From the NCBI GenBank assembly GCA_018239845.1, contig JAFEGO010000073.1, forward strand, positions 62,001 through 126,000: 64,000 nt of DNA, in the 5' to 3' direction. This document shows positions 1 through 64,000 of this stretch, piece after piece. Source of the stretch: Verrucomicrobiota bacterium. GTDB taxonomy: Bacteria > Verrucomicrobiota > Verrucomicrobiia > Opitutales > Opitutaceae. The position numbers and the translations under genes were made by a program. Every line of letters begins with the position of its first letter. Positions within the stretch are counted from its first letter, which is position 1. Below the pieces are notes generated by a model. It made no database searches and was not told the DNA's origin. It was given only the letters and a program-made list of their open reading frames with translations.

Positions 1-343
1 GGCGGATGGTGTCGGTCCAGAGGGCGTTTCCGCCGTCGATCACGATGTCACCGGCTTCGAGGAGCGGCACGAGGCCGTCGATGACGGCGTCGGTGGCTTT
101 GCCGGCCTGCACGAGGATGATCATCTTGCGGGGCTTGGCGAGGGAGGCGACGAACTCCTGGAGGGTCTTCGTGCCAACGACACCGCCGGGCGTGGAGGGA
201 TTGTCCGCGACAAACTTGTCGGTCTTCTCGGTCGTGCGGTTATAGACCGAGATCTGGAAACCGTGATCGGCGATGTTGAGGGCGAGATTCTGACCCATCA
301 CGGCGAGGCCGATGAGTCCGATGTCGGAGAGTTGTTTGGCCAT
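1..343 (-). CDS. gnd: 6-phosphogluconate dehydrogenase (decarboxylating), N-terminal part
   Basis: The gene runs off the left edge; only the first 114 codons are present. The product would oxidise and decarboxylate 6-phosphogluconate to ribulose 5-phosphate with reduction of NAD(P)+ in the cytosolic pentose phosphate pathway. The visible part is the Rossmann NADP-binding domain: the start [20 protein letters not shown] contains the [12 protein letters not shown] fingerprint of 6PGDH, followed by [11 protein letters not shown], the hydrophobic strand MIILVQAG and the DIVIDGGN motif. The start is the only Met before this fingerprint. The substrate-binding lysine and the C-terminal helical domain lie outside the window, so intactness cannot be judged. 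The 3-hydroxyisobutyrate dehydrogenase relatives are less likely because of the [11 protein letters not shown] stretch. Confidence 0.93.
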
Positions 344-428
344 AAAGCGAGCCCAAGGCCTACCGCCGATGCGGCGTAAAAACCACTCTGTTTTGCGACC
401 TAAGGGTAAAAATCAGGTCTCTTTGTTG

Positions 429-448
429 CCCAAAACCCGGGTTTTGGG
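429..448. other. 20-bp perfect palindrome
   Basis: CCCAAAACCC is followed directly by its reverse complement GGGTTTTGGG, with no loop. It lies between gnd and the small membrane-protein gene, about 18 bases past the stop of the latter. There is no T-run on either side, so it does not look like a standard intrinsic terminator. A dimeric-protein binding site or a weak hairpin at the 3' end of the membrane-protein mRNA are both possible. The rest of the 344-465 spacer shows nothing else I can name. Confidence 0.4.
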
Positions 449-465
449 GAGCCGAGCGGGGTCCG

Positions 466-777
466 TCAGGGCTTCGCGGGGTCGTGATTCTTATTCTGCG
501 TGCCCTTGGTGGGGAAGAAACCGGCGAGTTTTTCGACGACCGGGGTAGCCCAGGCCGGCTCGCTGCGCTCGTAAATCCAGTTGAAACCAATCGCGCTCAG
601 GATGATCAGGCCGACCACAGCGAGGATCACCTTGTTGGTGCCGGCGAGCTTGCGCACGACGATGACCGCCACCACGAGGGCCAGCACGGCGATTCCGACC
701 TTCATCCAGAAGGCGGGCGGGATCTGTTTCAGTTTGTCGAGCGCCGTGGGCGCCGCGGCAGCCACAAGGAGGAGCAT
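466..777 (-). CDS. Small two-helix membrane protein, function unknown
   Basis: A 103-residue protein that I do not recognise. Residues about 25-42 (VGIAVLALVVAVIVVRKL) and 49-66 (VILAVVGLIILSAIGF) form two hydrophobic helices joined by a very short polar turn (AGTNK), so it should sit as a hairpin in the inner membrane. The C-terminal tail is polar and ends in a Lys/Asn/Pro-rich segment. The first residues (MLLLVAAAA) are also hydrophobic. It lies on the same strand as gnd and the moa genes but with more than 100 bases on either side, so it may be its own unit. Coding evidence is the clear membrane-protein composition; no catalytic motif is present. Confidence 0.6.
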   Translation of the reverse strand: MLLLVAAAAPTALDKLKQIPPAFWMKVGIAVLALVVAVIVVRKLAGTNKVILAVVGLIILSAIGFNWIYERSEPAWATPVVEKLAGFFPTKGTQNKNHDPAKP

Positions 778-893
778 GGGGACAGGATAGGGGCGCGGGC
801 GGTTGAAACGAGCTGAAAGGGGAGCGAGACGGGATTTCGGAGTTTTTTAACCGGCCGCAACGCAGGCAGAGACGCCAGCCGACCACCGCGGTT

Positions 894-1310
894 TCAGCGC
901 GTGGCGCAGTTGATCCAGGCCGAGGCGCCGCTGGCGTAGTGTTCCTTTTTCCAGACGGGCACGCGGGCCTTCAGCTCGTCGATAATGTAGCGGCAGGCGT
1001 CGAAGGCGGCACCGCGGTGCGCAGCCGTCACGCCCACCCACACAGCTGCCTCGCCGATCTGCAGGTGGCCGACACGATGCACCGCGGCGACGCCGAGCAG
1101 GGCGAATTTTTCGCGTGCCTCGGCGAGGATGCGCTCGCCCTCCTTTTCCGCGAGCGGGGCGAAGGCCTCGTATTCGAGCGAGAGCACAGGCTGGCCGTCG
1201 TTGGCATTGCGCACCCAGCCGCAGAAGGTGACGCACGCCCCGGCGCGCGCGTCGGTCAGCGCGGCCTCAAGGGTTGCGGGATCGATGGAGTCGGTGGAGA
1301 TGCGGAACAT
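894..1310 (-). CDS. moaE: Molybdopterin synthase catalytic (large) subunit
   Basis: Converts cyclic pyranopterin monophosphate to molybdopterin using sulfur from the thiocarboxylated C-terminus of MoaD; a cytosolic heterotetramer. The 138-residue length fits MoaE. Seen in the sequence: VTFCGWVRN in the N-terminal strand region, the LEYEAFAPLAEKE segment, the HRVG active-site motif, VGVTAAHR and the lysine-rich catalytic motif ELKARVPVWKKEHYASG near the C-terminus. The reading frame extends 60 codons further upstream, but that part overlaps moaD in another frame and is not MoaE-like; the Met starting MFRISTDSIDP is the sensible start. It follows moaD by 4 bases and is the last gene of the moeA-moaC-moaD-moaE unit. 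Confidence 0.95.
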   Translation of the reverse strand: MFRISTDSIDPATLEAALTDARAGACVTFCGWVRNANDGQPVLSLEYEAFAPLAEKEGERILAEAREKFALLGVAAVHRVGHLQIGEAAVWVGVTAAHRGAAFDACRYIIDELKARVPVWKKEHYASGASAWINCATR

Positions 1311-1314
1311 GCGA

Positions 1315-1554
1315 TCAGCCGCCGGCGACAGGCGGGATGAAGACAACCGTGTCGCCGGCTCGGAGCGCAGCGGTGGCGGCGGCGAACTCGCCATTGATCG
1401 CGGCTCGCACGCGGTCAGCCGGGAGCGTGAAAGCGTGGCGCGCACGCAGCTCCTCGTAGAGCGCGGCCGGCGTGGGCGCGGTGGTCTCAAGGGTTTCCTG
1501 AGTCAGCCCGCGCTGTTCGCGCAGGAGGGCGAAGTATTGCACCGTCACCTTCAT
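1315..1554 (-). CDS. moaD: Molybdopterin synthase sulfur-carrier (small) subunit
   Basis: A 79-residue ubiquitin-fold sulfur carrier. It starts MKVTVQYFALLREQRG, typical of MoaD, and ends VVFIPPVAGG; the terminal Gly-Gly is adenylated by an MoeB-type enzyme and then carries the thiocarboxylate used by MoaE. The start codon overlaps the stop of moaC in an ATGA arrangement (bases 1551-1554), and the stop is 4 bases before moaE, so the three are expected to be translationally coupled. The activating MoeB/ThiF-like enzyme is not in this window. Confidence 0.94.
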   Translation of the reverse strand: MKVTVQYFALLREQRGLTQETLETTAPTPAALYEELRARHAFTLPADRVRAAINGEFAAATAALRAGDTVVFIPPVAGG

Positions 1555-2027
1555 GGCTGGGCCTGATAGTCGCTCTTGCCGCCGGTTTTTTCGAGCAGCT
1601 TGACCTCACGGATCACGATGCCGTGCGAGACGGCCTTGCCCATGTCGTAGAGCGTGAGCGCGGCGACCGTCGCACCAGTGAGCGCCTCCATCTCAACCCC
1701 GGTGCGCGCGTGGGTCTGCGCGCGGCAGTGGATCGTCACTTCGCGTCCGCCATCGGCCGTGCTGATCTCGATCTGGCAATCATCGAGCGGCAGCGGGTGG
1801 CAGAGCGGGATGAGGTCGCTGGTTTTCTTTGCCCCCATCACGCCGGCGAGGATCGCGGTTTGAAACACCGCGCCCTTTTTCGTCGCGATGTCGCCGTCAC
1901 GGAGCAGCGCGGCGAGCTCGGCGGGCAGGGAGACGCGGGCGACTGCGTGCGCGGTGCGGCGGGTGACGGGCTTTTCGCCGACGTTCACCATCGCCGGCCG
2001 GCCTTGCGCATCGAGGTGGGAGAGCAT
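1551..2027 (-). CDS. moaC: Cyclic pyranopterin monophosphate synthase accessory protein
   Basis: Acts after MoaA to form cyclic pyranopterin monophosphate from the 3',8-cyclised GTP product. The protein of 158 residues begins MLSHLDAQGRPAMVNVGEK, matching the usual MoaC N-terminus, and contains KKGAVFQTAILAGVMGAKKT, the LIPLCHPL motif with the conserved histidine, TGVEMEALTGA and the LYDMGKAV active-site stretch. The open frame extends 17 codons further upstream, but that extension does not resemble MoaC and would nearly reach moeA, so I place the start at the Met before LSHLD. It lies 35 bases after moeA and overlaps moaD by four bases. Confidence 0.95.
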   Translation of the reverse strand: MLSHLDAQGRPAMVNVGEKPVTRRTAHAVARVSLPAELAALLRDGDIATKKGAVFQTAILAGVMGAKKTSDLIPLCHPLPLDDCQIEISTADGGREVTIHCRAQTHARTGVEMEALTGATVAALTLYDMGKAVSHGIVIREVKLLEKTGGKSDYQAQP

Positions 2028-2062
2028 GGGAGGAAACTTGCCCAAAGGCCGCGCGGCGCAAA

Positions 2063-3268
2063 TCAAACCCACGCCCAAAATGGCGCGATGAAACCAGCGG
2101 GAAACTCCGTCTGCCCAGCCGGCAGCTCGACAAAGCCATCGGTGCCGACGAGGCCGGCGAAGTCACCGCTGGTGTTGGCGGGATCGGGTGTCGCGAGCAG
2201 CTCAGCACGCGGCCCGCTGCTGAGTTTCACCGGCAGGAGAAAGGCGAGGGCGGGGCGGAACGTCACCGGCGCCGCCAGCGCGACCAAGCGCGGCGCAGCC
2301 GGTGCAGCGCCACTCGCGCAGGCGAGCGCGGGGAGCACGTAGCGGTGCAGACAGGTGTACGCGGAGACGGGATTGCCCGGCAGCGCGAAGACCGGCGCGC
2401 GCCGCGGGCTCACCCCGAACCAAAACGGCTTGCCCGGACGCTGCGCGACGCCGTGGAAGATTTTCTTCACGCCCTGGCGCTCAAGCTCGGCGGGAAGGAA
2501 ATCGAATTTCCCCTTGGAGACGCCGCCGGTGAGCAACACCACGTCGTACTCCGCGAGCAGACGCACCAGGCCGCGCTCGATTTCGGCACGGTCATCGGAA
2601 AAATGATACCGCTCGACCTGCGGGTAGCCGGCGGCTACGAGCGCGGCGCGCAACGCGTGGTCGTTGCTGCGGCGGATCTGATGCGGCGCGACAGCGGCCT
2701 CGGTCTCGACCAGCTCGTCGCCGGTGGCGACGACGGCGATTTTCGGCAGCTTAGAAACGGAGATGCTTGCCACACCGATGGCGGCGGCCACGGCGATCTC
2801 GCGGCCAGTAAGCCGCGTGCCGGCCGACACGATCAGCGCCCCCGCACGGTGGTCGCTACCCTTGGCGTGGATTGCGTTTCCCACGGGAAACACGCCGCGG
2901 ATCGTGATCGGTCCGGCAGGATCAGAGCGGCTCGTCTCTTCGTATGGCACGACGCAATCCGCACCCTCGGGCAGCACGGCGCCGGTCATCACTTCGACGC
3001 AAGCGTTGGCTTCCGCACCCAGCGCACGGGTGGGTTTGCCCGCAGCCTGCACGCCGCCGCTGTGAAATTCGCGGATGCCGGCAACAAGGGACAAAGCACT
3101 CAGCGCATAGCCGTCCATCGTCACCCGGTTGAAGGGGGGGAGATCACGATCTGCGCGCAGTTCACCGCGCAGCACGCGACCGTGTGCGGCGGCAAGCGGG
3201 CAGGCCTCGGCCGGAAAAGGCGCGAGGTGGTCGAGGATGAGTTTTTCCGCGGCGGCAGGCGTGAGCAT
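2063..3268 (-). CDS. moeA: Molybdopterin molybdotransferase (molybdate insertion)
   Basis: Inserts molybdate into adenylylated molybdopterin, the last common step of molybdenum-cofactor synthesis. The 401-residue length is normal for MoeA. Recognisable segments in order: DLPPFNRVTMDGYAL near residue 42, the ACVEVMTGAVLPEGAD motif, GNAIHAKGSDHRAG, the MoCF-domain strand IAVVATGDELVE, the MPT-binding LLTGGVSKGKFDF motif and the FALPGNPVSAY motif, then a C-terminal beta domain. It is the first gene of the leftward moeA-moaC-moaD-moaE unit and faces moaA across an 80-base intergenic region filled by an inverted repeat. The MogA/MoaB adenylyltransferase partner is not present here. Confidence 0.95.
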   Translation of the reverse strand: MLTPAAAEKLILDHLAPFPAEACPLAAAHGRVLRGELRADRDLPPFNRVTMDGYALSALSLVAGIREFHSGGVQAAGKPTRALGAEANACVEVMTGAVLPEGADCVVPYEETSRSDPAGPITIRGVFPVGNAIHAKGSDHRAGALIVSAGTRLTGREIAVAAAIGVASISVSKLPKIAVVATGDELVETEAAVAPHQIRRSNDHALRAALVAAGYPQVERYHFSDDRAEIERGLVRLLAEYDVVLLTGGVSKGKFDFLPAELERQGVKKIFHGVAQRPGKPFWFGVSPRRAPVFALPGNPVSAYTCLHRYVLPALACASGAAPAAPRLVALAAPVTFRPALAFLLPVKLSSGPRAELLATPDPANTSGDFAGLVGTDGFVELPAGQTEFPAGFIAPFWAWV

Positions 3269-3278
3269 CGAGAGATCG

Positions 3279-3346
3279 GTAGGAGCGGCTTTACGCCGGG
3301 CCTAAATGAGCATCCTATTAAACCTTCGCGGCGTAAAGCCGCTCCT
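3279..3346. repeat. GTAG-headed inverted repeat pair between moeA and moaA
   Basis: The left arm starts GTAGGAGCGGCTTTACGCCG at 3279. Bases 3281-3298 recur as an exact reverse complement at 3329-3346, giving an 18-bp perfect inverted repeat around a 30-base AT-richer spacer. The left copy keeps the GTAG head; the right copy reads GGAG at the same place because it runs into the moaA start codon. It fills the divergent promoter region between moeA and moaA, which is unusual because such elements normally sit at gene ends. I class it as a REP-type repeat; a bidirectional operator is the alternative. Confidence 0.6.
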
Positions 3347-3348
3347 CC

Positions 3349-4365
3349 ATGTCCGTTGTCCGCGACCAATTTCACCGCCCCCTGCACGACCTGCGCATCT
3401 CGGTCACCGACCGTTGCAATTTCCGCTGCCCGTACTGCATGCCCAAGGAGGTCTTCGGCGCGAATCACGCTTTCCTGAAGGACCCGCAGCTGATGAGCCT
3501 GGCGGAGCTGACCCGCATCGCCCGCGCCTTCCGCACGCTTGGCGTGGAGAAAATCCGGCTGACCGGCGGCGAGCCCCTGCTGCGCGCCGACGTGCCCGAC
3601 CTCGTGCGCGCGCTGAAACATGACCTCGGCGTGCCCGACATCGCGCTCACCACCAACGGCTGGCTGCTGGAAAAATACGCTGTCGCCCTGCGCGACGCCG
3701 GCCTCGACCGCGTCAACGTGTCGGTCGATTCGCTCGATGACGCCACCGCCGGGCGCATGAACGGCCTCGGTTTCAAGGTGGACCGCGTGCTGCGCGGCAT
3801 CGATGCGGCGGCCGCGGCCGGCCTGCGCGTGAAGATCAACTGCGTGGTGCAGCGCGGCGTGAACGACGGCGAGCTCCTCGCCATCGCTGAATACTTCCGC
3901 ACGCGCGGCCACCCGCTGCGCTACATCGAGTTCATGGACGTGGGCAACACCAACCACTGGTCGCCCGACCGCGTGGTGCCGGCGAAAGAGATCGTCGCCC
4001 TGATCAACGCGCGCTGGCCGCTGGAGCCCACCGTGCCGGCCTACCGCGGCGAAGTCGCGGCGCGGTACCGCTACACCGATGGACGCGGCGAGATCGGCCT
4101 GATCAGCTCGGTGACAGAGCCCTTCTGCAAGGACTGCCATCGCGCGCGGCTATCCGCCGACGGGAAGTTTTTCACCTGCCTCTTTGCGGCCAAGGGCTCC
4201 GACGTGCTCGGCCGACTGCGCAGCGGGGCCAGCGATGCGGAGCTATCCGAGTATCTTGCGAATATCTGGGCCGGACGCGCTGACCGCTACAGCGACGAGC
4301 GCGCGGGCCTCATCGCGCGGCACGAATCGCGCCCGAAGGTGGAGATGAGCTATATCGGAGGGTGA
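3349..4365 (+). CDS. moaA: GTP 3',8-cyclase (radical SAM)
   Basis: First enzyme of molybdenum-cofactor synthesis; it rearranges GTP to 3',8-cyclo-7,8-dihydro-GTP by radical SAM chemistry. The 338-residue protein has the N-terminal radical-SAM cluster CNFRCPYC (Cys23, Cys27, Cys30) and the SAM-binding LTGGEPLLR. It also has the second C-terminal 4Fe-4S cluster that binds GTP (Cys260, Cys263, Cys277 in CKDCHRARLSADGKFFTC) and the C-terminal Gly-Gly (SYIGG) needed for activity in this family. The start Met lies three bases after an 18-bp inverted repeat, and no Shine-Dalgarno sequence is visible. It is transcribed away from moeA, so cofactor genes sit in two divergent units. Confidence 0.96.
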   Translation: MSVVRDQFHRPLHDLRISVTDRCNFRCPYCMPKEVFGANHAFLKDPQLMSLAELTRIARAFRTLGVEKIRLTGGEPLLRADVPDLVRALKHDLGVPDIALTTNGWLLEKYAVALRDAGLDRVNVSVDSLDDATAGRMNGLGFKVDRVLRGIDAAAAAGLRVKINCVVQRGVNDGELLAIAEYFRTRGHPLRYIEFMDVGNTNHWSPDRVVPAKEIVALINARWPLEPTVPAYRGEVAARYRYTDGRGEIGLISSVTEPFCKDCHRARLSADGKFFTCLFAAKGSDVLGRLRSGASDAELSEYLANIWAGRADRYSDERAGLIARHESRPKVEMSYIGG

Positions 4366-4418
4366 GTAGCGCCGGCATCTTGCCGGCCGTCATTTTGCAG
4401 GCGGGACGCCTGCGCTAC
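4366..4418. repeat. GTAG-headed REP pair (REPIN-like)
   Basis: Two palindromic units face each other: GTAGCGCCGGCATCTTGCCG at 4366 (unit 4366-4387) and, on the opposite strand, GTAGCGCAGGCGTCCCGCCT starting at 4418 (unit 4397-4418). Each unit can fold on itself (GCCGGC with GCCGGC; GCAGGC with GCCTGC), and both GTAG heads point outward. The pair fills the whole gap between the stop of moaA and the stop of the convergent gene. The first unit recurs exactly at 31044-31065 and the second exactly at 34730-34751. Confidence 0.85.
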
Positions 4419-4419
4419 T

Positions 4420-5298
4420 TTACTCGTACCGCAAGGAGCGGCCGAGATAGTTGAGCATCCAGAATTCCTTCCACACGCGGTAGCGGCCCTCGTGGGTGAT
4501 CTTGCCGAGGTCCTCGCGCTCTGCGTGCGGGTGCAGGAAACCGAGCTCCGTGTTGAGGCGGTCGAGCTCGGACTGCGAGGCGTTGAAATCCGTCAGCGGA
4601 TCGGTAGTGAAGGCGACGGTCTCGACGCCGGCCCGCTTGAGGCGGGCGCGGTGGCGGGCCAGCAGCTTCGGCAGTGCGCGGCACCAAGGCGAGCGCTCGA
4701 CAAACCACTCCTCGGGATAAAAGCCGGCGAAGGGCACGTAAACGTTGTCCGTCACATAACGCGTGCCGTCGGCGGTGACCGAGGTAAGCGCGTAACAGAT
4801 GGTGATGGTGCCGTTGGCCTGCGGGACGAAGGTGATCTGTACGCGGACGGTGGCGTCGGCGCTCTCATACACCGAGACGCGCAGGTAGATGCCGCCGCCG
4901 ACCTCAGCCTTGAGCGCCTGCACCTGCTTGAAATCCTGCGCGCGCAACCAGTCGCGCACCTTGAGCAGGCGCGGCTGCGTGGGCCACTCATCGCCGCCTT
5001 GGTTAAGCACGTAGCGCGGGAAAAGCGGGAGCGGGCTCACACTCAGCGCGTGGATGCGGAGCCAGGTCATCAGCGTCTCACCGAGGAACCACGTGAGGCA
5101 CGCCACTACCACGAGCACCCAGTACGGCCGGTTGATCAGGTCGAAATCGAGGCACACCTGCGCCGCGCCGAAACTGAACACGATCCAGCGCAGCCAGCGG
5201 TCCACGATCGCGAGCAGCGGCGAGGCCAGCCGCTGGTTGATTTGCATCAACACCAGCGCGACCACCATCACCGCGAGAACCATATATGGGATATCCAC
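4420..5298 (-). CDS. Membrane protein with large soluble C-terminal domain, function unknown
   Basis: A 292-residue protein that I do not recognise. The first 85 residues contain about three hydrophobic segments (MVLAVMVVALVLM; IVDRWLRWIVFSFGAAQVCL; YWVLVVVACLTWFLGETLM), and the remaining 200 residues look soluble and cytoplasmic or periplasmic, rich in aromatic residues and charged near the end (HAEREDLGKITHEGRYRVWK). The listed start is a GTG; an in-frame ATG lies five codons later at 5283 and could be the real start. It converges on moaA and is separated from dnaN by a repeat-bearing spacer. Its position next to dnaN says nothing definite about function. Confidence 0.65.
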   Translation of the reverse strand: MDIPYMVLAVMVVALVLMQINQRLASPLLAIVDRWLRWIVFSFGAAQVCLDFDLINRPYWVLVVVACLTWFLGETLMTWLRIHALSVSPLPLFPRYVLNQGGDEWPTQPRLLKVRDWLRAQDFKQVQALKAEVGGGIYLRVSVYESADATVRVQITFVPQANGTITICYALTSVTADGTRYVTDNVYVPFAGFYPEEWFVERSPWCRALPKLLARHRARLKRAGVETVAFTTDPLTDFNASQSELDRLNTELGFLHPHAEREDLGKITHEGRYRVWKEFWMLNYLGRSLRYE

Positions 5299-5352
5299 GA
5301 TAGAAACGAAGGGTCAGAATCAACGATCCCACGCCCGCCGCGCAAACGGAAA

Positions 5353-5414
5353 GTAGGGCGCATCCAGCCCCAGAGCGAACTCCGCGCAAAGGGCGGGTCA
5401 GAGACCCGCCCTAC
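5353..5414. repeat. GTAG-headed palindromic repeat, family with GGGCGGGTC stem
   Basis: On the minus strand the unit reads GTAGGGCGGGTCTCTGACCC and folds into a 9-bp GGGCGGGTC/GACCCGCCC hairpin (5391-5414). A degenerate partner headed GTAGGGCG begins at 5353 on the plus strand, so both heads point outward. It fills most of the spacer between dnaN and the gene downstream of it and could stop dnaN transcription, although no T-run follows. The bases 5299-5352 hold nothing else I can identify. Confidence 0.7.
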
Positions 5415-5423
5415 TTCATCACC

Positions 5424-6548
5424 TTAGCTCAGCCGCACGGGCATGATGACGCAGATGAAATTATCGAGCGTCTTGAAGACGCCGGGGCTCACCTCGTCCT
5501 TCACCTCGAAGAAGATCTCGTCCTTCGCCAAGGCCTTGAGCGGATCCATGATGAAGGCGGGGTTGAAGGCGACCTGGAGGTCCGGGCCGCTGTAGCCGAT
5601 CGCCATCGACTCGTGTGCCTCGCCGAAATCCGGGCTCTGCGCGGTGATCTCGAGAAGGTTGCTGGTGAGCTTGATCTTCACCGAGTTGGACTTCTCGGAG
5701 CAGACGAGCGCGGCGCGGTGCACGCACTGGAGGAAGAGCTCCCGCTCGAGCTTGATGCGCTGGTGCGTCTCCTTGGGGATGACCTGCTGGTAATTCGGGT
5801 AGTTGCCCTCGACGACCTTGGAGTAGAGGTACACGTGGTCCACGAGGCCGCTGTTGTCCTTGTCGGTCGCGATCTGGAAGGCGGCGCGGCGGTCGTTGAA
5901 GTTGATCTTCAGCTTCTCGCCCTTGTCGAGCATGCGCGTGAGCTCGGAGACGGTCTTGGCCGGGAGGATGATCGCACCGGCGCTGGCCGCAGGGACCTCC
6001 ATCTCCTTCGAGGTGAGGGCGAGGCGGCGGCCGTCGGTGGCGACGAGCGTGAGCTTGGCATCGCGGAAATTGAAATACACGCCGTTGAGGATGTAGCGCG
6101 TCTCATCGGTAGACTGCGCATAAGCCACGCTCTTGAGCATGGTGGTCAGCTCGGACTGCTCGAGGGTATAGGCCTTCTCGTCGCCAAACTCCGGCAGCGG
6201 GGGAAACTCTTCCTTGCCGATGCCCATGATGCGGAAATTCGAGCCGCCGGACGCGATCTTGGTCGAGTGGTTGGGCGCCGTGTCGACACTGACATCGACG
6301 TTGGGCAGCTCGCGCACGATCGTGGCGAGGCGCTTAACCGGGAGGGTGACGGCGCCGGTCTCCTTCACCTCGGCCTTGATCTTGCAGCGGATGCCGAGGT
6401 CGAGGTTCGTCGTGGTGAGGGAAATCTGGTCCTTCTCCGCCTCGATCAGCACGTTGCTGAGGATGGGCATCGTGGCCTTGGAGCCGACCACGTTGAGCAC
6501 CTGGGCCAGGCCGTTGGCGAAGTGATCGCGATTGATTTTGAATTTCAT
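5424..6548 (-). CDS. dnaN: DNA polymerase III beta subunit (sliding clamp)
   Basis: Ring-shaped dimeric clamp that tethers DNA polymerase III to DNA and serves as a docking site for many replication and repair proteins. The 374 residues match the usual three-domain clamp length. Typical segments: [36 protein letters not shown] at the start (two runs joined here only by position), [14 protein letters not shown] in domain 1, [24 protein letters not shown] in domain 2 and the C-terminal VCVIMPVRL-like ending, seen here as [10 protein letters not shown]. The region before the gene has a good promoter (-10 TATAAT) and DnaA-box-like sites. dnaA and recF are not adjacent, in contrast to the common dnaA-dnaN order. 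Confidence 0.96.
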
Positions 6549-6617
6549 GAAGGGGCGGGAAGGAGCGAACTCTTGGAGAAGCTAACAAAGGCTAAAGGAA
6601 TAGGAGATCAATTAGGA

Positions 6618-6781
6618 ATTATATCCATATTCATATGCCTGCGAACAACTCCATCAACCGGGCGTTTCCCCGGGTAAAACGGGGCATTTGGGGCTGTGAA
6701 AAACTTTTCCGACCGAGCCAGCAAACCGCCGGTTGTTCACACGGCAAAACTTGTTGGCGGATAACCGGCAGGTTGTTCACA
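6618..6781 (-). promoter_or_regulatory. dnaN promoter region with DnaA-box-like sites
   Basis: On the minus strand a perfect -10 TATAAT lies at 6618-6623. The best -35 is TTGTTC at 6643-6648, 19 bases away, which is long, so this pairing is tentative. The -35 is part of TTGTTCGCA (6640-6648), one mismatch from TTGTTCACA. On the plus strand TTGTTCACA occurs twice, at 6733-6741 and 6773-6781, exactly 40 bases apart, with a weaker TTATCCGCC (minus strand, 6757-6765) between them. The DnaA consensus is TTWTNCACA. The stretch 6570-6640 is visibly AT-rich for this genome. This could be DnaA control of dnaN, or an origin remnant. Confidence 0.5.
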
Positions 6782-7655
6782 AGGAATTAGTCGCGTGGGG
6801 GACGACGTGCTTCGGCCGGCGCGCCCGGCGCAAATGGCGGAAGAGCCCGAAGAAGATGTAGCCGAGGCAGAGGACCAGCATGCCGATCTCCTTGTAGAAG
6901 ACGATGAGCGCACCGATGCCGAGCACGGCGACAAAGGTGCGCATGCGGGTCTTGGTCTGCAGGTCGATCTGCTTGCCGCTGGGATAGCGGACCGTGCTGA
7001 CCATGAGAAAGGCGATCAGCAGCATGAGAAATGGCAGCGCAAGTGCCCACGCCTGCAACGACTTATCATTTTCAGCTAGCTTGAGGAGGAAAAGCATCAG
7101 CGACGCCACGGTCGCGGCGGCGGCGGGCACGGGCAGGCCGACGAAATCCTTGCTCGATTCCTTTTTGCCGCGGTGGAGCAGGGGGTTGGTGATGACGTTG
7201 AAGCGCGCCAGGCGGATCGCGGCGCAGAGCAAAAAGGAGAAGCCAACGAACCACCCGATGCTGCGGAACCACGGGATACCCTGGCTGGGCGAGAGGATGA
7301 AGAAAAACATCATCAGCGTCGGGGCAAAGCCGAAGGAGACGACGTCCGCGAGGGAGTCGAACTCGGCGCCGAAGAGCGACTCGCGGCCACCCATGCGCGC
7401 GAGGCGGCCGTCGAGCGTGTCGAAGGCCGCGGCGCCGAGGATGAACCAGACGGCGGCACGGTAATGGTCGGCCGGCGAGGCATCGAGGTACTGGCCGCTG
7501 AGGGCGGTCTCCGCGAGGCGGGCGTGGATGCAGTTCACCACGGCCATGAAGCCGCAGAAGAGGTTGCCCGCCGTCATCAGGTTGGGCAGGAAGAAAATCC
7601 GGCTGGCCTGCGTGACGTTGTAGGGATCTTCGCGCTTTTCGAGGTCGGCGTTCAT
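6777..7655 (-). CDS. pssA: CDP-diacylglycerol--serine O-phosphatidyltransferase
   Basis: Makes phosphatidylserine from CDP-diacylglycerol and serine, the committed step to phosphatidylethanolamine; an integral membrane enzyme. The 292 residues carry the CDP-alcohol phosphatidyltransferase signature DGRLAR-x8-G-x3-D-x3-D, read here as DGRLARMGGRESLFGAEFDS followed by LAD. Around it are about seven hydrophobic segments, including LPNLMTAGNLFCGFMAVVNC before the motif and VAVLGIGALIVFYKEIGM near the end. The N-terminus PNLMTAGNLFCG is typical of the PssA type rather than PgsA. The start codon overlaps the stop of the upstream RelE-like gene (ATGA at 7652-7655), so the two are co-translated. The stop codon overlaps a DnaA-box-like site. 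Confidence 0.9.
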   Translation of the reverse strand: MNADLEKREDPYNVTQASRIFFLPNLMTAGNLFCGFMAVVNCIHARLAETALSGQYLDASPADHYRAAVWFILGAAAFDTLDGRLARMGGRESLFGAEFDSLADVVSFGFAPTLMMFFFILSPSQGIPWFRSIGWFVGFSFLLCAAIRLARFNVITNPLLHRGKKESSKDFVGLPVPAAAATVASLMLFLLKLAENDKSLQAWALALPFLMLLIAFLMVSTVRYPSGKQIDLQTKTRMRTFVAVLGIGALIVFYKEIGMLVLCLGYIFFGLFRHLRRARRPKHVVPHATNSL

Positions 7656-8002
7656 TTCGTGAGGCTCTCGAGGTATTTCCAGAACTTGGAGTGCTGTTCG
7701 ACCAGCTGCTGTTCGGAGACGGGGAGCTTGTTACGCAGGAGGAAGTCCTCCAGCGAGTTTTTGTGGAGGATGTAGTGCGTGTGCAGCGTATCCCCATGGA
7801 CCGTGAAATAGAAGCGGTGTTCGCCGGCGCGCAGGCGGTAGAACACGTCCTTGCCGCGGGCGAATTTCCCTAGGGGCTCGCGCGGGTGGGCGAGGTCGTC
7901 GGGCTTGAGGCTCGAGATCGGGTCGATGACGTCGAGCTGCGTCAGCTTGTCGAGCTTGTTGAGCTCGTGCATGCTTTGGGCGGAAAAGGTGACCTGGTAC
8001 AT
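7652..8002 (-). CDS. RelE/ParE-like small protein coupled to pssA
   Basis: A 116-residue protein. The pattern VTFSAQSMHELNKL, a region ending HPREPLGKFARGKDVFYRLR, AGEHRFYFTVHGDTLHTHYIL and HKNSLEDFLLR resembles the RelE/ParE toxin fold: a helical hairpin, then strands with YRLRxGxHRFYF. That likeness is by eye and the family is divergent. No antitoxin gene lies next to it. Instead it ends inside the pssA start codon (ATGA overlap), so it is probably a housekeeping regulator or RNA-binding relative rather than a toxin. The start Met is the only one near the fold boundary. Upstream, 8003-8115 is the divergent spacer to the threonine ammonia-lyase gene. Confidence 0.55.
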   Translation of the reverse strand: MYQVTFSAQSMHELNKLDKLTQLDVIDPISSLKPDDLAHPREPLGKFARGKDVFYRLRAGEHRFYFTVHGDTLHTHYILHKNSLEDFLLRNKLPVSEQQLVEQHSKFWKYLESLTK

Positions 8003-8115
8003 GGTGGAAAATCAGGCGCGAAGACCATTGGCAGGGTCGCCGCCGCCCGCCGGCGCGGCAACGCTATTATCGCTTTCTGATTCGCCCCGGGCCGGCGGTG
8101 GGCTAGACCTGCCCC

Positions 8116-9327
8116 ATGACAGTCACAATTGCTGATATCCGCGCCGCGCGCCGCCGGATCGCCGATGGGATCATCGTCTCGCCCTGCCCTGAGTCGATTC
8201 CGCTCTCCGAGATCACCGGGGCGCGCATCGTGTGCAAACTCGACAACTTCCAGCGCACCGGATCGTTCAAGGAGCGCGGCGCACGCAACGCCCTGCTGCG
8301 CCTCACGCCCGCGGCGCGCCAGCGCGGCGTCATCGCCGCCAGCGCGGGTAACCACGCGCTCGGCCTCGCCTACCACGGCAAGCTCCTCGGCATCCCCGTC
8401 ACGGTCGTGATGCCCGACTACGCGCCGCTCATCAAGATCACCACCTGCCAGCGCCTCGGCGCGACGGTCGTGATGCACGGCCGCGATTTCGCCGAGGCCC
8501 GCGCGCAGGCCGACCGCATCGCAGCCGAGCACGGCTCCACCTACATCCATGGCTTCGATGCGCCCGACATCATCGCCGGTCAGGGCACGATGGGCCTCGA
8601 GATCCTCGACCAAGTGCGCGACGTCGATGCGATCGTGTGCCCGGTCGGCGGCGGCGGCTTGATCGCCGGCCTCTCGCTCGCGGTGAAAAGCGTGCGCAAA
8701 AAAGTCCGGGTGATCGGCGTCGAGAGCACGGCCACGGAAAATTTCTCTGCCGCGCTCCGCGCGGGCCGGCCGGTGCCCCGGCCCCGCCGCGCCACGCTCG
8801 CCGACGGTCTCGCCACCCTCACCGTGGGCAGCAACGCCTTTGAAATTGCGCGGCGCCACGTGGACAAGGTTGTGCACGTCGGCGAAAACTGGATCGCGCT
8901 CGCCATCCTCCGTATGCTCGAGCTGGAGAAGACGGTCGTCGAAGGCGCCGCGGCTACGCCGCTCGCGGCGATGATGGCCGGCTGCCTGCCCGAGCTGCAG
9001 GGCAAGAAGGTCGTGCTCGTCACCTGCGGCGGCAACATCGACCCGGCCGTGCTCAGCCGCGTGATTGAAAAAGGTCTCGTGCATGATGGCCGTCTCACGC
9101 GCTTCACTGTCGAGATCAGCGACCGTCCGGGCGGCCTTGCGGCGCTCGCGCGCGTGATCGCGGAGAGCGGCGCGAGCATCAAGGACATCGAGCACGACCG
9201 CGCCTTCAGCGGACCCGACGTGAGCGCTGTCCTGGCCGTGTGCACGGTGGAGACACGCGACCGCGCGCACATCGCCGCGCTGCACCGCGCGCTGAAGAAA
9301 AACGGCTTTCCGCTCGTGAGGAAATGA
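8116..9327 (+). CDS. ilvA: Threonine ammonia-lyase (threonine dehydratase), PLP-dependent
   Basis: Deaminates threonine to 2-oxobutanoate for isoleucine synthesis or threonine breakdown. The 403 residues have a fold-type II PLP catalytic domain: GSFKERGA with the Schiff-base Lys52, SAGNHALGLAYH, the phosphate-binding VGGGGLIAG and the VTCGGNID segment. From about residue 325 an ACT domain begins (RFTVEISDRPGGLAALARVI), giving amino-acid feedback sensing. The single short ACT domain matches the TdcB/IlvA form common in Gram-positive and many other bacteria rather than the two-domain E. coli IlvA. Its stop overlaps the start of the amidase gene (ATGA at 9324-9327), an odd partner that probably reflects only tight packing. 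Confidence 0.9.
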   Translation: MTVTIADIRAARRRIADGIIVSPCPESIPLSEITGARIVCKLDNFQRTGSFKERGARNALLRLTPAARQRGVIAASAGNHALGLAYHGKLLGIPVTVVMPDYAPLIKITTCQRLGATVVMHGRDFAEARAQADRIAAEHGSTYIHGFDAPDIIAGQGTMGLEILDQVRDVDAIVCPVGGGGLIAGLSLAVKSVRKKVRVIGVESTATENFSAALRAGRPVPRPRRATLADGLATLTVGSNAFEIARRHVDKVVHVGENWIALAILRMLELEKTVVEGAAATPLAAMMAGCLPELQGKKVVLVTCGGNIDPAVLSRVIEKGLVHDGRLTRFTVEISDRPGGLAALARVIAESGASIKDIEHDRAFSGPDVSAVLAVCTVETRDRAHIAALHRALKKNGFPLVRK

Positions 9328-10196
9328 AGACGGGCCTGATCGGGCTGCTGGCGGTCCTGCTCCTCCTCACCGCCTGTCACACGCGTCCGCCGGAACCGCG
9401 GCGCGGTGACGAGATCGTCGTGGCCGGGCAATTTTTCCACACCGGTGCGCGCGTGCTCACGTGGATGGATCCGGGCGGCTTCAACGCGTATCCGGGCGAT
9501 GGGCGGAATTACAATCCCCGCCGCGACCTTGCCTTGCGCACCCTGCCCGCGCTCCAAAAACGAGTGGACCAGTTTGTAATCCACTATGACGACTGCGGGC
9601 TGAGCTCGATCAGCTTCGCCATCCTGCAAAAACGCCGGCTCAGCGTGCACTTCCTCATCGATGTAGACGGTACGATCTACCAGACGCTCGATCTCGTGGA
9701 CGCCGCGCAGCACGCCACCATCGCCAACAGCCGCTCCGTCGGCGTCGAGCTGGCCGGCATCGGCGCGCAGCCGCCAGGGCAGCACAAGGTGTTCGATCAA
9801 TGGTATCAGCGCGACGCGACCGGCCGGACGCTGCTGCGCCTGCCGGCGCACGCACCGCTCACCTACACCGGCGGACCGATCCGGCCGGACCTCGTGCGCG
9901 GCGAGGTGCAGGGCAAGACGCTCGAGCAATATGATTTCACCCCGGAGCAATACGCCGCCCTCGCGAAACTCACCGCAGCCCTCTGCCGCGCGCTGCCGCT
10001 GATCGCCTGCGATTATCCGCGCGATGCGGCCGGTCGGCTTATGGTGGAAAAAATTCCCGACGCCGCGTACGAGAAATTCCACGGCGTACTCGGCCACTAT
10101 CACATCCAGGAAAACAAGATCGATCCCGGCCCCGCCTTCCAGTGGGACAAAGTGATCAGCGAGGCACGGGCGCTGCTGAAATCCAAGGCACCCTGA
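9324..10196 (+). CDS. Lipoprotein N-acetylmuramoyl-L-alanine amidase (amidase_2)
   Basis: A 290-residue zinc amidase that should cut the bond between muramic acid and the stem peptide. It starts with a lipoprotein signal peptide (MKTGLIGLLAVLLLLTAC, lipidated Cys18), so it is anchored in the periplasm. The amidase_2 domain shows FVIHYDDCG (first zinc histidine), SVGVELAGIG and the C-terminal GHYHIQENKIDPGPAF motif with further zinc and catalytic residues. The start is set by the signal peptide and by the ATGA overlap with the lyase gene; the longer open frame upstream is a shadow. Its stop abuts the stop of an AmpG-like permease on the other strand, so two muropeptide-recycling functions are side by side. 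It is similar in role to E. coli AmiD. Confidence 0.88.
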   Translation: MKTGLIGLLAVLLLLTACHTRPPEPRRGDEIVVAGQFFHTGARVLTWMDPGGFNAYPGDGRNYNPRRDLALRTLPALQKRVDQFVIHYDDCGLSSISFAILQKRRLSVHFLIDVDGTIYQTLDLVDAAQHATIANSRSVGVELAGIGAQPPGQHKVFDQWYQRDATGRTLLRLPAHAPLTYTGGPIRPDLVRGEVQGKTLEQYDFTPEQYAALAKLTAALCRALPLIACDYPRDAAGRLMVEKIPDAAYEKFHGVLGHYHIQENKIDPGPAFQWDKVISEARALLKSKAP

Positions 10197-11489
10197 TCAG
10201 GCCTTGGCTTCCTTGCCGTAGTGCGGATCGACCTTCGGCCAGATCGCTGCGGTGGCGACGATCGAGGGCAGCGTGGCCAGGCAGACCCAGATAAAAAAGC
10301 CCAGGTAACTGAGCTGGCTCTGGATTTTTCCGGCAAACATCCCGGGCAGCATCATGCCGAGCGCCATGAAGCCGGTGCAGATCGCGTAGTGCGCCGTCCG
10401 CAGCGGACCGTCGGCAATCATCATCATGTAGACCACGAAGGACGTGAAACCAAAGCCGTAGCCAAATTGCTCGACCGACACCGCCGCGCCGATCAGCCAC
10501 GGGTCCGACGGCTGGGTGTACGCGAGCCATACGTAGGCGAGATTGGGCGCGTGGATGGCGGCGAGCATCGGCCAGAGCATTTTTTTAAGGCCGTAGCGCG
10601 ACACCAGCCAGCCGCCGAGCAGGCCGCCGAGCGTCAGAGAAATCAGACCGGCCATCCCGTAGATGATGCCGACTTCCTTGGTCCCCACGCCGAGGCCGCC
10701 CACCGAGCGCGGATCGAGCAGGAAGGGCTGCACGAGCTTGACCAGCTGTGCCTCGCCGAGGCGGTAGAGCAAAATGAAAAGGACCGCCACGAGGATGCCC
10801 GGCTTGCGGAAAAACGCCGCGAACGCCGCGACCCAGTCCGCGAGCGCTCCGGCGCCAACGGTGGCACTCGCCGGACCGTCATCCGCCGGCCGCGGCAGAA
10901 ACACTTGGTGATAGATCGCTACTCCAAAAAACACGACGGCCGGCGGCACGAAGATCAGTGCCCACGCGAGCGGGATGTTGCCCGTGGAGGTTTCCAAATA
11001 ACCCGCGAGCCAGACGAGGCCGCCTTGCCCGGCGATGTTGGCGAAGCGGAAAAACGTGCTGCGGATACCGACGAAGGACGCCTGTTGATGCGGCGGCAGG
11101 GCCAGCAGGTAAAACCCGTCCGACGCGATGTCGTGGGTCGCGGCGCTGAAGGCCAGCAACCAAAATACGACGAGCGTCCAGCGGAAGAAATCCGGCCCCG
11201 GTATCACGAGGGCGAGGGCGGCGAGCCCGGCGCCGATGAAGAATTGCAGCGCCACGATCCACCAGCGCTTCGTGTGAAACCGCTCCACGAAGGGAGCCCA
11301 GAGCGGCTTGATGACCCACGGCAGGTAGAGCCAGCTCGTGTAGAACGCGAGGTCGGCATTCGACACCCCGAGCCGCTTGTACATCGGGATCGAAAGCGTC
11401 ACGACCGCGACGTAGGGCACCGCCTGGCAGAAATAGAGCGAGGGGACCCAGCGCCACGGATGCGCGGAGGTTGCAGGCGGTTTATCCAT
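10197..11489 (-). CDS. AmpG-like MFS permease (putative muropeptide transporter)
   Basis: A 430-residue, roughly 12-helix major facilitator protein. The opening WVPSLYFCQAVPYVAVVTLSIPM (cited in part) with SNADLAFYTSWLYLPWVIKP and LWAPFVERFHTKRWW is typical of the AmpG group, which imports anhydromuropeptides for cell-wall recycling; Asp/Glu and Arg in the loop after helix 2 fit the MFS signature. The frame is open 54 codons further upstream, but that part is Arg/Pro/Ser-rich shadow sequence, so the start is the Met before DKPPATSAHPW. The stop codons of this gene and the amidase meet in the palindrome TGATCA with no base between. Exact substrate is inferred from family and neighbour. Confidence 0.75.
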   Translation of the reverse strand: MDKPPATSAHPWRWVPSLYFCQAVPYVAVVTLSIPMYKRLGVSNADLAFYTSWLYLPWVIKPLWAPFVERFHTKRWWIVALQFFIGAGLAALALVIPGPDFFRWTLVVFWLLAFSAATHDIASDGFYLLALPPHQQASFVGIRSTFFRFANIAGQGGLVWLAGYLETSTGNIPLAWALIFVPPAVVFFGVAIYHQVFLPRPADDGPASATVGAGALADWVAAFAAFFRKPGILVAVLFILLYRLGEAQLVKLVQPFLLDPRSVGGLGVGTKEVGIIYGMAGLISLTLGGLLGGWLVSRYGLKKMLWPMLAAIHAPNLAYVWLAYTQPSDPWLIGAAVSVEQFGYGFGFTSFVVYMMMIADGPLRTAHYAICTGFMALGMMLPGMFAGKIQSQLSYLGFFIWVCLATLPSIVATAAIWPKVDPHYGKEAKA

Positions 11490-11559
11490 CAGTGCCCGCG
11501 GACCGTGAGGCCCGGGGCCACTAGGCGCAACCGCGGAGCGCGCCAAAAACCTGTGGTTG

Positions 11560-11691
11560 TTATTGCTGGACCGTCGGAGCGGAGGCCGGCGGGTGGGCCG
11601 AGCTATTGGACGGGGAGACGAAGGCGGTGATGACGCCGACGAGCACGACAAGGAGGAGGACAGGCAGGAATGAATCGCGTTTCATGGTCAT
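11560..11691 (-). CDS. Small single-pass membrane peptide, hypothetical
   Basis: A possible 43-residue peptide: MTMKRDSF, a hydrophobic helix (LPVLLLVVLVGVITAFV) and a polar Ser/Pro/Ala tail ending APTVQQ. Two start Mets are equally possible (11691 or 11685); no Shine-Dalgarno sequence is clear. It lies 70 bases upstream of the AmpG-like gene on the same strand. The composition of one positive N-terminus plus one helix is what a real small membrane protein would show, but length alone does not prove it. The bases 11749-11824 hold nothing recognisable. Confidence 0.4.
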   Translation of the reverse strand: MTMKRDSFLPVLLLVVLVGVITAFVSPSNSSAHPPASAPTVQQ

Positions 11692-11824
11692 GGATGAGTG
11701 AGTAAACAGGAAGACGCGGCCCGCCCGCCCGGTGGTTGCAGGGCGCACCGAAATTTACTCCGTGATAGTTCTGCGCCGCGTGTAACCGCGGGCGCGTCGC
11801 GCCGTCCGCGCCGAAAATCTGGCC

Positions 11825-14692
11825 TTACGGCGCCGCGTTGAAGCGCACCTTCTCCTCGTCGCGGTCGAGGTAGGGGATGCCTTTTTCCAGCCATGCGGGG
11901 GCGGGGGCACCGCGGAGGAAGTGGTCGAAGAATTGCCACATGCGCTTGCTGTAGTCCTTGCGGTTGGCGAGGCGCTGCAGGCCGTGGCCTTCGTCGCGGT
12001 AGTTGAAAAACCAGACCGGTTTGTTGTGCCGGCGTAACGAGAGGTAGAACTCCACGGCTTGTCCGAAGGGCACGGCGCCATCGCGGTCGTTGTGCAGGAG
12101 CAGGAACGGCGCGCGGGCATTTTTCACCGCGAAGAGCGGCGAATTTTCCAGGTAGAGCTCCGGAGCGTCGGAGAGCGGCGGCCCGATGCGGCTCTGCGAC
12201 TGCTCGTACTGGAAGAGCCGGGCTTGGCCGGAGTAGTTGCGGATACCGCCATAGGCGCTGGTCATGTTGCTGACGATCGCGCCGCCGGAGAGCGCGGCGA
12301 AGCGGTCGCTGTGTGTGAGCAGGTACGCGGCGGTGTAGCCGCCCCACGAGGAGCCTTGGAAGCCGATGGCCTTTTCGTTGACGAAGCCGCGGGCCTCCAC
12401 GGCGTCGAGCGCGGCGTTGATGCAGTCGAGCGCGCAGGCGCCGGGGTGGCCGTCGGTGTAGGCGAGGTCGGCCAGCATGATGATGTAGCCGTTGCTCGCG
12501 TAGATGGGGAAGGAGATGTTGGAGCCGGCGGTGGGGCCGAAGAAGCGGTGCACGATCTGCGACAGCCGCTCATAGGTGTACACGATCAGCGGATACTTTT
12601 TGTGCGGATCGAAGTCCGGCGGCAGAAAGAGCGCGGCTTGCAGCGGCACGCCGGCGGAGTTTTTGTAGGAGATCAGCTCACCATGGCCCCATTTGAAGGG
12701 CTTGAGCTGGGCCTGGCCGTCGGTGATGCGCCGCGGCGGGGCGAACGCGGAGTCGGTCACCCACACATCGGGAAATTCGTCGAAGCGTGTGGCGGTGAGC
12801 ATCAGCCGGTCGGCAGCCGGGGCGCGGCCAGCATAGGTGTAGTTGCAATCACGCCAGAGGAGTTTCCTGGGCTCGCCGGCACCCTCGAAGCGCAGGAAGC
12901 CGGTGGCGCGCGTCGTCTCTTCCTCGCCGCGCACGATGAAAGGTGCCGTGAGATTTACCCCGCGGGGCAGGTCGTCGTCCTCGCGCACGGAAAAATCCTG
13001 CAGGCGCAGGACCATCCGGTGCGCGCGGCCGTAGCCGTGGGTGAGATTCTGCGCGGGACGGTCGTCGAGGAAAACCTGCCAGAGATCGTAACGGTCGTAG
13101 AGCAGCACGGACTGGTTGTCGGCGGCCCAGCCGCCAAAGCCGGCGGCGGTGGCCGGCTCGGGCTCGTCGTGCAGCTCGTTGTAAAACGCCACGGGCAGGC
13201 GGTCGGTGAGGGTGCGGGTCTCGCCCGTGCCGAGGTCGAGCACGTGCCATTGTTTTTCCTGGTAATAGGTCGCCCAATGGCCGTCGGTGGAGAGCTGAAG
13301 CGACACTTCGCCTTCATCGCCGGTGCCGCCGCGGAGCTGGGTTAGGACCCGCCGGGACCCGCCGTTGGCGAGGTCGAGGAGGTAGACATCGCCATACGTG
13401 CCGGAGTAATCGCGCATCCGATAGTAGGGCCGGTAATCGATGGCGAGGGCGCGGGTCGCGTCGCTGGAGACCAGGACGTCGGGCATCGCAGCGGTGCCGA
13501 TCTGCGTGTAGGCGCCGGAGGCGAGGTCCACCACGGCGCGGTAGGAGCGGTCGCGATCGAGGCCCGCGCGCACTTCCTGACGCGGCTGGATCAAGTCGTC
13601 GCCGGCGCTCCAAAGATCGGCCGACACGCGGTCCTCCGGATCAACGGGCGGCGTGAATTTTTTCGGCGGTGGCGGGGCCACGCCGAGCAGCAGCTTTTTG
13701 CCATCAGGGGTGAAGGCGAGGGCAGCCTTGTCGCTCACGATCAGGCCGGCCGGCACGCCGGCGGTGCCGGGACCGACGAGCGCGCGGACGGTTTTTTCGC
13801 CGCGACGCCAAAGCTGGATATTGCGGTGGGGCGGCTGGTCCCCGGTGCCGCTCTCCTCGCTGAGGTAAACAATCTGGGTCTGCGTGCGGTCCCACGTCAG
13901 CTTGCTCAATTTGGTTTTGCCGGTGGCGAGAACGACCGGGACGGATTTCTGCGTGGGATCGAGCGCGCCCAGGGTCCCCGGGCTGGCATCTTTGGCCGGC
14001 ACGACAAACACCAAGGTGCGGCCATCGCGGCTCAGCGTGTAGTCGGCCACATGGGGGAGGGTTTGCTGAAGACCGCCGGCGAGATCGTGCACGAGCAGCG
14101 AATCCTCCGCGGTGGCCTTGGCGTCCTTCTTCTCGGCCGGTGCGGCCTCGACGAGGCAGGCCAGCACCGCGCCCGCCCGCGCGGAGAGCTGGTAGGATTT
14201 TACGCGGGCGATCTCCTGGACTTTGCCGGTGGCCAGATCGAGCACGCGGAGGATGCGGGTCGGCTTCGGCTTGGCGGGATCGATGCGGGCCGCGGCCTGT
14301 TCGGCGGCCGTGGTCTGGGCATGGACGATCAGGAAACGGCCATCGCCGGTGAAACTGAAAGCTGGGTGCGCGGCTGCCGGAGGTTTCTCATTGGGCGAGG
14401 AGGCACGGGGAAAAGCCGGCGGCGGCGTGCAGCCGGCGGGCACACGCCAGACACGGTCGGATTCGATCGCGCGGACGACCACCTCGCCGTTGCCCTCCTG
14501 CGGCATCTCCAGGACCGCGAGCCAGCGGCCATCGCGCGAGAGGGTGGGATTCAGATAATCGCGGAAGGCCGCGGCATCCGCGTAGGTGAGCGTCCGGGGC
14601 GCAGGCGCATCGGCGGCGAAGCTGCGGGCGGAGCCGGCGAAACCAAGGAGGAGCGAGGCGGCAAAAAACGTACGGAGCGAAGGAAGGCGCAT
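11825..14692 (-). CDS. Secreted S9-family (prolyl oligopeptidase-like) peptidase
   Basis: A 955-residue exported serine peptidase. A signal peptide (MRLPSLRTFFAASLLLGFAG...) is followed by a long beta-propeller-like region with WD40/PD40-type blades (for example LSRDGRWLAVLEM and FTGDGRFLIVHA), then the C-terminal alpha/beta-hydrolase domain. That domain carries GSSWGG with nucleophile Ser at about 782, an Asp in HNDRDGAVPF (about 871) and His in DEGHG (about 903), the catalytic triad order of family S9. The start is the Met of the signal peptide; an upstream TTG in frame is less likely. It is the size of the S9C/dipeptidyl-peptidase-like exported group and probably degrades peptides in the periplasm. 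It stands alone between unrelated genes. Confidence 0.88.
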   Translation of the reverse strand: MRLPSLRTFFAASLLLGFAGSARSFAADAPAPRTLTYADAAAFRDYLNPTLSRDGRWLAVLEMPQEGNGEVVVRAIESDRVWRVPAGCTPPPAFPRASSPNEKPPAAAHPAFSFTGDGRFLIVHAQTTAAEQAAARIDPAKPKPTRILRVLDLATGKVQEIARVKSYQLSARAGAVLACLVEAAPAEKKDAKATAEDSLLVHDLAGGLQQTLPHVADYTLSRDGRTLVFVVPAKDASPGTLGALDPTQKSVPVVLATGKTKLSKLTWDRTQTQIVYLSEESGTGDQPPHRNIQLWRRGEKTVRALVGPGTAGVPAGLIVSDKAALAFTPDGKKLLLGVAPPPPKKFTPPVDPEDRVSADLWSAGDDLIQPRQEVRAGLDRDRSYRAVVDLASGAYTQIGTAAMPDVLVSSDATRALAIDYRPYYRMRDYSGTYGDVYLLDLANGGSRRVLTQLRGGTGDEGEVSLQLSTDGHWATYYQEKQWHVLDLGTGETRTLTDRLPVAFYNELHDEPEPATAAGFGGWAADNQSVLLYDRYDLWQVFLDDRPAQNLTHGYGRAHRMVLRLQDFSVREDDDLPRGVNLTAPFIVRGEEETTRATGFLRFEGAGEPRKLLWRDCNYTYAGRAPAADRLMLTATRFDEFPDVWVTDSAFAPPRRITDGQAQLKPFKWGHGELISYKNSAGVPLQAALFLPPDFDPHKKYPLIVYTYERLSQIVHRFFGPTAGSNISFPIYASNGYIIMLADLAYTDGHPGACALDCINAALDAVEARGFVNEKAIGFQGSSWGGYTAAYLLTHSDRFAALSGGAIVSNMTSAYGGIRNYSGQARLFQYEQSQSRIGPPLSDAPELYLENSPLFAVKNARAPFLLLHNDRDGAVPFGQAVEFYLSLRRHNKPVWFFNYRDEGHGLQRLANRKDYSKRMWQFFDHFLRGAPAPAWLEKGIPYLDRDEEKVRFNAAP

Positions 14693-14784
14693 AGACGGGG
14701 ACAAAGGGGAGACGGAGGCGAAGTTTGACGGTTTCAAAACTCCGCAAACAAGGGCAAAAGCCAGCCAGCCCCGCCCGCTGTCGC

Positions 14785-14994
14785 TTAGTTCCCTTGGCTG
14801 GCTGCGAGCACGGCCCGGGCGGCCTCGGCGTCCTCATCCTCTACCTGCACCTTCACGCCGGAGGAAAGCAGGGCGGGCGGAAAGTTCTGCGCGGTGAATT
14901 CGTCCGGCAGGTGGGCGGTGATACCGCTGCTCTCAAGCAGCGATTTGAAGAAGAGGGCTTCCTGGATGTTGTCGGTCTGGGCGACGGTCGTCAT
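14785..14994 (-). CDS. DUF2007 family small protein
   Basis: A 69-residue protein of the DUF2007 type (putative signal-transducing protein): TVAQTDNIQEALFFKSLLES is the typical strand-helix opening (cut short here), followed by SGITAHLPDE and the strand SSGVKVQVEDEDAEAARAVL. The family often binds as a small ferredoxin-like domain; a function is not established. A strong Shine-Dalgarno sequence AGGAGG sits three to four bases before the ATG on the minus strand, which supports this start. It lies 92 bases upstream of the S9 peptidase start on the same strand. Divergent from it is a 180-base region without a gene leading to a small ORF. Confidence 0.85.
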   Translation of the reverse strand: MTTVAQTDNIQEALFFKSLLESSGITAHLPDEFTAQNFPPALLSSGVKVQVEDEDAEAARAVLAASQGN

Positions 14995-15175
14995 GGGCCT
15001 CCTTGTGTTTTCCGGGTTGGGCGCGGCCGGTGGTCGGCTAGCCTCTTGGATCGCAGCGTATCCGCGTGGGAGGATTTGGAAAGGGGCGATTACAAAAAAT
15101 CTTTCGACGGGTCTTGATTTTTCGAGTCGTTGGTCCGTTTCTCCTCCTGAGCACGTTTATACCCCCTTTCCCGCT

Positions 15176-15316
15176 ATGACGAAATACACCCCCCAGCAAT
15201 CCGATCGACTCTGCGTCGCTGCTGCCCGCGTGTCCCGTCATGCCTACGCTATGCGCGCGATTTCGACCGGTTTTGTCGCCGTCTGGAATCCTGACCATGG
15301 AAGTGGTGTCAATTAA
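15176..15316 (+). CDS. Small ORF (46 aa), possible leader peptide before a sigma-factor gene
   Basis: ATG at 15176 opens a 46-residue frame starting MTKYTPQQSDRLCVAAARVS and ending in GSGVN. No signal peptide, helix motif or known family is apparent, and no Shine-Dalgarno sequence is visible. What makes it worth listing is its position: its stop codon lies 27 bases before a strong intrinsic terminator, and its last codons (15299-15306, GGAAGTGG) are exactly complementary to the left arm of that terminator. That is the layout of a leader peptide in transcription attenuation. It could equally be a short independent gene with its own terminator or a non-coding RNA. Confidence 0.4.
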   Translation: MTKYTPQQSDRLCVAAARVSRHAYAMRAISTGFVAVWNPDHGSGVN

Positions 15317-15342
15317 ACGAGGAAAATCCTCCCGATCCATTG

Positions 15343-15371
15343 ACCCACTTCCCCCCGGAAGTGGGTTTTTT
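15343..15371 (+). terminator. Intrinsic terminator upstream of the sigma-factor gene
   Basis: A 10-bp perfect stem (ACCCACTTCC at 15343-15352, GGAAGTGGGT at 15357-15366) with a four-C loop is followed directly by five more T residues (15367-15371). This is the clearest rho-independent terminator in the window. It ends any transcript of the small ORF 45 bases before the sigma-factor ATG. Competing pairings exist: GGAAGTGG at 15299-15306 with 15345-15352, and CACTTCC at 15388-15394 with 15357-15363. A small GAGGA/TCCTC hairpin (15319-15331) sits between the first pair. Confidence 0.85.
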
Positions 15372-15416
15372 GTTGATCTGAATAGAACACTTCCGGGAGC
15401 CGACACCCCTGCTCCC

Positions 15417-16127
15417 ATGACCTCTGCACCGCCTGAATCTCAACTCACCGACACGCTGTCCGTCGTGGACAGCGTCCTCCGGCACGTCGGTCGCCGCCTG
15501 CCCGCGCATGTCGCGCGGGACGATCTCGCGAGCGCCGGGAAACTCGCCCTTGTCGAAGCGCTCCTGCGCTTCACGGGACCGCCCACCGAGGCGCGCGCGT
15601 ACTGTTATGCGCGCGTCCGGGGCGCGGTCTTTGACGAGCTGCGCCGGCTCGACCCGCTCTCGCGGCGCACCCGCGCGCGGGTCAACGCCGTCGCGCGTGC
15701 CACGAGCGAGCTGACCGGCGAACTCGGCCGCGAGCCCGCGGACTACGAGGTCGCCGAGGCCACGGGCCTCTCCGTCGCCTCGGTCCGCGAAGCCACGCGG
15801 CTCGTCCTCACCGACCCGTATCCGCTGGACGGCAGCGCCGACGGCGCGGCCTTCGAGCTGCCCGACGCGGCGGCGCCGTGCCCGGCCGAGTCGGCCGCGG
15901 CCGACGACACCGCGACCTCGCTCCAGGAGGCGCTCGACCGCCTGCTGCCCAACCAAGCGCTCGCGCTCCGGCGCTACTATCTCGAAGAGGCCACGCTGGA
16001 CGATATCGCCGCCGAGCTGGGCGTGTCGCGCGAACGCGCGCGGCAGGTCCGCGAGGCCGGAGAGAAACGTCTCCGGGCCGACTTCATCGTGCTTGCGCTG
16101 TGGCAGTCCTACCTCGTCCGGCGCTGA
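15417..16127 (+). CDS. FliA/WhiG-like RNA polymerase sigma-70-family factor
   Basis: A 236-residue alternative sigma factor. The segment AYCYARVRGAVFDELRRLDPLSRRTR is the region 2 pattern of the FliA (sigma-28) group (cited across two adjacent parts), followed by region 3 (LTGELGREPADYEVAEATGLS) and region 4, LPNQALALRRYYLEEATLDDI with the helix-turn-helix ELGVSRERARQVREAGEKRL. The frame is open 59 codons further upstream, but that overlaps the small ORF and terminator, so the Met before TSAPPESQ is the likely start. The spacing from a gggag sequence is long (about 17 bases). FliA normally serves flagellar genes, but none lie nearby, so its target set is unknown. It is followed by a hairpin and a small basic protein gene. 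Confidence 0.85.
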   Translation: MTSAPPESQLTDTLSVVDSVLRHVGRRLPAHVARDDLASAGKLALVEALLRFTGPPTEARAYCYARVRGAVFDELRRLDPLSRRTRARVNAVARATSELTGELGREPADYEVAEATGLSVASVREATRLVLTDPYPLDGSADGAAFELPDAAAPCPAESAAADDTATSLQEALDRLLPNQALALRRYYLEEATLDDIAAELGVSRERARQVREAGEKRLRADFIVLALWQSYLVRR

Positions 16128-16141
16128 TACAAAACCACAAC

Positions 16142-16180
16142 CCGGCCGCCCCGCCTCCCGCCATAGGGTGGGGCGGCCGG
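16142..16180. repeat. 11-bp inverted repeat after the sigma-factor gene
   Basis: CCGGCCGCCCC (16142-16152) and GGGGCGGCCGG (16170-16180) form a perfect 11-bp stem with a 17-base loop. It begins 14 bases after the sigma-factor stop. The bases following the stem are AAAAAT rather than a T-run, so it is not a standard intrinsic terminator, but it would protect an mRNA 3' end or slow the polymerase. Confidence 0.5.
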
Positions 16181-16236
16181 AAAAATCCCGCCACTCCGCC
16201 GCGGTGCTGACCGCAACGCCTCAACTCCTTTAAAAA

Positions 16237-16479
16237 ATGAAAACCTATCTTCGTCTGCTCCTGCGCCGGCTGGGCCGGAAACTGCGCCGTCTCGTGCGGC
16301 GCGACCGTCCTGCGGCTGGGCCGCCGGCCAATCCCAAAGATTTCAGCGCCGACGGGGAGCGGCTGCGCCGGCGGCCCCGGCGTTATCTCCCCGTCTGGGT
16401 CGGTAGCCAGATCCTGGCCTTGCCGCTCATCGAGGATCAGCGGCCCGACCCGGTGCGCGATTTCTACGAGGATACGTGA
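16237..16479 (+). CDS. Small Arg-rich protein, function unknown
   Basis: An 80-residue protein that I do not recognise. The first 25 residues are strongly basic and amphipathic (MKTYLRLLLRRLGRKLRRLV), followed by a Pro-rich linker, another Arg cluster (RLRRRPRRYLPVWVG) and an acidic end (DPVRDFYEDT). Such a layout could bind membranes or nucleic acid. It lies 109 bases after the sigma-factor gene with a hairpin between, and converges on the oxidoreductase gene across a palindromic repeat. Coding potential is plausible but not certain. Confidence 0.5.
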   Translation: MKTYLRLLLRRLGRKLRRLVRRDRPAAGPPANPKDFSADGERLRRRPRRYLPVWVGSQILALPLIEDQRPDPVRDFYEDT

Positions 16480-16483
16480 GGAC

Positions 16484-16519
16484 AAGGTAGCGACGGTCGC
16501 CTCCGAGCGTCGCTACCTT
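16484..16519. repeat. GTAG-type palindrome between convergent genes
   Basis: AAGGTAGCGACG (16484-16495) and CGTCGCTACCTT (16508-16519) form a perfect 12-bp stem around a 12-base loop. It contains a GTAG head on each strand. It fills the gap between the stops of two convergent genes and is followed by TATTTTCT on the plus strand, so it may also act as a terminator. Confidence 0.7.
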
Positions 16520-16525
16520 ATTTTC

Positions 16526-17599
16526 TCACTCCGTCGCCACCCACGTGCCGGTGCGCATCGACTCGATGATCGCTCCGAGCACACGTTGCGCGCGCAGACC
16601 GTCGGCGAAGGTGGGGAATTCCACCTTCGCCCCGCGGATCGCGGGCACGATCGCGCCGGGCGTGGTGGGGCCGCCGGCCCCCGCGTAGTCGGTCGGGATC
16701 TTCTGCAGTGGGATGTCCGTCCGCCACGTCGCGTGGTGGGTGAGCAGGCCGCCGGTGCGCAGCCATAGCTCGTCCGCGTGGTCGGAATGCACGGCGAGCG
16801 TGCCGCGCTCGCCGGAGACCTCGATGCGGAAGAAGTTGCCGTAGCCCGGCGCGACCTGGCTGGTCTCGAAGGTCGCGATCACGCCGCCCGTCAGCTCGGT
16901 GAGGAACGCGGCGTTGGTATCCGTGGTAATGGCACGATTGACGCCGGCGGCGTCCGGCTTTTCCGGGATCAGGATCTGCGCGAGGCCGACGGCGCGGCGG
17001 TAGTCGAGGCCGGTCAGCCAGCGGACGCCGTCGATCATGTGGATGCCGAGGTCACCGAGGGCGCCGAAGCCGGCGAGGCTGGCGTCGTTGCGCCACGAGT
17101 GCAGCGTGGCGGGGGCGCCGAGGAAACTCTGGAGGTACACGCAGTTCACGCGCAGCACCCGGCCGAGCTCGCCGCGGGCGATCAGCTCACGCGCGAAGCG
17201 GAAGGAGGTGACGTTGCGGTATGAGAAGTTGATGCCGCCGAGCTTGCCCGCCGCGGCCCGCGCGGCCTCCATCTCAGCCGCCTCGGCGACGGTCATCGCG
17301 AGCGGCTTTTCACAGGCGACGTGCGCGCCGTGCCGCAGCGCGAGCAGGGTGAAGCCGTGATGGAACTTGTTGGGCGTGCAGATCGAGACGAGGTCCGGCT
17401 GCGTCTCGCGGAGCATCTTCTCCGCGTCCTGGTAGCGCGGCACGGCGGTGTGCTCGGCGGGAATTTTCCAGCGGGCGGGATCAGCGGGATCGGCGAGGCC
17501 GACGACGGTGACGCCAGGCTGGCTGCCGATGTCGCGCAGGTGGATCGCAGCGATGCTGCCGACGCCGATGACGGCGTGGCGCACAGGGATGTTTTGCAT
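16526..17599 (-). CDS. Gfo/Idh/MocA-family NAD(P)-dependent oxidoreductase
   Basis: A 357-residue sugar or cyclitol oxidoreductase. The N-terminal Rossmann domain has AVIGVGSIAAIHLRDI (nucleotide loop GVGSIA) and the DLVSICTPNKFHHG segment, then the family signature HVACEKPLAMTVAEAAEM with the catalytic lysine of the EKP motif. The C-terminal alpha/beta domain contains GALGDLGIHMIDGVRWL with the conserved D-x3-H motif. The reaction cannot be named from sequence; family members oxidise hydroxyl groups of sugars, inositols or bile acids. The start Met precedes the Rossmann loop at the usual distance. It is separated from the haem-binding gene upstream by 27 bases and may be co-transcribed with it, with no obvious functional link. 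Confidence 0.88.
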   Translation of the reverse strand: MQNIPVRHAVIGVGSIAAIHLRDIGSQPGVTVVGLADPADPARWKIPAEHTAVPRYQDAEKMLRETQPDLVSICTPNKFHHGFTLLALRHGAHVACEKPLAMTVAEAAEMEAARAAAGKLGGINFSYRNVTSFRFARELIARGELGRVLRVNCVYLQSFLGAPATLHSWRNDASLAGFGALGDLGIHMIDGVRWLTGLDYRRAVGLAQILIPEKPDAAGVNRAITTDTNAAFLTELTGGVIATFETSQVAPGYGNFFRIEVSGERGTLAVHSDHADELWLRTGGLLTHHATWRTDIPLQKIPTDYAGAGGPTTPGAIVPAIRGAKVEFPTFADGLRAQRVLGAIIESMRTGTWVATE

Positions 17600-17626
17600 G
17601 GGGAAAAGGGAGAGAGGCCCGATGGT

Positions 17627-18082
17627 TTATTGGATCGATTCGATCCAGTCGGTGAGGGTCTTGACCTCGGCGTCGCTCAGCTGCGCGTCGCGATGAATGA
17701 GGGTGTAGGAGCGCAGCGGCATGCCGCGCTCATGGAGCTCATCAAGGATCTCCTCGAGTTTGCGGGCCGCGCGTTTTTCCGAGTAGGCGCCGAACTGGGA
17801 GAAATTGAGGGCCGACTTGCCCTCGCTGATGTGATGGTCGAGCCACCACGCGACGGGCTGCACCGAGGCATACCACGGGTAGCGCGTGGTGTCGGAGTGG
17901 CAGTCATAGCAGGCCTTCGCGAGGATCGTGCGCACGGCGGGGGGCGCCGCATGGAGCGTGGCGAGATCGTTGGGCTGGGGCCCGGGTGGTGCGACGTTGG
18001 GTGCGGGGTGGATGAACTGGATCGCGATGAACGCGACCGCGAGGACCCCGGCGCTGAGCTTGGCAGTGCGCTTGAGTTTCAT
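17627..18082 (-). CDS. Haem-binding-domain protein with a single CxxCH site
   Basis: A 151-residue exported protein. The N-terminus is a membrane anchor or signal (KLSAGVLAVAFIAIQFIHPAPN), followed by the motif AKACYDCHSDTTRYPWYASV, in which CYDCH is a c-type haem site, then VAWWLDHHISEGKSALNFS and a C-terminal helix TLTDWIESIQ. This is the layout of the haem_bd domain family, widespread in Bacteroidota and Verrucomicrobiota. It probably carries electrons or senses redox state in the periplasm; its partner is unknown. No cytochrome maturation gene is nearby. The start is the Met immediately before the basic residues of the signal. Confidence 0.85.
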   Translation of the reverse strand: MKLKRTAKLSAGVLAVAFIAIQFIHPAPNVAPPGPQPNDLATLHAAPPAVRTILAKACYDCHSDTTRYPWYASVQPVAWWLDHHISEGKSALNFSQFGAYSEKRAARKLEEILDELHERGMPLRSYTLIHRDAQLSDAEVKTLTDWIESIQ

Positions 18083-18095
18083 GGTAAGACTGGGG

Positions 18096-18680
18096 TCACG
18101 CGCCGCCGACGGCTTCGCGCACGAGCGCGCCGATGGCAGGCAGTAGATCGAGCGCGAGGGCGAGTGCTTGGGCCCGGGGGCTCATTTTGCGCCAGGTTTT
18201 TCTCAGGATATCGACGAATTTTTCGCGCGGATAGTCGGCGTGCTGCGCGGCGAAGGCGCCGATTTCGTTTTCCAAGAACACGAGGCAGGCGGCGTCCTCC
18301 AGGGCCTGCGTGCCGGGGTTGGTCTTGAGCGCGGTCTTGGCGACCCAGGTGGCGGCGTCGTCGGCCTCGGCGGCGGACAGGCCGGCCTCAAGCAGCAAGG
18401 CACGGGCGCGCTCGGCCTGCTTGGTGTAGAGCGAGCGACGCCAGTTGAGATAGCCGACCTTGCCCTCGGGAAAGCTCGCGCGCGGCACGTTCCAGCGTTC
18501 GAGATGCTGGCAGCGCGCGGCGAGGCGGAGGAGAGGCGGAGCATCGTCGGTGACGCGCGCGACCCACGCTTCCATGCGGTCGGCGTACACGAGCTCGGCG
18601 GGCCGGCCGTCGGCGGTCTTGGCCGGGTCGGCGGCGTGGGCGGCATCGATGAGCGCGCGGGCTAGGGCGTAGGCATCCAT
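18096..18680 (-). CDS. DUF4202 family protein
   Basis: A 194-residue soluble protein: MDAYALARALIDAAHAADP at the start, then DRMEAWVARVTDDAPPLLRL, ARCQHLERWNVPRASFPEGK, YLNWRRSLYTKQAERA, and the end DILRKTWRKMSPRAQALAL. The conserved HLERW/R and YLNWR motifs fit the DUF4202 family, an HD-like all-helical protein of unknown role. The open frame extends 63 codons upstream through the YkgJ-like gene on the other strand, so the Met before DAYALARAL is the real start. It lies 13 bases before the haem-binding-domain gene. It diverges from the YkgJ-like gene across about 100 bases. Confidence 0.82.
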   Translation of the reverse strand: MDAYALARALIDAAHAADPAKTADGRPAELVYADRMEAWVARVTDDAPPLLRLAARCQHLERWNVPRASFPEGKVGYLNWRRSLYTKQAERARALLLEAGLSAAEADDAATWVAKTALKTNPGTQALEDAACLVFLENEIGAFAAQHADYPREKFVDILRKTWRKMSPRAQALALALDLLPAIGALVREAVGGA

Positions 18681-18783
18681 GGGCGGAGTGGAAACCGTTA
18701 CGCGCCTCTCGGCAAGTTCAGCGAAGGTAGTAGCCGCCGGAAACCATTGCCAGCGGCGTGCCCGAGGCCAGATTGGCGGATTC

Positions 18784-19167
18784 ATGGAATCCGCCCCGCT
18801 TCCAAACGCCGACTGTCTGCACTGTGGTGTCTGCTGCCACTCCGAGTCGCATGAGTACGTCTGGGTCACCGGCTACGACTGGGACCTGCTCGGCCCCGAC
18901 GCCGAGCGGCTCGCGCATTTCATCGGCAACCGGGCGTTCATGAAGATGAGCGAGGGCCACTGCGCCGCGCTCGACATCCGCCGCGCGGCCGACGGGGGCA
19001 TCGAGTATTTTTGCACGGTTTACGAGCGGCGCCCGACGATCTGCCACGCCCTCGGCCGCGGCTCGCCCGAGTGCCTCGGCGAGCTGGAGACGAAAACCGC
19101 CGCCGTCGCCCTCAGCACGCAACAAAAGCTCGCGGCCGGGGACAAACCAGCGCCTCCGCGCATGTGA
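18784..19167 (+). CDS. YkgJ-family cysteine cluster protein
   Basis: A 127-residue protein with the zinc or iron-sulfur cysteine cluster of the YkgJ family (formerly UPF0153). The N-terminal CLHCGVCC motif is followed by HCAALD, then CTVYERRPTICHALGRGSPE and a final Cys, giving the CxxCxxCC...C...C...C pattern. The start is the Met six to eight residues before the first cysteine; the longer frame upstream is not family-like. The biochemical role of the family is not established. It precedes the pyruvate carboxylase gene by 56 bases on the same strand, with no visible promoter between. Confidence 0.85.
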   Translation: MESAPLPNADCLHCGVCCHSESHEYVWVTGYDWDLLGPDAERLAHFIGNRAFMKMSEGHCAALDIRRAADGGIEYFCTVYERRPTICHALGRGSPECLGELETKTAAVALSTQQKLAAGDKPAPPRM

Positions 19168-19223
19168 CGGACTCTGCCGTTGCCTTTCTCCCCGGGTATT
19201 TTCAATAACCGACCTTTTATTTC

Positions 19224-22200
19224 ATGTCTGCTGCCTCCTCCGCCCGAACCATCCGCCCCATCCAGAAGCTCATGGCCGCCAACCGCGGCGAGATCGCCGT
19301 CCGCATTTTCCGCGCCGGCACCGAGCTCGGTCACCGCACCGTGGCGGTTTACGCGGAGGAGGATCGCTTCTGCATCCACCGGTATAAGGCCGACGAGGCC
19401 TACCAGGTCGGTCACGGCAAGGGCCCGGTCGCGGCTTACCTCGACATCGAGAGCATCGTCGGTACCGCCAAGGAAAAGGGCGTGCAGGCCATCCATCCCG
19501 GCTACGGTTTCCTCTCGGAAAACGCCGCGCTCGCCCGCGCCTGCGAAAAGGCCGGCATCATCTGGGTCGGCCCCCGCCCCGAGCTGCTTGAGATGATGGG
19601 CGACAAGACCGCCGCCCGCGCCCTCGCGAAGAAGATCAAGGTCCCCGTGCTCCCCGGCACCGAGGAGCCCGTCAGCGACCGCGCCGTCGCGCTCAAGATC
19701 GCGAAGGAGATCGGCTTCCCCCTCATCATCAAGGCTGCCTTCGGCGGTGGCGGCCGCGGCATGCGCGTCGTCAAAAAGGCCGAGGACCTCTCCGCTCTCC
19801 TCGACGAGGCCCAGGGCGAGGCCGAGCGCGCCTTCGGCAATCCCGCAGTATTCCTCGAAAAATACATCGCCAACGCGAAGCACATCGAGGTGCAGATCCT
19901 CGGCGACCAGCACGGCAACGTCATCCACCTCCACGAGCGCGACTGCTCCGTGCAGCGCCGCCACCAGAAGGTCGTCGAGGTCGCGCCGAGCTACGGCCTG
20001 CCGAAGCATGTCGTCTCCGAGCTTTGCGAGGCCGCCGCCCGCATGGCCCGCGAGGTGCGCTACGACAACGCCGGCACCATCGAATTCCTCTACGATCTCG
20101 ACCGCCACGAGTGGTTCTTCATCGAGATGAACCCGCGCATCCAGGTCGAGCACACCGTCACCGAGGTCGTCACCGGCCTCGATCTCGTGCGTGCCCAGAT
20201 CCTCATCGCGCAGGGTCACGCCCTGCACTCCGCCGAGGTCGGCATGCCGCAGCAGGCCGACGTGGTCTGCCACGGCTACGCCATCCAGTGCCGCATCACG
20301 ACGGAGGATCCCGAGAACAAATTCGTCCCCGACTACGGCCGCATCATCGCCTACCGCTCGCCCGGCGGCTTTGGCGTGCGCCTCGACGGCGGCATGGGCT
20401 ACGCCGGCGCCGTCATCACGCCCTTCTACGACTCGATGCTCGTGAAGGTCATCACCAGCGGCCAGACCTACGACATCGCCCTCGCCCGCTCGCGCCGCGT
20501 GCTCAGCGAGTTCCGTATCCGTGGTGTCAAGACCAACATCCCGTTCCTCGAGAACGTCATCGCGCATCCGCTCTTCCGCTCCGGCCAGGCCACGACGACG
20601 CTGATCGACACCACGCCCGAGCTCTTCGCTTTCAAGCCCCGCCGCGACCGCGCGTCGAAGCTCCTCGCCTTCCTCGGTAACGTCACGGTCAACGGCAACC
20701 CCCACGCCAAGGGTTACCGCCCGGCCAAGCCGCTCCCCGTCGTCGCCGCCCCCGGCCGCGACGAGCGCGGCCCGCTCCAGCCCGGCACGCGCGACCTCCT
20801 GCTCAAGCTCGGCGCGAAGAAATTCGCCGAGTGGACGCTCAAGCAGAAGCGCCTGCTCATCACCGACACGACCTTCCGCGATGCGCACCAATCGCTCATG
20901 GCCACGCGCGTGCGCGGCTACGACATGCTGGCGAGCGCCGGCTTCATCGCGCGCCACGCGCCCGAGCTCTACTCGCTCGAGATGTGGGGCGGCGCCACGT
21001 TCGACACCGCGATGCGCTTCCTCAACGAGGATCCGTGGGAGCGACTGCGCCAGCTCCGCGCCAAGGTGCCGAATATCTGTTTCCAGATGCTCTTCCGCGG
21101 CGCCAACGCCGTCGGCTACAGCAACTACCCCGCCTCCGTCGTCGCCGGCTTTGTGAAGCACTCCGCGGCCAACGGCATGGATATCTTCCGCATCTTCGAT
21201 TCGCTGAACTACCTGCCCAACCTCCGCGTGGCGATGGACGCCGTGCAGGAGACGCACGCCGTCTGCGAGGCCGCCCTCTGCTACTCGGGCGACATCCTCG
21301 ACGAGAAGCGCGACAAGTTCACGCTGAAGTACTACGTGAAGATGGCGAAGGAGCTCGAGCGCATGGGCGCGCACGTCCTCGCGATCAAGGACATGGCCGG
21401 CCTCTGCCGCCCGCAGGCCGCCTACAAGCTCGTGAAGGCGCTGAAGGAAGAGGTCGGCCTGCCGATCCACTTCCACACGCACGACACCAGCGGCGTCAAC
21501 GCCGCCTCCGTCCTCCGCGCCGCCGACGCCGGCGTGGACATCGTCGATCTCGCCACCGCCTCGATGTCGGGCAGCACCGCGCAGCCCAATCTCAACTCCA
21601 CCGTCGCTGCGCTCCAGCACACGCCCCGCGATACCGGACTCGACCTCGCGGCGCTCGACAAGTTCTCCGACTACTGGGAGCAGGTCCGCGAGTACTACCG
21701 CCCCTTCGACACCGCCCCGAAAACCGGTAGCGCCGAGGTGTATCTCCACGAGATGCCCGGCGGCCAGTACACCAACCTCAAGGAGCAGGCCGCCTCGATG
21801 GGCGTCGCCCACCGTTGGCCCGAGATCGCGCGCACCTACGCCGAGGTCAACCAGCTCTTCGGCGACATCATCAAGGTCACGCCCTCCTCGAAGGTCGTGG
21901 GCGACATGGCGCTCTTCCTCTTCTCGCGCGGCATCAAGCCCGCCGACGTCGTCAACCTGCCCCCGGGCGAGACGCCCTTCCCCGAGAGCGTGATCGACAT
22001 GCTCACCGGCGGCCTCGGCTGGCCCGAAGGCGGCTGGCCCGTCGCCATGTGGCGCGCCGTCCTCGGCGAAAAGAAATTCAAGGACGCCCAGGCCAAGTAC
22101 CAGGCGGCCGTCGCCGCCGAGAAAAAGCAGGCCGCGAAAAAATCGAAGCCGGCTGACGCCACTGTTGCCGCGGCCGAGCTCGCCGCGCTCAAGAAAGCCC

Positions 22201-22769
22201 TGGCGGAAAAACTCCGCCGCGAGCCGAGCGACGACGAGCTTTACTCGCACCTGATGTACCCGCAGGTCTTCGCGGACTTCGCGAAGCACCAGCGCGAGTT
22301 TGGCGATGTGAGCGTGCTGCCGACGCCCGCGTTCTTCTACGGCCTCAAGCCGCGCGAGGAAATCTCCGTCGAGATCGAGGAAGGCAAGGTCCTCATCATC
22401 CGCCTCGTGAGCGTCGGCGAAGCCGACAAGGACGGCCGCCGTCCGGTCACGTACGAGCTCAACGGCATCACCCGCGAAGTCTTCATCGCCGACAAGAGCG
22501 TGGCCGCCACGGCCAAGTCGCGCCCCAAGGCCGACCTCGCCGACCCGCTGCAGGTCGCCGCACCGATCCCCGGCCTCATCGTCACCCTCAGCGCCTCCGT
22601 GGGCGCCAAGGTCGCGAAGGGCGACAAGCTCTTCATGATGGAAGCGATGAAGATGCAGACGACGATCTACGCCCCCGTGGACGGCATCGTCGCCGAGCTC
22701 AACGCCGCCGTCGGCGACACCGTCGAGTCCAAGGACCTCATCGTGAAACTCCGCGCCGCGACGGCGTGA
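19224..22769 (+). CDS. pyc: Pyruvate carboxylase (biotin-dependent, single chain)
   Basis: Carboxylates pyruvate to oxaloacetate with ATP and bicarbonate, refilling the TCA cycle. At 1181 residues it has the full single-chain layout. Biotin carboxylase comes first: LMAANRGEIAVRIFRAG, IHPGYGFLSENA, the ATP-grasp loop KAAFGGGGRGMRVV and the FIEMNPRIQVEHTVTE motif. The carboxyltransferase domain follows from about residue 540: LLITDTTFRDAHQSLMATR, and the metal ligands in HFHTHDTSG. A PC-allosteric region and a C-terminal biotinyl domain (MMEAMKMQTT, biotinylated Lys at about 1143) complete it. The protein shows no lesion. The start is the Met about 25 residues before the conserved AANRGEIA. A GTAG-headed palindrome begins one base after the stop. 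Confidence 0.97.
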   Translation: MSAASSARTIRPIQKLMAANRGEIAVRIFRAGTELGHRTVAVYAEEDRFCIHRYKADEAYQVGHGKGPVAAYLDIESIVGTAKEKGVQAIHPGYGFLSENAALARACEKAGIIWVGPRPELLEMMGDKTAARALAKKIKVPVLPGTEEPVSDRAVALKIAKEIGFPLIIKAAFGGGGRGMRVVKKAEDLSALLDEAQGEAERAFGNPAVFLEKYIANAKHIEVQILGDQHGNVIHLHERDCSVQRRHQKVVEVAPSYGLPKHVVSELCEAAARMAREVRYDNAGTIEFLYDLDRHEWFFIEMNPRIQVEHTVTEVVTGLDLVRAQILIAQGHALHSAEVGMPQQADVVCHGYAIQCRITTEDPENKFVPDYGRIIAYRSPGGFGVRLDGGMGYAGAVITPFYDSMLVKVITSGQTYDIALARSRRVLSEFRIRGVKTNIPFLENVIAHPLFRSGQATTTLIDTTPELFAFKPRRDRASKLLAFLGNVTVNGNPHAKGYRPAKPLPVVAAPGRDERGPLQPGTRDLLLKLGAKKFAEWTLKQKRLLITDTTFRDAHQSLMATRVRGYDMLASAGFIARHAPELYSLEMWGGATFDTAMRFLNEDPWERLRQLRAKVPNICFQMLFRGANAVGYSNYPASVVAGFVKHSAANGMDIFRIFDSLNYLPNLRVAMDAVQETHAVCEAALCYSGDILDEKRDKFTLKYYVKMAKELERMGAHVLAIKDMAGLCRPQAAYKLVKALKEEVGLPIHFHTHDTSGVNAASVLRAADAGVDIVDLATASMSGSTAQPNLNSTVAALQHTPRDTGLDLAALDKFSDYWEQVREYYRPFDTAPKTGSAEVYLHEMPGGQYTNLKEQAASMGVAHRWPEIARTYAEVNQLFGDIIKVTPSSKVVGDMALFLFSRGIKPADVVNLPPGETPFPESVIDMLTGGLGWPEGGWPVAMWRAVLGEKKFKDAQAKYQAAVAAEKKQAAKKSKPADATVAAAELAALKKALAEKLRREPSDDELYSHLMYPQVFADFAKHQREFGDVSVLPTPAFFYGLKPREEISVEIEEGKVLIIRLVSVGEADKDGRRPVTYELNGITREVFIADKSVAATAKSRPKADLADPLQVAAPIPGLIVTLSASVGAKVAKGDKLFMMEAMKMQTTIYAPVDGIVAELNAAVGDTVESKDLIVKLRAATA

Positions 22770-22770
22770 G

Positions 22771-22824
22771 GTAGAACCAACAGGCCGAGTCTCGCTCATC
22801 CCGTTTTACCACGGGATGAGCTAC
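22771..22824. repeat. GTAG-headed palindromic repeat after pyc
   Basis: On the minus strand the main unit reads GTAGCTCATCCCGTGGTAAA from 22824 and folds as a 10-bp CTCATCCCGT/ACGGGATGAG stem (22795-22804 with 22811-22820). A possible degenerate partner starts GTAG at 22771, right behind the pyc stop codon. The pair separates the GC-rich pyc gene from the AT-richer accessory gene that follows and may terminate pyc transcription. Confidence 0.65.
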
Positions 22825-22874
22825 GTTTGAGAATTCACTTTCTCGACGTATCCGGATAGTGAGGCGACATAACT

Positions 22875-24086
22875 ATGGCCGCCCATGATTCGATCCACTT
22901 CGGGATGAAGAAACTGACGATCAATAATTGGTGTCAGCCTGAAGTCCCTGAGCATTTTCTTATTAAGGAAGAAGATTGGGTTTTCAGGGTTATGGAACCG
23001 CAATTGGCCGCGGTCGTACCAGAAGAAGTTATCCGCATGTTCGAAGTTGCGCGCGGATCAATTCTCTATGGCTGGTTCTTTTATCCCCTTCTGACATTGG
23101 CTGGTGAGCAACTTCACCGTGTGCAAGAAGCGGCGGTGCGTGAACGATGCAAACTTGCAGGCATTCCCATCACGGAAGGGAAGACTGTAAAACATCGGCC
23201 TCGGACATTTTCAAAGCTAATTACTGAACTCAGTGCGCGAGGAATTATCCCACAGGATAGCTTACCCGAGTGGGAAGCAGTGCGATCGCTGCGAAACATA
23301 TCATCTCATCCAGAGAAGCAATCCATCCACACGCCCGGGTCTGTTGCCGGTGGGATCGCCGTGACGGTGCGCCACATTAATCAGCTCTTCGCCTCTAATC
23401 CCGACTATTTCAGTGTATTGGGCGAGCGTGTCCGACGGGCAACAGGGCTCGGTGATGATGTACGAGAGATGCCTATGGTAGTTGGGATCGATGTGGGAGG
23501 GACCGAAAAAGGTTATCACTTGGTGGCGATGCATGGCGGTGCTGTTGCGGAAACAAAACACACACGAGATCCAAATGAAGCAGCTCAGTGGTGCCGTGAG
23601 AAAGGAGCGGTCTTTGTGGCCGTGGATAGTCCCTGCGGATGGCGACGTGATGGAAACCGCGGATGCAGAGAAGCGGAAGAAATGCTCTCCAGGCACGGCT
23701 ATTCTTCATTCTCAACACCCACGCGGGAAGCGGCGCTCACGAACCCATTTTACGAATGGATGCTTAATGGAGAGCAACTTTATCAGGCCCTTCGTGCTGA
23801 ATATCCGCTCTACAGTCAGGAGGACAATCATGCGTCATTTTGTTTTGAAACGTATCCTTACCTTGCCGCGTGTGCCTATGCGGGCCGTGGACTCCAAGCG
23901 CGTGACAAGAAGCGAGACCGCCGGGAGATCATCCGTGCTGCGGGCATAGACGATCAGTCCTTACGTAATATCGACTACATTGACGCAGCAATTTGCGCGT
24001 TAGTCGCATGCTCGGTGAGCATCGAAAATGCCACGGTGCTGGGGAACGCCGACGAAGGCTTCATTATTTCCCCTCCGTTTCCTTAA
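22875..24086 (+). CDS. HEPN-like/DUF4145-type domain fused to DUF429 (RNase H-like) domain
   Basis: A 403-residue two-domain protein. The N-terminal half is helical and ends [17 protein letters not shown], holding an R-x4-H motif (Arg140, His145) of the kind that forms the active site of HEPN ribonucleases. From residue 201 a DUF429 domain follows: [12 protein letters not shown] (Asp206), [16 protein letters not shown] (Asp251), CFETYPYLA (Glu325) and [14 protein letters not shown] (Asp367/Asp370), acidic residues arranged as in RNase H folds. The gene is visibly poorer in GC than its neighbours (29 of 60 bases at 23041-23100), a sign of transfer. The start has a gagg sequence nine bases upstream; an internal Met at residue 11 is an alternative. 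It stands alone, so a defence or RNA-cleaving role is inference. Confidence 0.75.
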
Positions 24087-24151
24087 TTATCGGTGCGACA
24101 AGAGGGTTGTGCTCCCGCTGGCAATTTTCCGGCTCCTGCGCAGGTTGGGGC

Positions 24152-25141
24152 ATGGTTCCGTTTTCGATACTTGATCTGGCGCCGATTCACCAGGGCGGCA
24201 CGGCGGGCGAGGCGTTGCAGCGCTCGCTGGACATGGCGCGGCTCGCGGAGCGCTTGGGTTTTCAAAGATATTGGGTCGCCGAGCACCACAACATGCCCGG
24301 TATCGCCAGCGCGGCGACTTCGGTCGTCATCGGGTACCTCGCGGCGGGCACCAAGACCATTCGCGTCGGCTCCGGCGGCGTGATGCTGCCCAACCATGCG
24401 CCGCTCGTCATCGCGGAGCAGTTTGGCACGCTCGCGGCGCTATTTCCCGGGCGCATCGACCTCGGGCTCGGCCGCGCGCCTGGTACGGACCAGCTCACGA
24501 TGCGGGCCCTGCGGCGCGGGAAGGGCGAGGGCGTCGATACGTTTCCGCAGGATGTGATCGAGCTGCAGCGCTATTTCCAACCACTGGTTGGCGGCCAGCC
24601 CGTGCAGGCGGTACCGGGCGTTGGCGAGAACGTGCCGATCTGGCTGCTGGGCTCCAGTTTGTTCGGGGCGCAGCTGGCTGCGCGCATGGGTCTGCCCTTT
24701 GCTTTCGCTTCCCACTTCGCGCCCGATCTGCTGGAGGAGGCGTTGCAGCTTTACCGGGCCAATTTCCGCGCCTCACCCACGCTGGCAAAGCCCTACGCCA
24801 TGGCGGCCATCGGCGTCTATGCGGCCGACACCGATGAGGCGGCCCAGCGGCTCTTCACCTCGCAGCAGCAGGCCTTTCTCAACCTGCGGCGCGGCGTGCC
24901 GGGCCCGCTGCCACCGCCGGTGGACGACATGGAGCAGCTCTGGTCGCCCCCGGAGGCGGCGATGATCAACTCGGCGTTTCGCGAGGCGGTGGTCGGCGCA
25001 CCGGCCACGGTGCGGCGCGGGCTGGAAAATTTTCTAAAGCGCACGCAGGTGGATGAGCTGATGGTGACCTCCGCGATCTACGATCACGCCGCGCGCCGTC
25101 ATTCGCTGGAACTGATTGCGCAGGTGCGGGACGGTCTTTGA
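24152..25141 (+). CDS. Luciferase-like monooxygenase (LLM class flavin-dependent)
   Basis: A 329-residue TIM-barrel flavoprotein. It shows the group's opening [20 protein letters not shown], then [60 protein letters not shown] and [20 protein letters not shown]. These are hallmarks of the YhbW/MsnO8-type LLM subgroup, which lacks a known natural substrate. It should use reduced FMN and oxygen in the cytosol. The frame is open 53 codons upstream but overlaps the DUF429 gene in another frame and switches base composition there; the Met before VPFSILDL is the start. The 65 bases before it hold no clear promoter. Base composition returns to the GC-rich norm. Confidence 0.9.
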
Positions 25142-25233
25142 TGACGGATTTCACCGACGATGCGGATGGTTCTGCCGTGGTAAAAATCCACCGGCCTTGA
25201 TTTGCTCCGGCGCGGAGGCATATCCCTAGGCGA

Positions 25234-26793
25234 ATGAAGCAAACCCCGCGCGTCGCCCAGACACCCTTGCCGGCGGTGTCGCCCGGACTGCGGCGATTTC
25301 TTTATGCGACGGCGGCGGTGACGGGCGCCGCGGTCATGATCGTCGAGATCCTCGGTGCGCGCATGCTCTCGCCCTACATCGGCACCTCGCACTTTGTGTG
25401 GACGGCGCAGATCGCCGTGACCCTCGTGGCGCTGGCCTGTGGCTACTATGTCGGCGGACGACTGGCGGACCGGTCGCAAAACCTCTCCGTGCTCTATTGG
25501 AGCCTGTTCGCCGCGGCACTCTGGCTGGTCGCGCTCGTAAAGTTTTGTGAGCCGGTCTCGTACTGGTGCCTCGATTTCAACCTCGTGGCGGGCTCGCTGC
25601 TGGCGGCGGCGCTCCTGTTTTTTGTGCCGCTGGCGCTGCTGGCGATGACCGGCCCGTTTCTCGTGCGCATCCTCACGGCGGATGTCGATGGGGTCGGCGG
25701 TCAGGTCGGCCGGCTCACGGCGGTGGGCACGCTGGGCAGCTTTGTCGGCACGATGCTCATCGGTTACGTCATGCTGCCGCTGCTGCCCAACTCGCGCTCG
25801 ATGCAGCTGACCGCGCTCGCGCTCGGGTTGCTGGGCGCGGTTTATTTTCTGGTCTTTCGCCGCCGCGCTGCGGCGGCAGCCGTGACGGTGATCGCCTTGG
25901 GCGGTGCGACGTGGCTGGCCGGCCGCGCGGGCCCGCCCGTGCATGCGCACGCGACGGAGATATTCAGCGGCAACTCGCCCTTCGGCGAAATCAAGGTCTT
26001 CGACTACAACCCGAGCTTTCGCCTCTACGCCAACGACAACCTCACGCAGAACGTGTACGACCCCACGCGCAGGCAGAGCGCGTACCTCTTCACGCACATG
26101 CTCGCCGGTCTCGCCCGGGCCTACACCCTGGACGTGCGCGACGTGCTCTGCATCGGGCTCGGCGTCGGCCTGGTGCCGATGGATTTCGTGCAGGACGGCG
26201 CGCGCGTCGATGCGGTGGAGATCAACCCTGCGATCGTGCCCGTGGCGGAAAAATTCTTCGGCCTCGAACCCGCGAAGATGGCGATCACCATCGACGACGG
26301 ACGGCATTTTTTAAACCGCTGTGAGCGGCAGTACGATGTGGTTGTGCTCGATGCGTTCCTCGGCGACTCGTCGCCCTCGCACCTGATGACGCGCGAGGCG
26401 TTTCAGGCCGTGCGGCGCGTGCTGCGCCCGGGCGGCACGCTCGTGATCAACCTCTACCCGGCGCGCCTGGAGCCTGGGCGGGATTTTTTCCCGGCGTCGC
26501 TGGTAGATACCCTGCGGACGGTTTTCCCCGGCGTGCGCGTGCACGAGGGCGCGAATCAGCTCTTCATCGCGGCGACAGACCGGGCGCAGCCGGAATTTGT
26601 GCATGCGCCGGATTTCGCGCGCATGCACCCGGCCATCGTGGGCGAGGCGCGCGCCGCCTTCGCCAACCGCATCTACCTCGAGCCGGGCCACGGGCAGGTG
26701 CTCACGGATGACTTCAACCCCGTGGAATTTTACGACGCGCGCAACCGCGAGGAAGCCCGCCGCGAGCTGCTCCGCTGGGCGAAGACGCTGTGA
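25234..26793 (+). CDS. Membrane-anchored spermidine synthase-like protein
   Basis: A 519-residue fusion of a membrane domain and a class I methyltransferase-fold domain of the spermidine synthase type. Residues about 20-230 contain some seven hydrophobic helices, starting TAAVTGAAVMIVEILGARML, a motif common to this fused MFS-like/spermidine synthase family. The soluble half has the nucleotide loop VLCIGLGVGLVPMDFVQDGA, VDAVEINPAIVPVAEKFFGL and VVVLDAFLGDSSPSHLMTRE. The polyamine-site Asp is kept in the last motif, but whether it makes spermidine is unknown; such fusions are often uncharacterised. It stands as a single gene with 90-100 bases of spacer on each side. Confidence 0.85.
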   Translation: MKQTPRVAQTPLPAVSPGLRRFLYATAAVTGAAVMIVEILGARMLSPYIGTSHFVWTAQIAVTLVALACGYYVGGRLADRSQNLSVLYWSLFAAALWLVALVKFCEPVSYWCLDFNLVAGSLLAAALLFFVPLALLAMTGPFLVRILTADVDGVGGQVGRLTAVGTLGSFVGTMLIGYVMLPLLPNSRSMQLTALALGLLGAVYFLVFRRRAAAAAVTVIALGGATWLAGRAGPPVHAHATEIFSGNSPFGEIKVFDYNPSFRLYANDNLTQNVYDPTRRQSAYLFTHMLAGLARAYTLDVRDVLCIGLGVGLVPMDFVQDGARVDAVEINPAIVPVAEKFFGLEPAKMAITIDDGRHFLNRCERQYDVVVLDAFLGDSSPSHLMTREAFQAVRRVLRPGGTLVINLYPARLEPGRDFFPASLVDTLRTVFPGVRVHEGANQLFIAATDRAQPEFVHAPDFARMHPAIVGEARAAFANRIYLEPGHGQVLTDDFNPVEFYDARNREEARRELLRWAKTL

Positions 26794-26901
26794 GGCCCGA
26801 ACGCGTCTAAGTTTTTCAGCTCGCGCTCATCATAGGCCGGGTAGAGCGTGTATCCATCCCGACACCCCTACCATCCGTCGGGTCCACTTCAACCACACCC
26901 C

Positions 26902-27327
26902 ATGAAAATCCGCCTGCCTCTGCTCGCTCTCTGCCTTGGCCTCCTGACCCTCGGTGCTCCGCTGCAAACCTTCGCCAAGGACGCGAAGGGCGAAGCGGCT
27001 GAGACCGAAGGTAAGAAAAACATCACAGTCATCGTCCTCACGGCCAAGCCCGAGGCGATCCATGCAGCCGCCCTGCAGGCGCTGGCCGGCATCGGTTGCG
27101 AAGTGAAGAAGGACACTCCGACCGCCATTGAGGGCAAGCGCTCCAACAAGATGGGCCTCGCGGTGGGCTCTGGTGGGGAAAAGCTTTTTGTCGACCTTAA
27201 GGACAAGGGTGATGGCAAGACCGAGGTGCGCGTCACCACGAAGAAGACCATGCTCGGCTACGTCGGGCAGAAGCTCTGGAACGAGGAAGTCGCCAAGCAG
27301 ATCAGCGATGCCGTCGCGGCGAAATAA
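26902..27327 (+). CDS. Exported small protein, DUF3568-like pattern, function unknown
   Basis: A 141-residue protein with a signal peptide (MKIRLPLLALCLGLLTLG..., cleavage probably after TFA). The mature part contains NITVIVLTAKPEAIHAAALQ, ALAGIGCEVKK, an IEGKRSNKMG segment, LFVDLKDKGDGKTEVRVTTK and a C-terminal helix, a strand-helix-strand pattern like the DUF3568/BamC-like secreted domains. This resemblance is by eye. The start is fixed by the signal peptide; 18 codons upstream are not signal-like. Its last 20 bases overlap the next gene, a lipoprotein, so the two probably act together in the envelope. Confidence 0.7.
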   Translation: MKIRLPLLALCLGLLTLGAPLQTFAKDAKGEAAETEGKKNITVIVLTAKPEAIHAAALQALAGIGCEVKKDTPTAIEGKRSNKMGLAVGSGGEKLFVDLKDKGDGKTEVRVTTKKTMLGYVGQKLWNEEVAKQISDAVAAK

Positions 27328-27688
27328 GCTGGCTGGCGGGCTGCTGGCGCTCGCGCTGGCCGCCGGCCTGACCGGATGTCAATCGGTCCAGCCCACGGCT
27401 TTTCCCGTCGGCACCCGACACCCTGCGCCCAAGCCGCCGCAGGCGGTGATCCAGTTCTTCCAAGATACCAAGCCCGCGCGGCATTACGAAGTCGTTGCCA
27501 AACTCAACGTACACTTCGAGAAGACTTTTTTCATCCCAACCTCGATGGATGAAGCCCGGCCGCAGCTGGAGAAGCTTGCCCGCGAACAGGGTGCGGATGC
27601 GTTGATCGATATCGTGGAAAAAAAGTCCCGGCTCAACGAGACCTTCATCTACAACGTCACGGCCAATGCCGTGGTGTTCACGAATTGA
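27308..27688 (+). CDS. Small lipoprotein, function unknown
   Basis: A 126-residue predicted lipoprotein: MPSRRNKLAGGLLALALAAG, then LTGC with the lipidated Cys at about residue 25. The mature part includes VIQFFQDTKPARHYEVVAKL, FIPTSMDEARPQLEKLAREQ and GADALIDIVEKK followed by a strand ending ANAVVFTN. The helix-plus-GADALI pattern is seen in many envelope lipoproteins that detect or bind heterologous partners, but I cannot assign a family. The start lies inside the end of the preceding exported-protein gene (20-base overlap, different frame), and the lipobox sets it firmly. Confidence 0.75.
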   Translation: MPSRRNKLAGGLLALALAAGLTGCQSVQPTAFPVGTRHPAPKPPQAVIQFFQDTKPARHYEVVAKLNVHFEKTFFIPTSMDEARPQLEKLAREQGADALIDIVEKKSRLNETFIYNVTANAVVFTN

Positions 27689-27727
27689 GGCTGCGCGGGC
27701 TTGTCATTCTGCGTTGGCCGGTAGCAG

Positions 27728-29053
27728 ATGACGGCACCTTCTCCGCGCATGCCGACGATCAACCCCGACGAACTGCTCCGGCACCTGCGCCACCTGACGG
27801 AAAAGATCGGGGTGCGCCTGGCGGGCACCGCGGGTGAAGCCGCGGCGGCGGACTATGTGGCGGCGGAGTTCGAGCGGGTGGGTGCGCGGGTGCACCGCGA
27901 GATGTTTCCAATCAATGCGCGCGAGGTGAGCGAGCAGCAGCTCCAGGTTTTTTACGACGGCGCGTGGCACGACGCGGGGTGTTCGCTCTTCGCCAACACG
28001 CCCGGGACCTTCGGCGCGTGGATCGAGGCGCCGCTGGTGTTTTTCGAAGGGCCGACGGGGTATCAGCAGGCGGACCTCGGGCCGCTGCTGCGTGAGAATA
28101 TCGTGCTGCACCTCGGCTGCCACATCGAGTCGCGCGAAAACTACCGGCGGCTTGTCGCCGCGCGGCCGGCCGGCGTGCTCATGGTCGATGTACGGTACCC
28201 GGGGGCGACGCCGCTTGCGGACGCTATCTTCCCCGCCTATGTCGCGAGCTGTGGCGCGGTGCCGGCGCTCAACGTGGCGTACCTTGATGCCTGGCGCTGG
28301 CGCGAGCGCGGGGCGAACCGTGCGCGCTTCCGCGTGGTGGGCGGACCGCGTCCGGCGGAGTCGGCCAACATCATCGCTGAACTTCCGGGCTCTGATCCGG
28401 CCGCAGGCGTGCTCTTCCTCGGCGGCCACCACGACACGCAGGCCGACTCCGTCGGCGCGGATGACAACGGATCGGCGACCGCCGGCCTGATCGAGCTGGC
28501 GCGTGTGCTCGCACCCTTACCGCGGCGACGCACGATACGGTTGATCTCCTTTGGCGCAGAGGAGCAGCTCTCCGTTGGCAGCGCGGCGTATGTGCGGCGG
28601 CACCGCGCGGCGCTCGCGCGCGAGGCGCGCTGCATGTTTAACCTCGACAGCTTCGGCTCGCTGCTCGGCTGGAACGTGCTGTACGGCAGCGCACCCACCG
28701 AACTCGATGCGTTGCTACCGGCGTATTTCCAACGGTTCGGCCAGCAGGTGCGGCGCGAGCACGGGGTGCTGCCGTACGCGGACCATTTCCCCTTCGTGGC
28801 GGCGGGGGTGCCGGGCCTCACGCTGATGCGCCCGAACTGCGCCGCGGGCCGCTTCTTCCACCACCGGCCCGACGACGACCTCACCCGCGTCTCGCCAGCG
28901 GTGATGGCAGCCTCGCTCGGCGCCGTGGCGGATTTCACGGCGGATATGGCGGCGGCGGATACGCTGCCCTTCGCCGCGGAAGTCCCCTTGGAGGAGTGCG
29001 TGGCCGTGGCCGGCTGCTGGGAAGACCTGTTCGGCGGGTGGAGCGGCCGGTAA
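27728..29053 (+). CDS. M28-family zinc aminopeptidase
   Basis: A 441-residue peptidase. The C-terminal half holds the two-zinc M28 site: FLGGHHDTQADSVGADDNGS (first His and bridging Asp), SFGAEEQLSVGS (catalytic Glu and metal Glu), MFNLDSFGS (Asp) and RFFHHRPDDDL (last His). The region between residues about 90 and 200 looks like a protease-associated (PA) insert. No signal peptide is present, which is unusual because most M28 enzymes with PA inserts are exported, so it may act in the cytosol or the start may be misjudged; a second Met is seven codons in. It follows the lipoprotein gene by 39 bases. Confidence 0.85.
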   Translation: MTAPSPRMPTINPDELLRHLRHLTEKIGVRLAGTAGEAAAADYVAAEFERVGARVHREMFPINAREVSEQQLQVFYDGAWHDAGCSLFANTPGTFGAWIEAPLVFFEGPTGYQQADLGPLLRENIVLHLGCHIESRENYRRLVAARPAGVLMVDVRYPGATPLADAIFPAYVASCGAVPALNVAYLDAWRWRERGANRARFRVVGGPRPAESANIIAELPGSDPAAGVLFLGGHHDTQADSVGADDNGSATAGLIELARVLAPLPRRRTIRLISFGAEEQLSVGSAAYVRRHRAALAREARCMFNLDSFGSLLGWNVLYGSAPTELDALLPAYFQRFGQQVRREHGVLPYADHFPFVAAGVPGLTLMRPNCAAGRFFHHRPDDDLTRVSPAVMAASLGAVADFTADMAAADTLPFAAEVPLEECVAVAGCWEDLFGGWSGR

Positions 29054-29062
29054 TGACCGTCG

Positions 29063-29617
29063 TTACGAGCCGATGTCGCGGTAGCCGGCGTAGCCGTCGA
29101 TGCTAAGGCGGTTTTTTTGGCCGCGGTACTCGTGGAGGCCGGCGGGCGTTTTCCGGTCAGCCCACTGGTCGAGGACCGTGCGATGCTCCATGAAGGTCAT
29201 CAAGGGCACCGCATAGCCGCAGGAGTCCGAAATGCGGGTCACCGTCACGCGGATCACCGCGCGGGCCCCGGTGTAGGCGGGAAAGTGCGCGATGAGCGCC
29301 GCGTAGCCCGGGTCGGCCGGATAGACGACCTCGCCCTGGCCGTGGAGGCGCACGATTTTCGGCGCGCCCTCGAACGCGCAAAACATCAGGACGATCCGGC
29401 GGTTTTCCTGGAGGTGCGCGATCGTCTCGATGCCGCTGCCCGTGAGATCGAGGTAGGCGACCTCGCGCTCGCCGAGGATGCGGAACGTGTCGCCACCCTT
29501 CGGCGAACAGTTGACGTGGCCCGAGGCGGCGAGCGGGGCGGTCGCGACGAAGAACATTTTCTGGTGACCCAGCCACGCCTGCAACTCGGGGTTCAGGATA
29601 TCATAGGTCTTGCCCAT
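29063..29617 (-). CDS. Pyridoxamine 5'-phosphate oxidase-family flavoprotein
   Basis: A 184-residue split-barrel FMN-binding protein. Clear family stretches are MFFVATAPLAASGHVNCSPK, GGDTFRILGEREVAYLDLTG, SGIETIAHLQENRRIVLMFC and FEGAPKIVRLHGQGEVVYP. The GHVNCSPKG/TGSGIET pattern belongs to the PPOX group that often handles F420 or FMN and detoxifies reactive molecules rather than making PLP. No PdxH C-terminal domain is present. It converges on the M28 gene with 9 bases between stops. Confidence 0.85.
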   Translation of the reverse strand: MGKTYDILNPELQAWLGHQKMFFVATAPLAASGHVNCSPKGGDTFRILGEREVAYLDLTGSGIETIAHLQENRRIVLMFCAFEGAPKIVRLHGQGEVVYPADPGYAALIAHFPAYTGARAVIRVTVTRISDSCGYAVPLMTFMEHRTVLDQWADRKTPAGLHEYRGQKNRLSIDGYAGYRDIGS

Positions 29618-29665
29618 GGCGTGATGATCGCGGCGACGGGGGCGAGTGGCGAGCGTGGAGATGGA

Positions 29666-30673
29666 TTAGCGCGGGCCACGCGACCAGAGGTCGGCGTGGA
29701 GCAGGCCCCACTCGCTGGTCTGGCGGCCGGTGAGGGTGAAGCCTTCGGCGGTGAGGAGGGGATCGGGCTCGGTCAGGCGCGCGGCGCGGAGGCCGGTCAC
29801 CACGCGGAAGAAAACATACATGAGCGCGTGCACGAAACGCGCGCGGAGACGGGCGAGGCCGCGCGGTGGGACGGTGAAATCCGAGATCACCCAGCGGGCC
29901 TCCGGCGCGGCAGCGGTGGCGAGGCGGTGGACGACGGCGCTTAGTTCCTCGCCGGAAAAACAATCGAGGAAGAAGTTGGTGACGATGGCGTCGTACTCCC
30001 CGGCGGGCGGCTGCCAGGCGGGCAGGGCCGCGTGGATGAAGGTGAGACGCGTGGGGTCGAGGCCATCGCGGTGGACGCGGGCCTCGGCGGCGGCGAGCAT
30101 GCCGGCGCTCGCATCGACGCAGGTAAAGTGCGCGGCGGGGCAGCGGACGGTCAGCGCTTGCAGCTCGGGGGCGTGGCCCACGCCGACGATCAAAATGCGG
30201 CGGGCTCCGGCGAGCTGGTCGAACCACTGCGTGCGGCAGCGCTGGAGGCGCGGACCGGCGAGAAATTTTTCCATCCAGCCATAGTGCGGCGCGAGGCGGT
30301 CGAAACCGGTGCGGCCCGCAAAGGTCCACCACACGCCCGCGACGAGGGCGCCGCTGGCGTAGGCCACGACATCCATCCAGTCGCCGACGGCGGTTTTGAA
30401 GATAAACGGCGCCACACCTTCGGCGGCGACGGACCAGACGGCGAAGTTTATCCCGATCTCCGGCCAGTCGGGATACCGGTCGTGGCTACGGAGGCCGAGC
30501 TGGCGCTGGACCCAGAGCAGCAGCGGCAGCGCCGCCGGGATGAAGAGGCAGTCGGTCGAGTAGCCATGCCAGAAGAGCCCCGTCCAGTGCGGACGGATCA
30601 CCCAGCGGCAGACGGCATAGGCCACGCACGCGCCGACGCAGAGCGGATCGAGCGCGTAGCGGAACCGCTTCAC
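29666..30673 (-). CDS. Membrane-associated SAM-dependent methyltransferase
   Basis: A 335-residue protein. The first 125 residues hold about four hydrophobic segments (for example LCVGACVAYAVCRWVI, CLFIPAALPLLLWV and DVVAYASGALVAGVWWTFAG). From residue 130 a class I methyltransferase domain begins: ARRILIVGVGHAPELQALTV (SAM loop), HFTCVDASAGMLAAAEARVH and the catalytic strand YDAIVTNFFLDCFSG. Substrate unknown; the closest by layout are lipid or quinone methyltransferases at the membrane. The start is a GTG that overlaps the stop of a 32-residue small ORF (GTGA, 30670-30673). Members of this type are typical of Opitutaceae but I do not know a named homologue. Confidence 0.8.
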   Translation of the reverse strand: MKRFRYALDPLCVGACVAYAVCRWVIRPHWTGLFWHGYSTDCLFIPAALPLLLWVQRQLGLRSHDRYPDWPEIGINFAVWSVAAEGVAPFIFKTAVGDWMDVVAYASGALVAGVWWTFAGRTGFDRLAPHYGWMEKFLAGPRLQRCRTQWFDQLAGARRILIVGVGHAPELQALTVRCPAAHFTCVDASAGMLAAAEARVHRDGLDPTRLTFIHAALPAWQPPAGEYDAIVTNFFLDCFSGEELSAVVHRLATAAAPEARWVISDFTVPPRGLARLRARFVHALMYVFFRVVTGLRAARLTEPDPLLTAEGFTLTGRQTSEWGLLHADLWSRGPR

Positions 30674-30768
30674 AGCAGGCCGGCGATCAGGAGCCCGGTG
30701 CCGAAGGCGAGGGCGATGCGCAGGAGGAAGTTGGTGCGAGGATGCAGGGAGTTGAACACGTTGAACAT
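30670..30768 (-). CDS. 32-residue single-helix peptide coupled to the methyltransferase
   Basis: A short frame starting MFNVFNSLHPRTNFLLRIAL and ending in LIAGLL; residues 13-32 are one hydrophobic helix. Its TGA stop overlaps the GTG start of the membrane methyltransferase, which fits translational coupling. The ATG sits eight bases after TACGAT, a possible -10, so the message may be leaderless. It may be a small membrane subunit or simply a leader. Short length keeps confidence moderate. Confidence 0.5.
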   Translation of the reverse strand: MFNVFNSLHPRTNFLLRIALAFGTGLLIAGLL

Positions 30769-30776
30769 AAATTTAT

Positions 30777-30789
30777 ATCGTATTACGAT
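30777..30789. promoter_or_regulatory. 13-bp palindrome in the promoter of the small peptide/methyltransferase unit
   Basis: ATCGTATTACGAT is a perfect palindrome about a central T. On the minus strand it overlaps TACGATATAAAT, the best -10 region for the unit, so a bound repressor would block transcription. A second, shorter inverted pair GTAAC/GTTAC is about 25 bases further upstream. The rest of the 301-base gap to 31069 is GC-rich with no gene, apart from the REP pair at its right end. Confidence 0.45.
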
Positions 30790-31008
30790 GTAACTGAACC
30801 TGACGCCAATGTAACGCCAAGAGTTACCGGGAACCACCCTGTTTTCGCGGTGTGAAGCGCGGGTAATGCGGCCGTGCAGCGGAGGCGATGGGCCGGGAAG
30901 TCGCTGGGGTGGAGCATTTTTTCAGCGACGGAGTGCACGGATATCGCTCATGACGCTGACGGGGCCGGGTCGGTATCCGTGTCATGCGTGAAAACCGCGG
31001 TTTAAAAA

Positions 31009-31065
31009 GTAACGCCAGCATCCTGCCGGCCAATTGAGCGAGGGCCGGCAAGATGCCGGCGCTAC
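31009..31065. repeat. REP pair (GTAA/GTAG heads) downstream of the SNF2 gene
   Basis: The left unit GTAACGCCAGCATCCTGCCG starts at 31009 (variant head GTAA); the right unit, read on the minus strand from 31065, is GTAGCGCCGGCATCTTGCCG and is identical over 22 bases to the unit at 4366-4387. Heads face outward, as at 4366-4418. It begins five bases after the stop of the SNF2 helicase gene. Confidence 0.85.
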
Positions 31066-31069
31066 TTCG

Positions 31070-34000
31070 TTACTCCAGGATGCGGCGGAGGCTGTCGAGG
31101 TCGAGGACGCTGGCGAGGGATTCTTCCTGCACGACGGCGGCGGCGAGGGTGGCCTTGTCCTTCTGCAGGGCGCGGATCTTTTCCTCGACGGTGCCGGCGG
31201 CGAGCAGGCGGTAGGCGGTCACGGGGCGCGTCTGGCCGATGCGGTGCGTGCGGTCGATGGCCTGCGCCTCGACGGCGGGATTCCACCATGGATCGTAGAT
31301 GAAGGCGTAGCTCGCGGCGGTGAGGTTGAGGCCGAAGCCCGCGGCCTTGAGCGAGAGGAGGAAGACGGTCTTCGACTTGTCGGTCTGGAATTCATCGACG
31401 AGTTCGGCGCGGTTTTCCGTGGCGCCGGTGAGCATGAGGTGGCCGATGCCGGCGGTGGTGAGGCGCGTGCGGATGAGCTCCAACATCTCGACGAACTGGC
31501 TGAAGACGAGGACCTGGTGGCCCTCGTCGCGCAGCTCCTCGAGGTGCTCGAGCAGGGCATCGAGCTTGGCGCTGGGGAGATCTTTGTGTGCGGGATCGAC
31601 GAGCGCGGGGTGGCAGCAGATCTGGCGCAGGCGGAGGAGGCTGGAGAGGACGTTGAAGCGGACGGCGGCGAGGGCGGAGTTAGTGTCAATGCCGAGGAGC
31701 TGGGCGCGCGCGCGCTTGAGCTCGGCGTCGTAGAGCTTGCGCTGCGCGGGCTCGAGCTCGACGACAAGGTCGTCCTCGGTGCGCGTCGGCAGGTCGGGCG
31801 CCGCCTGGGCCTTGGTGCGGCGGAGGAGGAAGTGGCGCACGCGGCGGTGCAGGCGGGCAAGCGCGGGGGCGTCGGCCTGGTCGTGCTGGCGGCGGAAGGC
31901 GCCCTGCGTGCCGAGGAGGCCGGGCTGCGCGAAGGCAAAAAGGCTCCAGAGATCGGTGAGGCGGTTTTCGACCGGCGTGCCGGTGAGCACGAGCCGGTGC
32001 GGAGAAACAAGGGAACGCGCGGCGGTGGCGACCTGGCTGCCAGGGTTTTTGATGAACTGGCCCTCGTCGAGGATCAGGGCGTCCCACGTCTGCGCGCGGA
32101 ACCACGCGGCATTGATGCGCAGCTGGGAGTAGTTGGCGACGAGGAGCTGCGGCGCGGCCGCTAGGGGGTTGAGCGAAGCCGTGCCGAGCCGGAGGGGATT
32201 GAAGGCGGTGGCCTCGAGGGACGGCGTGAAGCGCGTGGTCTCGTGGAGCCAGCCGTGGACGACGCTCTTGGGGCAGACGACGAGGGCGCGGAAGGGTTTG
32301 CCGGCGGGCGCGGTCTGCGCGAGGTGCAGCAGCCACGCGAGGGTCTGCACCGTTTTGCCGAGGCCCATGTCGTCGGCGAGGATGCCGCCGAGGCCGAGCG
32401 CGGAGAGGTGCGCGAGAAATTGAAAACCCTCCGCCTGATAGGGGCGCAGCGTGGCGCGGAGGCCGGCCGGCAGCACGGCGGGCGGCACGGAGGCGATGGC
32501 GTGGGCGCGCTCGCGGATGGCGGCGGCCATCTTGGCATCGCGCGCCTCGAGCAGGTCGGCCTCGGCGGCGAGCTGGAGCGCGTGCACGCGGTGCACGGCA
32601 GGGCGGCCGTCGACGAGCACATCGGCGGCATCGAGGCCGAGACGGTCGAGCGCGGCGGTGGCCGCGGCATCGGCGCCATCGACCTCGAGGCGCTGCCAGC
32701 CGTGCTTGGGCAGGCTGACCCACTTGCCGCGGGCCTTGAGGAGCAGCGCGATCTCCTCGGCGCTGAGCTTCGTGTCGGCGACGCGGAGCTTGGCGGTGAG
32801 GTTGAACCAGTCTCGGCCGGCGGACTCAGGCGCAGGCGTGGCGGTGAACTCCACGTGCGCGTGCAACGGCGGGCCGAGGAGATTGGACAGGCCGGGCGAC
32901 GCCTCGACGGCGAGGCCGGGCGGCAGCGAGGCATGCCAGTCGATGAACTCCTCCGGGAAATCCTGCGTCATCGGACGCACCCACTCGGCGGCCCACGACT
33001 GCCAGTCGAGGTGGAAGTCCGCGATGCGCGCGGCGGCGGCCGACGCATCGGAGAGGTCGAACTCCAGCAACGGGTCCGTGGTCTTGCGCGGCGGCGGGGC
33101 GCCCTGGGTGGTCCAGTGCCAGCCGGTGTTGGTCCACTGCTGCTCGTAGGGCGCGCCATCGGCCCGCGCGAAGAGCTGCGCGTGAAACTCCAGCGAATCC
33201 TCGTCGTCGGGCGCGGGCGCGAGCCAGCAGCGCAGGTGCGGCGTCAACGGCAGCCGGCGGACGTTTTTCTCCAGCGTGGCGGGCAGACGCAGACCGGCGG
33301 CGCGGAGCTGGGAGAGGAGCTTGGTGTTTTCGAGCGCGGTGAGGGGCAGGGTCTCCTCCGGCAGCGGCGGCGGACCGGGCCAGATGCGGCCGTCGAACAA
33401 ATACAACGGCTTGGGCCGCGCGGTGAGCAGCACGGCGTCGGTGGCATCGCGGCCGCTCGGTGTGACGAGCCGCAGGTCGAGGCGGTCGGCGGTCTCGCGG
33501 GAAACACTCGCGTCGAGCAGGAGCGGCTCGGCGGAAACCACGAGCGGCGCGCCATCGGGCAGCACGAAGGCCTCGCGCGCGGCGCGGGTGCGGAAGAGAT
33601 GCGCGGTGACGTCAGCGGGGAGCGGGCGGCGGGCGTTGGGCGGCTCGAAGCCCGCGCGGCTCTCCGCAGCGAGGGCTTGGCCGAGGACGGCCTCTGCAGC
33701 GGTGAGATGCTCGAAGTCCACCGGGCGCGTCGAGGCGAGCGCGGTGTACCAGTTTTTCCCCGGCGTCTTCCACGCCTTGCTCGACGGGGAACGCACCTCG
33801 ATGACCACGCCGCCGGCCGGGTGGACGCGGGCGCGCAGGCCGCCGACGTCGGCCAGAGCCGGATGTATTTCGGTATTCGAAATATTATTACCTGACATGG
33901 CGCGCTGCCAGGCGTCGAGCTCGCGGTGGGCGAGGCGTTCCTCGATCACGGAGCGGATCGGCGCGGTGTTGGTGAGCGGTCGGAAGACCGCAGGGATCTC

Positions 34001-34687
34001 GCGGCCGGCGAGCTCGTAGTCGTAAGCGATGTACTGCCAGAGCGCCCACGGATCGGCGGGCACCGTACTCTGGTCCCACCAGCCGACGTAGGCAGGGTGA
34101 TAGAGCGGCGCGCCGGGCGGCGGCGTGTACTCGAAACCGTGGCGGAGGAGCACGCCGGGGTAGAGCGTGCCGTGGGACTGGGAAAACTCGTCGAAGAGCG
34201 CGGCCAGTTCGTCGAGCGAGCGGCCCTCGGCGGCGTTGAGCACGCGGCCGAGCTTCGAGGAGATCACGGGCGTCCACTGCTGGCGGAAGGTGAGGGCGCT
34301 TTTCCCGGGCTCCTCGGGCGGCGGGGCGTTGGGCGAGATGCTCGTAGGGTCCACACCGTCGATCGAGCCCTTGCGCACCTCGTCGAGCCATGCGAGGCCG
34401 GCGGCGTAGGCGTGCTTGCAGTTCTCGCGCACGTCGCAGGTGCAGGCGGAGGACCAGCGGTCGCGCGTGTAGAAGAGCGTGGTGGTGTACAGCTGCTGCC
34501 CGAGCACCTTGGCCTCGACGTAGTGGTCGGCGGCGGCGCGGATCGACTGCACGCGGCCGTCGGCGTGGTAAACGGTGCCGCGCTCGCGCTTGCTCTCGCC
34601 GAAGGTCTCGAGCCACGCGCGCAGCGCCGCCAAGGCGTCAGGCGTCCTGACGCTGCGCACGACGGGCAGGCGGAATTTGGCGGACAT
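31070..34687 (-). CDS. SWIM-domain SNF2-family helicase
   Basis: A 1205-residue DNA translocase of the HepA/RapA type. A SWIM zinc finger lies near residue 85-100 ([16 protein letters not shown]: C-x-C-x5-C-x-H). A long middle region (the SNF2-associated bacterial domain) precedes the ATPase at about residue 745. The ATPase has [40 protein letters not shown] (Walker A) and [15 protein letters not shown] (Walker B), then [20 protein letters not shown] and the helicase C-terminal motifs [30 protein letters not shown] and [20 protein letters not shown]. The Walker B reads DEGQ where DEAQ or DEAH is usual. Likely transcription recycling or DNA repair. It lies downstream of glyS on the same strand across a REP pair. 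Confidence 0.92.
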   Translation of the reverse strand: [1205 protein letters not shown]

Positions 34688-34694
34688 GTTTAAA

Positions 34695-34751
34695 GTAGCG
34701 CCGGCATCCTGCCGGCAAACGGGACGGGTGCAGGCGGGACGCCTGCGCTAC
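34695..34751. repeat. GTAG-headed REP pair between glyS and the SNF2 gene
   Basis: GTAGCGCCGGCATCCTGCCG starts at 34695 (unit 34695-34716), and the opposite-strand unit GTAGCGCAGGCGTCCCGCCT starts at 34751 (unit 34730-34751), identical to the right unit at 4397-4418. Outward-facing heads, 13-base spacer. The pair fills almost all of the 64-base gap between the two leftward genes. Confidence 0.85.
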
Positions 34752-36278
34752 TTAATACACCTGTTCTTCCAACAGTGCAAAAAGCTCGGCCTCGGTGATG
34801 CGGCGCTGGGCCATGGAGTCGCGCTCGCGGAGGGTGAAGGTGTCGCCGGGCTTCTCGATCGTGTCGAAGTCGATCGTCACGCACCACGGCGTGCCGATCT
34901 CGTCCTGGCGGCGGTAGCGTTTGCCGATGTTGCCGCTGTCGTCGTAGAACACCGCGTAGCGGCGCTTCAGCTTGGCGTAGAGTTCGCGGGCGCGGCCGAC
35001 GAGCTGCTCCTTGTTCTTGATGAGCGGGAGCACGGCGACCTTCACCGGCGCGACGCGCGGGCTGAGGCGAAGGACGGTGCGCTTCTCGGTGTTGCCCTTC
35101 TCATCCGTGACATCCTCCTCGGCGTAACCGGCGCAGAGGATGGCGAGGAAGATGCGGTCCACGCCCACGGCGGGCTCGATGACGTGCGGCACGAATTTCT
35201 TCTTCGTGGCCTCGTCGAAGAGCTCCTGCGGCTTGCCGCTGGCCTGCGCGTGCTGGTTGAGATCGTAGTTACCGCGGGCGGCGATGCCCCAGAGTTCCTG
35301 CACGCCGAACGGGTACTTGAACATGATGTCCACCGTGCCCTTGGAGTAGAACGCGAGCTTCTCCTTCGGGTGCGCGTACAGCGAGAGGTGCGACTCGGGC
35401 AGGCCGACGGTGATGAGCCACTGGCGGCACCATTCGATCCACTCCTGATGGCACTTGGCCCAGTCGGCGTCCTCGTGGATGAAATATTCCATCTCCATCT
35501 GCTCGAACTCGCGGGAGCGGAAGATGAAGTTGCGCGGCGTGATCTCGTTGCGGAACGACTTGCCGATCTGGGCGATGCCGAAGGGCAGCTTCACGCGGCC
35601 GGTGTCCACGACGTTCTTGAAGTCGACGAACATGCCCTGCGCCGTCTCGGGCCGCAGGTAGGCGACGGCCGAGGAGTCGCGCATCGGGCCGACGTAGGTC
35701 TCGAACATCATGTTGAACGCGCGCGGCGGCGTGAGGCTGCCGGGCTCGCCGGTGGCGGGCGAAGGGATGAGCGCGATCTCGTCGGGCTGCGCCTCGGTCA
35801 TGTCCTTGGCGGCGACGGGCGCGAGCGCGCCCTGCACGGCCTTCTTGCGCTTGAGCGCCTCGGCGGCGGCCTGCAGGTCCTCGACGGTCTTCTCGCTCTC
35901 GAGCGCGGAGACGTAGCCGATGGTCTTGCCATCAACGACGACGGCCGCGAAGAAAAGCTGGTCGGCGCGGTAGCGCTGCTTGCTCACCTTGCAGTCCACG
36001 AGCGGGTCGGAGAAGCCGGCGACGTGACCGGAGGCCTCCCAGACCTTGGGGTGCATGATGATGGAGCTCTCGAGGCCCACGACATCCTCGCGGCGGCGGA
36101 CCATGTCGTTCCACCAGCAGTCGCGGATGTTCTTCTTCAGCTCCACGCCGAGCGGACCGTAGTCGAAGAAACCGTTGAGGCCGCCGTAGATTTCGGAGGA
36201 CTGGAAGACAAAGCCGCGGCGCTTCGCGAGCGAAACGACGGCTTCCATAAGGTTTTCAGGGGCGGACGACGTGGACAT
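34752..36278 (-). CDS. glyS: Glycyl-tRNA synthetase (homodimeric, alpha2 type)
   Basis: Charges tRNA-Gly with glycine. The 508-residue protein is the single-chain alpha2 form, not the bacterial alpha2beta2 form. Class II motifs are clear: [20 protein letters not shown], the motif 1 region [15 protein letters not shown], motif 2 [40 protein letters not shown] for motif 3, and the anticodon-binding domain [20 protein letters not shown] with [21 protein letters not shown] stretch after [18 protein letters not shown] (about residues 95-170) is a family-typical insert. The start Met is followed by a short Ser-rich lead. It is upstream of the SNF2 gene on the same strand. Confidence 0.95.
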
Positions 36279-36337
36279 AAGGGGGCTACATTAGCGAACC
36301 CGCCCCCGAGCGGTCAATGGCGCGGTGGCCGGGCGCT

Positions 36338-37348
36338 TCACTTCCGCACCGGCGTGAGGGCGAGGCGGAGTCCGGTACCGGGGCCGGTGAAGGACAGGAC
36401 CGAGCGGTAGCGGGCGCCGGAGTACAGCTGGCCGGCGGTGCTGCCAAAGGAGCCGCCGCGGAGGATGCGCGCCATCGCCGCGGAGGGGCCCTCGTAGCCG
36501 TTCATCGGGTCCGCGACGCGGCCGCCCGGGTAGCCGTTGTAGCCGTCGAGGCACCACTCCCAGACGTTGCCGTGCATGTCGTAGAAGCCCCAGGCATTGG
36601 GTTTTTTCTGCGCGACCGGATGGGTCTGGTTGCCGCCGTTGGGCTCGTACCAGGCCATTTCCGGGAGATTGCCGGCGTGCGGGCCGGTGGTGCCGGCGCG
36701 GCAGGCGTACTCCCACTGGGCCTCGGTGGGCAGGGTGTATTCATAACCCGGAGGCAGGCGGCCGGCGGCGCGCTCGCGGTCGTTGACCTTGCGGCAGAAC
36801 TCCATGGCGATGTTCCACGCGATGTTTTCCACCGGACGGTCGGAGCCCTTGAAGAAGCTGGGCGAAGGCAGGTTTTCCATGACGGCGCGCCACTGCTCCT
36901 GGGTGACTTCGGTGCGGCCGAGCCAGTAGCCGCGGGTGAGGACGACCTCGGTGTCGTCGTCGCTGCCCACGGGGTCGGCCATCAGGAATTCGCCGGGTGC
37001 GACCCAGAGCATCGCGATCCCGGCGGTCGCGACGGTGAAGCCGGCGCCGGCGACCGGCTCGTGGCCGGGGATCGGCGCGGGCCCGCCGAGGCGCGGGGGC
37101 AGCCGCGCGGGATCGTCCTTGGACTCCGCGATGAGCTGCTCCAGGCGCGCCCGGAGCGCGTGCAGGCGCGGATCGTCGGGGTATCGCTGCAGGTGCTGAT
37201 CGACGATGCGGACGGCGATCCCATAGCTGCCGGTGTCGGTGACCTGGCGCAGGATGGTGAAATTCGGGTCGAGCGCCGGTTCGGCGGCGGACAGGATCAG
37301 GGGCAGGGCGGCCAGCGCGGCCCAGCGGGCACGGAGGAGCGGATTCAC
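36338..37348 (-). CDS. Secreted formylglycine-generating-enzyme (SUMF1)-family protein
   Basis: A 336-residue protein with a short signal sequence (ALAALPLILSAAEPA) and an FGE-sulfatase domain from about residue 105: GIAMLWVAPGEFLM, GYWLGRTEVTQEQWRAVM, PVENIAWNIAMEFCRKVNDR, YTLPTEAQWEYACRAGTTGP, WGFYDMHGNVWEWCLDGYNG and ILRGGSFGSTAGQLYSGARY. Before it lies a helical TPR-like part (QHLQRYPDDPRLHALRARLE). True FGEs convert a sulfatase Cys to formylglycine; without a sulfatase neighbour and with only general C-lectin-type motifs, it may instead be a binding or enzyme-scaffold protein. Start codon GTG. It diverges from the sensor kinase gene by 90 bases, so a joint envelope-stress role is possible. 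Confidence 0.85.
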   Translation of the reverse strand: MNPLLRARWAALAALPLILSAAEPALDPNFTILRQVTDTGSYGIAVRIVDQHLQRYPDDPRLHALRARLEQLIAESKDDPARLPPRLGGPAPIPGHEPVAGAGFTVATAGIAMLWVAPGEFLMADPVGSDDDTEVVLTRGYWLGRTEVTQEQWRAVMENLPSPSFFKGSDRPVENIAWNIAMEFCRKVNDRERAAGRLPPGYEYTLPTEAQWEYACRAGTTGPHAGNLPEMAWYEPNGGNQTHPVAQKKPNAWGFYDMHGNVWEWCLDGYNGYPGGRVADPMNGYEGPSAAMARILRGGSFGSTAGQLYSGARYRSVLSFTGPGTGLRLALTPVRK

Positions 37349-37438
37349 GGGCGGGTGAATTCATTGCGGCGGAAAGCGGGGCTTGCGCCAAGTCCAATTC
37401 CCGCGACGCTGCCCGCGGCGGTGGCGACGATTTCCCCC

Positions 37439-40400
37439 ATGCGTCCCGGTTGCGTGCTTTTTCTCCTCCTCTGCGCGGGGCTACCCGGTGCGGCGCGGCT
37501 GCGCGCGGCCGGGGAGGAGATCGGCCGCCCGCTGGTGCGGCACTACACGCCCGGCGAGTACCTGCGCCACCTCGACTGCCAGCTCGTCACGCAGGATGCC
37601 ACGGGCACCATGATCTTCGCCAACGTCGTCGACCTGCTGGCGTTCGACGGCGCGCGCTGGACGCCGATCTTCCTCCCCACCGATTCCGCGGGCATCCGGC
37701 AGCTCACGCAGACGGCGGATGGCACGATCTACGTGGCCGGAGCCGGGGCGATCGGTCGGCTGCAGGGCCGGGGCGCAGAGGCGCGTTACGTTTCGCTGGC
37801 CCCGCTGCTGCCGCCGGAGGCCGCCAACATCGACGAGCTGCGCGCGGCGGTCGCCTGCGGACGCACCGTGTGGTTTGCCAGCGACGACCATCTCCTGCGC
37901 TGGCGCGACGGGGCGTTTACCGCGATCCCCTATCCGACGCCGCCGGGCTCGCACGGCGCGCGGCTCCACCGGGTGGGCGACGAGGTCTATGTCACGGCGC
38001 TGGGCCACCCGTTGGGACGGCTGCGCGAGGCCGACGCCACGGTCGATCCGGTGGCGGACGACCCCGTGGTGCGGGACAACAAAATCATCCTGCTGGAGGC
38101 GGGCGCGGGCGGGTCGCTGGTGCTGCTGACGGCGGAGCGCGGGTTCTTCGTCCGGCGGCCCGGCAGTCGCATCGTGCCGATGGATACGCCAATGAACCGC
38201 TGGCTGCGGGGCAAGCGCGTGTTCTGCGCCGCGCGGCTGCCCGACGGCTCGCACGTGGCGGGCTTCTCCGCGGTGAGCGGCGACGGCGGGGTGCGCTTCG
38301 CGCCCGACGGCCGCTACCTCGGCCCCATCGACACGAGCCTCGGGCTGTGGGTGAAGCAGGTGCGCGATTTCTTCCCCGACCGCGAGGGCGGGCTCTGGCT
38401 CGGCACCGACACCGGCGTGGCGCGGCTGGAGTGGCCCTCGCCGCTCTCGCTCTTCGACGCCACCAACGGCCTCGGGCAGGGCGCGGTGGCGGCGGCCGGC
38501 CGCGAAGGCGGCATGCTGCACATCGCCACGGGCGAGGGCCTCTTCCGCCTCGTGCCGCAGGATGACGCCGGCCGCATGGCGCACGCCGAGCGCCTCGCGG
38601 GCCGGGAGTTTTTCGCGCTCGCCGAGCATCCCGCCGGGCTGCTCGCGCTAAGCGACGGGCAGCTCAGCGTCGTGCGGGCGGGCCGGGTCGCGCCCGTGCT
38701 CGCGCTGCCGCTCGGGGGCGGGGCCCTGCGCCGCTCGGCGGTCCGGCCCGACCGCGTGTGGGTGGGCACGACGCAGGGTATCCGCGCGGTGCGCGCCACG
38801 GACGGGATGTGGCAGGAGGAGGGCGAGGTGCCGCGCTTCCACGAGGCGGTGGAGGCCCTGGCGGAGGCCGCGGACGGCACGCTGTGGGTGGCCACGCCCG
38901 AGCGCGTCCTTTACCGGCTCAGCTTCACCGATGCGGGCCTCGCGCCGGCGCGGGTGGAGCGCTTTGCCCGGGGCAAAGGCTGGCCCGAGGCGCTCGGCAA
39001 CCTGCGCCTGGTCCAGCTCGCAGGTGATGTGGTTTTCCTCGCCGACGGGGATGGCGCGGTGCGGCGCTATCGACCACAGAGCCGGACCTTCGAAGCCGCG
39101 GCGTCCGATCCGGTATCGCCGGAGCCGGCCGGCGAGGTCGAGCAGGCGGCGCCCGGGGCGGACGGGGCGCTGTGGGTGGCGCGAGGCGCGACCTTGTGCC
39201 GGATCGGACCCGGCGCGCGCGAGTTGCCCCATTTTGTGAAGACTGCGGTGGGCCGCGTGAGCTGGCTGCGCGAGGAAGACGGCGGCCAGGTGCTGTGGGT
39301 GGGCGGCGAAAAAGGCCTGGCCCGCGTGGACCTGACGAAGGCCTTTCCCCCGCCCGCGCCGTTTGCCGTGCAGCTCCGGGCGCAAGGCGTCACCGAGGGG
39401 GCGCGGCTCCCGCCGGAGCCGGGGCCGGTGGCGTTCAGCTTCGTGGCCCCGCGGCAGCGGCCGACGAGCGCAGTGGCCTACCAGTCTCGGCTCGACGGCT
39501 GGGAACGCGGCTGGACCGAGTGGTCCTCGCGCCGCGAACGCAGCTTCGCCAACTTGCGCTCCGGCCGCTACCGCTTCGAGGTGCGGGCGCGCGATGCGGA
39601 GGGCGTGGTCGCGACGCCGGCGGAGTTGAGCTTCGACGTGCTCGCGCCGTGGTGGCTGACGGGCTGGGCCATCGCGGCCTACATCCTCGCCGGTGCGGGG
39701 TCGGTGGCGGGCATCGTGTGGCTCCGCACGCGGACACTGCACCGCCGCGCGGAATATCTGGAGGGCGTGGTGGCCGAGCGCACCGCTGAGCTGGCGCGGC
39801 AGAACGCCGAGCTCGTGCGCCTCAATCAACTCGAGCTCGACGAAAAGATCTCCGCGCGCCTCGCCGAGGAGAAGGCGCGCCTCGAGGTGCTTCGCTACCA
39901 GCTCAACCCGCACTTCCTCTTCAACACCCTGGCCTCGATCAGCGCGTCGCTGCCGGCGGGGCCGACCACGGCGCGGACCATGGTGGAGCGGCTGGCGGAG
40001 TTTTGCCGGATGACGCTGCACCGCGCGGACGAGCGCGACTGGACGACGCTCGGCGGCGAGCTGCAGCTGCTGCGGGCCTACCTCGACATCGAGCGCTCGC
40101 GCTGGGGCGAGCTGCTCGACGTGGAGATCGCCATCGCGGACGGAGTAGAGCAGGAGCGGCTGCCGCACTTTCTCCTGCTGCCGCTGGTGGAAAACGCGCT
40201 CAAGTACGGCCGCGCCACGAGCCCCGACCGCGTGGGCGTGAAGCTCACCGCGACCCGCGCCGCAGACGGCGCGCTGGTGCTCGCGGTGGCCAACACCGGC
40301 GAGTGGATCGAGCCGCAGGAAAAGAAACAGGTCTCCTCCCTCGGCATCGGCCTCGACAACCTGCGCGAGCGCCTCGCACGGCACTACCCGCGCGCACACA

Positions 40401-40471
40401 CGCTGGAGATCACCCACGGCCGGGGCTGGGTCACCGTGACGTTGCGTATCTGGGCGCCGTCCGCTTTGTAA
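37439..40471 (+). CDS. Propeller/Y_Y_Y sensor histidine kinase (LytS-type kinase domain)
   Basis: A 1010-residue sensor. After a signal peptide (CVLFLLLCAGLPGAARLRAA) come about 600 residues of two-component-regulator propeller blades (for example LTQTADGTIYVAGAGAIGRL and VRDFFPDREGGLWLGTDTGV). A Y_Y_Y domain follows at about 655-735 (AYQSRLDGWERGWTEWSSRR), then one membrane helix at about 739-762, a short coiled coil, and the LytS kinase part with the phospho-accepting His825 in YQLNPHFLFNTLAS. ATP-binding motifs are LVENALKYG and LGIGLDNLRERLA. The upstream frame is a shadow. Stop and the next ATG are 9 bases apart, so it forms an operon with the LytTR regulator. The propeller faces the periplasm and by family often senses oligosaccharides. 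Confidence 0.92.
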   Translation: MRPGCVLFLLLCAGLPGAARLRAAGEEIGRPLVRHYTPGEYLRHLDCQLVTQDATGTMIFANVVDLLAFDGARWTPIFLPTDSAGIRQLTQTADGTIYVAGAGAIGRLQGRGAEARYVSLAPLLPPEAANIDELRAAVACGRTVWFASDDHLLRWRDGAFTAIPYPTPPGSHGARLHRVGDEVYVTALGHPLGRLREADATVDPVADDPVVRDNKIILLEAGAGGSLVLLTAERGFFVRRPGSRIVPMDTPMNRWLRGKRVFCAARLPDGSHVAGFSAVSGDGGVRFAPDGRYLGPIDTSLGLWVKQVRDFFPDREGGLWLGTDTGVARLEWPSPLSLFDATNGLGQGAVAAAGREGGMLHIATGEGLFRLVPQDDAGRMAHAERLAGREFFALAEHPAGLLALSDGQLSVVRAGRVAPVLALPLGGGALRRSAVRPDRVWVGTTQGIRAVRATDGMWQEEGEVPRFHEAVEALAEAADGTLWVATPERVLYRLSFTDAGLAPARVERFARGKGWPEALGNLRLVQLAGDVVFLADGDGAVRRYRPQSRTFEAAASDPVSPEPAGEVEQAAPGADGALWVARGATLCRIGPGARELPHFVKTAVGRVSWLREEDGGQVLWVGGEKGLARVDLTKAFPPPAPFAVQLRAQGVTEGARLPPEPGPVAFSFVAPRQRPTSAVAYQSRLDGWERGWTEWSSRRERSFANLRSGRYRFEVRARDAEGVVATPAELSFDVLAPWWLTGWAIAAYILAGAGSVAGIVWLRTRTLHRRAEYLEGVVAERTAELARQNAELVRLNQLELDEKISARLAEEKARLEVLRYQLNPHFLFNTLASISASLPAGPTTARTMVERLAEFCRMTLHRADERDWTTLGGELQLLRAYLDIERSRWGELLDVEIAIADGVEQERLPHFLLLPLVENALKYGRATSPDRVGVKLTATRAADGALVLAVANTGEWIEPQEKKQVSSLGIGLDNLRERLARHYPRAHTLEITHGRGWVTVTLRIWAPSAL

Positions 40472-40480
40472 CTTGGCACG

Positions 40481-41224
40481 ATGACGCACGCCCTGCTGAT
40501 CGAGGATGAGGCGACCGCGCGGGCCGACCTGCGCGCCAAGCTCGCCGCGCATCCCGACATCGCGATCATCGATGAGGCGGCGACGCTGCGCAGCGCCCGC
40601 GCCCGCCTCGCGCAGCATGACTACGAACTCGTGTTCATGGACATCCAGCTGGTCGGCGGCTGCTCGTTCGACCTTGTGCCCGACGTGCGGCCGGGCGCGC
40701 GCATCATCTTCGTGACGGCCTATGATGCGTACGCCCTACGGGCCTTCGAGGTGAATGCCCTCGACTACCTGCTGAAACCCGTTGCGCCCGCGCGGCTCGC
40801 GGAGGCGCTCCGGCGCTTCGCCGCGGCGGGGCCGGCGACCGATCACGACCTGCCGCCCGGGCCCGCGCTGCGGCTGGAGGATACGGTGTTTCTCCGCTCG
40901 GGCCTGCGCGGCCGTTTCGCCCCGGTGCGCAGCATCAGCCTCATCGGCGCGCGCGACAATTACTCCGAGGTGCAGCTCGCCGACGGCACCAAGGTCTTTC
41001 TGCGCAAGAGCCTCAAGGCTTGGGAGGACACGCTGCCGGCCACGCATTTCATGCGCGTGCACCGCACGCAGATCGTGAACCTCGCGCACGTGGTCCGCTA
41101 CGAACGCGACAGCGACGAGCACACGCGGCTCTACCTGGAAAACATCGCCGAGCCCGTGCTCGCCAGCCGCGACCGCTGGGCCGAGCTGCGCGAACGGCTG
41201 ACGGCCTTGCGCCCGACCCCGTAG
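40481..41224 (+). CDS. LytTR-family response regulator
   Basis: A 247-residue DNA-binding response regulator. The receiver has acidic Glu8/Asp9/Glu10 (LLIEDEATARADL), the phosphorylated Asp54 in VFMDIQL, the Thr in FVTAYDAYALRAFE and Lys in YLLKPV. The C-terminal LytTR domain shows SISLIGARDNYSEVQLADGT, FLRKSLKAWEDTLPATHFMR and the strand HRTQIVNLAHVVRYERDSDE. LytTR proteins bind pairs of direct repeats about 21 bp apart. The gene starts 9 bases after the kinase stop. Its probable targets are the two PEP-CTERM genes immediately downstream, whose upstream regions share such a repeat; that link is my inference. Confidence 0.92.
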   Translation: MTHALLIEDEATARADLRAKLAAHPDIAIIDEAATLRSARARLAQHDYELVFMDIQLVGGCSFDLVPDVRPGARIIFVTAYDAYALRAFEVNALDYLLKPVAPARLAEALRRFAAAGPATDHDLPPGPALRLEDTVFLRSGLRGRFAPVRSISLIGARDNYSEVQLADGTKVFLRKSLKAWEDTLPATHFMRVHRTQIVNLAHVVRYERDSDEHTRLYLENIAEPVLASRDRWAELRERLTALRPTP

Positions 41225-41251
41225 GAAAAAATTCCGCCGGCTCCGCTGTTC

Positions 41252-41282
41252 GCCACAGCCGCCCCGCGATTCACCACAAGCG
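41252..41282 (+). promoter_or_regulatory. Shared upstream element of PEP-CTERM gene 1 (putative LytTR site)
   Basis: GCCACAGCC begins a 28-base segment (41252-41279) that matches the segment 42084-42111 at 24 of 28 positions. It contains two CCACA cores, at 41253-41257 and 41274-41278, spaced 21 bases apart; extended to 9 bases, CCACAGCCG and CCACAAGCG agree at 7 of 9. The element ends 97 bases before the PEP-CTERM ATG and lies 27 bases behind the stop of the LytTR regulator gene. Confidence 0.5.
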
Positions 41283-41376
41283 GGTGGACGGGCGGGCCCA
41301 GTCCGTGGTGTTACCGTGATACGCCGGTGCGGCTCCAACGGGGCCGCGCAACCGGAAATCCATCCCGCTCCAACCT

Positions 41377-42054
41377 ATGAAACCGCTCCTTCGTGCCCTC
41401 CGCCGCCCCTTCCCCTGCCTCCTAGTCAGCCTCGGCCTGCTGGCCGGCGCCGGCCGTGCTTCGGCCCAGATGGTGTATCTCACCTTCTCCGGCGGCAACG
41501 GCACCGGCCAGGTCACGGTCTCCTGGAGCTCGCCCATCACCTATACGATCGACACCACCAGCGTCATCTCCGGGGTGAATCCCATCTTCGTCTTCCACGG
41601 TATCCCTGACATGCAGGCGATCTTTCCCACCCAGGCCCCGGTGGGCCCCGGTGCGCCGACCTACACCAGCACGGGCGCGGGCAGCACCGACGGCGTACAG
41701 ACGGTCAACCGTCTCACAACGCCGAATACGTTCAACAGCGTCACTGCCGGGGACCTGGTGTTTTTCTCCAACACGGACACTGCCCCCACCATCCTGACCG
41801 CCGGCGACATCATCACGCTGAGCGCGGGCTCGCTCCGCTACGACGGCAGCCCCACCTCCAACTCCGGCTACTCGCTCCCCCTGCCGGCCGACGGCTACTA
41901 CAGCACCTTTGTCACGGACGGGGCCGACACGTACTACACGAACCTCGGGGCCGGCACCGCGACGGCGGTGCCGGAGCCCGCGACCTACGCGATACTCGCG
42001 GGCCTTGGCGCGCTGGGCCTCGCGGCCTGGCGCCGCCGGCGGTCAGCGGCCTGA
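41377..42054 (+). CDS. PEP-CTERM sorting-domain protein
   Basis: A 225-residue exported protein. The signal peptide spans MKPLLRALRRPFPCLLVSLG and LLAGAGRASA, with the mature part beginning near QMVYLTFSGG. The C-terminus is the exosortase sorting signal: VPEPATYAILAGLG, the rest of a hydrophobic helix, and the Arg cluster WRRRRSAA. The middle is Thr/Ser/Gly-rich with no enzyme motif (YTIDTTSVISGV, TAGDLVFFSNTDT, TILTAGDIITLSAG) and is probably a beta-sandwich. PEP-CTERM proteins are processed by an exosortase (EpsH/XrtA) that is not in this window and end up in the envelope or exopolysaccharide. It is preceded by the shared 28-base element. Confidence 0.9.
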   Translation: MKPLLRALRRPFPCLLVSLGLLAGAGRASAQMVYLTFSGGNGTGQVTVSWSSPITYTIDTTSVISGVNPIFVFHGIPDMQAIFPTQAPVGPGAPTYTSTGAGSTDGVQTVNRLTTPNTFNSVTAGDLVFFSNTDTAPTILTAGDIITLSAGSLRYDGSPTSNSGYSLPLPADGYYSTFVTDGADTYYTNLGAGTATAVPEPATYAILAGLGALGLAAWRRRRSAA

Positions 42055-42083
42055 GCCGAGGAGAGCGGGCCCGCCCGCCACTG

Positions 42084-42114
42084 GCCACAGCCACCCCGCG
42101 GTTCGCCCCAAATA
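42084..42114 (+). promoter_or_regulatory. Shared upstream element of PEP-CTERM gene 2 (putative LytTR site)
   Basis: Second copy of the element seen at 41252-41282: GCCACAGCCACCCCGCGGTT starts at 42084 and continues to CCCCAA at 42111. CCACAGCCA (42085-42093) and the weaker CCCCAAATA (42106-42114) are 21 bases apart, the same spacing as in copy 1. It ends about 85 bases before the ATG of the second PEP-CTERM gene. Outside the 28-base core the two upstream regions are not clearly alike. Confidence 0.5.
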
Positions 42115-42196
42115 GGTCGCCTCGCCCGCGCGGCCCTGAGCCTAACTGGGCGCGCAAATCGTCTGCACGACGAAGCTCGGCGACCAATCCACCCCC

Positions 42197-44629
42197 ATGA
42201 AACCTTCCCGCTCTGACCGGCCGGCCCGCCGGAATCTAATCCCCATCCTCGGTGGGGCCCTGCTGTGCCTGGCGCTTTCCCTCCCTCCGGTCCTGGCCCA
42301 GAGCGCCACCTGGTCGGCGGACCCCGGCACCGGGGATTGGAACACGGCCGCCAACTGGTCCACGGTCGCGACTTTTCCCAACGGCTCGGGCGACACCGCG
42401 ACCTTTGACCTCTCGTCCGTGACCGCGATCTCCCTCTCGGCCAACACCGAGGTGGACGGCCTCGCCTTCAACTCCGGGGCGGATGCCTTCACGATCACGA
42501 TTGCGCCCACCTTCACGCTGACGATCAGCGGCGCAGGCGTCGCCAACCAGTCGGCGGGCACGCAGCACTTTGTCACCGATACCTACCCGGGATTTCTCTA
42601 CGGGTCGGGGACCCTCTCCTTTTCGAACACGGCGACCGCGGGGGACAACACGACGTACACCAACCACGGTTCCACCAACGGCGAAAACGGCGACACCACC
42701 CCCTATTCATCGTTCGGCGGCGGCATCACACAGTTCTTCAATACGGCGCAGGCGGGCAGCGCCACCTTCACCAACCAAGGCGGCAGCGACAGCTCCAATG
42801 CGGGCGGCGGCACCACGGTCTTCCACGATAGCTCGAGTGCGGGCACCGCCACGATCACGAACGAAGGCAGCCAGACGGTCGCCGCCTTCGGCGGTGTGAC
42901 GGTGTTCAACGACACCTCGAGCGCGGGCAGCGCGCAGGTCACCAACCAGAGCGGCTCCACCGATTCCACCCGCGGCGGCTACACGGTCTTCAACAACTCG
43001 GCGGATGCGGACACCGGCACCTTCATCAGCGATGGCGGCGTCGCCAGCGGCACGATGGGCGTCACGCTCTTTAACAACGATGCGACCGCCGGCAGCGCGC
43101 ACTTCACCGCCAATGGCGCGGTGGCCTCGGGCGCCAGCGGCGGCTATGTGATTTTCAACGACAACGCCTCCGCGGTCACCGCCGATTTCACGGCGGAGGG
43201 CGGCACGGCCAGCGGCGCGGAGGGCGGCAACATTGAGTTCTATGCCGGCACGACGGCGGATCAGGCGACCTTCACGGTCAATGGCGGCTCGGTCGAGGGC
43301 GCCGGTGGCGGCCGGGTTTACTTCACCGACTACGTGGCAGGCTATGGCAGCCAGGGGACCGGGGCGACGGCCGGCACCGCCAGCTTCACGATCAACGGCG
43401 GCTCGGCCAACCAGGCCGGCGGCGGCTACGTCTCATTTGAGGGCAGCGCCACGCCGGGCCAGGCCACCTTTGTCGCCAACGGCGGCAGCGCCGGCGGCGC
43501 GGAGGGCGGCAGCGTCAGGTTCTACTCCGGGGCCACGGCGGACCACGCCACCATCACCGCCAACGGCGGCACGGCCAACGATGAAAACGGCGCGGCGGGC
43601 GGCGGTCTCGTCCTGTTCAACCAGGATGCGACGGCCGGGGACAGCACGCTGATCGCCAACGGCGGCACGAACGGCGGCGCCGGCGGCTCCATCCAGTTCT
43701 TCGACTCGGCGGACGGCGGCAACGCCGTCGTCAAAGTCTATGGCAACGGCAATTTGGATATCAGCCCGGTGAATCTCTACAACGGCCAGGTGACGGTCGG
43801 CATCGGTTCGCTCGAAGGCAGCGGCAACGTCTTTCTCGGCAACAACAACCTGAGCGTGGGCGGCAACGGGGTGAGCACGACCTTCTCCGGCGTGCTGCAG
43901 GATTCCGGGCGGTATGGCTCCGGCGGCAACGGCGCGCTGACGAAGGTCGGCGCCGGCACGCTCACGCTCTCCGGCACGAGCACCAATACGGGCACCGTCA
44001 CCGTCAACGCCGGCACGCTCAACGTCACGGGCTCCATCGCCACGAGCAGCCTCACGACGGTGAATGACACGGCCACGCTGACCGGCACCGGCACCGTCGG
44101 CGGGCTCACCCTTGCGAACGGCGGCACGCTGGCGCCCGGCGATGGGATCGGCACGCTCTTCGCCGGCAGCACCACGCTCGAAGGCGGCGGCAAGCTGCAA
44201 TGGCAGATCAACAGCGTGGGCACCGGCAACAACCTGCTCGGTCAGAACCCGGGCTGGGATCTGCTGAGCATCAACGGCACCCTCGACCTGGCGGCCACCG
44301 AGGGCAGCAAGTTCACGATCAACCTCACCTCGCTCACCACCGGCGGGGCCGCGGGAGCGGTCGCGGATTTTGATCCCAACGCGAATTACTTTTTCACATT
44401 CGCGCAAACCACCGACGGGATTCAAAATTTCGATGCGAGCGCCTTCGCGCTCAACTTCGACGGCTTTGCGAACAGCTTTACGGGCACCTGGTCCGTCGCG
44501 GTCGATGGCAACAACCTCGATCTTGTCTATGCCTCCGGCACCCCGGTCCCGGAGCCCGCGACGTACGCGGTGCTCGCCGGCCTCGGTGTGCTCGGCTTCG
44601 CGGCCTGGCGCCGACGGCGGGTGGCGTAA
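42197..44629 (+). CDS. Large repeat-rich PEP-CTERM protein with PATR-like C-terminal repeats
   Basis: An 810-residue exported protein. A signal peptide (RNLIPILGGALLCLALSLPP) precedes a first domain with the sequence TWSADPGTGDWNTAANWSTV, typical of autotransporter-associated repeats. Residues about 174-522 hold twelve tandem repeats of about 28 residues with the consensus xxFxxxATAGxAxFTxNGG and a Gly-rich turn, likely a beta-helix. Then a PATR-type segment occurs (GALTKVGAGTLTLSGTSTNT, VTVNAGTLNVTGSIA) and a C-terminal domain. The exosortase signal PVPEPATYAVLAGLG plus helix and WRRRRVA closes the protein. It is secreted to the surface or matrix; its job is probably structural or adhesive. 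It is 142 bases behind PEP-CTERM gene 1 and carries its own copy of the upstream element. Confidence 0.9.
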   Translation: MKPSRSDRPARRNLIPILGGALLCLALSLPPVLAQSATWSADPGTGDWNTAANWSTVATFPNGSGDTATFDLSSVTAISLSANTEVDGLAFNSGADAFTITIAPTFTLTISGAGVANQSAGTQHFVTDTYPGFLYGSGTLSFSNTATAGDNTTYTNHGSTNGENGDTTPYSSFGGGITQFFNTAQAGSATFTNQGGSDSSNAGGGTTVFHDSSSAGTATITNEGSQTVAAFGGVTVFNDTSSAGSAQVTNQSGSTDSTRGGYTVFNNSADADTGTFISDGGVASGTMGVTLFNNDATAGSAHFTANGAVASGASGGYVIFNDNASAVTADFTAEGGTASGAEGGNIEFYAGTTADQATFTVNGGSVEGAGGGRVYFTDYVAGYGSQGTGATAGTASFTINGGSANQAGGGYVSFEGSATPGQATFVANGGSAGGAEGGSVRFYSGATADHATITANGGTANDENGAAGGGLVLFNQDATAGDSTLIANGGTNGGAGGSIQFFDSADGGNAVVKVYGNGNLDISPVNLYNGQVTVGIGSLEGSGNVFLGNNNLSVGGNGVSTTFSGVLQDSGRYGSGGNGALTKVGAGTLTLSGTSTNTGTVTVNAGTLNVTGSIATSSLTTVNDTATLTGTGTVGGLTLANGGTLAPGDGIGTLFAGSTTLEGGGKLQWQINSVGTGNNLLGQNPGWDLLSINGTLDLAATEGSKFTINLTSLTTGGAAGAVADFDPNANYFFTFAQTTDGIQNFDASAFALNFDGFANSFTGTWSVAVDGNNLDLVYASGTPVPEPATYAVLAGLGVLGFAAWRRRRVA
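42717..43763 (+). repeat. Twelve 28-residue beta-helix-like repeats inside the large PEP-CTERM gene
   Basis: Successive repeats begin ITQFFNTAQAGSATFTNQGG, TTVFHDSSSAGTATITNEGS, VTVFNDTSSAGSAQVTNQSG, YTVFNNSADADTGTFISDGG, VTLFNNDATAGSAHFTANGA and so on to SIQFFDSADGGNAVVKVYGN. The DNA has diverged enough that only the protein pattern is obvious. One repeat (starting RVYFTDYVAGYG) has a ten-residue insertion. The regular length suggests one coil per repeat of a right-handed beta-helix. Confidence 0.75.
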
Positions 44630-44632
44630 GCA

Positions 44633-44707
44633 AACCGGGCGCGCACAAGGCGCGCCCCTACGAAGCGCTCTCGATCCTGTAGGGGCGCGCCTCGTGCGCG
44701 CCCGGTT
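44633..44707. repeat. Head-to-head GTAG repeat pair (GTAGGGGCGCGCC family)
   Basis: On the plus strand GTAGGGGCGCGCCTCGTGCG starts at 44679 (unit to 44707); on the minus strand GTAGGGGCGCGCCTTGTGCG starts at 44661 (unit back to 44633). The two 29-base units differ at one position and face each other with their GTAG heads inward, 17 bases apart, unlike the outward-facing pairs elsewhere. They lie between the convergent ends of the PEP-CTERM and AraC genes. Confidence 0.85.
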
Positions 44708-44712
44708 CGAGC

Positions 44713-45525
44713 TCAGCCTTCCTCCCGGTACGCCCGCGGGCTGCGGGACCAGGCGCGTTTGAAGGCCACGCTGAAGGCGAAAGGGTCGCTGAAGCCCACG
44801 CGCTGGCCGATCGCAGCCACCTTGTCGGGCGTGTGGCGCAGCAGGTCGGCCGCGCGGCGCAGGCGGCGGTGCGCCACTTCGCGCAGCGGGCTGCGGCCCG
44901 TCTCCGCGAGGCAGGCGCGGCGGAAGGATTCGCGGTTGAGCCCGGCGCGCTGCGCGAGTTCGGCCAGGGTCCACGGGTGCGCGAGATCGGCGTCCACCGC
45001 GCTCCAGAGGGCCGCGAGACGCGGGTCCTGCGCGGTCGCGGGGGCCAGCGCGGCCTGCATGTGCTGGTGGAGCAGGCGCGTCCAGAGCTCGCGCTCGGAC
45101 TGCGGCGCGCGGTGCGCGACGGCTTCGCACAGGCCCTCGACGGCGAGGGCGAGGGGCCGGGGATTCAGCGGCAGCACGACGGGCGCGCGCGGCGCGAAGC
45201 GCGGGGCCCGGGGCGCGGCCGCCGGATAGGTCAGCCAGCACAGCGACCAGAGGCCGCGGGCCTTGGCGCGGTAGGCATGCGGCACGCCGGCGGGCGTGTA
45301 GTAGGCCTCGCCGGCGGTGAGGTCGCGCCAGCGGCCGTCGAGCCAGACCTCGCCGCGGCCGCCGGTGCAGACGAGCAGCTGCCGCATGTCCGGGGTGGGG
45401 CGGTAAAAATTGAAACCGGCGCGGGCGAGGGAGCTGCCGGCGAGCGCGAGGCCGCAGTCGGCGAAGGCCGCCACTTCGCGGTCCGAGGCCATGCGCTCTC
45501 GGGTGCGGGCACCGATGTGTTGCAT
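44713..45525 (-). CDS. AraC-family transcriptional regulator
   Basis: A regulator of about 270 residues. The N-terminal cupin-like sensor domain has LLVCTGGRGEVWLDGRWRDL, LTAGEAYYTPAGVPHAYRAK and LWSLCWLTYP; the C-terminus has the two helix-turn-helix units, WTLAELAQRAGLNRESFRRA and KVAAIGQRVGFSDPFAFSVA, ending FKRAWSRSPRAYREEG. The start is uncertain: in-frame Mets are at 45594 (which would overlap the GH2 start head-on), 45525 and 45492. I chose 45525 because it leaves room for a promoter. It diverges from a GH2 glycosidase, the classic layout of a sugar-responsive AraC activator, so the two should be regulated together by a released sugar. Confidence 0.85.
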   Translation of the reverse strand: MQHIGARTRERMASDREVAAFADCGLALAGSSLARAGFNFYRPTPDMRQLLVCTGGRGEVWLDGRWRDLTAGEAYYTPAGVPHAYRAKARGLWSLCWLTYPAAAPRAPRFAPRAPVVLPLNPRPLALAVEGLCEAVAHRAPQSERELWTRLLHQHMQAALAPATAQDPRLAALWSAVDADLAHPWTLAELAQRAGLNRESFRRACLAETGRSPLREVAHRRLRRAADLLRHTPDKVAAIGQRVGFSDPFAFSVAFKRAWSRSPRAYREEG

Positions 45526-45592
45526 TTCAACAAGGTTATTTGGCAGGCCACCCATGGAACGAGGCCGGGCAATCTGGTATTTTTCACAAGTC

Positions 45593-47446
45593 ATGGCGAC
45601 GTCTAAAAATACCCTGCCCCGCTCCGAATATCCGCGTCCGCAGTTCGTGCGACGCGACTGGCTCTGCCTCAACGGCCCCTGGGAGTTTGAGATCGACCAG
45701 GGCGACAGCGGCCTCGACCGCGGGTTGGTGGGCCGGCGGCTGAAGCAAAAGATCACCGTGCCCTTCTGCCCGGAGTCTAAGCTCTCGGGCATCGCCAACA
45801 CCGACTACCTCAACGCCGTGTGGTACCGCCGCGAGGTCGCGATCCCGGCGGCGTGGAAGGGCCGGCGGATCTTGCTCCATTTCCAGGCGAGCGACTACGA
45901 CACCTTCGTGTGGGCCGACGGCAAGGAAGTGGGTCGCCACCGCGGCGGCATGACGCCCTTCAGCGTCGATCTCACCGACCACGCCACGCCGGGCAAGAAA
46001 GTCACGCTCACCGTCCGCGCGCGCGACAACGCCCGCGAGTCGATGCCCAGCGGCAAGCAGTCGTGGATGTACGCCAACAGCGGCTGCCACTACACGCGCA
46101 CCACCGGCCTCTGGCAGACCGTGTGGCTCGAGCCTGTGCCGCAGCGCGCGAGCCTGCTCCGCCCCAAGATCACGCCCGACGTGGCGAACCGCCGTTTTTC
46201 CATCGAGCAGCCGGTCGCCGGCGCGCAGGCGGGCCTCGTTTTCCGCGCGCGGCTCAAGGACAGGAGCGGCGTCATCGCCCAGGCGGAGACGAAGTGCGGC
46301 GTTAATTTTTATCCCCGCCTCGATCTCCTCGTGCCCGACGAGCGCACGCGCCTCTGGTCGCCGGCGGACCCTCATCTCTACGACATTGAGCTGGAGCTGG
46401 TCGATGCGGCCACCGGCACGATCGTGGACACAGCGCAGAGCTACGCCGGCCTGCGCGCCGTATCCATCGACGGGTACGCGATCAAGCTCAACGGCCAGGC
46501 CGTCTTCCAGCGCCTCGTGCTCGACCAGGGTTATTACGAGGACGGCATTCTCACCGCGCCGACCGACGCCGCGCTGATCAAGGACATCAAACTCTCCATC
46601 GAGGCCGGTTTCAACGGTGCGCGCCTGCACCAGAAGGTGTTTGAGGAGCGCTTCCTCTATCACTGCGACCGTCTAGGCTACCTCGTGTGGGGCGAGTTCA
46701 GCGACTGGGGCCTCGGCGGCAGCGAGCCTGTGCGCGGCTGGTGGAAGAACGACGACGGCACCATCGTGCGCGGCGGCAACCACAACGGCTCCGACTACCC
46801 CGCGACCCACATCACGCAGTGGCTCGAGGCGCTGCAGCGCGACTACAACCACCCGAGCATCGTCGGCTGGTGTCCGCTCAACGAGTCGCTCCGCCGCATC
46901 GACGAACGCATCAAGAACCACGACGACGTGATGCGCGCCATGTGGCTGGCTACGAAGTTCGCCGATCCGACGCGGCCGGTCCTCGATATCTCCGGCTACG
47001 CGCATACGGTGGCGGAGAGCGACGTCACGGATTCGCACGACTACGACCAGGATCCGAAAACCTTCAAGGCGCGCCACGACGGGCTGCTGCGTGACCAGCC
47101 CTACATGGTGGATAATTTCTGGCACAGCTCGATCCCCTGGCGGAAGGGCCAGCCGTACTTCGTCAGCGAGTTCGGCGGCATCCGCTGGAATCCGCGCGAG
47201 AAGGCCGGCAGCGCCTCCTGGGGCTACGGCAACGCACCGAAGACCCTTGAGGAATTTTACACGCGCTTCGAGGGCCTCTGCGCCGCGCTGCTGGATAACC
47301 CGCGGATGTTCGGCTACTGCTACACGCAGCTCACGGACGTGTTTCAGGAGCAGAACGGTATCTACTTCTTCGACCGCAAAAAGAAGTACGACCTCAAGCG
47401 CATCCACGCCGCCCAGACCCGCGTGGCGGCGATCGAGAAGATCTGA
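45593..47446 (+). CDS. Glycoside hydrolase family 2 enzyme (beta-galactosidase/glucuronidase-like)
   Basis: A 617-residue GH2 enzyme. The sugar-binding domain starts near the N-terminus (LCLNGPWEFEIDQGDSGLDR, VWYRREVAIPAAW, FVWADGKEVGRHRGGMTPFS), then an immunoglobulin-like domain, then the TIM barrel. The acid/base Glu431 lies in GWCPLNESLRR and the nucleophile Glu526 in YFVSEFGGIRW. There is no signal peptide, so it acts on imported oligosaccharides in the cytosol. It is shorter than LacZ and lacks the C-terminal domain 5, like GH2 members active on beta-galactosides, beta-glucuronides or beta-mannosides; the substrate cannot be told from these motifs. The start Met precedes SKNTLPRSEYPRPQF; the longer frame overlaps the AraC gene. 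It is probably activated by the divergent AraC regulator. Confidence 0.9.
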   Translation: MATSKNTLPRSEYPRPQFVRRDWLCLNGPWEFEIDQGDSGLDRGLVGRRLKQKITVPFCPESKLSGIANTDYLNAVWYRREVAIPAAWKGRRILLHFQASDYDTFVWADGKEVGRHRGGMTPFSVDLTDHATPGKKVTLTVRARDNARESMPSGKQSWMYANSGCHYTRTTGLWQTVWLEPVPQRASLLRPKITPDVANRRFSIEQPVAGAQAGLVFRARLKDRSGVIAQAETKCGVNFYPRLDLLVPDERTRLWSPADPHLYDIELELVDAATGTIVDTAQSYAGLRAVSIDGYAIKLNGQAVFQRLVLDQGYYEDGILTAPTDAALIKDIKLSIEAGFNGARLHQKVFEERFLYHCDRLGYLVWGEFSDWGLGGSEPVRGWWKNDDGTIVRGGNHNGSDYPATHITQWLEALQRDYNHPSIVGWCPLNESLRRIDERIKNHDDVMRAMWLATKFADPTRPVLDISGYAHTVAESDVTDSHDYDQDPKTFKARHDGLLRDQPYMVDNFWHSSIPWRKGQPYFVSEFGGIRWNPREKAGSASWGYGNAPKTLEEFYTRFEGLCAALLDNPRMFGYCYTQLTDVFQEQNGIYFFDRKKKYDLKRIHAAQTRVAAIEKI

Positions 47447-47456
47447 GAGGCAGGAC

Positions 47457-47530
47457 GGGCGCGGGCGAGCCGCGCCCCTACAAAGCCAACGCAGCCTCAG
47501 CGGTAGGGGCGCGCCTTGCGCGCGCCCTGC
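47457..47530. repeat. Head-to-head GTAG repeat pair after the GH2 gene
   Basis: The plus-strand unit GTAGGGGCGCGCCTTGCGCG starts at 47503 (unit to 47530), and the minus-strand unit GTAGGGGCGCGGCTCGCCCG starts at 47481 (back to 47457). They belong to the same family and show the same inward-facing heads as 44633-44707. An 8-bp GGGCGCGC/GCGCGCCC stem (47507-47514 with 47520-47527) is followed ten bases later by TTTTTT, so the pair may also help terminate GH2 transcription. Confidence 0.8.
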
Positions 47531-47585
47531 TTGGGTTTTTTCAGCCGCAGCAGATCCGTGGAAGCAAAAGACACGTTTGCTGGCC

Positions 47586-50500
47586 TCAGGGGGCGTCGTA
47601 GATTTCGATCAGGACGACGCCGGCCTCGGCGGCCGACCCGCTGAATGCGTGCACGGAGTAAACCCCGGGCGGAAAACGGTAGACCACCGCGGCGTCGCGG
47701 CTACCCAGGGCGAGGGGGAAGGCGCCGGTTTGGGCGGCCACTGTGGCGCACGTCGTGGTGCTCTCGGGCGTGGCGCACCAATCGTCGTTGGCGATGACCT
47801 CGGCCGAGTCGCGCACGATCTTCAGGCGGGGATTGGGTATCGCCTCGGTGAGGCCCATCGCGGCCAGGCCCGGACCGACCGCGCGGATGAGCAGCCGCTT
47901 GGGCTCTGTGCCGGTGACGACGAATCCCTGGATGGCGGTTTCGCCCGGACCCAACGCCAGGCGGCTGGAAAGATTGACGATACTGGTCGAGTCATCCGTC
48001 CCATCATCGTAGGTCTCGATCAAGGCCTCGCCCGGGCTGGCGCCGTTGGGCACGGAGACATGCGCGCTGTAAACGCCGGGCGGCAGCGTCAACAAGGCCG
48101 CCGCATCGTGGCTGCCCGCCTTGAGCGGAAAGGCGCCCAGCCGGTCGAAGGCGGTGCTGAGCACACCGGCATCGGCGCCCCATCCGTCGTTCTCCGCGAC
48201 AATCCGGCCATCCGAGTTGAAGATCCGCAGCGCCGGGGTGGCGAGCGCATTGGGCACGCCCTTGTCCACCAAGCCGGGGCCAACCGCCCGCAGGAGGACG
48301 CGGCGCGGCCGGCTGCCGTTCAGGACGAGACCCGCGATCAAGGTCCGGTCGCCGGTGCCGGCGAGGGAGCGGATGGATAGGTTGACGAGGCTGGCGGCGG
48401 CGCGGGCGGTGCTCTCCCTCAAGCCCAGGAAGGGCCCGTTGGGATAGGTGCCGCAGGTCACGGTATCGCCGCTCGCACTGAAGGTGAGTCCGGAGAAATT
48501 AAGCGGAAAGAGGCTGGTGAATTTGTAGCCATCGTACCCGAAGGCCCGGACCTGGTCGTCGGCCGTCACGAAAATCCAGAGTTCGCCGCCGGGGATCTTG
48601 CAGCGGTAGAAACCCTCGTGCTTCCGGTTGGAAGCGCGCCAAAGTGAAGCCTGCATGGTCTGACCTGCGCTGGGCCCGAGGTAAGCGAGCATCGCACCTT
48701 CGCCGTAAATCTGGCCCGACAAGGGGAACCGGTCATCAGGCGCCAAGGGCTGCTGGTCGGAGACCACCCGCAGCGCCTGTGGCAGGGTGAAGCCGCCGCT
48801 CCGGTCGATCGTCGTCTCGCCAAACCAGCCGAGCTTGGCGCCGTCGGCGACCGCCGCCACCATGGCGGTGCGGTTGGCCCGCACGTAAACCGCCCCGCGA
48901 TCATGCAGGTACACGCCGGGCTGCAGGGCGACGGGGACGGCCCCGCCCGAGGTGGAGGCCGAGACCACGGCCGGGGCGGAGACGAGGGCACCGTTGTCCG
49001 CATAGACCCGTGCCGTATAGGTGCCCGGCACATTGGTGGTGAGACTGTTGCCGTAAGGGTTGTCCGTGGTGCCGACCGTGGTGAGGAATTCCTGGCCGTC
49101 GCGGAACCAGGTGGCCATGTATCCATAAAATGATGAGGTATTGAGCTTCACCGACAGCACGGCGCTCCCGTTGTCCAGCGAGGCGTCCTGCGGCTGGGTG
49201 ACGATCCGGGTGGCCTCGAGCACCGTGAGGCGCCAGGAGGAGGTGCGGGTGCCAAACGCCCCCTGGGCCGTCATTTCATAATCCCCGGCATCGGCCGGCG
49301 TGACGTGGTTCAGGGGGAGGCGAAACCCGGACTGGCCGGGCATGACCACCCCGTCTTTCTTCCACGTGACCGCATCCACCGGCGGGGCGTATTCGGCCAG
49401 AAATTCTCCGCTCTCGCCCTCCACCATCGTGCCGGGGCCGCCATAGCGTGTGCGGGTGCCGGCGGGCCAGGGGCCGCTGATCACCTCAAAGATGCCGTTG
49501 ATGCCCGACGCTGCGTCGCTGATATCGTTGGTCCAGACGGAAGGGAAAAACCGGGCGGAGGCGCCCGTCACAGGATAGCTCACGGAGGTGAGATCCACGC
49601 CCTGCGCCGACCAGGTCGGTTCGGCCGAGCTGATCTGCCAGTGATACGTTATGCCGGAATAGCCTTCGACGCCGCCGAGCTTGAGATCGAGGGTCTCGCC
49701 GGCCGTCAGCTTGCCTTCCGACGGGGACAGCCAGGCATGGTAGATCCGGCTGAAGGGTCGGTAAAGGTTGAGCGCGCCGGCGGGATACTCAACGAGTTTC
49801 TGGCCGCTGCCATCCGTGTAAGAGAAGCGGTAGTAGCCGGCATCGCTGGCCTGGAAGGAACTGATGACCAATTCCGGTCCATTGGCCCCGGGAATGGTGA
49901 CCCCGTCCTTGGACCAGGAAAAATCGCTGTACGGGGCGGGTTGGTTGACAGGGTCGAAGCGGAGCACCACGCGATCTCCGGCCAGCGCCACAGTGTACCG
50001 CCCTTCCCGGCCGGTGACGGGCGGCAGGACCAGCAGTGTGCGGGCGGACGTGGTGACCTGGCCGCCGGGACCGCTGACCACGCAGGAGTAGGCTCCGGCA
50101 TCGCCGGCCTTGACGGGCTGCAAGGTCCAGATCGGGCTGGTCGCGCCCGGAACGGGGACACCATCCCTGCACCATTGGAAGGTGAGCGGCCCCGAGCCCT
50201 CGGCCGTGACGTAAAAAGTCGTGCTGCCATTTTCCCGGGCGGCCCCGATGCCGGCCGGCTGGTTGCGGACCGTCGGCGGCACGAGTACGGCCAGCGTCCC
50301 CGTGGCACTCATGGCGTAGCCCGTGGGATAGGTGACGGTGACCGTGTACGAGCCGCTTTGGTAGGCCGCCACATTGGGAAATGGGATGGAGAGCGCGTTT
50401 GGCTGGGAGATGACCCCGGTCCAGTTCACCGTGATGCCGGTGGAGTCGGAGACGGCCGCGCTGAGCTCGGCGGCCTCTCCGATCCGGGCCACGACCGCCC

Positions 50501-51416
50501 CCGGCACCTTGGTGAAAGAGGGGGCGCGCACCGCGAGGACAAAATGGGAGCCGGCCGCCAGGGCCGCGGTGGCCTTCAGGTCGGCCGGGACCTGGGTCGG
50601 CGCACCGGTCTGCCCCCACACGACCACGGAGGCGTTGGTTTGCACGGCGATGAAGTCGGCGCCAGCCACGATCTGGCGCGCACCCGTCGCCGCCGGGGGC
50701 GGCACGAGATTGCTCTCGGCGCCGTGGCCCCAGACCACGATCACCCCGTCCACGCGCAGCGCGGCGCTGAAATCCCGGCCGGCGGCAATGGCGGCAACCT
50801 GGCGGGACGCCGCCTCCGGCACCGTGGCCTGGCCGTAATCGTTTTTTCCCCACGCGACCACGGAACCGTCGGATTTGAGGGCCAGGGCATGGCCATCGCC
50901 GGCGGCGATCGCCGTGACGGCCGCTTGGGCAGCCTTCGGCACGCTGGTCTGGCCATAGGCGTTGCCGCCGGCGGCGAGGACGGCGCCGGACGCGTTGATG
51001 GCCAGGTTGAAATCGCCACCGGCGGCGATCGCCCTGACCGAGGTGGTGGCGGGCACGGCGGTGACGTCGCCCCAGCTCATCAGGCCGGCGCCGGTCGAGG
51101 CCAGGGAGTGCCGGGACCCTGCGGCGATGGCGAAGACCCGGGGGCCGGTCGGCCCGAATGGCACTTTGGTCTGCCCGGCGTCGTTGCGCCCCCACGCGGC
51201 CACCGTGCCATCGGCGAACAGGGCCAGGGCGTGGCCATCCCCGGCGGCGACCTGGGCGACGGGAGACGTACCGGCACGCACGGCAAGCTGCCCCGAGGAG
51301 TTGTCGCCCCATGCGGCGATGGTAAACGCGGCGGACTGGGCCGCCGCCGCCGGGACGAGGCACAAGGTTGCGATCACAGAGCTGAAGCGCGACAGCGCGT
51401 GGAAGAATCCTGTCAT
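47586..51416 (-). CDS. Large secreted RCC1-repeat/Ig-like protein
   Basis: A 1276-residue exported protein. After the signal peptide (FHALSRFSSVIATLCLVPAA) come six or seven RCC1-type propeller blades (AAWGDNSSGQLAVRAGTSPV, VAAGDGHALALFADGTVAAW and VVAWGKNDYGQATVPEA are examples). Then a string of Ig-like domains follows (for example GSGPLTFQWCRDGVPVPGA, GDAGAYSCVVSGPGGQ, SWSKDGVTIPGANGPELVIS). The C-terminus contains two copies of a domain typical of this group (LIAGLVLNGSRPRRVLLRAV and AIQGFVVTGTEPKRLLIRAV). No membrane anchor or PEP-CTERM signal was seen. A surface or extracellular binding role is probable. The start Met is the one before TGFFHALSRF, 16 codons into the open frame. It is divergent from the Sel1/TonB gene. 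Confidence 0.85.
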   Translation of the reverse strand: MTGFFHALSRFSSVIATLCLVPAAAAQSAAFTIAAWGDNSSGQLAVRAGTSPVAQVAAGDGHALALFADGTVAAWGRNDAGQTKVPFGPTGPRVFAIAAGSRHSLASTGAGLMSWGDVTAVPATTSVRAIAAGGDFNLAINASGAVLAAGGNAYGQTSVPKAAQAAVTAIAAGDGHALALKSDGSVVAWGKNDYGQATVPEAASRQVAAIAAGRDFSAALRVDGVIVVWGHGAESNLVPPPAATGARQIVAGADFIAVQTNASVVVWGQTGAPTQVPADLKATAALAAGSHFVLAVRAPSFTKVPGAVVARIGEAAELSAAVSDSTGITVNWTGVISQPNALSIPFPNVAAYQSGSYTVTVTYPTGYAMSATGTLAVLVPPTVRNQPAGIGAARENGSTTFYVTAEGSGPLTFQWCRDGVPVPGATSPIWTLQPVKAGDAGAYSCVVSGPGGQVTTSARTLLVLPPVTGREGRYTVALAGDRVVLRFDPVNQPAPYSDFSWSKDGVTIPGANGPELVISSFQASDAGYYRFSYTDGSGQKLVEYPAGALNLYRPFSRIYHAWLSPSEGKLTAGETLDLKLGGVEGYSGITYHWQISSAEPTWSAQGVDLTSVSYPVTGASARFFPSVWTNDISDAASGINGIFEVISGPWPAGTRTRYGGPGTMVEGESGEFLAEYAPPVDAVTWKKDGVVMPGQSGFRLPLNHVTPADAGDYEMTAQGAFGTRTSSWRLTVLEATRIVTQPQDASLDNGSAVLSVKLNTSSFYGYMATWFRDGQEFLTTVGTTDNPYGNSLTTNVPGTYTARVYADNGALVSAPAVVSASTSGGAVPVALQPGVYLHDRGAVYVRANRTAMVAAVADGAKLGWFGETTIDRSGGFTLPQALRVVSDQQPLAPDDRFPLSGQIYGEGAMLAYLGPSAGQTMQASLWRASNRKHEGFYRCKIPGGELWIFVTADDQVRAFGYDGYKFTSLFPLNFSGLTFSASGDTVTCGTYPNGPFLGLRESTARAAASLVNLSIRSLAGTGDRTLIAGLVLNGSRPRRVLLRAVGPGLVDKGVPNALATPALRIFNSDGRIVAENDGWGADAGVLSTAFDRLGAFPLKAGSHDAAALLTLPPGVYSAHVSVPNGASPGEALIETYDDGTDDSTSIVNLSSRLALGPGETAIQGFVVTGTEPKRLLIRAVGPGLAAMGLTEAIPNPRLKIVRDSAEVIANDDWCATPESTTTCATVAAQTGAFPLALGSRDAAVVYRFPPGVYSVHAFSGSAAEAGVVLIEIYDAP

Positions 51417-51452
51417 GAGGCACAGCCAATGACCGCCTTCCGCCGGTTCAAC

Positions 51453-51478
51453 GGTGTAATTCAAAATTTAAATACACC
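51453..51478. promoter_or_regulatory. 26-bp AT-rich imperfect palindrome in the divergent promoter region
   Basis: The sequence runs from GGTGTA at 51453 to TACACC at 51478, with 20 of 26 positions symmetric. It is an AT-rich island in a GC-rich spacer between the starts of the RCC1/Ig-like gene (51416, leftward) and the Sel1/TonB gene (51617, rightward), 37 bases upstream of the former. It looks like an operator for a dimeric regulator and could hold a -10 for either gene. Confidence 0.45.
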
Positions 51479-51616
51479 GCGTCCGGCCGCGGTGGGGAAG
51501 CAGCAAGGCACCGGCGGTCGCGGGCAGGCTGCGACCGGCTTGGAAACACCGGGAGGATTTCCCGCGCGTCCGGTAGGACTTGAAGGGGATGCGCCGGCCC
51601 GCGATCCTCGCCGGCC

Positions 51617-53992
51617 ATGAATCCGCTTCAGGAATACGTCCCGGTGTCGTACGCCGGCTACCGCGCCGACCGGCGGGGCGCGAGCGTCTGGCCGCAGGCG
51701 ACACCCAGGTACCGATGGGAGGAGCTGACGGCGATCCGCACGGCGCGGCGGGCGGATCGGAGCGGTTTTGAGACGCTCCTGGTCTTTCAGGCGGGGCGGA
51801 AGTGGCAGCTGGGCGGAGCGAGGGCCTTCAGCTTCGGCCACAGCCTGGGGCGCTACGCGGAAGTGCTCGCCCTGGCCTGCGCGGGCGCGCCGGCCTCGGC
51901 AAAAATCGACGAACTGACGCGTGAGATTGCCGAGTGGGGGCCGCGCGCGGTGCGCACCCGGCTCAGGGCGGAGGCCGGCCGGCTGTATTCCGCCGATGAC
52001 CTCATGCAGCAGGCGCGCAACCATCGCGCCTGGCTGGAGCCAAACAAGGCGCTCAAGGCCACCGAGGCGGCCTTGCAACGCGAGCCCGGCCACCGGGCCG
52101 CCCTGAAACTGCGGCTGCAGCTGCTGCTGGAATCGGCGTCCGGCCGGGACAAGCCGCTCGCGGCGGCCCGTCGGTGGCTTGAGGCCAGCCCGCAGGAGGC
52201 GGAGGCGCAGAGCGTTATTTTTGGCCTTGGCTTGGATGCAAACGATCCCGCGACAGCCGAGCCGGCCTTCGCGTGGCTGAGGGAACATCCGGACGATCTC
52301 CGGCTGGCCTTCGCTCTTTCCGGATTTCATTTCCGGCGCAAGGCGTACGCGCAGGCTGTGGCCGCCTTGGAAAGCGCCCGGCCCGCCGCAGATGATGCCG
52401 ATGCCCCGGAGGCGTTGCGCCGGCAGATTGAGTTTATCCGACGCTACGCCGCGGGCGGGCGATACCGCGCCTGGTATCAGACAAAAAAGTGGACCCTCTT
52501 GGTGCTGCCATGGGTCTTCCTCGCCCTCTTCGTGGCGATCAAGCTCGCGGCGGCTTATCACTGGTGGGAGCGCCGCCATCCGGCGCCGCCCACCCCGGCG
52601 CTGCGGGAGGAATTAGGCCGGGTGCGGGAAAAACTGGCCGCCATGGAGCGCGAGATGCAGGAGTTGACCGGCTTGGTCTCCGGGGAATTTCCTGCCTTGA
52701 AGAAACGCGCCGACGCAGGTGAGGCGGCGGCGCAATATACGGTAGCGGATCGCTATTTCGATGGCAGTTTAGGCGCGCCCAAGGATGAAGCTGCCGGCCT
52801 CCGGTACCTCGAACTGGCAGCCGCACAGCATTACCTCCATGCGGTCCGCGATCTGGCGGACCGGCTCGATGAATCCATCCAGGCCGACGACCGGGCGCGC
52901 GCGATCCGCTTGTATGAGGAGGCGGCCCGGCTCGGTTCAGGGCGGGCCGCCGCGCTTCTGGCGCGACGTTACCATGAAGGGAAAGGCGTGGAGAAGAATC
53001 CGGCCAAGGGCTTCGCGTGGTCCGAGCAAGGCGCGGCGAACGGAAACGTGGATGCCATGGAACTGGCCGGCTGGGCCCTGGAAAGGGGCGAAGGCGTGGA
53101 GAAAAACCGGCCGCGGGCCCTGGAGTACTATCGGCGGGCCGCAGCCAAAAACAGCGCCTGGGCTGCGGAGCGGCTGGTGGCGGGGCTGTACCGGCCGAAC
53201 GCGACTGGCGATGAACTGAACGAGTGTTGGAAATGGACCCTGGCGGGGGCGAAGGACGGCTCGAAGGAACTGCGCCGGTTCATGGCGGGGGGCATCATCG
53301 TAGCGGGCAACATTGTCACCGAGCAGGAACGGCGGCAGGCGTTTGAGTGGACGCGTGAATCCGCCGAAGCGGGAGAGGCTGAAGGCGAGGGCTGGCTCAG
53401 CCAGTTTTACTGGCTGGGAATCGCCGTGCCCCAGGACCAGCGCAAAGCCGTCGAGTGGCTCGCCAAGGCGGCGGCGCAGAAACATGCCCCGTCGCTGCAA
53501 CTGCTCGCCGAGTGCCAGGCCTTTGGGGTCGCCGTGCCGCAGGATCTGACGGCGGCGCGCGCCAACCGGGCCGTGCTGGCCGCCGAGTTGAAAGGGGAGG
53601 AGAAACGCCTGGGCGAACTGGATCAGCTGCTGGAGATCGCGGCCAAGCCCTCGCCACCGGTGAAACCCGGCGGGGATCAGCCGGCCCGCGCGATCTGGCG
53701 GCGGGGCCCGCGGTATCCCGAGGTGCTCCGGCGGGAGGGGGTGACGGGCGAGGCCGTGGTGGAGTTTTACGTGAATGAGGACGGCTTCACCCGCGACCTG
53801 AAGGTCGTGCGCGCCAGCCGCCCGGAGTTCGGGTACGCGGCGGTCAACGCGCTGTCCTTCTGGCGGTTTGAGCCGGCGGTGGAGCAGGGCGTGCGCGTCA
53901 GGCGGCTCCACCAGCAGTTGCTGACCTTCACCCTCAACGATGATCCCGAGCCGGCGGCGAAGCAGGCCCCGGCCGGGAAAAATGGTAATTAA
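51617..53992 (+). CDS. Sel1-repeat protein with C-terminal TonB domain
   Basis: A 791-residue membrane protein that combines regions rarely joined. Residues 1-275 are soluble and presumably cytoplasmic, with a helical TPR-like stretch (NKALKATEAALQREPGHRAA). One transmembrane helix lies at about 295-312 (LLVLPWVFLALFVAIKLAAA). A short coiled coil follows, then Sel1 repeats of 36 residues (for example AAARLGSGRAAALLARRYHEG-type, DAMELAGWALERGEGVEKNR and WLSQFYWLGIAVPQDQRKAV), and finally a TonB_C domain (RYPEVLRREGVTGEAVVEFY, ASRPEFGYAAVNALSFWRFE). The TonB domain would face the periplasm and contact outer-membrane receptors or another partner. No ExbB/ExbD genes are near. It is a distant relative of the multi-TonB_C family at 58-64 kb. 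Confidence 0.8.
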   Translation: MNPLQEYVPVSYAGYRADRRGASVWPQATPRYRWEELTAIRTARRADRSGFETLLVFQAGRKWQLGGARAFSFGHSLGRYAEVLALACAGAPASAKIDELTREIAEWGPRAVRTRLRAEAGRLYSADDLMQQARNHRAWLEPNKALKATEAALQREPGHRAALKLRLQLLLESASGRDKPLAAARRWLEASPQEAEAQSVIFGLGLDANDPATAEPAFAWLREHPDDLRLAFALSGFHFRRKAYAQAVAALESARPAADDADAPEALRRQIEFIRRYAAGGRYRAWYQTKKWTLLVLPWVFLALFVAIKLAAAYHWWERRHPAPPTPALREELGRVREKLAAMEREMQELTGLVSGEFPALKKRADAGEAAAQYTVADRYFDGSLGAPKDEAAGLRYLELAAAQHYLHAVRDLADRLDESIQADDRARAIRLYEEAARLGSGRAAALLARRYHEGKGVEKNPAKGFAWSEQGAANGNVDAMELAGWALERGEGVEKNRPRALEYYRRAAAKNSAWAAERLVAGLYRPNATGDELNECWKWTLAGAKDGSKELRRFMAGGIIVAGNIVTEQERRQAFEWTRESAEAGEAEGEGWLSQFYWLGIAVPQDQRKAVEWLAKAAAQKHAPSLQLLAECQAFGVAVPQDLTAARANRAVLAAELKGEEKRLGELDQLLEIAAKPSPPVKPGGDQPARAIWRRGPRYPEVLRREGVTGEAVVEFYVNEDGFTRDLKVVRASRPEFGYAAVNALSFWRFEPAVEQGVRVRRLHQQLLTFTLNDDPEPAAKQAPAGKNGN

Positions 53993-53999
53993 AGCATAA

Positions 54000-54407
54000 C
54001 TACGATCGATGGTCGGCCACTTGCTTCCTCTGCAGCAGATCCCAGCGGTTGCCGTAGAGGTCTTCGAAGACGACGACGGTCGCGTAGTCTTCCTCGCGGG
54101 GTGACTCGACGAAGCGGACGCCGCGCCCGGCGTAGGTGCGGTAGTCGCGCCAGAAATCATCGGTGTGCAGGAAGAGAAAAACACGTCCGCCGGTCTGGTG
54201 CCCGATGGCGGCGCGCTCGGTTTCGTTCTTGGCCTGGGCGAGCAGCAGGCGGGTTTCCTGCGCGCCCGGCGGGGCGACGAGCACCCAGCGTTTGCCCGGG
54301 CCGCGCGGGGAATCCTCGATCAGGGTGAAGCCGAGCACGCCGGTGTAGTAGGCGATGGCTTCATCATAGTCGCGGACGACGAGGGCGACGGCACCGAGGG
54401 TCTGCAT
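54000..54407 (-). CDS. VOC (glyoxalase/bleomycin-resistance) family protein
   Basis: A 135-residue single-domain metal-dependent enzyme of the VOC superfamily. Two beta-alpha-beta-beta-beta modules are seen: VALVVRDYDEAIAYYTGVLG followed by FTLIEDSPRGPGKRWVLVAP, and FLFLHTDDFWRDYRTYAGRG followed by VVVFEDLYGNRWDLLQ. Metal ligands would be His, Glu or Asp in those motifs. The reaction (lactoylglutathione lyase, dioxygenase or resistance protein) cannot be named from the sequence. It converges on the Sel1/TonB gene with only seven bases between stops and lies 18 bases from the Mpo1-like gene upstream of it. Confidence 0.85.
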   Translation of the reverse strand: MQTLGAVALVVRDYDEAIAYYTGVLGFTLIEDSPRGPGKRWVLVAPPGAQETRLLLAQAKNETERAAIGHQTGGRVFLFLHTDDFWRDYRTYAGRGVRFVESPREEDYATVVVFEDLYGNRWDLLQRKQVADHRS

Positions 54408-54425
54408 GGTGGAGGCGTGACGGAT

Positions 54426-54899
54426 TCAATACCGCCAGCCGATTTTTTTATAGATCAGGCTCAGCAGCCAGGCGGGGCCGATGAGGAGGAATTGCACGTC
54501 CTTGAGGAAGGAGGGTTTTTTGCCCTCGATCTGGTGGCCGATGAACTGGCCGATCCACGCCAGCACGAAGAGCGCGAGGCAGATCTGCCAGACGGGCCAC
54601 CGGGCGTGCTCGGCCAGCGCCAGCATGATCTCGTGGCAGAGAAACATGAAGGCGAGCAGGCCGAGGCTCAGCGGCGGGGAAAGCCGCACGTAGAAGGCAA
54701 AGGCGAGCAGCATGGCCGGGTACGACCAGTCGAACCACGGCAGGTAGTCCGCGATGACCGTGGGGAGCGGGATCGATCCGATGAGGCCGAGCACGCAGAA
54801 AAAAATCACCGGCACGCAGATCCAGTGGATCGTCTCGTTGGTGTGATCCTGGTGGCTTTCGCCATACTCGGCGAACCACTGGTCGGCGGTCTTGGGCAT
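54426..54899 (-). CDS. Mpo1-like (DUF962) membrane protein
   Basis: A 157-residue membrane protein of the Mpo1/YGL010w family, whose yeast member is a 2-hydroxy fatty acid dioxygenase in sphingolipid-base breakdown. The N-terminal motif YGESHQDHTNETIHWICVPV holds three conserved histidines, and the GHQIEGKKPSFLKDVQFLLI motif holds another, probably iron ligands. Between them are about four hydrophobic helices (for example AMLLAFAFYVRLSPPLSLGL). Many Bacteria have it; its bacterial substrate is unknown. It lies on the same strand as the VOC gene with an 18-base gap, so they may be co-transcribed. Confidence 0.88.
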   Translation of the reverse strand: MPKTADQWFAEYGESHQDHTNETIHWICVPVIFFCVLGLIGSIPLPTVIADYLPWFDWSYPAMLLAFAFYVRLSPPLSLGLLAFMFLCHEIMLALAEHARWPVWQICLALFVLAWIGQFIGHQIEGKKPSFLKDVQFLLIGPAWLLSLIYKKIGWRY

Positions 54900-54992
54900 G
54901 ATCTAAATTCTTTAAAATCTGATGGATACGAATAAACGCGAATGAAGAAGAGAGGCGGTCAACGGGGTGTTTTGTTCGCTTTTGTTCGATTT

Positions 54993-56066
54993 TCAGAGTT
55001 TTGCCACGGCGATCTTCTCGAGAGTCTTCAAGTCGACGTCGTAGCCGAGGCCGGGGGCGGCGGGGGCGCGGACCTTGGCGTCGGGGCCGATGCTGGGCTC
55101 GACCACGATGGGGTTGGCCTTGATGAGGGTCTCGTAGTAGTGGTTGTTGCGGATCGCGAGGCAGAGGTGGGTGTTCTCCACGCCCATGCCATGGACCTCG
55201 GCGCTGAGCTGAAACGAGTCGGCGAGGTGCGCCACGCGGAGCGCGCCGGTGATGCCGCCCTTGTAGAACCAGCTCGTGCGCACCATGTCGGCCGCGCCCT
55301 GCTGGATGAAGTCGGCGACGTTGTAATGGCAGCCGTCGGAGGTCTCGGCGGCGAGCACGGGGATGTCGAGCTGGTCGCAGAGCCGGCGATACGCGCCGAT
55401 GCTGAACTCGCGCATCGGCTCCTCGTACCAGAGATAGTCCGCCTCCTCGAGCGCACGGCCGAGGTAGAGCGCGTCGTAGGGGTCGAAGCCCGCGGAGCCG
55501 TCGTACATCAGCGCGATGTCGGGGCCGACGTGCTTACGCAGGGCCTGGCAGAGGGCGGCGTCCTTGCGCGCGTCGCCCCACGCGTGGAGCTTGATGGCGC
55601 GGAAGCCCCGCGCGAGACACTGGTCGGCCACATCGAGAAACTCCGCGGTCGTCGCGTACGTGACGGTGCTCGCGTAGGCCTCGATCTCGTGGCGGTAACC
55701 GCCGAGCAGCTGGTAGAGCGGGAGCTTGGCGGCCTTGGCCGTGATGTCCCACAGCGCGGCGTCCACCACGCCCATCATGTACATCGGAAATTCCTCGATG
55801 CGGTCGAGCTCCCACAGCTCGTGCCAGAGGAGCTCCTTCATCAGCGGGTCCTTGCCGATCAGCCAGTCCTTGAGCCGGCGGTTGATGAGGTCGAGCGCGA
55901 TCGCGCCGCGCACCGCGCAGCTCCAGCCCTCGATGCCGGCGTCGGTGACGAGGCGCAGCCACGTGACCTCGGTGAACGGGTCGTTGCCGGGCAGGCCTTG
56001 GCGCCAGACAAACGGAATTTCGGTTTTCGCCCGCGTGGAGTAGGCGTGGACAGCGATGATCTTCAT
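54993..56066 (-). CDS. Enolase-superfamily (mandelate racemase/muconate lactonizing) enzyme
   Basis: A 357-residue sugar-acid dehydratase or racemase. The N-terminal capping domain begins MKIIAVHAYSTRAKTEIPF and contains GLPGNDPFTEVTWLRLVTDA. The barrel has GFRAIKLHAWGD (KxH active-site position), IALMYDGSAGFDPYDALYLG (first metal Asp), LWYEEPMRE (second Glu), AAETSDG (third Glu) and the SAEVHGMGVENTHLCLAIRN region with its catalytic histidine. The KxH/H pattern indicates a mandelate racemase-subgroup dehydratase. It is divergent from an SDR and an aldo/keto reductase across a 108-base spacer that carries a 30-bp inverted repeat. The three genes together suggest an aldonic- or uronic-acid pathway such as that for L-fuconate; substrate unproved. 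Confidence 0.88.
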   Translation of the reverse strand: MKIIAVHAYSTRAKTEIPFVWRQGLPGNDPFTEVTWLRLVTDAGIEGWSCAVRGAIALDLINRRLKDWLIGKDPLMKELLWHELWELDRIEEFPMYMMGVVDAALWDITAKAAKLPLYQLLGGYRHEIEAYASTVTYATTAEFLDVADQCLARGFRAIKLHAWGDARKDAALCQALRKHVGPDIALMYDGSAGFDPYDALYLGRALEEADYLWYEEPMREFSIGAYRRLCDQLDIPVLAAETSDGCHYNVADFIQQGAADMVRTSWFYKGGITGALRVAHLADSFQLSAEVHGMGVENTHLCLAIRNNHYYETLIKANPIVVEPSIGPDAKVRAPAAPGLGYDVDLKTLEKIAVAKL

Positions 56067-56087
56067 GGGGTGGGGTTGAAGGGTGTG

Positions 56088-56159
56088 GCCCACGGAATAC
56101 ACGGAAGACACGGAAAACCAATCCGCGTTTTTTCCGTGTCTTCCGCGTATTCCGTGGGC
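56088..56159. repeat. 30-bp inverted repeat built from CACGGAA units
   Basis: Arm 1 (56088-56117) starts GCCCACGGAATACACGGAAG; arm 2 (56130-56159) is its reverse complement with a single mismatch, around a 12-base loop. Each arm contains three CACGGAA-like heptamers at a 9-base period. It lies between the divergent starts of the enolase-superfamily gene and the SDR gene. It is not a GTAG-type repeat and looks like a separate family; alternatively it is a large operator or cruciform. Confidence 0.75.
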
Positions 56160-56174
56160 AAAGCTTCGCGTCCT

Positions 56175-56930
56175 ATGTTCAACCTCACAGGCAAGACCGC
56201 CCTTGTCACCGGTGCGGGTTCCGGCATCGGCCGCGCCATCGCGCAGCGTTTCGCCGCCGCGGGCGCGCAGGTCTGCGTCGCCGACCTCGATGCGAAGGGC
56301 GGCGCCGAGACCGTCGCGCTGATCACGGCCGCAGGCGGGCGCGCGGAGTTCGTCGCGCTCGATGTGGCGGACGAGGAGGCCGTGGGCGCGCTCGTCTGGC
56401 GGCTCGGCGCGTTGGATATCTTGGTGAACAACGCGGGCATCGGCCACGTCGGCACGATTTTGCAAACGACGGGTGCGGACCTCGACCGCCTTTACCGCGT
56501 GAATGTCCGCGGTGTGTTTAACGTCACCAAGGCGTTTCTTCCCACGATGCTCGCGCGAAAAAAAGGCAGCGTGATCAACATCGCCTCGATCGGCGGCATC
56601 GTCGCGGTGCGCGACCGCTTCGCGTACGTGACGACGAAGTTCGCGGTCGTGGGCATCACGAAGCAGCTCGCGCTCGACCACTCGGCTGAGGGCGTGCGGT
56701 TCAACTGCATCTGTCCCGGCCGCGTGGAGACGCCCTTTGTGCAAAACCGCCTGAAGGAGTACGCCGACCCCGAGAAAGCCTACCGCGAGATGAGCGCCAC
56801 GCAGCTCATCGGCCGGATGGGCCGGCCGGAAGAGATCGCCGCCGCGGCGCATTACCTCGCCAGCGACGAGTCGGAGCTGGTCACGGGCGCGTCGCTGATG
56901 GCTGACGGCGGCTGGAGCGTCGGGAAGTAA
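56175..56930 (+). CDS. Short-chain dehydrogenase/reductase
   Basis: A 251-residue classical SDR. The cofactor loop TGAGSGIGRAIAQRFAAAGA follows MFNLTGKTALV, with a cofactor-selecting Asp at CVADLDAKGGAE (NAD preferred). NNAGIGHVGTILQTTG and the catalytic Ser-Tyr-Lys set (INIASIGG, YVTTKFAVVG) are present, then CPGRVETPFVQNRL and a C-terminal tail GASLMADGGWSVGK. Sequence features fit the group of 2-keto-3-deoxy-L-fuconate/galactonate dehydrogenases, in keeping with the divergent sugar-acid dehydratase and the aldose dehydrogenase-like AKR four bases downstream. The long frame upstream overlaps the enolase gene antisense and is not coding. Confidence 0.9.
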   Translation: MFNLTGKTALVTGAGSGIGRAIAQRFAAAGAQVCVADLDAKGGAETVALITAAGGRAEFVALDVADEEAVGALVWRLGALDILVNNAGIGHVGTILQTTGADLDRLYRVNVRGVFNVTKAFLPTMLARKKGSVINIASIGGIVAVRDRFAYVTTKFAVVGITKQLALDHSAEGVRFNCICPGRVETPFVQNRLKEYADPEKAYREMSATQLIGRMGRPEEIAAAAHYLASDESELVTGASLMADGGWSVGK

Positions 56931-56934
56931 ATCC

Positions 56935-57882
56935 ATGCCCGACCACCCCACCGGGCCGACCCGACTGGCAGCCTTCAGCCCTTCCGCCAAACTCGCTGCG
57001 CTTGGTCTCGGCGACAGCCGCATGGCGCTCGGGCTCGCCGGCCTCGGCGGTGCGTGGGGGCCGGTCGATGAGGGTGAATCGCTGGAGACCCTGCTGCACG
57101 CGATGGCGGAGGGCGTGACGGTGTTTGATGTCGCGCCGGCGTACGCTCAGGCGGAGCCGCTGCTCGGGCGCGCGCTCGCGCGATGGCGCGGGCCGCGGCC
57201 GATCGTGAGTACCAAGGTCGGCCGCCTCGCCGGTCCCAATGCCTTGCGCGGCAGCTACGACTATTCGCCGCGCGCCATCCGCGACAGCCTGCGTGCGAGC
57301 CTCGACCGGATGGGCCTCGCGGCGGTGGATCTCGTTTTCCTGCACGAGCCCGACCAGGTGCCGCCCGCCGACCGTCCGCGCGTCGCGGCGACGCTGTGCG
57401 AGCTCCAGACGGAGGGACTGGCGCGGCGCATCGGCCTCGGCGGCGGCTGCGGAGCGGATTGGAGCGAGTATGTCGCCACCGGCGTGGTGGATGTGGCGAT
57501 GGGCTTCAACCGCCTCAATGCCCTCAACTCCGCTGCGCTCACCGAAGATCTGCCCGCGCTGCGGCCCAGTGCGGCGTATTATGCGGCGAGCCCGCTCGCG
57601 ATGGGCATCCTCAGTGCGCGACCCGACCGCTGGCGTGCGGCCCTCCCGCCCTGGCTCACCCCGCGCGTGTGGCCGCAGCGCGAGCAGCTCTTCGGGCTCG
57701 CGACAGAGCAGGGGATCCCGCTGACGGCACTGGCGCTCCGTTATCTCTTCGGCGTCGCCGAGGCCGACCGCGTAGTGCTCGGCGCGGCCAACGCTGCGGA
57801 GCTGGCCGATGCGCTCGCCGCGTGGCGCGCGGGCCCGCTGCCGCCGGAGGTGTTTGCGGCAGTGGTGGCGACGCAGATGTAG
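56935..57882 (+). CDS. Aldo/keto reductase (aldose 1-dehydrogenase-like)
   Basis: A 315-residue TIM-barrel oxidoreductase. Recognisable parts: VTVFDVAPAYAQAEPLLGRA (catalytic Asp/Tyr region), GPRPIVSTKVGRLAGPNALR (catalytic Lys), DLVFLHEPDQVP (His), IGLGGGCG and the cofactor-binding end ADRVVLGAANAAELADALAA. The FDVAPAYAQAE.LLGRAL and STKVGR patterns resemble D-threo-aldose 1-dehydrogenase (L-fucose dehydrogenase) proteins. It starts four bases after the SDR stop, so the two share a message. Together with the divergent enolase-type dehydratase it could complete oxidation, dehydration and a second oxidation of a 6-deoxy sugar, though the lactonase and aldolase steps are not here. Confidence 0.85.
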   Translation: MPDHPTGPTRLAAFSPSAKLAALGLGDSRMALGLAGLGGAWGPVDEGESLETLLHAMAEGVTVFDVAPAYAQAEPLLGRALARWRGPRPIVSTKVGRLAGPNALRGSYDYSPRAIRDSLRASLDRMGLAAVDLVFLHEPDQVPPADRPRVAATLCELQTEGLARRIGLGGGCGADWSEYVATGVVDVAMGFNRLNALNSAALTEDLPALRPSAAYYAASPLAMGILSARPDRWRAALPPWLTPRVWPQREQLFGLATEQGIPLTALALRYLFGVAEADRVVLGAANAAELADALAAWRAGPLPPEVFAAVVATQM

Positions 57883-57950
57883 GCCTGGCCGCTGGCCGGG
57901 CTCCCAATCCGCCCTTGCGCCGCTGCGGCGGAGGGCGTCTGGTGGCGCGC

Positions 57951-58406
57951 ATGAAAGTCTCCTTCACCACCAAGGAATACGCGCGCCTCCTCGAACTCGT
58001 GCATCTCGGCCTCTGGGTCGCGGGCGCGCGGCCCGACGATCCCGCGACGATGCCCGAGCGCTACGCGGATCTCACGCAGAAAGTCCTCGGGCTGGCCGAG
58101 CCCTTCGGTTGCGCGGACCTCGTGGAGGCCGACGTGAACGGCGAGTATTTCCTCAACGAAAAACTCACCGGCGGCGTGGCGCAGGAGAAGCTCGACGCCT
58201 ACGCCGAGGATGTCTTCTGGGGCGAACTCGTGGCGCGCCTCGCGGGCCGCGACCTGCGCGCCGAGATCGGCGCCGAGGCCGCCGAGGCGGAGGAGCTGGA
58301 GCCGCAGCACGAAGTCGCTCTGACGGAACACGAGGACACCTACTGGCGCGAGTTCGAAGCCCACGGTATCGACCACCTCGTCGTACTGCGCGGCGGACGG
58401 GGTTGA
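57951..58406 (+). CDS. Conserved-looking hypothetical protein, acidic
   Basis: A 151-residue acidic soluble protein that I do not recognise. It begins MKVSFTTKEYARLLELVHLG with LWVAGARPDDPATMPERYAD, and later ADLVEADVNGEYFLNEKLTG, LDAYAEDVFWGELVARLAGR, and a long helix rich in Glu and Ala (AEAAEAEELEPQHEVALTEH), ending REFEAHGIDHLVVLRGG. No signal or membrane segment. It is on the same strand, 68 bases after the AKR gene. The upstream open frame is a shadow of that gene; this Met is the sensible start. Confidence 0.7.
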   Translation: MKVSFTTKEYARLLELVHLGLWVAGARPDDPATMPERYADLTQKVLGLAEPFGCADLVEADVNGEYFLNEKLTGGVAQEKLDAYAEDVFWGELVARLAGRDLRAEIGAEAAEAEELEPQHEVALTEHEDTYWREFEAHGIDHLVVLRGGRG

Positions 58407-58477
58407 GCGGCGTATCCAAATCCCGGTGTGGTAAACGCTCCGATTGACCCGGAGCACGGCGCTGGTTGGCTCGACGG

Positions 58478-60217
58478 ATGCATTCCCCCTCCCTGGTCCG
58501 GCGCGGTGGCTTGATGGTGTTTTTTCTTGGTACGCTGCTGCGTCTCGCTGCACAGGATGCCGTGGTGGCGCCCCTGGTATGGCTGAAGCCGCAGGATGCG
58601 CCGGATACGCTGCCGGTGCTGCAAAAGGTGCCGAGCTTCTCCTTCCCCTCGGAATTGGCGCAGACCAAGGAAATCGGCTACGCGTTCGCCGTTACGTATA
58701 TAGACGAAACGGGCAAGCGCCTCGGTTTCGCCCCGTTCGCCAACTTGGAAGCTTATGTCGACCCCGCTTACGACGGCATAGAGCAAATGAGCTTCGCCCC
58801 CGGCCGGCGCGCGGGTCAGCCGGTCCTGACCGGCACGCAGCTGGCGGTCATCTTCAACCCTAAGTCAGCCGCCGTCGATGCGCCTGACGCCACGCCGCGG
58901 TTGCTGGCCGTGACGGCCGTTCGCATTAAAAAACCTGATACGGATGATGCCTTGGGGGGCTACGGGAAGTGGGTTTATGCCGATGTTTCCGTAGATGAAA
59001 TCGGTCGTGTGACGGCCGTGAGGAATGTGGCGCCCGAATGGGCGGAGGCCTTCCTCAAGACCGCCCGCGAATGGCGTTTTGCTCCGGCGCGGCGCGCGGG
59101 GCACCCGCTGGCAGCGGAGGTTCACGTGCCTTTTCTGCTGGCCGACTGGGGTGATTGGATCTCCGGCACAGGCAAGGAGAGTCCACCTGAGGCCATTTCT
59201 AAGATCTCGCCGGTCTACCCCCTGTCCATGGAGCGAACAGGTATAACCGGGGCGGTCGATATCACCTTCACCGTGGACCGGGAAGGGCGCCCAAAAGACA
59301 TGTGCATAAAACGTTCGCTGAATGCCGCCTTTGACGATGCCGCGGTGGATGGGCTCCGGCTCTGGAAATTTAAACCGGCCTTGCAGGACGGCGTGCCGGT
59401 GGAACGGCGCATGAGCCAGAGACTGACCTTCGGAATGCAATATGCCGCCGCCCGCCGCAAAGCTGGGCTGGATCTATCGGCCAAGGGCAATGCCGGCCTC
59501 GGGCTTCCGGGGCCGCGCAGCCAAGCGGCCCCGGCTTATCCCCGGGAGGTGCTGGGCGAGGAGGTGAAGGGCGATGTCACGGCTCCGCAGATGGTTGGCC
59601 ACGCGACCCCGGTTTATCCTTATGCGCTTTTGCGCGACCGGGAGACGGGCAAGGCCAGGGTCAGATGCGTCATCGGCGAGACGGGCGAGATCGTCTCATC
59701 GCAGGTGGTTGAGGCCACCCGGCCGGAGTTCGGCCAGGCCTTGCAAGCCGCGGCGGAGATTTTCGAGTACCGGCCGGCGCTCAAGGCCGGCCGGCCGATG
59801 CCGGTGGAAATCACCTTTGAGCAGAAGTTTTCCCTGAACGACCTCTATGAAGTGGTGACGTCGGCGGACAAGGATATGCTCAAGCGGGAAAGCAAGCATC
59901 CCGACACCATCCTCACGCCGGAGCGGCTCGATAAGCCGTTGAATCGGATCGTCCGTCGGTCCGTCCAGTTGCCGACGTCGATGGATCAAAGGACCGCGAG
60001 GGGCGAGGCCGTGGTGGAGATCCTCATTGATGAGGGCGGACATGTGCGCCTGCCGCGGGTCGTCTCCGCGAGCCAGGAGGCCTTGGGCTATGCGGCCGTG
60101 CAAGCCGTGACCAGCTGGAGGTATGCGCCGCCCAAGGCGCAGGGGAAACCCGCCGTGGTACGCTTGCGCGTGCCGTTTGTCTTCCAATCGTCTGTGCCGA
60201 TTCCGGCAGATATTTGA
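58478..60217 (+). CDS. Secreted protein with repeated TonB_C-like domains, copy 1
   Basis: A 579-residue protein. An N-terminal hydrophobic segment (RRGGLMVFFLGTLLRLAAQD) looks like a signal peptide. The rest is four clear TonB C-terminal-like domains and a weaker N-terminal fifth: FPSELAQTKEIGYAFAVTYI (about 50-120), DVSVDEIGRVTAVRNVAPEW to FLKTAREWRFAPARR (about 165-210), KISPVYPLSMERTGITGAVD (about 245-320), GHATPVYPYALLRDRETGKA (about 370-450) and QLPTSMDQRTARGEAVVEIL (about 495-575). Each ends in an aromatic-Pro-Ala core such as WKFKPALQDG or FEYRPALKAG. There is no transmembrane helix before the first domain as in true TonB. The role is unknown; domains may bind TonB boxes or peptidoglycan. 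Start is the ATG; a TTG four codons earlier is possible. Confidence 0.8.
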   Translation: MHSPSLVRRGGLMVFFLGTLLRLAAQDAVVAPLVWLKPQDAPDTLPVLQKVPSFSFPSELAQTKEIGYAFAVTYIDETGKRLGFAPFANLEAYVDPAYDGIEQMSFAPGRRAGQPVLTGTQLAVIFNPKSAAVDAPDATPRLLAVTAVRIKKPDTDDALGGYGKWVYADVSVDEIGRVTAVRNVAPEWAEAFLKTAREWRFAPARRAGHPLAAEVHVPFLLADWGDWISGTGKESPPEAISKISPVYPLSMERTGITGAVDITFTVDREGRPKDMCIKRSLNAAFDDAAVDGLRLWKFKPALQDGVPVERRMSQRLTFGMQYAAARRKAGLDLSAKGNAGLGLPGPRSQAAPAYPREVLGEEVKGDVTAPQMVGHATPVYPYALLRDRETGKARVRCVIGETGEIVSSQVVEATRPEFGQALQAAAEIFEYRPALKAGRPMPVEITFEQKFSLNDLYEVVTSADKDMLKRESKHPDTILTPERLDKPLNRIVRRSVQLPTSMDQRTARGEAVVEILIDEGGHVRLPRVVSASQEALGYAAVQAVTSWRYAPPKAQGKPAVVRLRVPFVFQSSVPIPADI

Positions 60218-60328
60218 AGATAATCATCCAGCGCGCCGGGCAGCGCGCGGCCGACATTGAGCGGGCGTATCCAGCCGGTGACGAACGCGCCGGTTGACGC
60301 GTGGCGAGCCGCTGGTTGTCTCACTGCC

Positions 60329-61999
60329 ATGCTTTTCCCCTCCCTGATCCGGCGCGGTGGTTTGCCGGCGGTTTTTATCGGCATGGTCCTGCGGCTCGCG
60401 GCGCAGGATGCGACCTTGGCTCCGCTCGATTGGCTGGAGGCAAAAGATGCGCCGGACACCCTGCCGGCTTTGCGGAACGCACCGAAGTTTTCCTTTCCCT
60501 CGGAATTGAAGCAAACGAAGGAGATCGGCTACGCGATCGCCGACACCTATCTCGATGAAGCTGGCAAACGGCTTGGTTTCTACCCGGTGGCCAACCTGCC
60601 GGTTTACGAGGAGCCTGCCTATGCGGGTATCAAGGAATTGAAATTTTCGCCCGCCAAACGGGCCGGTCAGCCGGTCAATGCCGCCATCCAGCTGGCTGTG
60701 ATATACAATCCCAAGTCCGCCGCCGTGGACGGGCCCGACACCACTCCGCGCTTGCTGGCCGTGACAGTCGTGCGGGTCAAATTCTCCGACGCCTTGAAAA
60801 ACGGCGTGCAAAAATGGGTTTACGCGGACGTCACCGTGGATGAGGGCGGACGCGTGACGGCCGTGAAGAATGTGGCGCCGGAGTGGTCGGAGGCTTTTTT
60901 TAACGCGGCCCGGGAGTGGCGGTTTGCCCCGGCGCGGCGCGCGGGCCAGCCGGTCGCGGCAGAGGTGCATGTGCCTTTTCTCCTGACCACCCGTGGCTCT
61001 GTGCTCGGGCAGGTCCCCGGCAAGGGCAAGACCGTGCCGCCGGAAGTGACTTCGCAGACTGCGCCGACCTATCCCGAGGAGATGCGCCGGTCGGGCCTGC
61101 GCGGGGATGTCGTGATCGAATTCACGATCGACCGGGAGGGCCGGCTGATCGATCCCCTCGTGAAAAGTTCGTTGCACCCCGCCTTTGAAGGGCCGGCGCT
61201 CGATGCCTTGCGGCGGTGGAAATTCAAGCCGGGCTGGCGGGACGGCATACCGGCGGACACGCGCATGGTCCAAGCCTTCAGTTTCAGGATGGAGGAGTTT
61301 GGCGGCGGCGATACCGGCTTCAGCGTCAAGGCCGACAAAAAAACCGGCATCACGCCCCCGGGGCCGATCGCCCGGATGGTCCCGGTCTATCCCTATGCGC
61401 TGCTGCGCGACAAGGTGAAGGGCAAGGCCAAGGTCGTCATGGTGGTGGGGGAAAACGGCAAGGTGGTCTCATCGCGCGTGGTGGAGGCCAGCCGGCCGGA
61501 ATTCGGCCTGGCCCTCCAGGCGGCCACCGAGGTTTTCGAATTTTCCCCGGCGCTCAAGGATGGCCGGCCGGTCCCGGTCGAGCTCACCCATGAGCAGGAT
61601 TTCTCCCTGAGTTATATGGATGAGGTGGTGACGGAGGCGGACCAGGATATGGTCAAGCGGGAGGGCAAGCAGCCCGGCACGATCCTCATGGCGAAGCAGC
61701 TCGGTGCGCCGCTGCATCCCATCGTCCGCCGGGCCCCGCGGTTTCCGACGTCGGTGGATGAAAAGATCACCGCGGGCGAAGCCCTCGTGGAAATCATCAT
61801 CGATGAGGAGGGCCACGTGCGGCTGCCCCGGATCGTCTCCGCGAGTCAGGAGGCCTTCGGCTATGCGGCGGCTCAGGCGGTGGCCGCCTGGCGGTTTGAT
61901 CCGCCAAAAGCCCTGCTGGGCCGCACCGTCGCGGTGCGCGTCCGCGTGCCCTTTGTTTTTAAGCAGACCACGTCGGTCCCGGCCGACACCAAAAAATGA
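60329..61999 (+). CDS. Secreted protein with repeated TonB_C-like domains, copy 2
   Basis: A 556-residue paralogue of the preceding gene. The signal region reads MLFPSLIRRGGLPAVFIGMV against MHSPSLVRRGG in copy 1, and the domain order is the same: FPSELKQTKEIGYAIADTYL, DVTVDEGGRVTAVKNVAPEW, QTAPTYPEEMRRSGLRGDVV, RMVPVYPYALLRDKVKGKAK and RFPTSVDEKITAGEALVEII. Even the upstream bases match copy 1 (GCTGGTTG shortly before the ATG; CGGCGCGGTGG shortly after), so the pair arose by tandem duplication that included the control region. Its stop overlaps the start of an enolase-superfamily gene (ATGA, 61996-61999), which implies co-translation. Translation starts at the ATG before LFPSL rather than the long upstream frame. 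Confidence 0.82.
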   Translation: MLFPSLIRRGGLPAVFIGMVLRLAAQDATLAPLDWLEAKDAPDTLPALRNAPKFSFPSELKQTKEIGYAIADTYLDEAGKRLGFYPVANLPVYEEPAYAGIKELKFSPAKRAGQPVNAAIQLAVIYNPKSAAVDGPDTTPRLLAVTVVRVKFSDALKNGVQKWVYADVTVDEGGRVTAVKNVAPEWSEAFFNAAREWRFAPARRAGQPVAAEVHVPFLLTTRGSVLGQVPGKGKTVPPEVTSQTAPTYPEEMRRSGLRGDVVIEFTIDREGRLIDPLVKSSLHPAFEGPALDALRRWKFKPGWRDGIPADTRMVQAFSFRMEEFGGGDTGFSVKADKKTGITPPGPIARMVPVYPYALLRDKVKGKAKVVMVVGENGKVVSSRVVEASRPEFGLALQAATEVFEFSPALKDGRPVPVELTHEQDFSLSYMDEVVTEADQDMVKREGKQPGTILMAKQLGAPLHPIVRRAPRFPTSVDEKITAGEALVEIIIDEEGHVRLPRIVSASQEAFGYAAAQAVAAWRFDPPKALLGRTVAVRVRVPFVFKQTTSVPADTKK

Positions 62000-63414
62000 T
62001 CACCCTCCGCGAAGTCACCCTCCACGCCCAGCCGCTCAAGGCGCGCATGCCGTTTCGCTACGGCATCGCCACGATGACTGAGGTCACGCACATCATCGTG
62101 CGCGGCACCTGGGAAATCGATGGCCAGACCCATGAGGGCCTCGCCGCCGACCACCTGCCGCCGAAGTGGTTTACCAAGGACCCCGACCGGCCGCTCGGCG
62201 AAGAGGTCGAGGAGATGCTCGCGGTCATCCGCGCGGCGATCGCCCACGCCCGGCAGATCAAGGCGGCGACGCCCTTTGCCTTCTGGCGCGAACTCTACGC
62301 CGCCCAGGGTGCCTGGGGCGCTGCACAAAAGCTGCCGCCGCTGCTCGTGCACTTTGGCACGTCGCTCGTTGAGCGCTCGCTGGTCGATGCGTTTTGCCGG
62401 GCGAAGGGCACGGCGTTTCCCGCGGCGCTGCGGGAGAATCTCTTCGGCCTTGAGCTCGGCGCGGTGCACGCGCCGCTCGCGGGCTCGGTTCCGCGCGACT
62501 GGCTGCCGGCCGTGCCGCCGGCCGAGGTGTTTGCGCGGCACACCGTGGGGTTGTCCGACTATCTCACGGACGCTGAAATCCCCGCCGACGAGCGCGTGGC
62601 CGACGGGCTGCCGCAGTCGCTCGTGGCGTGCATCCGGTTTTATGGGCTCCGGCATTTTAAACTGAAAATCAACGGCGACGAGCCTCGCGACCGCGCGCGG
62701 CTCGCGCAGATGGCGCGCATCTTCGCGGCGGAGTGCGGCGGCGACTACGCGTTTTCGCTCGATGGCAACGAGAGCTTCAAGGCCGTCGCGGTCTTCGCCG
62801 ACTACGTGCGCGGCCTGCGCGCGGGAGCGGGCGACGCAGCCTTCTGGGCGAAGTTGCTTTTCATCGAGCAGCCGTGGCACCGCAGCGTGGCGCTCTCGCC
62901 GGCCATCGGCGAGCTGGCGCGCGCGTGGCCCGACCGGCCGCCGGTCATCATCGACGAATCCGACGGCGAGATTTCCAGCCTGCCGACCGCCCTCGCGCTC
63001 GGCTACGCGGGCACGAGCCACAAGAACTGCAAGGGCATCTTCAAGGGCATCGCCAACGCCTGCCTGCTCGCGCAGCGCCGTGCGGCCGGCCTGCCTGCGA
63101 TGCTGAGCGGTGAGGACCTGAGCAACGTCGGCCCCGTGGCCGTGACGCAGGATCTCGCGGTGGCGGCGACGCTCGGCGCGACCAGCATCGAGCGCAACGG
63201 CCACCATTACTTCGCGGGTCTCGCGCAGTTCCCCGCCGCGGTGCAGGCGCATATGCTCGCCCACCATGGCGATCTCTTCACGCCCAGCGCGGCCGGCTGG
63301 CCGCGCCTGGATGTGCGCGGCGGCCGGCTGCATCTCGGCTCCGTGCTGCGCGCGCCCTTCGGCTGCGCGGCGGGGCTGGATCTCTCCGGCCTTGCGACGG
63401 TACCGGTGGGTTAG
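61996..63414 (+). CDS. Second enolase-superfamily enzyme, long form, function unknown
   Basis: A 472-residue member of the enolase superfamily, longer than the usual 360-400 residues and not close to the one at 54993-56066. The KxK position is in FKLKINGDEPRDRARL, the metal ligands in FSLDGNESFKAVAV, LFIEQPWHRSVAL and IIDESDGEISSLP, and a further conserved lysine in TSHKNCKGIFKGIANACLLA. The N-terminal half has a large non-barrel part (AAQGAWGAAQKLPPLLVHFG). The two lysines on opposite barrel faces suggest a muconate-lactonizing subgroup-type active site. It is translationally coupled to the TonB_C-repeat protein before it, with another such gene 116 bases after it. Cytosolic; no signal peptide. 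Confidence 0.85.
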   Translation: MITLREVTLHAQPLKARMPFRYGIATMTEVTHIIVRGTWEIDGQTHEGLAADHLPPKWFTKDPDRPLGEEVEEMLAVIRAAIAHARQIKAATPFAFWRELYAAQGAWGAAQKLPPLLVHFGTSLVERSLVDAFCRAKGTAFPAALRENLFGLELGAVHAPLAGSVPRDWLPAVPPAEVFARHTVGLSDYLTDAEIPADERVADGLPQSLVACIRFYGLRHFKLKINGDEPRDRARLAQMARIFAAECGGDYAFSLDGNESFKAVAVFADYVRGLRAGAGDAAFWAKLLFIEQPWHRSVALSPAIGELARAWPDRPPVIIDESDGEISSLPTALALGYAGTSHKNCKGIFKGIANACLLAQRRAAGLPAMLSGEDLSNVGPVAVTQDLAVAATLGATSIERNGHHYFAGLAQFPAAVQAHMLAHHGDLFTPSAAGWPRLDVRGGRLHLGSVLRAPFGCAAGLDLSGLATVPVG

Positions 63415-63530
63415 GATGGAAGACACCGGGATCGCGCTGCCGGCGGAGGCCGATCCCGCCGCGGTGGCGCGGTCCGTATCGTGACGAAGACAGGGATTGA
63501 TCCGGAGCTGCGGCCTGTATCAATTTTTAC

Positions 63531-64000
63531 ATGCTGTTTCCTCTGCTCCCCCGACGACATGCAACGGTTTTTCTGGCCGCCCTGCTGGCGGTGGCCGGCG
63601 GGCCCCGGGCAATGGGGGCTGATCCGGCTCCGGCCAAGATCGTGGCGGACGGCCCGGCGATGTTGCGCACCTGGGAGCCGCCGGCGCTGCCCGCCGGGAT
63701 GGCGAAAGACGAGCTCCCGCCGTCGCCGGTTGTGCGCGCCATCATTGATGCGACCGGAAAAGTCACCGCGGCCCGGATACCCGAGCCGGGTGAGGCCCGG
63801 TTTGACGATGCGGCGCTGGCAGCGGTGAAGACCTGGATCTTCGCCCCGGCGCTCGCCGATGGCCAGCCGGTGCCCTGCTGCCTCGACATCGAGGTGAAGT
63901 TTGCCGACCAAAAGGCGCGGAAAAAAGGGCAGCTTCAGATGCCAATGTTCGATCTTTCGCCGCGCACGGCTTCGGCCGAGCCGCTGAATTCACCCGCGGG
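63531..64000 (+). CDS. TonB_C-domain secreted protein, copy 3 (5' part)
   Basis: An open frame of 156 codons that runs off the right edge. It starts MLFPLLPRRHATVFLAALLA, like copy 2, and after a signal peptide (cleavage near AMGADPAPAK) shows one TonB_C-like domain: PSPVVRAIIDATGKVTAARI, then FDDAALAAVKTWIFAPALAD and GQPVPCCLDIEVKF. It appears more diverged than copies 1 and 2, lacking their first domain block. The rest of the protein is not visible. The 116-base spacer before it holds no recognised signal. Confidence 0.7.
   Translation, partial: MLFPLLPRRHATVFLAALLAVAGGPRAMGADPAPAKIVADGPAMLRTWEPPALPAGMAKDELPPSPVVRAIIDATGKVTAARIPEPGEARFDDAALAAVKTWIFAPALADGQPVPCCLDIEVKFADQKARKKGQLQMPMFDLSPRTASAEPLNSPA

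Follow-up and report, generated by a model that had tools for sequence, protein, structure and literature searches.

Tandem TonB C-terminal domains on putatively secreted proteins of Opitutaceae

We report a family of proteins in Opitutaceae in which three to five TonB C-terminal (TonB_C) domains are strung one behind the other after a signal-type N-terminus, with no features of a membrane anchor. On the whole, we tentatively read these arrays as periplasmic, unanchored and multivalent binding proteins, which would keep the TonB C-terminal fold and work without the Ton motor. TonB itself has one C-terminal domain only; its membrane helix is uncleaved and carries a conserved His, its linker is long and often proline-rich, and ExbBD is its motor. 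A TonB domain at the end of a protein usually counts as proof that the protein is an energy transducer, and its carriers are named TonB by automatic annotation. Since the domain is found here strung on apparently secreted proteins with no visible anchor and no motor nearby, and also as the tail of sensor-like proteins and lipoproteins, the equation of TonB_C with a Ton system is unsafe in this phylum. The domain seems to be reused as a multi-headed binding module, and the arrays provide naturally occurring free TonB_C units for asking what the isolated domain binds.

Array genes and the fold of their units

The window, i.e. the whole stretch of 64,000 nucleotides analysed, corresponds to bases 62001-126000 of its contig in a draft genome of 4.23 Mb, and its array genes are listed in Table 1. 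The sequence-only reading of this DNA had proposed three adjacent genes with four to five serial TonB_C-like domains each. Its start positions for the three genes are correct, and the search with the profile PF03544 (TonB_C) finds the domain in copy 1 (1.8e-43, four significant stretches), in copy 2 (4.5e-48, five stretches) and in the in-window part of copy 3 alone (3.5e-9). A profile made from units of this genome detects five of them in copy 1, five in copy 2 and four in copy 3, and in copies 1 and 2 the first two units score 23-30 bits while the remaining units score 83-92 bits. Above the Pfam cut-off, the array proteins match no family besides TonB_C, and LysM, SPOR and OmpA-like wall-binding parts are absent. 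As for the adjacency, it stands for copies 1 and 2 and fails for copies 2 and 3, which are separated by a 472-aa gene at 61996-63414. This gene is enolase-like by eye, has no Pfam match, and shares the four bases ATGA with the stop of copy 2. Scans of the locus for terminators and promoters gave numbers close to chance.

Table 1. Array genes, their units and adjoining elements (positions within the window)
Feature	Position	Strand	Description	Basis
Copy 1	58478..60217	+	type A array, 579 aa, five TonB_C units	Pfam, own-unit profile
Copy 1 signal peptide	58478..58552	+	predicted cleavage between LAA and QD, before Q26	inspection, Q26 conservation, hydropathy
Copy 1 unit e5	58643..58855	+	weak TonB_C, 24 bits	own-unit profile
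Copy 1 unit e4	58976..59134	+	weak TonB_C, 23 bits	own-unit profile
Copy 1 unit e3	59210..59431	+		own-unit profile
Copy 1 unit e2	59609..59836	+		own-unit profile
Copy 1 unit e1	59972..60187	+	C-terminal unit, 'LPR.vSA' type	own-unit profile
Copy 2	60329..61999	+	type A array, 556 aa, five TonB_C units	Pfam, AlphaFold2 model
Copy 2 signal peptide	60329..60403	+	predicted cleavage between LAA and QD
Copy 2 unit e5	60494..60700	+	weak; beta-beta-alpha-beta	model
Copy 2 unit e4	60791..60979	+	weak	own-unit profile, model
Copy 2 unit e3	61061..61288	+	matches TonB CTD 6i97_D, Z 12.8	model
Copy 2 unit e2	61382..61609	+		own-unit profile
Copy 2 unit e1	61733..61963	+		own-unit profile
Copy 3	63531..64000, on to window-equivalent 64928	+	type B array, 465 aa, four units
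Copy 3 first unit (e4)	63684..63902	+		own-unit profile
Upstream DNA of copy 1	58387..58477	+	repeated before copy 2
Upstream DNA of copy 2	60244..60328	+	repeated before copy 1
Small gene	57951..58406	+	without signal-like start, no Pfam family; beside arrays in seven genomes

Structure prediction had been named as the check on whether the units might have some other fold. AlphaFold2, run with family alignments, modelled copy 2 at a mean pLDDT of 80 and copy 3 at 83. Confidence is low at the N-terminus, and in both models the pattern strand-strand-helix-strand is repeated in all units, the weak ones included. The third unit of copy 2 matches the FoxA-bound Pseudomonas TonB C-terminal domain (6i97_D) over 89 residues with an rmsd of 1.3 (Z as in Table 1), and the second unit of copy 3 matches the same chain over 89 residues with Z 12.3 and rmsd 2.2. 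The best-matching units dominate the lists of structure matches, and for the other units the fold is read from sequence and secondary-structure pattern. In the models, then, the unit is a TonB C-terminal fold. Two other candidates were rejected. TolA identity is disfavoured because TonB chains mostly reach Z 8-13 against the models of copies 2 and 3 vs 4.5-6.7 for TolA chains, and because the contig has no TolQ/ExbB-type match. Complement C3/C5-type chains, found by Foldseek with the whole model, align with a TM of about 0.1 and an rmsd of about 30, and are an artefact of long multi-domain chains.

Export, anchor and comparison with known systems

The N-termini of the array proteins look like cleavable signal peptides. 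In the nine type A proteins, a hydrophobic stretch is followed in most cases by a site with LxA before and Q[DE] after the predicted cut, and Q26 is invariant in all nine. The His of the TonB membrane helix is missing from the hydrophobic stretch in 23 of 24 array proteins, the exception being one type B protein, and the hydropathy of these 24 proteins reveals no second or internal hydrophobic segment. The first unit is preceded by 18-47 residues, apart from one protein with 146, in which the first unit goes undetected, while both canonical TonBs of the window's genome have the His and 119-122 residues before their domain. No ExbB or ExbD gene lies on the array contig. Genome-wide there are five ExbB-like and seven ExbD-like genes, all on other contigs and some of them adjoined by canonical TonB and TolA genes; there are also 18 TonB-dependent receptor plugs, the closest about 27 kb beyond the window end. 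These results are in accordance with the earlier proposal of secreted proteins with no TonB-type anchor and no ExbB/ExbD nearby. As far as the sequences indicate, the array proteins would be periplasmic, and since they show no anchor, no proline-rich arm to span the periplasm and no ExbBD motor on their contig, the transmission of force as in TonB would be impossible.

The N-terminus is also where an anchored variant of TonB has to be weighed, in which the hydrophobic stretch would stay in the inner membrane, the array would replace the proline arm, and a remote ExbBD would be the motor. The ExbB-like and ExbD-like genes do exceed the TonB and TolA genes beside them, and such remote motors might act on genes far away. 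However, a good signal peptidase site, which includes the invariant Q26, comes after the short hydrophobic stretch, the membrane-helix His is kept in a single type B protein, and no motor gene is nearby. Based on the His, the stretch and the linker length, this variant is set aside as very improbable.

Among known systems, TonB (PF03544 / TIGR01352) shares with the arrays the fold and sequence of the C-terminal domain; unlike TonB, the arrays have three to five of these domains and have no uncleaved His helix, no long linker and no ExbBD on the contig. The M56 (BlaR1-type) peptidases also carry TonB_C outside the Ton system, as a periplasmic tail, but they are membrane proteases with a single such domain. 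In the MxcH-type receptors with an extra TonB_C (NF038079), the domain is likewise not on a TonB, and the array units align with roughly the first 90 positions of NF038079; the arrays, however, have neither plug nor barrel and reach a total of 93-130 against a cut-off of 925. With the domain of GltG/GltJ and AgmX/PglI (NF033768), the arrays score 49.6, 62.4 and 55.6 bits, above the curated cut-off of 40. In the gliding of Myxococcus, TonB_C domains serve outside nutrient import, with GltG and GltJ having a transmembrane helix and the AglRQS motor (PMC5349195), whereas the arrays have no membrane anchor features and no motor gene nearby. The TonB-type C-terminal domain of FusB binds its ferredoxin substrate and not a TonB box (PMC13253070, PMC7593965). 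FusB matches the model of copy 2 in structure with Z 10.2, although it is an inner-membrane protein with one TonB-type domain. Gliding and ferredoxin import are the closest published cases, and both have their TonB-type domains on anchored proteins (PMC5349195, PMC13253070). A literature search, mostly outside the subscription journals, returned nothing on tandem TonB_C, TonB arrays of Opitutaceae or free TonB_C. The earlier statement that such a system had not been described agrees with this search; it does not extend to the domain, which is known and is matched by ordinary Pfam and NCBIfam models. Within the literature searched, the novelty is the architecture, and the domain is an ordinary one.

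Duplication, descent and distribution

Copies 1 and 2 had been taken as duplicates with upstream DNA in common, and the comparison bears this out. The two are 61% identical as proteins and 70% as DNA, their 100 bp of upstream DNA align with a score of 54 where the highest of 2000 shuffles is 36, and in the tree they are sisters (100/100); judged from these alignments, they are sister duplicates. Copy 3, with an identity of only about 31%, is no recent duplicate. The tree places type B proteins in a clade of seven (94/96), and on the same kind of evidence copy 3 is an older paralogue. In a tree of single units, all last units group together whatever the array type (24 rows, 97/90), and the next-to-last units have a clade of their own (24 rows, 100/93). 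Since the units group by their position from the C-terminus, the arrays were inherited whole and not rebuilt by recent duplication of units, and the order of the array is conserved across genera. The identity between orthologues climbs toward the C-terminus unit by unit, being 30, 34, 41, 43 and 49% in type A and 35, 40, 42 and 56% in type B. Moreover, the last unit has invariant residues of its own, for example P500, R501, Q516, W521 and R537 of copy 2. The two types differ in charge: without their signal peptide, the type A proteins have a neutral to basic pI (6.9-9.7), while six of the seven type B proteins are acidic (pI 5.3-5.7), with a last unit that is basic in most.

The survey of copies and neighbours in Opitutaceae genomes, proposed together with the reading, finds arrays in several genera. 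The five-unit type A occurs twice each in G000 and G007 and once each in G004, G012, G023, G027 and G034, and the four-unit type B in G000, G004, G007, G023, G027, G034 and an Opitutaceae MAG (L022), so that type B accompanies type A in six genera. In G000, G004 and G027, the A and B genes are adjacent or almost adjacent, and in G034 and G023 roughly 6 to 17 kb separate them. Three-unit forms are found in additional genera, and full-length relatives in other genera of the family. In class and phylum samples, the type A profile (E < 1e-40) detects 13 of 384 genomes and the three-unit profile (E < 1e-30) detects 14 of 387, all of them from the window's own family; a contig scan with two peptide patterns only gave 17 relatives, most of which have a single domain and come from other phyla. 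Within the sampled genomes, the arrays turned up only in Opitutaceae. At the profile cut-offs, no clear array homologue is found in the same-genus relative G001 and most sampled members of the family are likewise without one, which suggests that the function is accessory.

The conserved neighbours of the arrays are a gene for glycyl-tRNA synthetase (GlyRS), an Mpo1-like gene and the small gene of Table 1, and none of them points to an envelope pathway. The GlyRS-type gene is near the array in six genomes of the family and one MAG (L071, L073, L074, L076, L078, L079 and L022), two of these loci having been checked with Pfam. No receptor gene is found as a conserved neighbour.

Possible binding partners and rival explanations

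The TonB C-terminal fold binds by strand addition, in which a short peptide or a protein edge joins its sheet. Carried over to the arrays, the tentative reading as unanchored binding proteins would work as follows. The signal peptide would export the protein and then be removed, leaving four to five TonB C-terminal domains in a mature rod or string. By analogy with TonB, each unit may take up a peptide or protein edge as an extra beta-strand, and with several units on one chain the protein could hold one partner tightly or gather several. The most plausible partners would be peptides from the N-termini of outer-membrane proteins, or else other proteins of the envelope. The best candidate for a specific site would be the C-terminal unit, which is the most conserved and has its own invariant residues. 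Types A and B, encoded close together and unlike in charge, may cooperate. A more specific form of the idea, a motor-free scaffold in which types A and B, often encoded close together, would make a mixed complex below the outer membrane and collect proteins of the outer membrane, or peptides from their N-termini, by docking at the last unit, is in our view unlikely. Against the reading as binding proteins in general speak the conserved neighbours, which indicate no envelope pathway, and the two weak N-terminal units, which may bind nothing.

The charge and composition of the arrays bear on another kind of partner. The TonB C-terminal domain has been suggested to bind peptidoglycan, in which case the units might hold the cell wall and the array might serve as a tether or spacer. 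A secreted, unanchored and multivalent protein would suit this role, and type A is mostly basic; however, type B is mostly acidic, and the Pfam search finds none of the common wall-binding parts. We therefore regard wall binding as improbable.

It may also be asked whether the free units act as decoys or clamps, rivalling TonB for the TonB boxes and keeping the receptors shut. The TonB C-terminal fold is kept, the structure matches of the copy 2 model include TonB chains from complexes with FoxA and BtuB, and the genome has its 18 receptor plugs for such a role. The dosage of the domain argues otherwise. In 37 genomes of the family, with the receptors counted as plugs (at least 67 at the top) or as first-look candidates with the same outcome, the number of TonB_C is correlated with the number of plugs in raw form (rho 0.48, p 0.003), but the correlation disappears when genome size is controlled for (partial rho 0.05-0.13, p 0.44-0.76). 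G026 and G031 have at least 67 plugs each, yet have only 3 and 2 TonB_C units respectively. The missing relation counts weakly against a decoy role, and the lack of a conserved receptor neighbour is a further point against it. We regard this role as improbable.

The number of TonB_C does rise with genome size (rho 0.61; partial 0.46). This would fit a role as structural filler, in which this lineage freely duplicates TonB_C as a periplasmic domain and no specific ligand is bound by the arrays, which would be rods or spacers. Many unrelated TonB_C fusions in one genome and the drift of the N-terminal units are consistent with it as well. Pure filler, however, would not need array positions that stay distinct or a last unit with residues invariant across genera, and we consider this explanation rather unlikely.

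Outside the arrays, TonB_C is found in the window's genome on lipoproteins, Sel1 and ankyrin proteins, an M48 peptidase and an ECF sigma factor. A Sel1-repeat protein with a C-terminal TonB_C is encoded at 51617-53992 of the window, 4.5 kb upstream of copy 1, with a further TonB_C gene nearby. At L010 (4817-6093), three consecutive short genes each have a lipoprotein-type start and one TonB_C domain, and at L011 (2498-5005) two TonB_C domains are on an ankyrin-repeat protein. The gene at L018 (5089-6462, minus strand) joins an ECF sigma factor, a hydrophobic segment and one TonB_C, a sensor-like tail that would sit in the periplasm. In G023, a TonB_C lipoprotein gene stops 25 bp before the type B array gene, and upstream of both lies a gene (L072, 2740-4755) for an M56 (BlaR1-type) peptidase that carries TonB_C and matches STN below the threshold.
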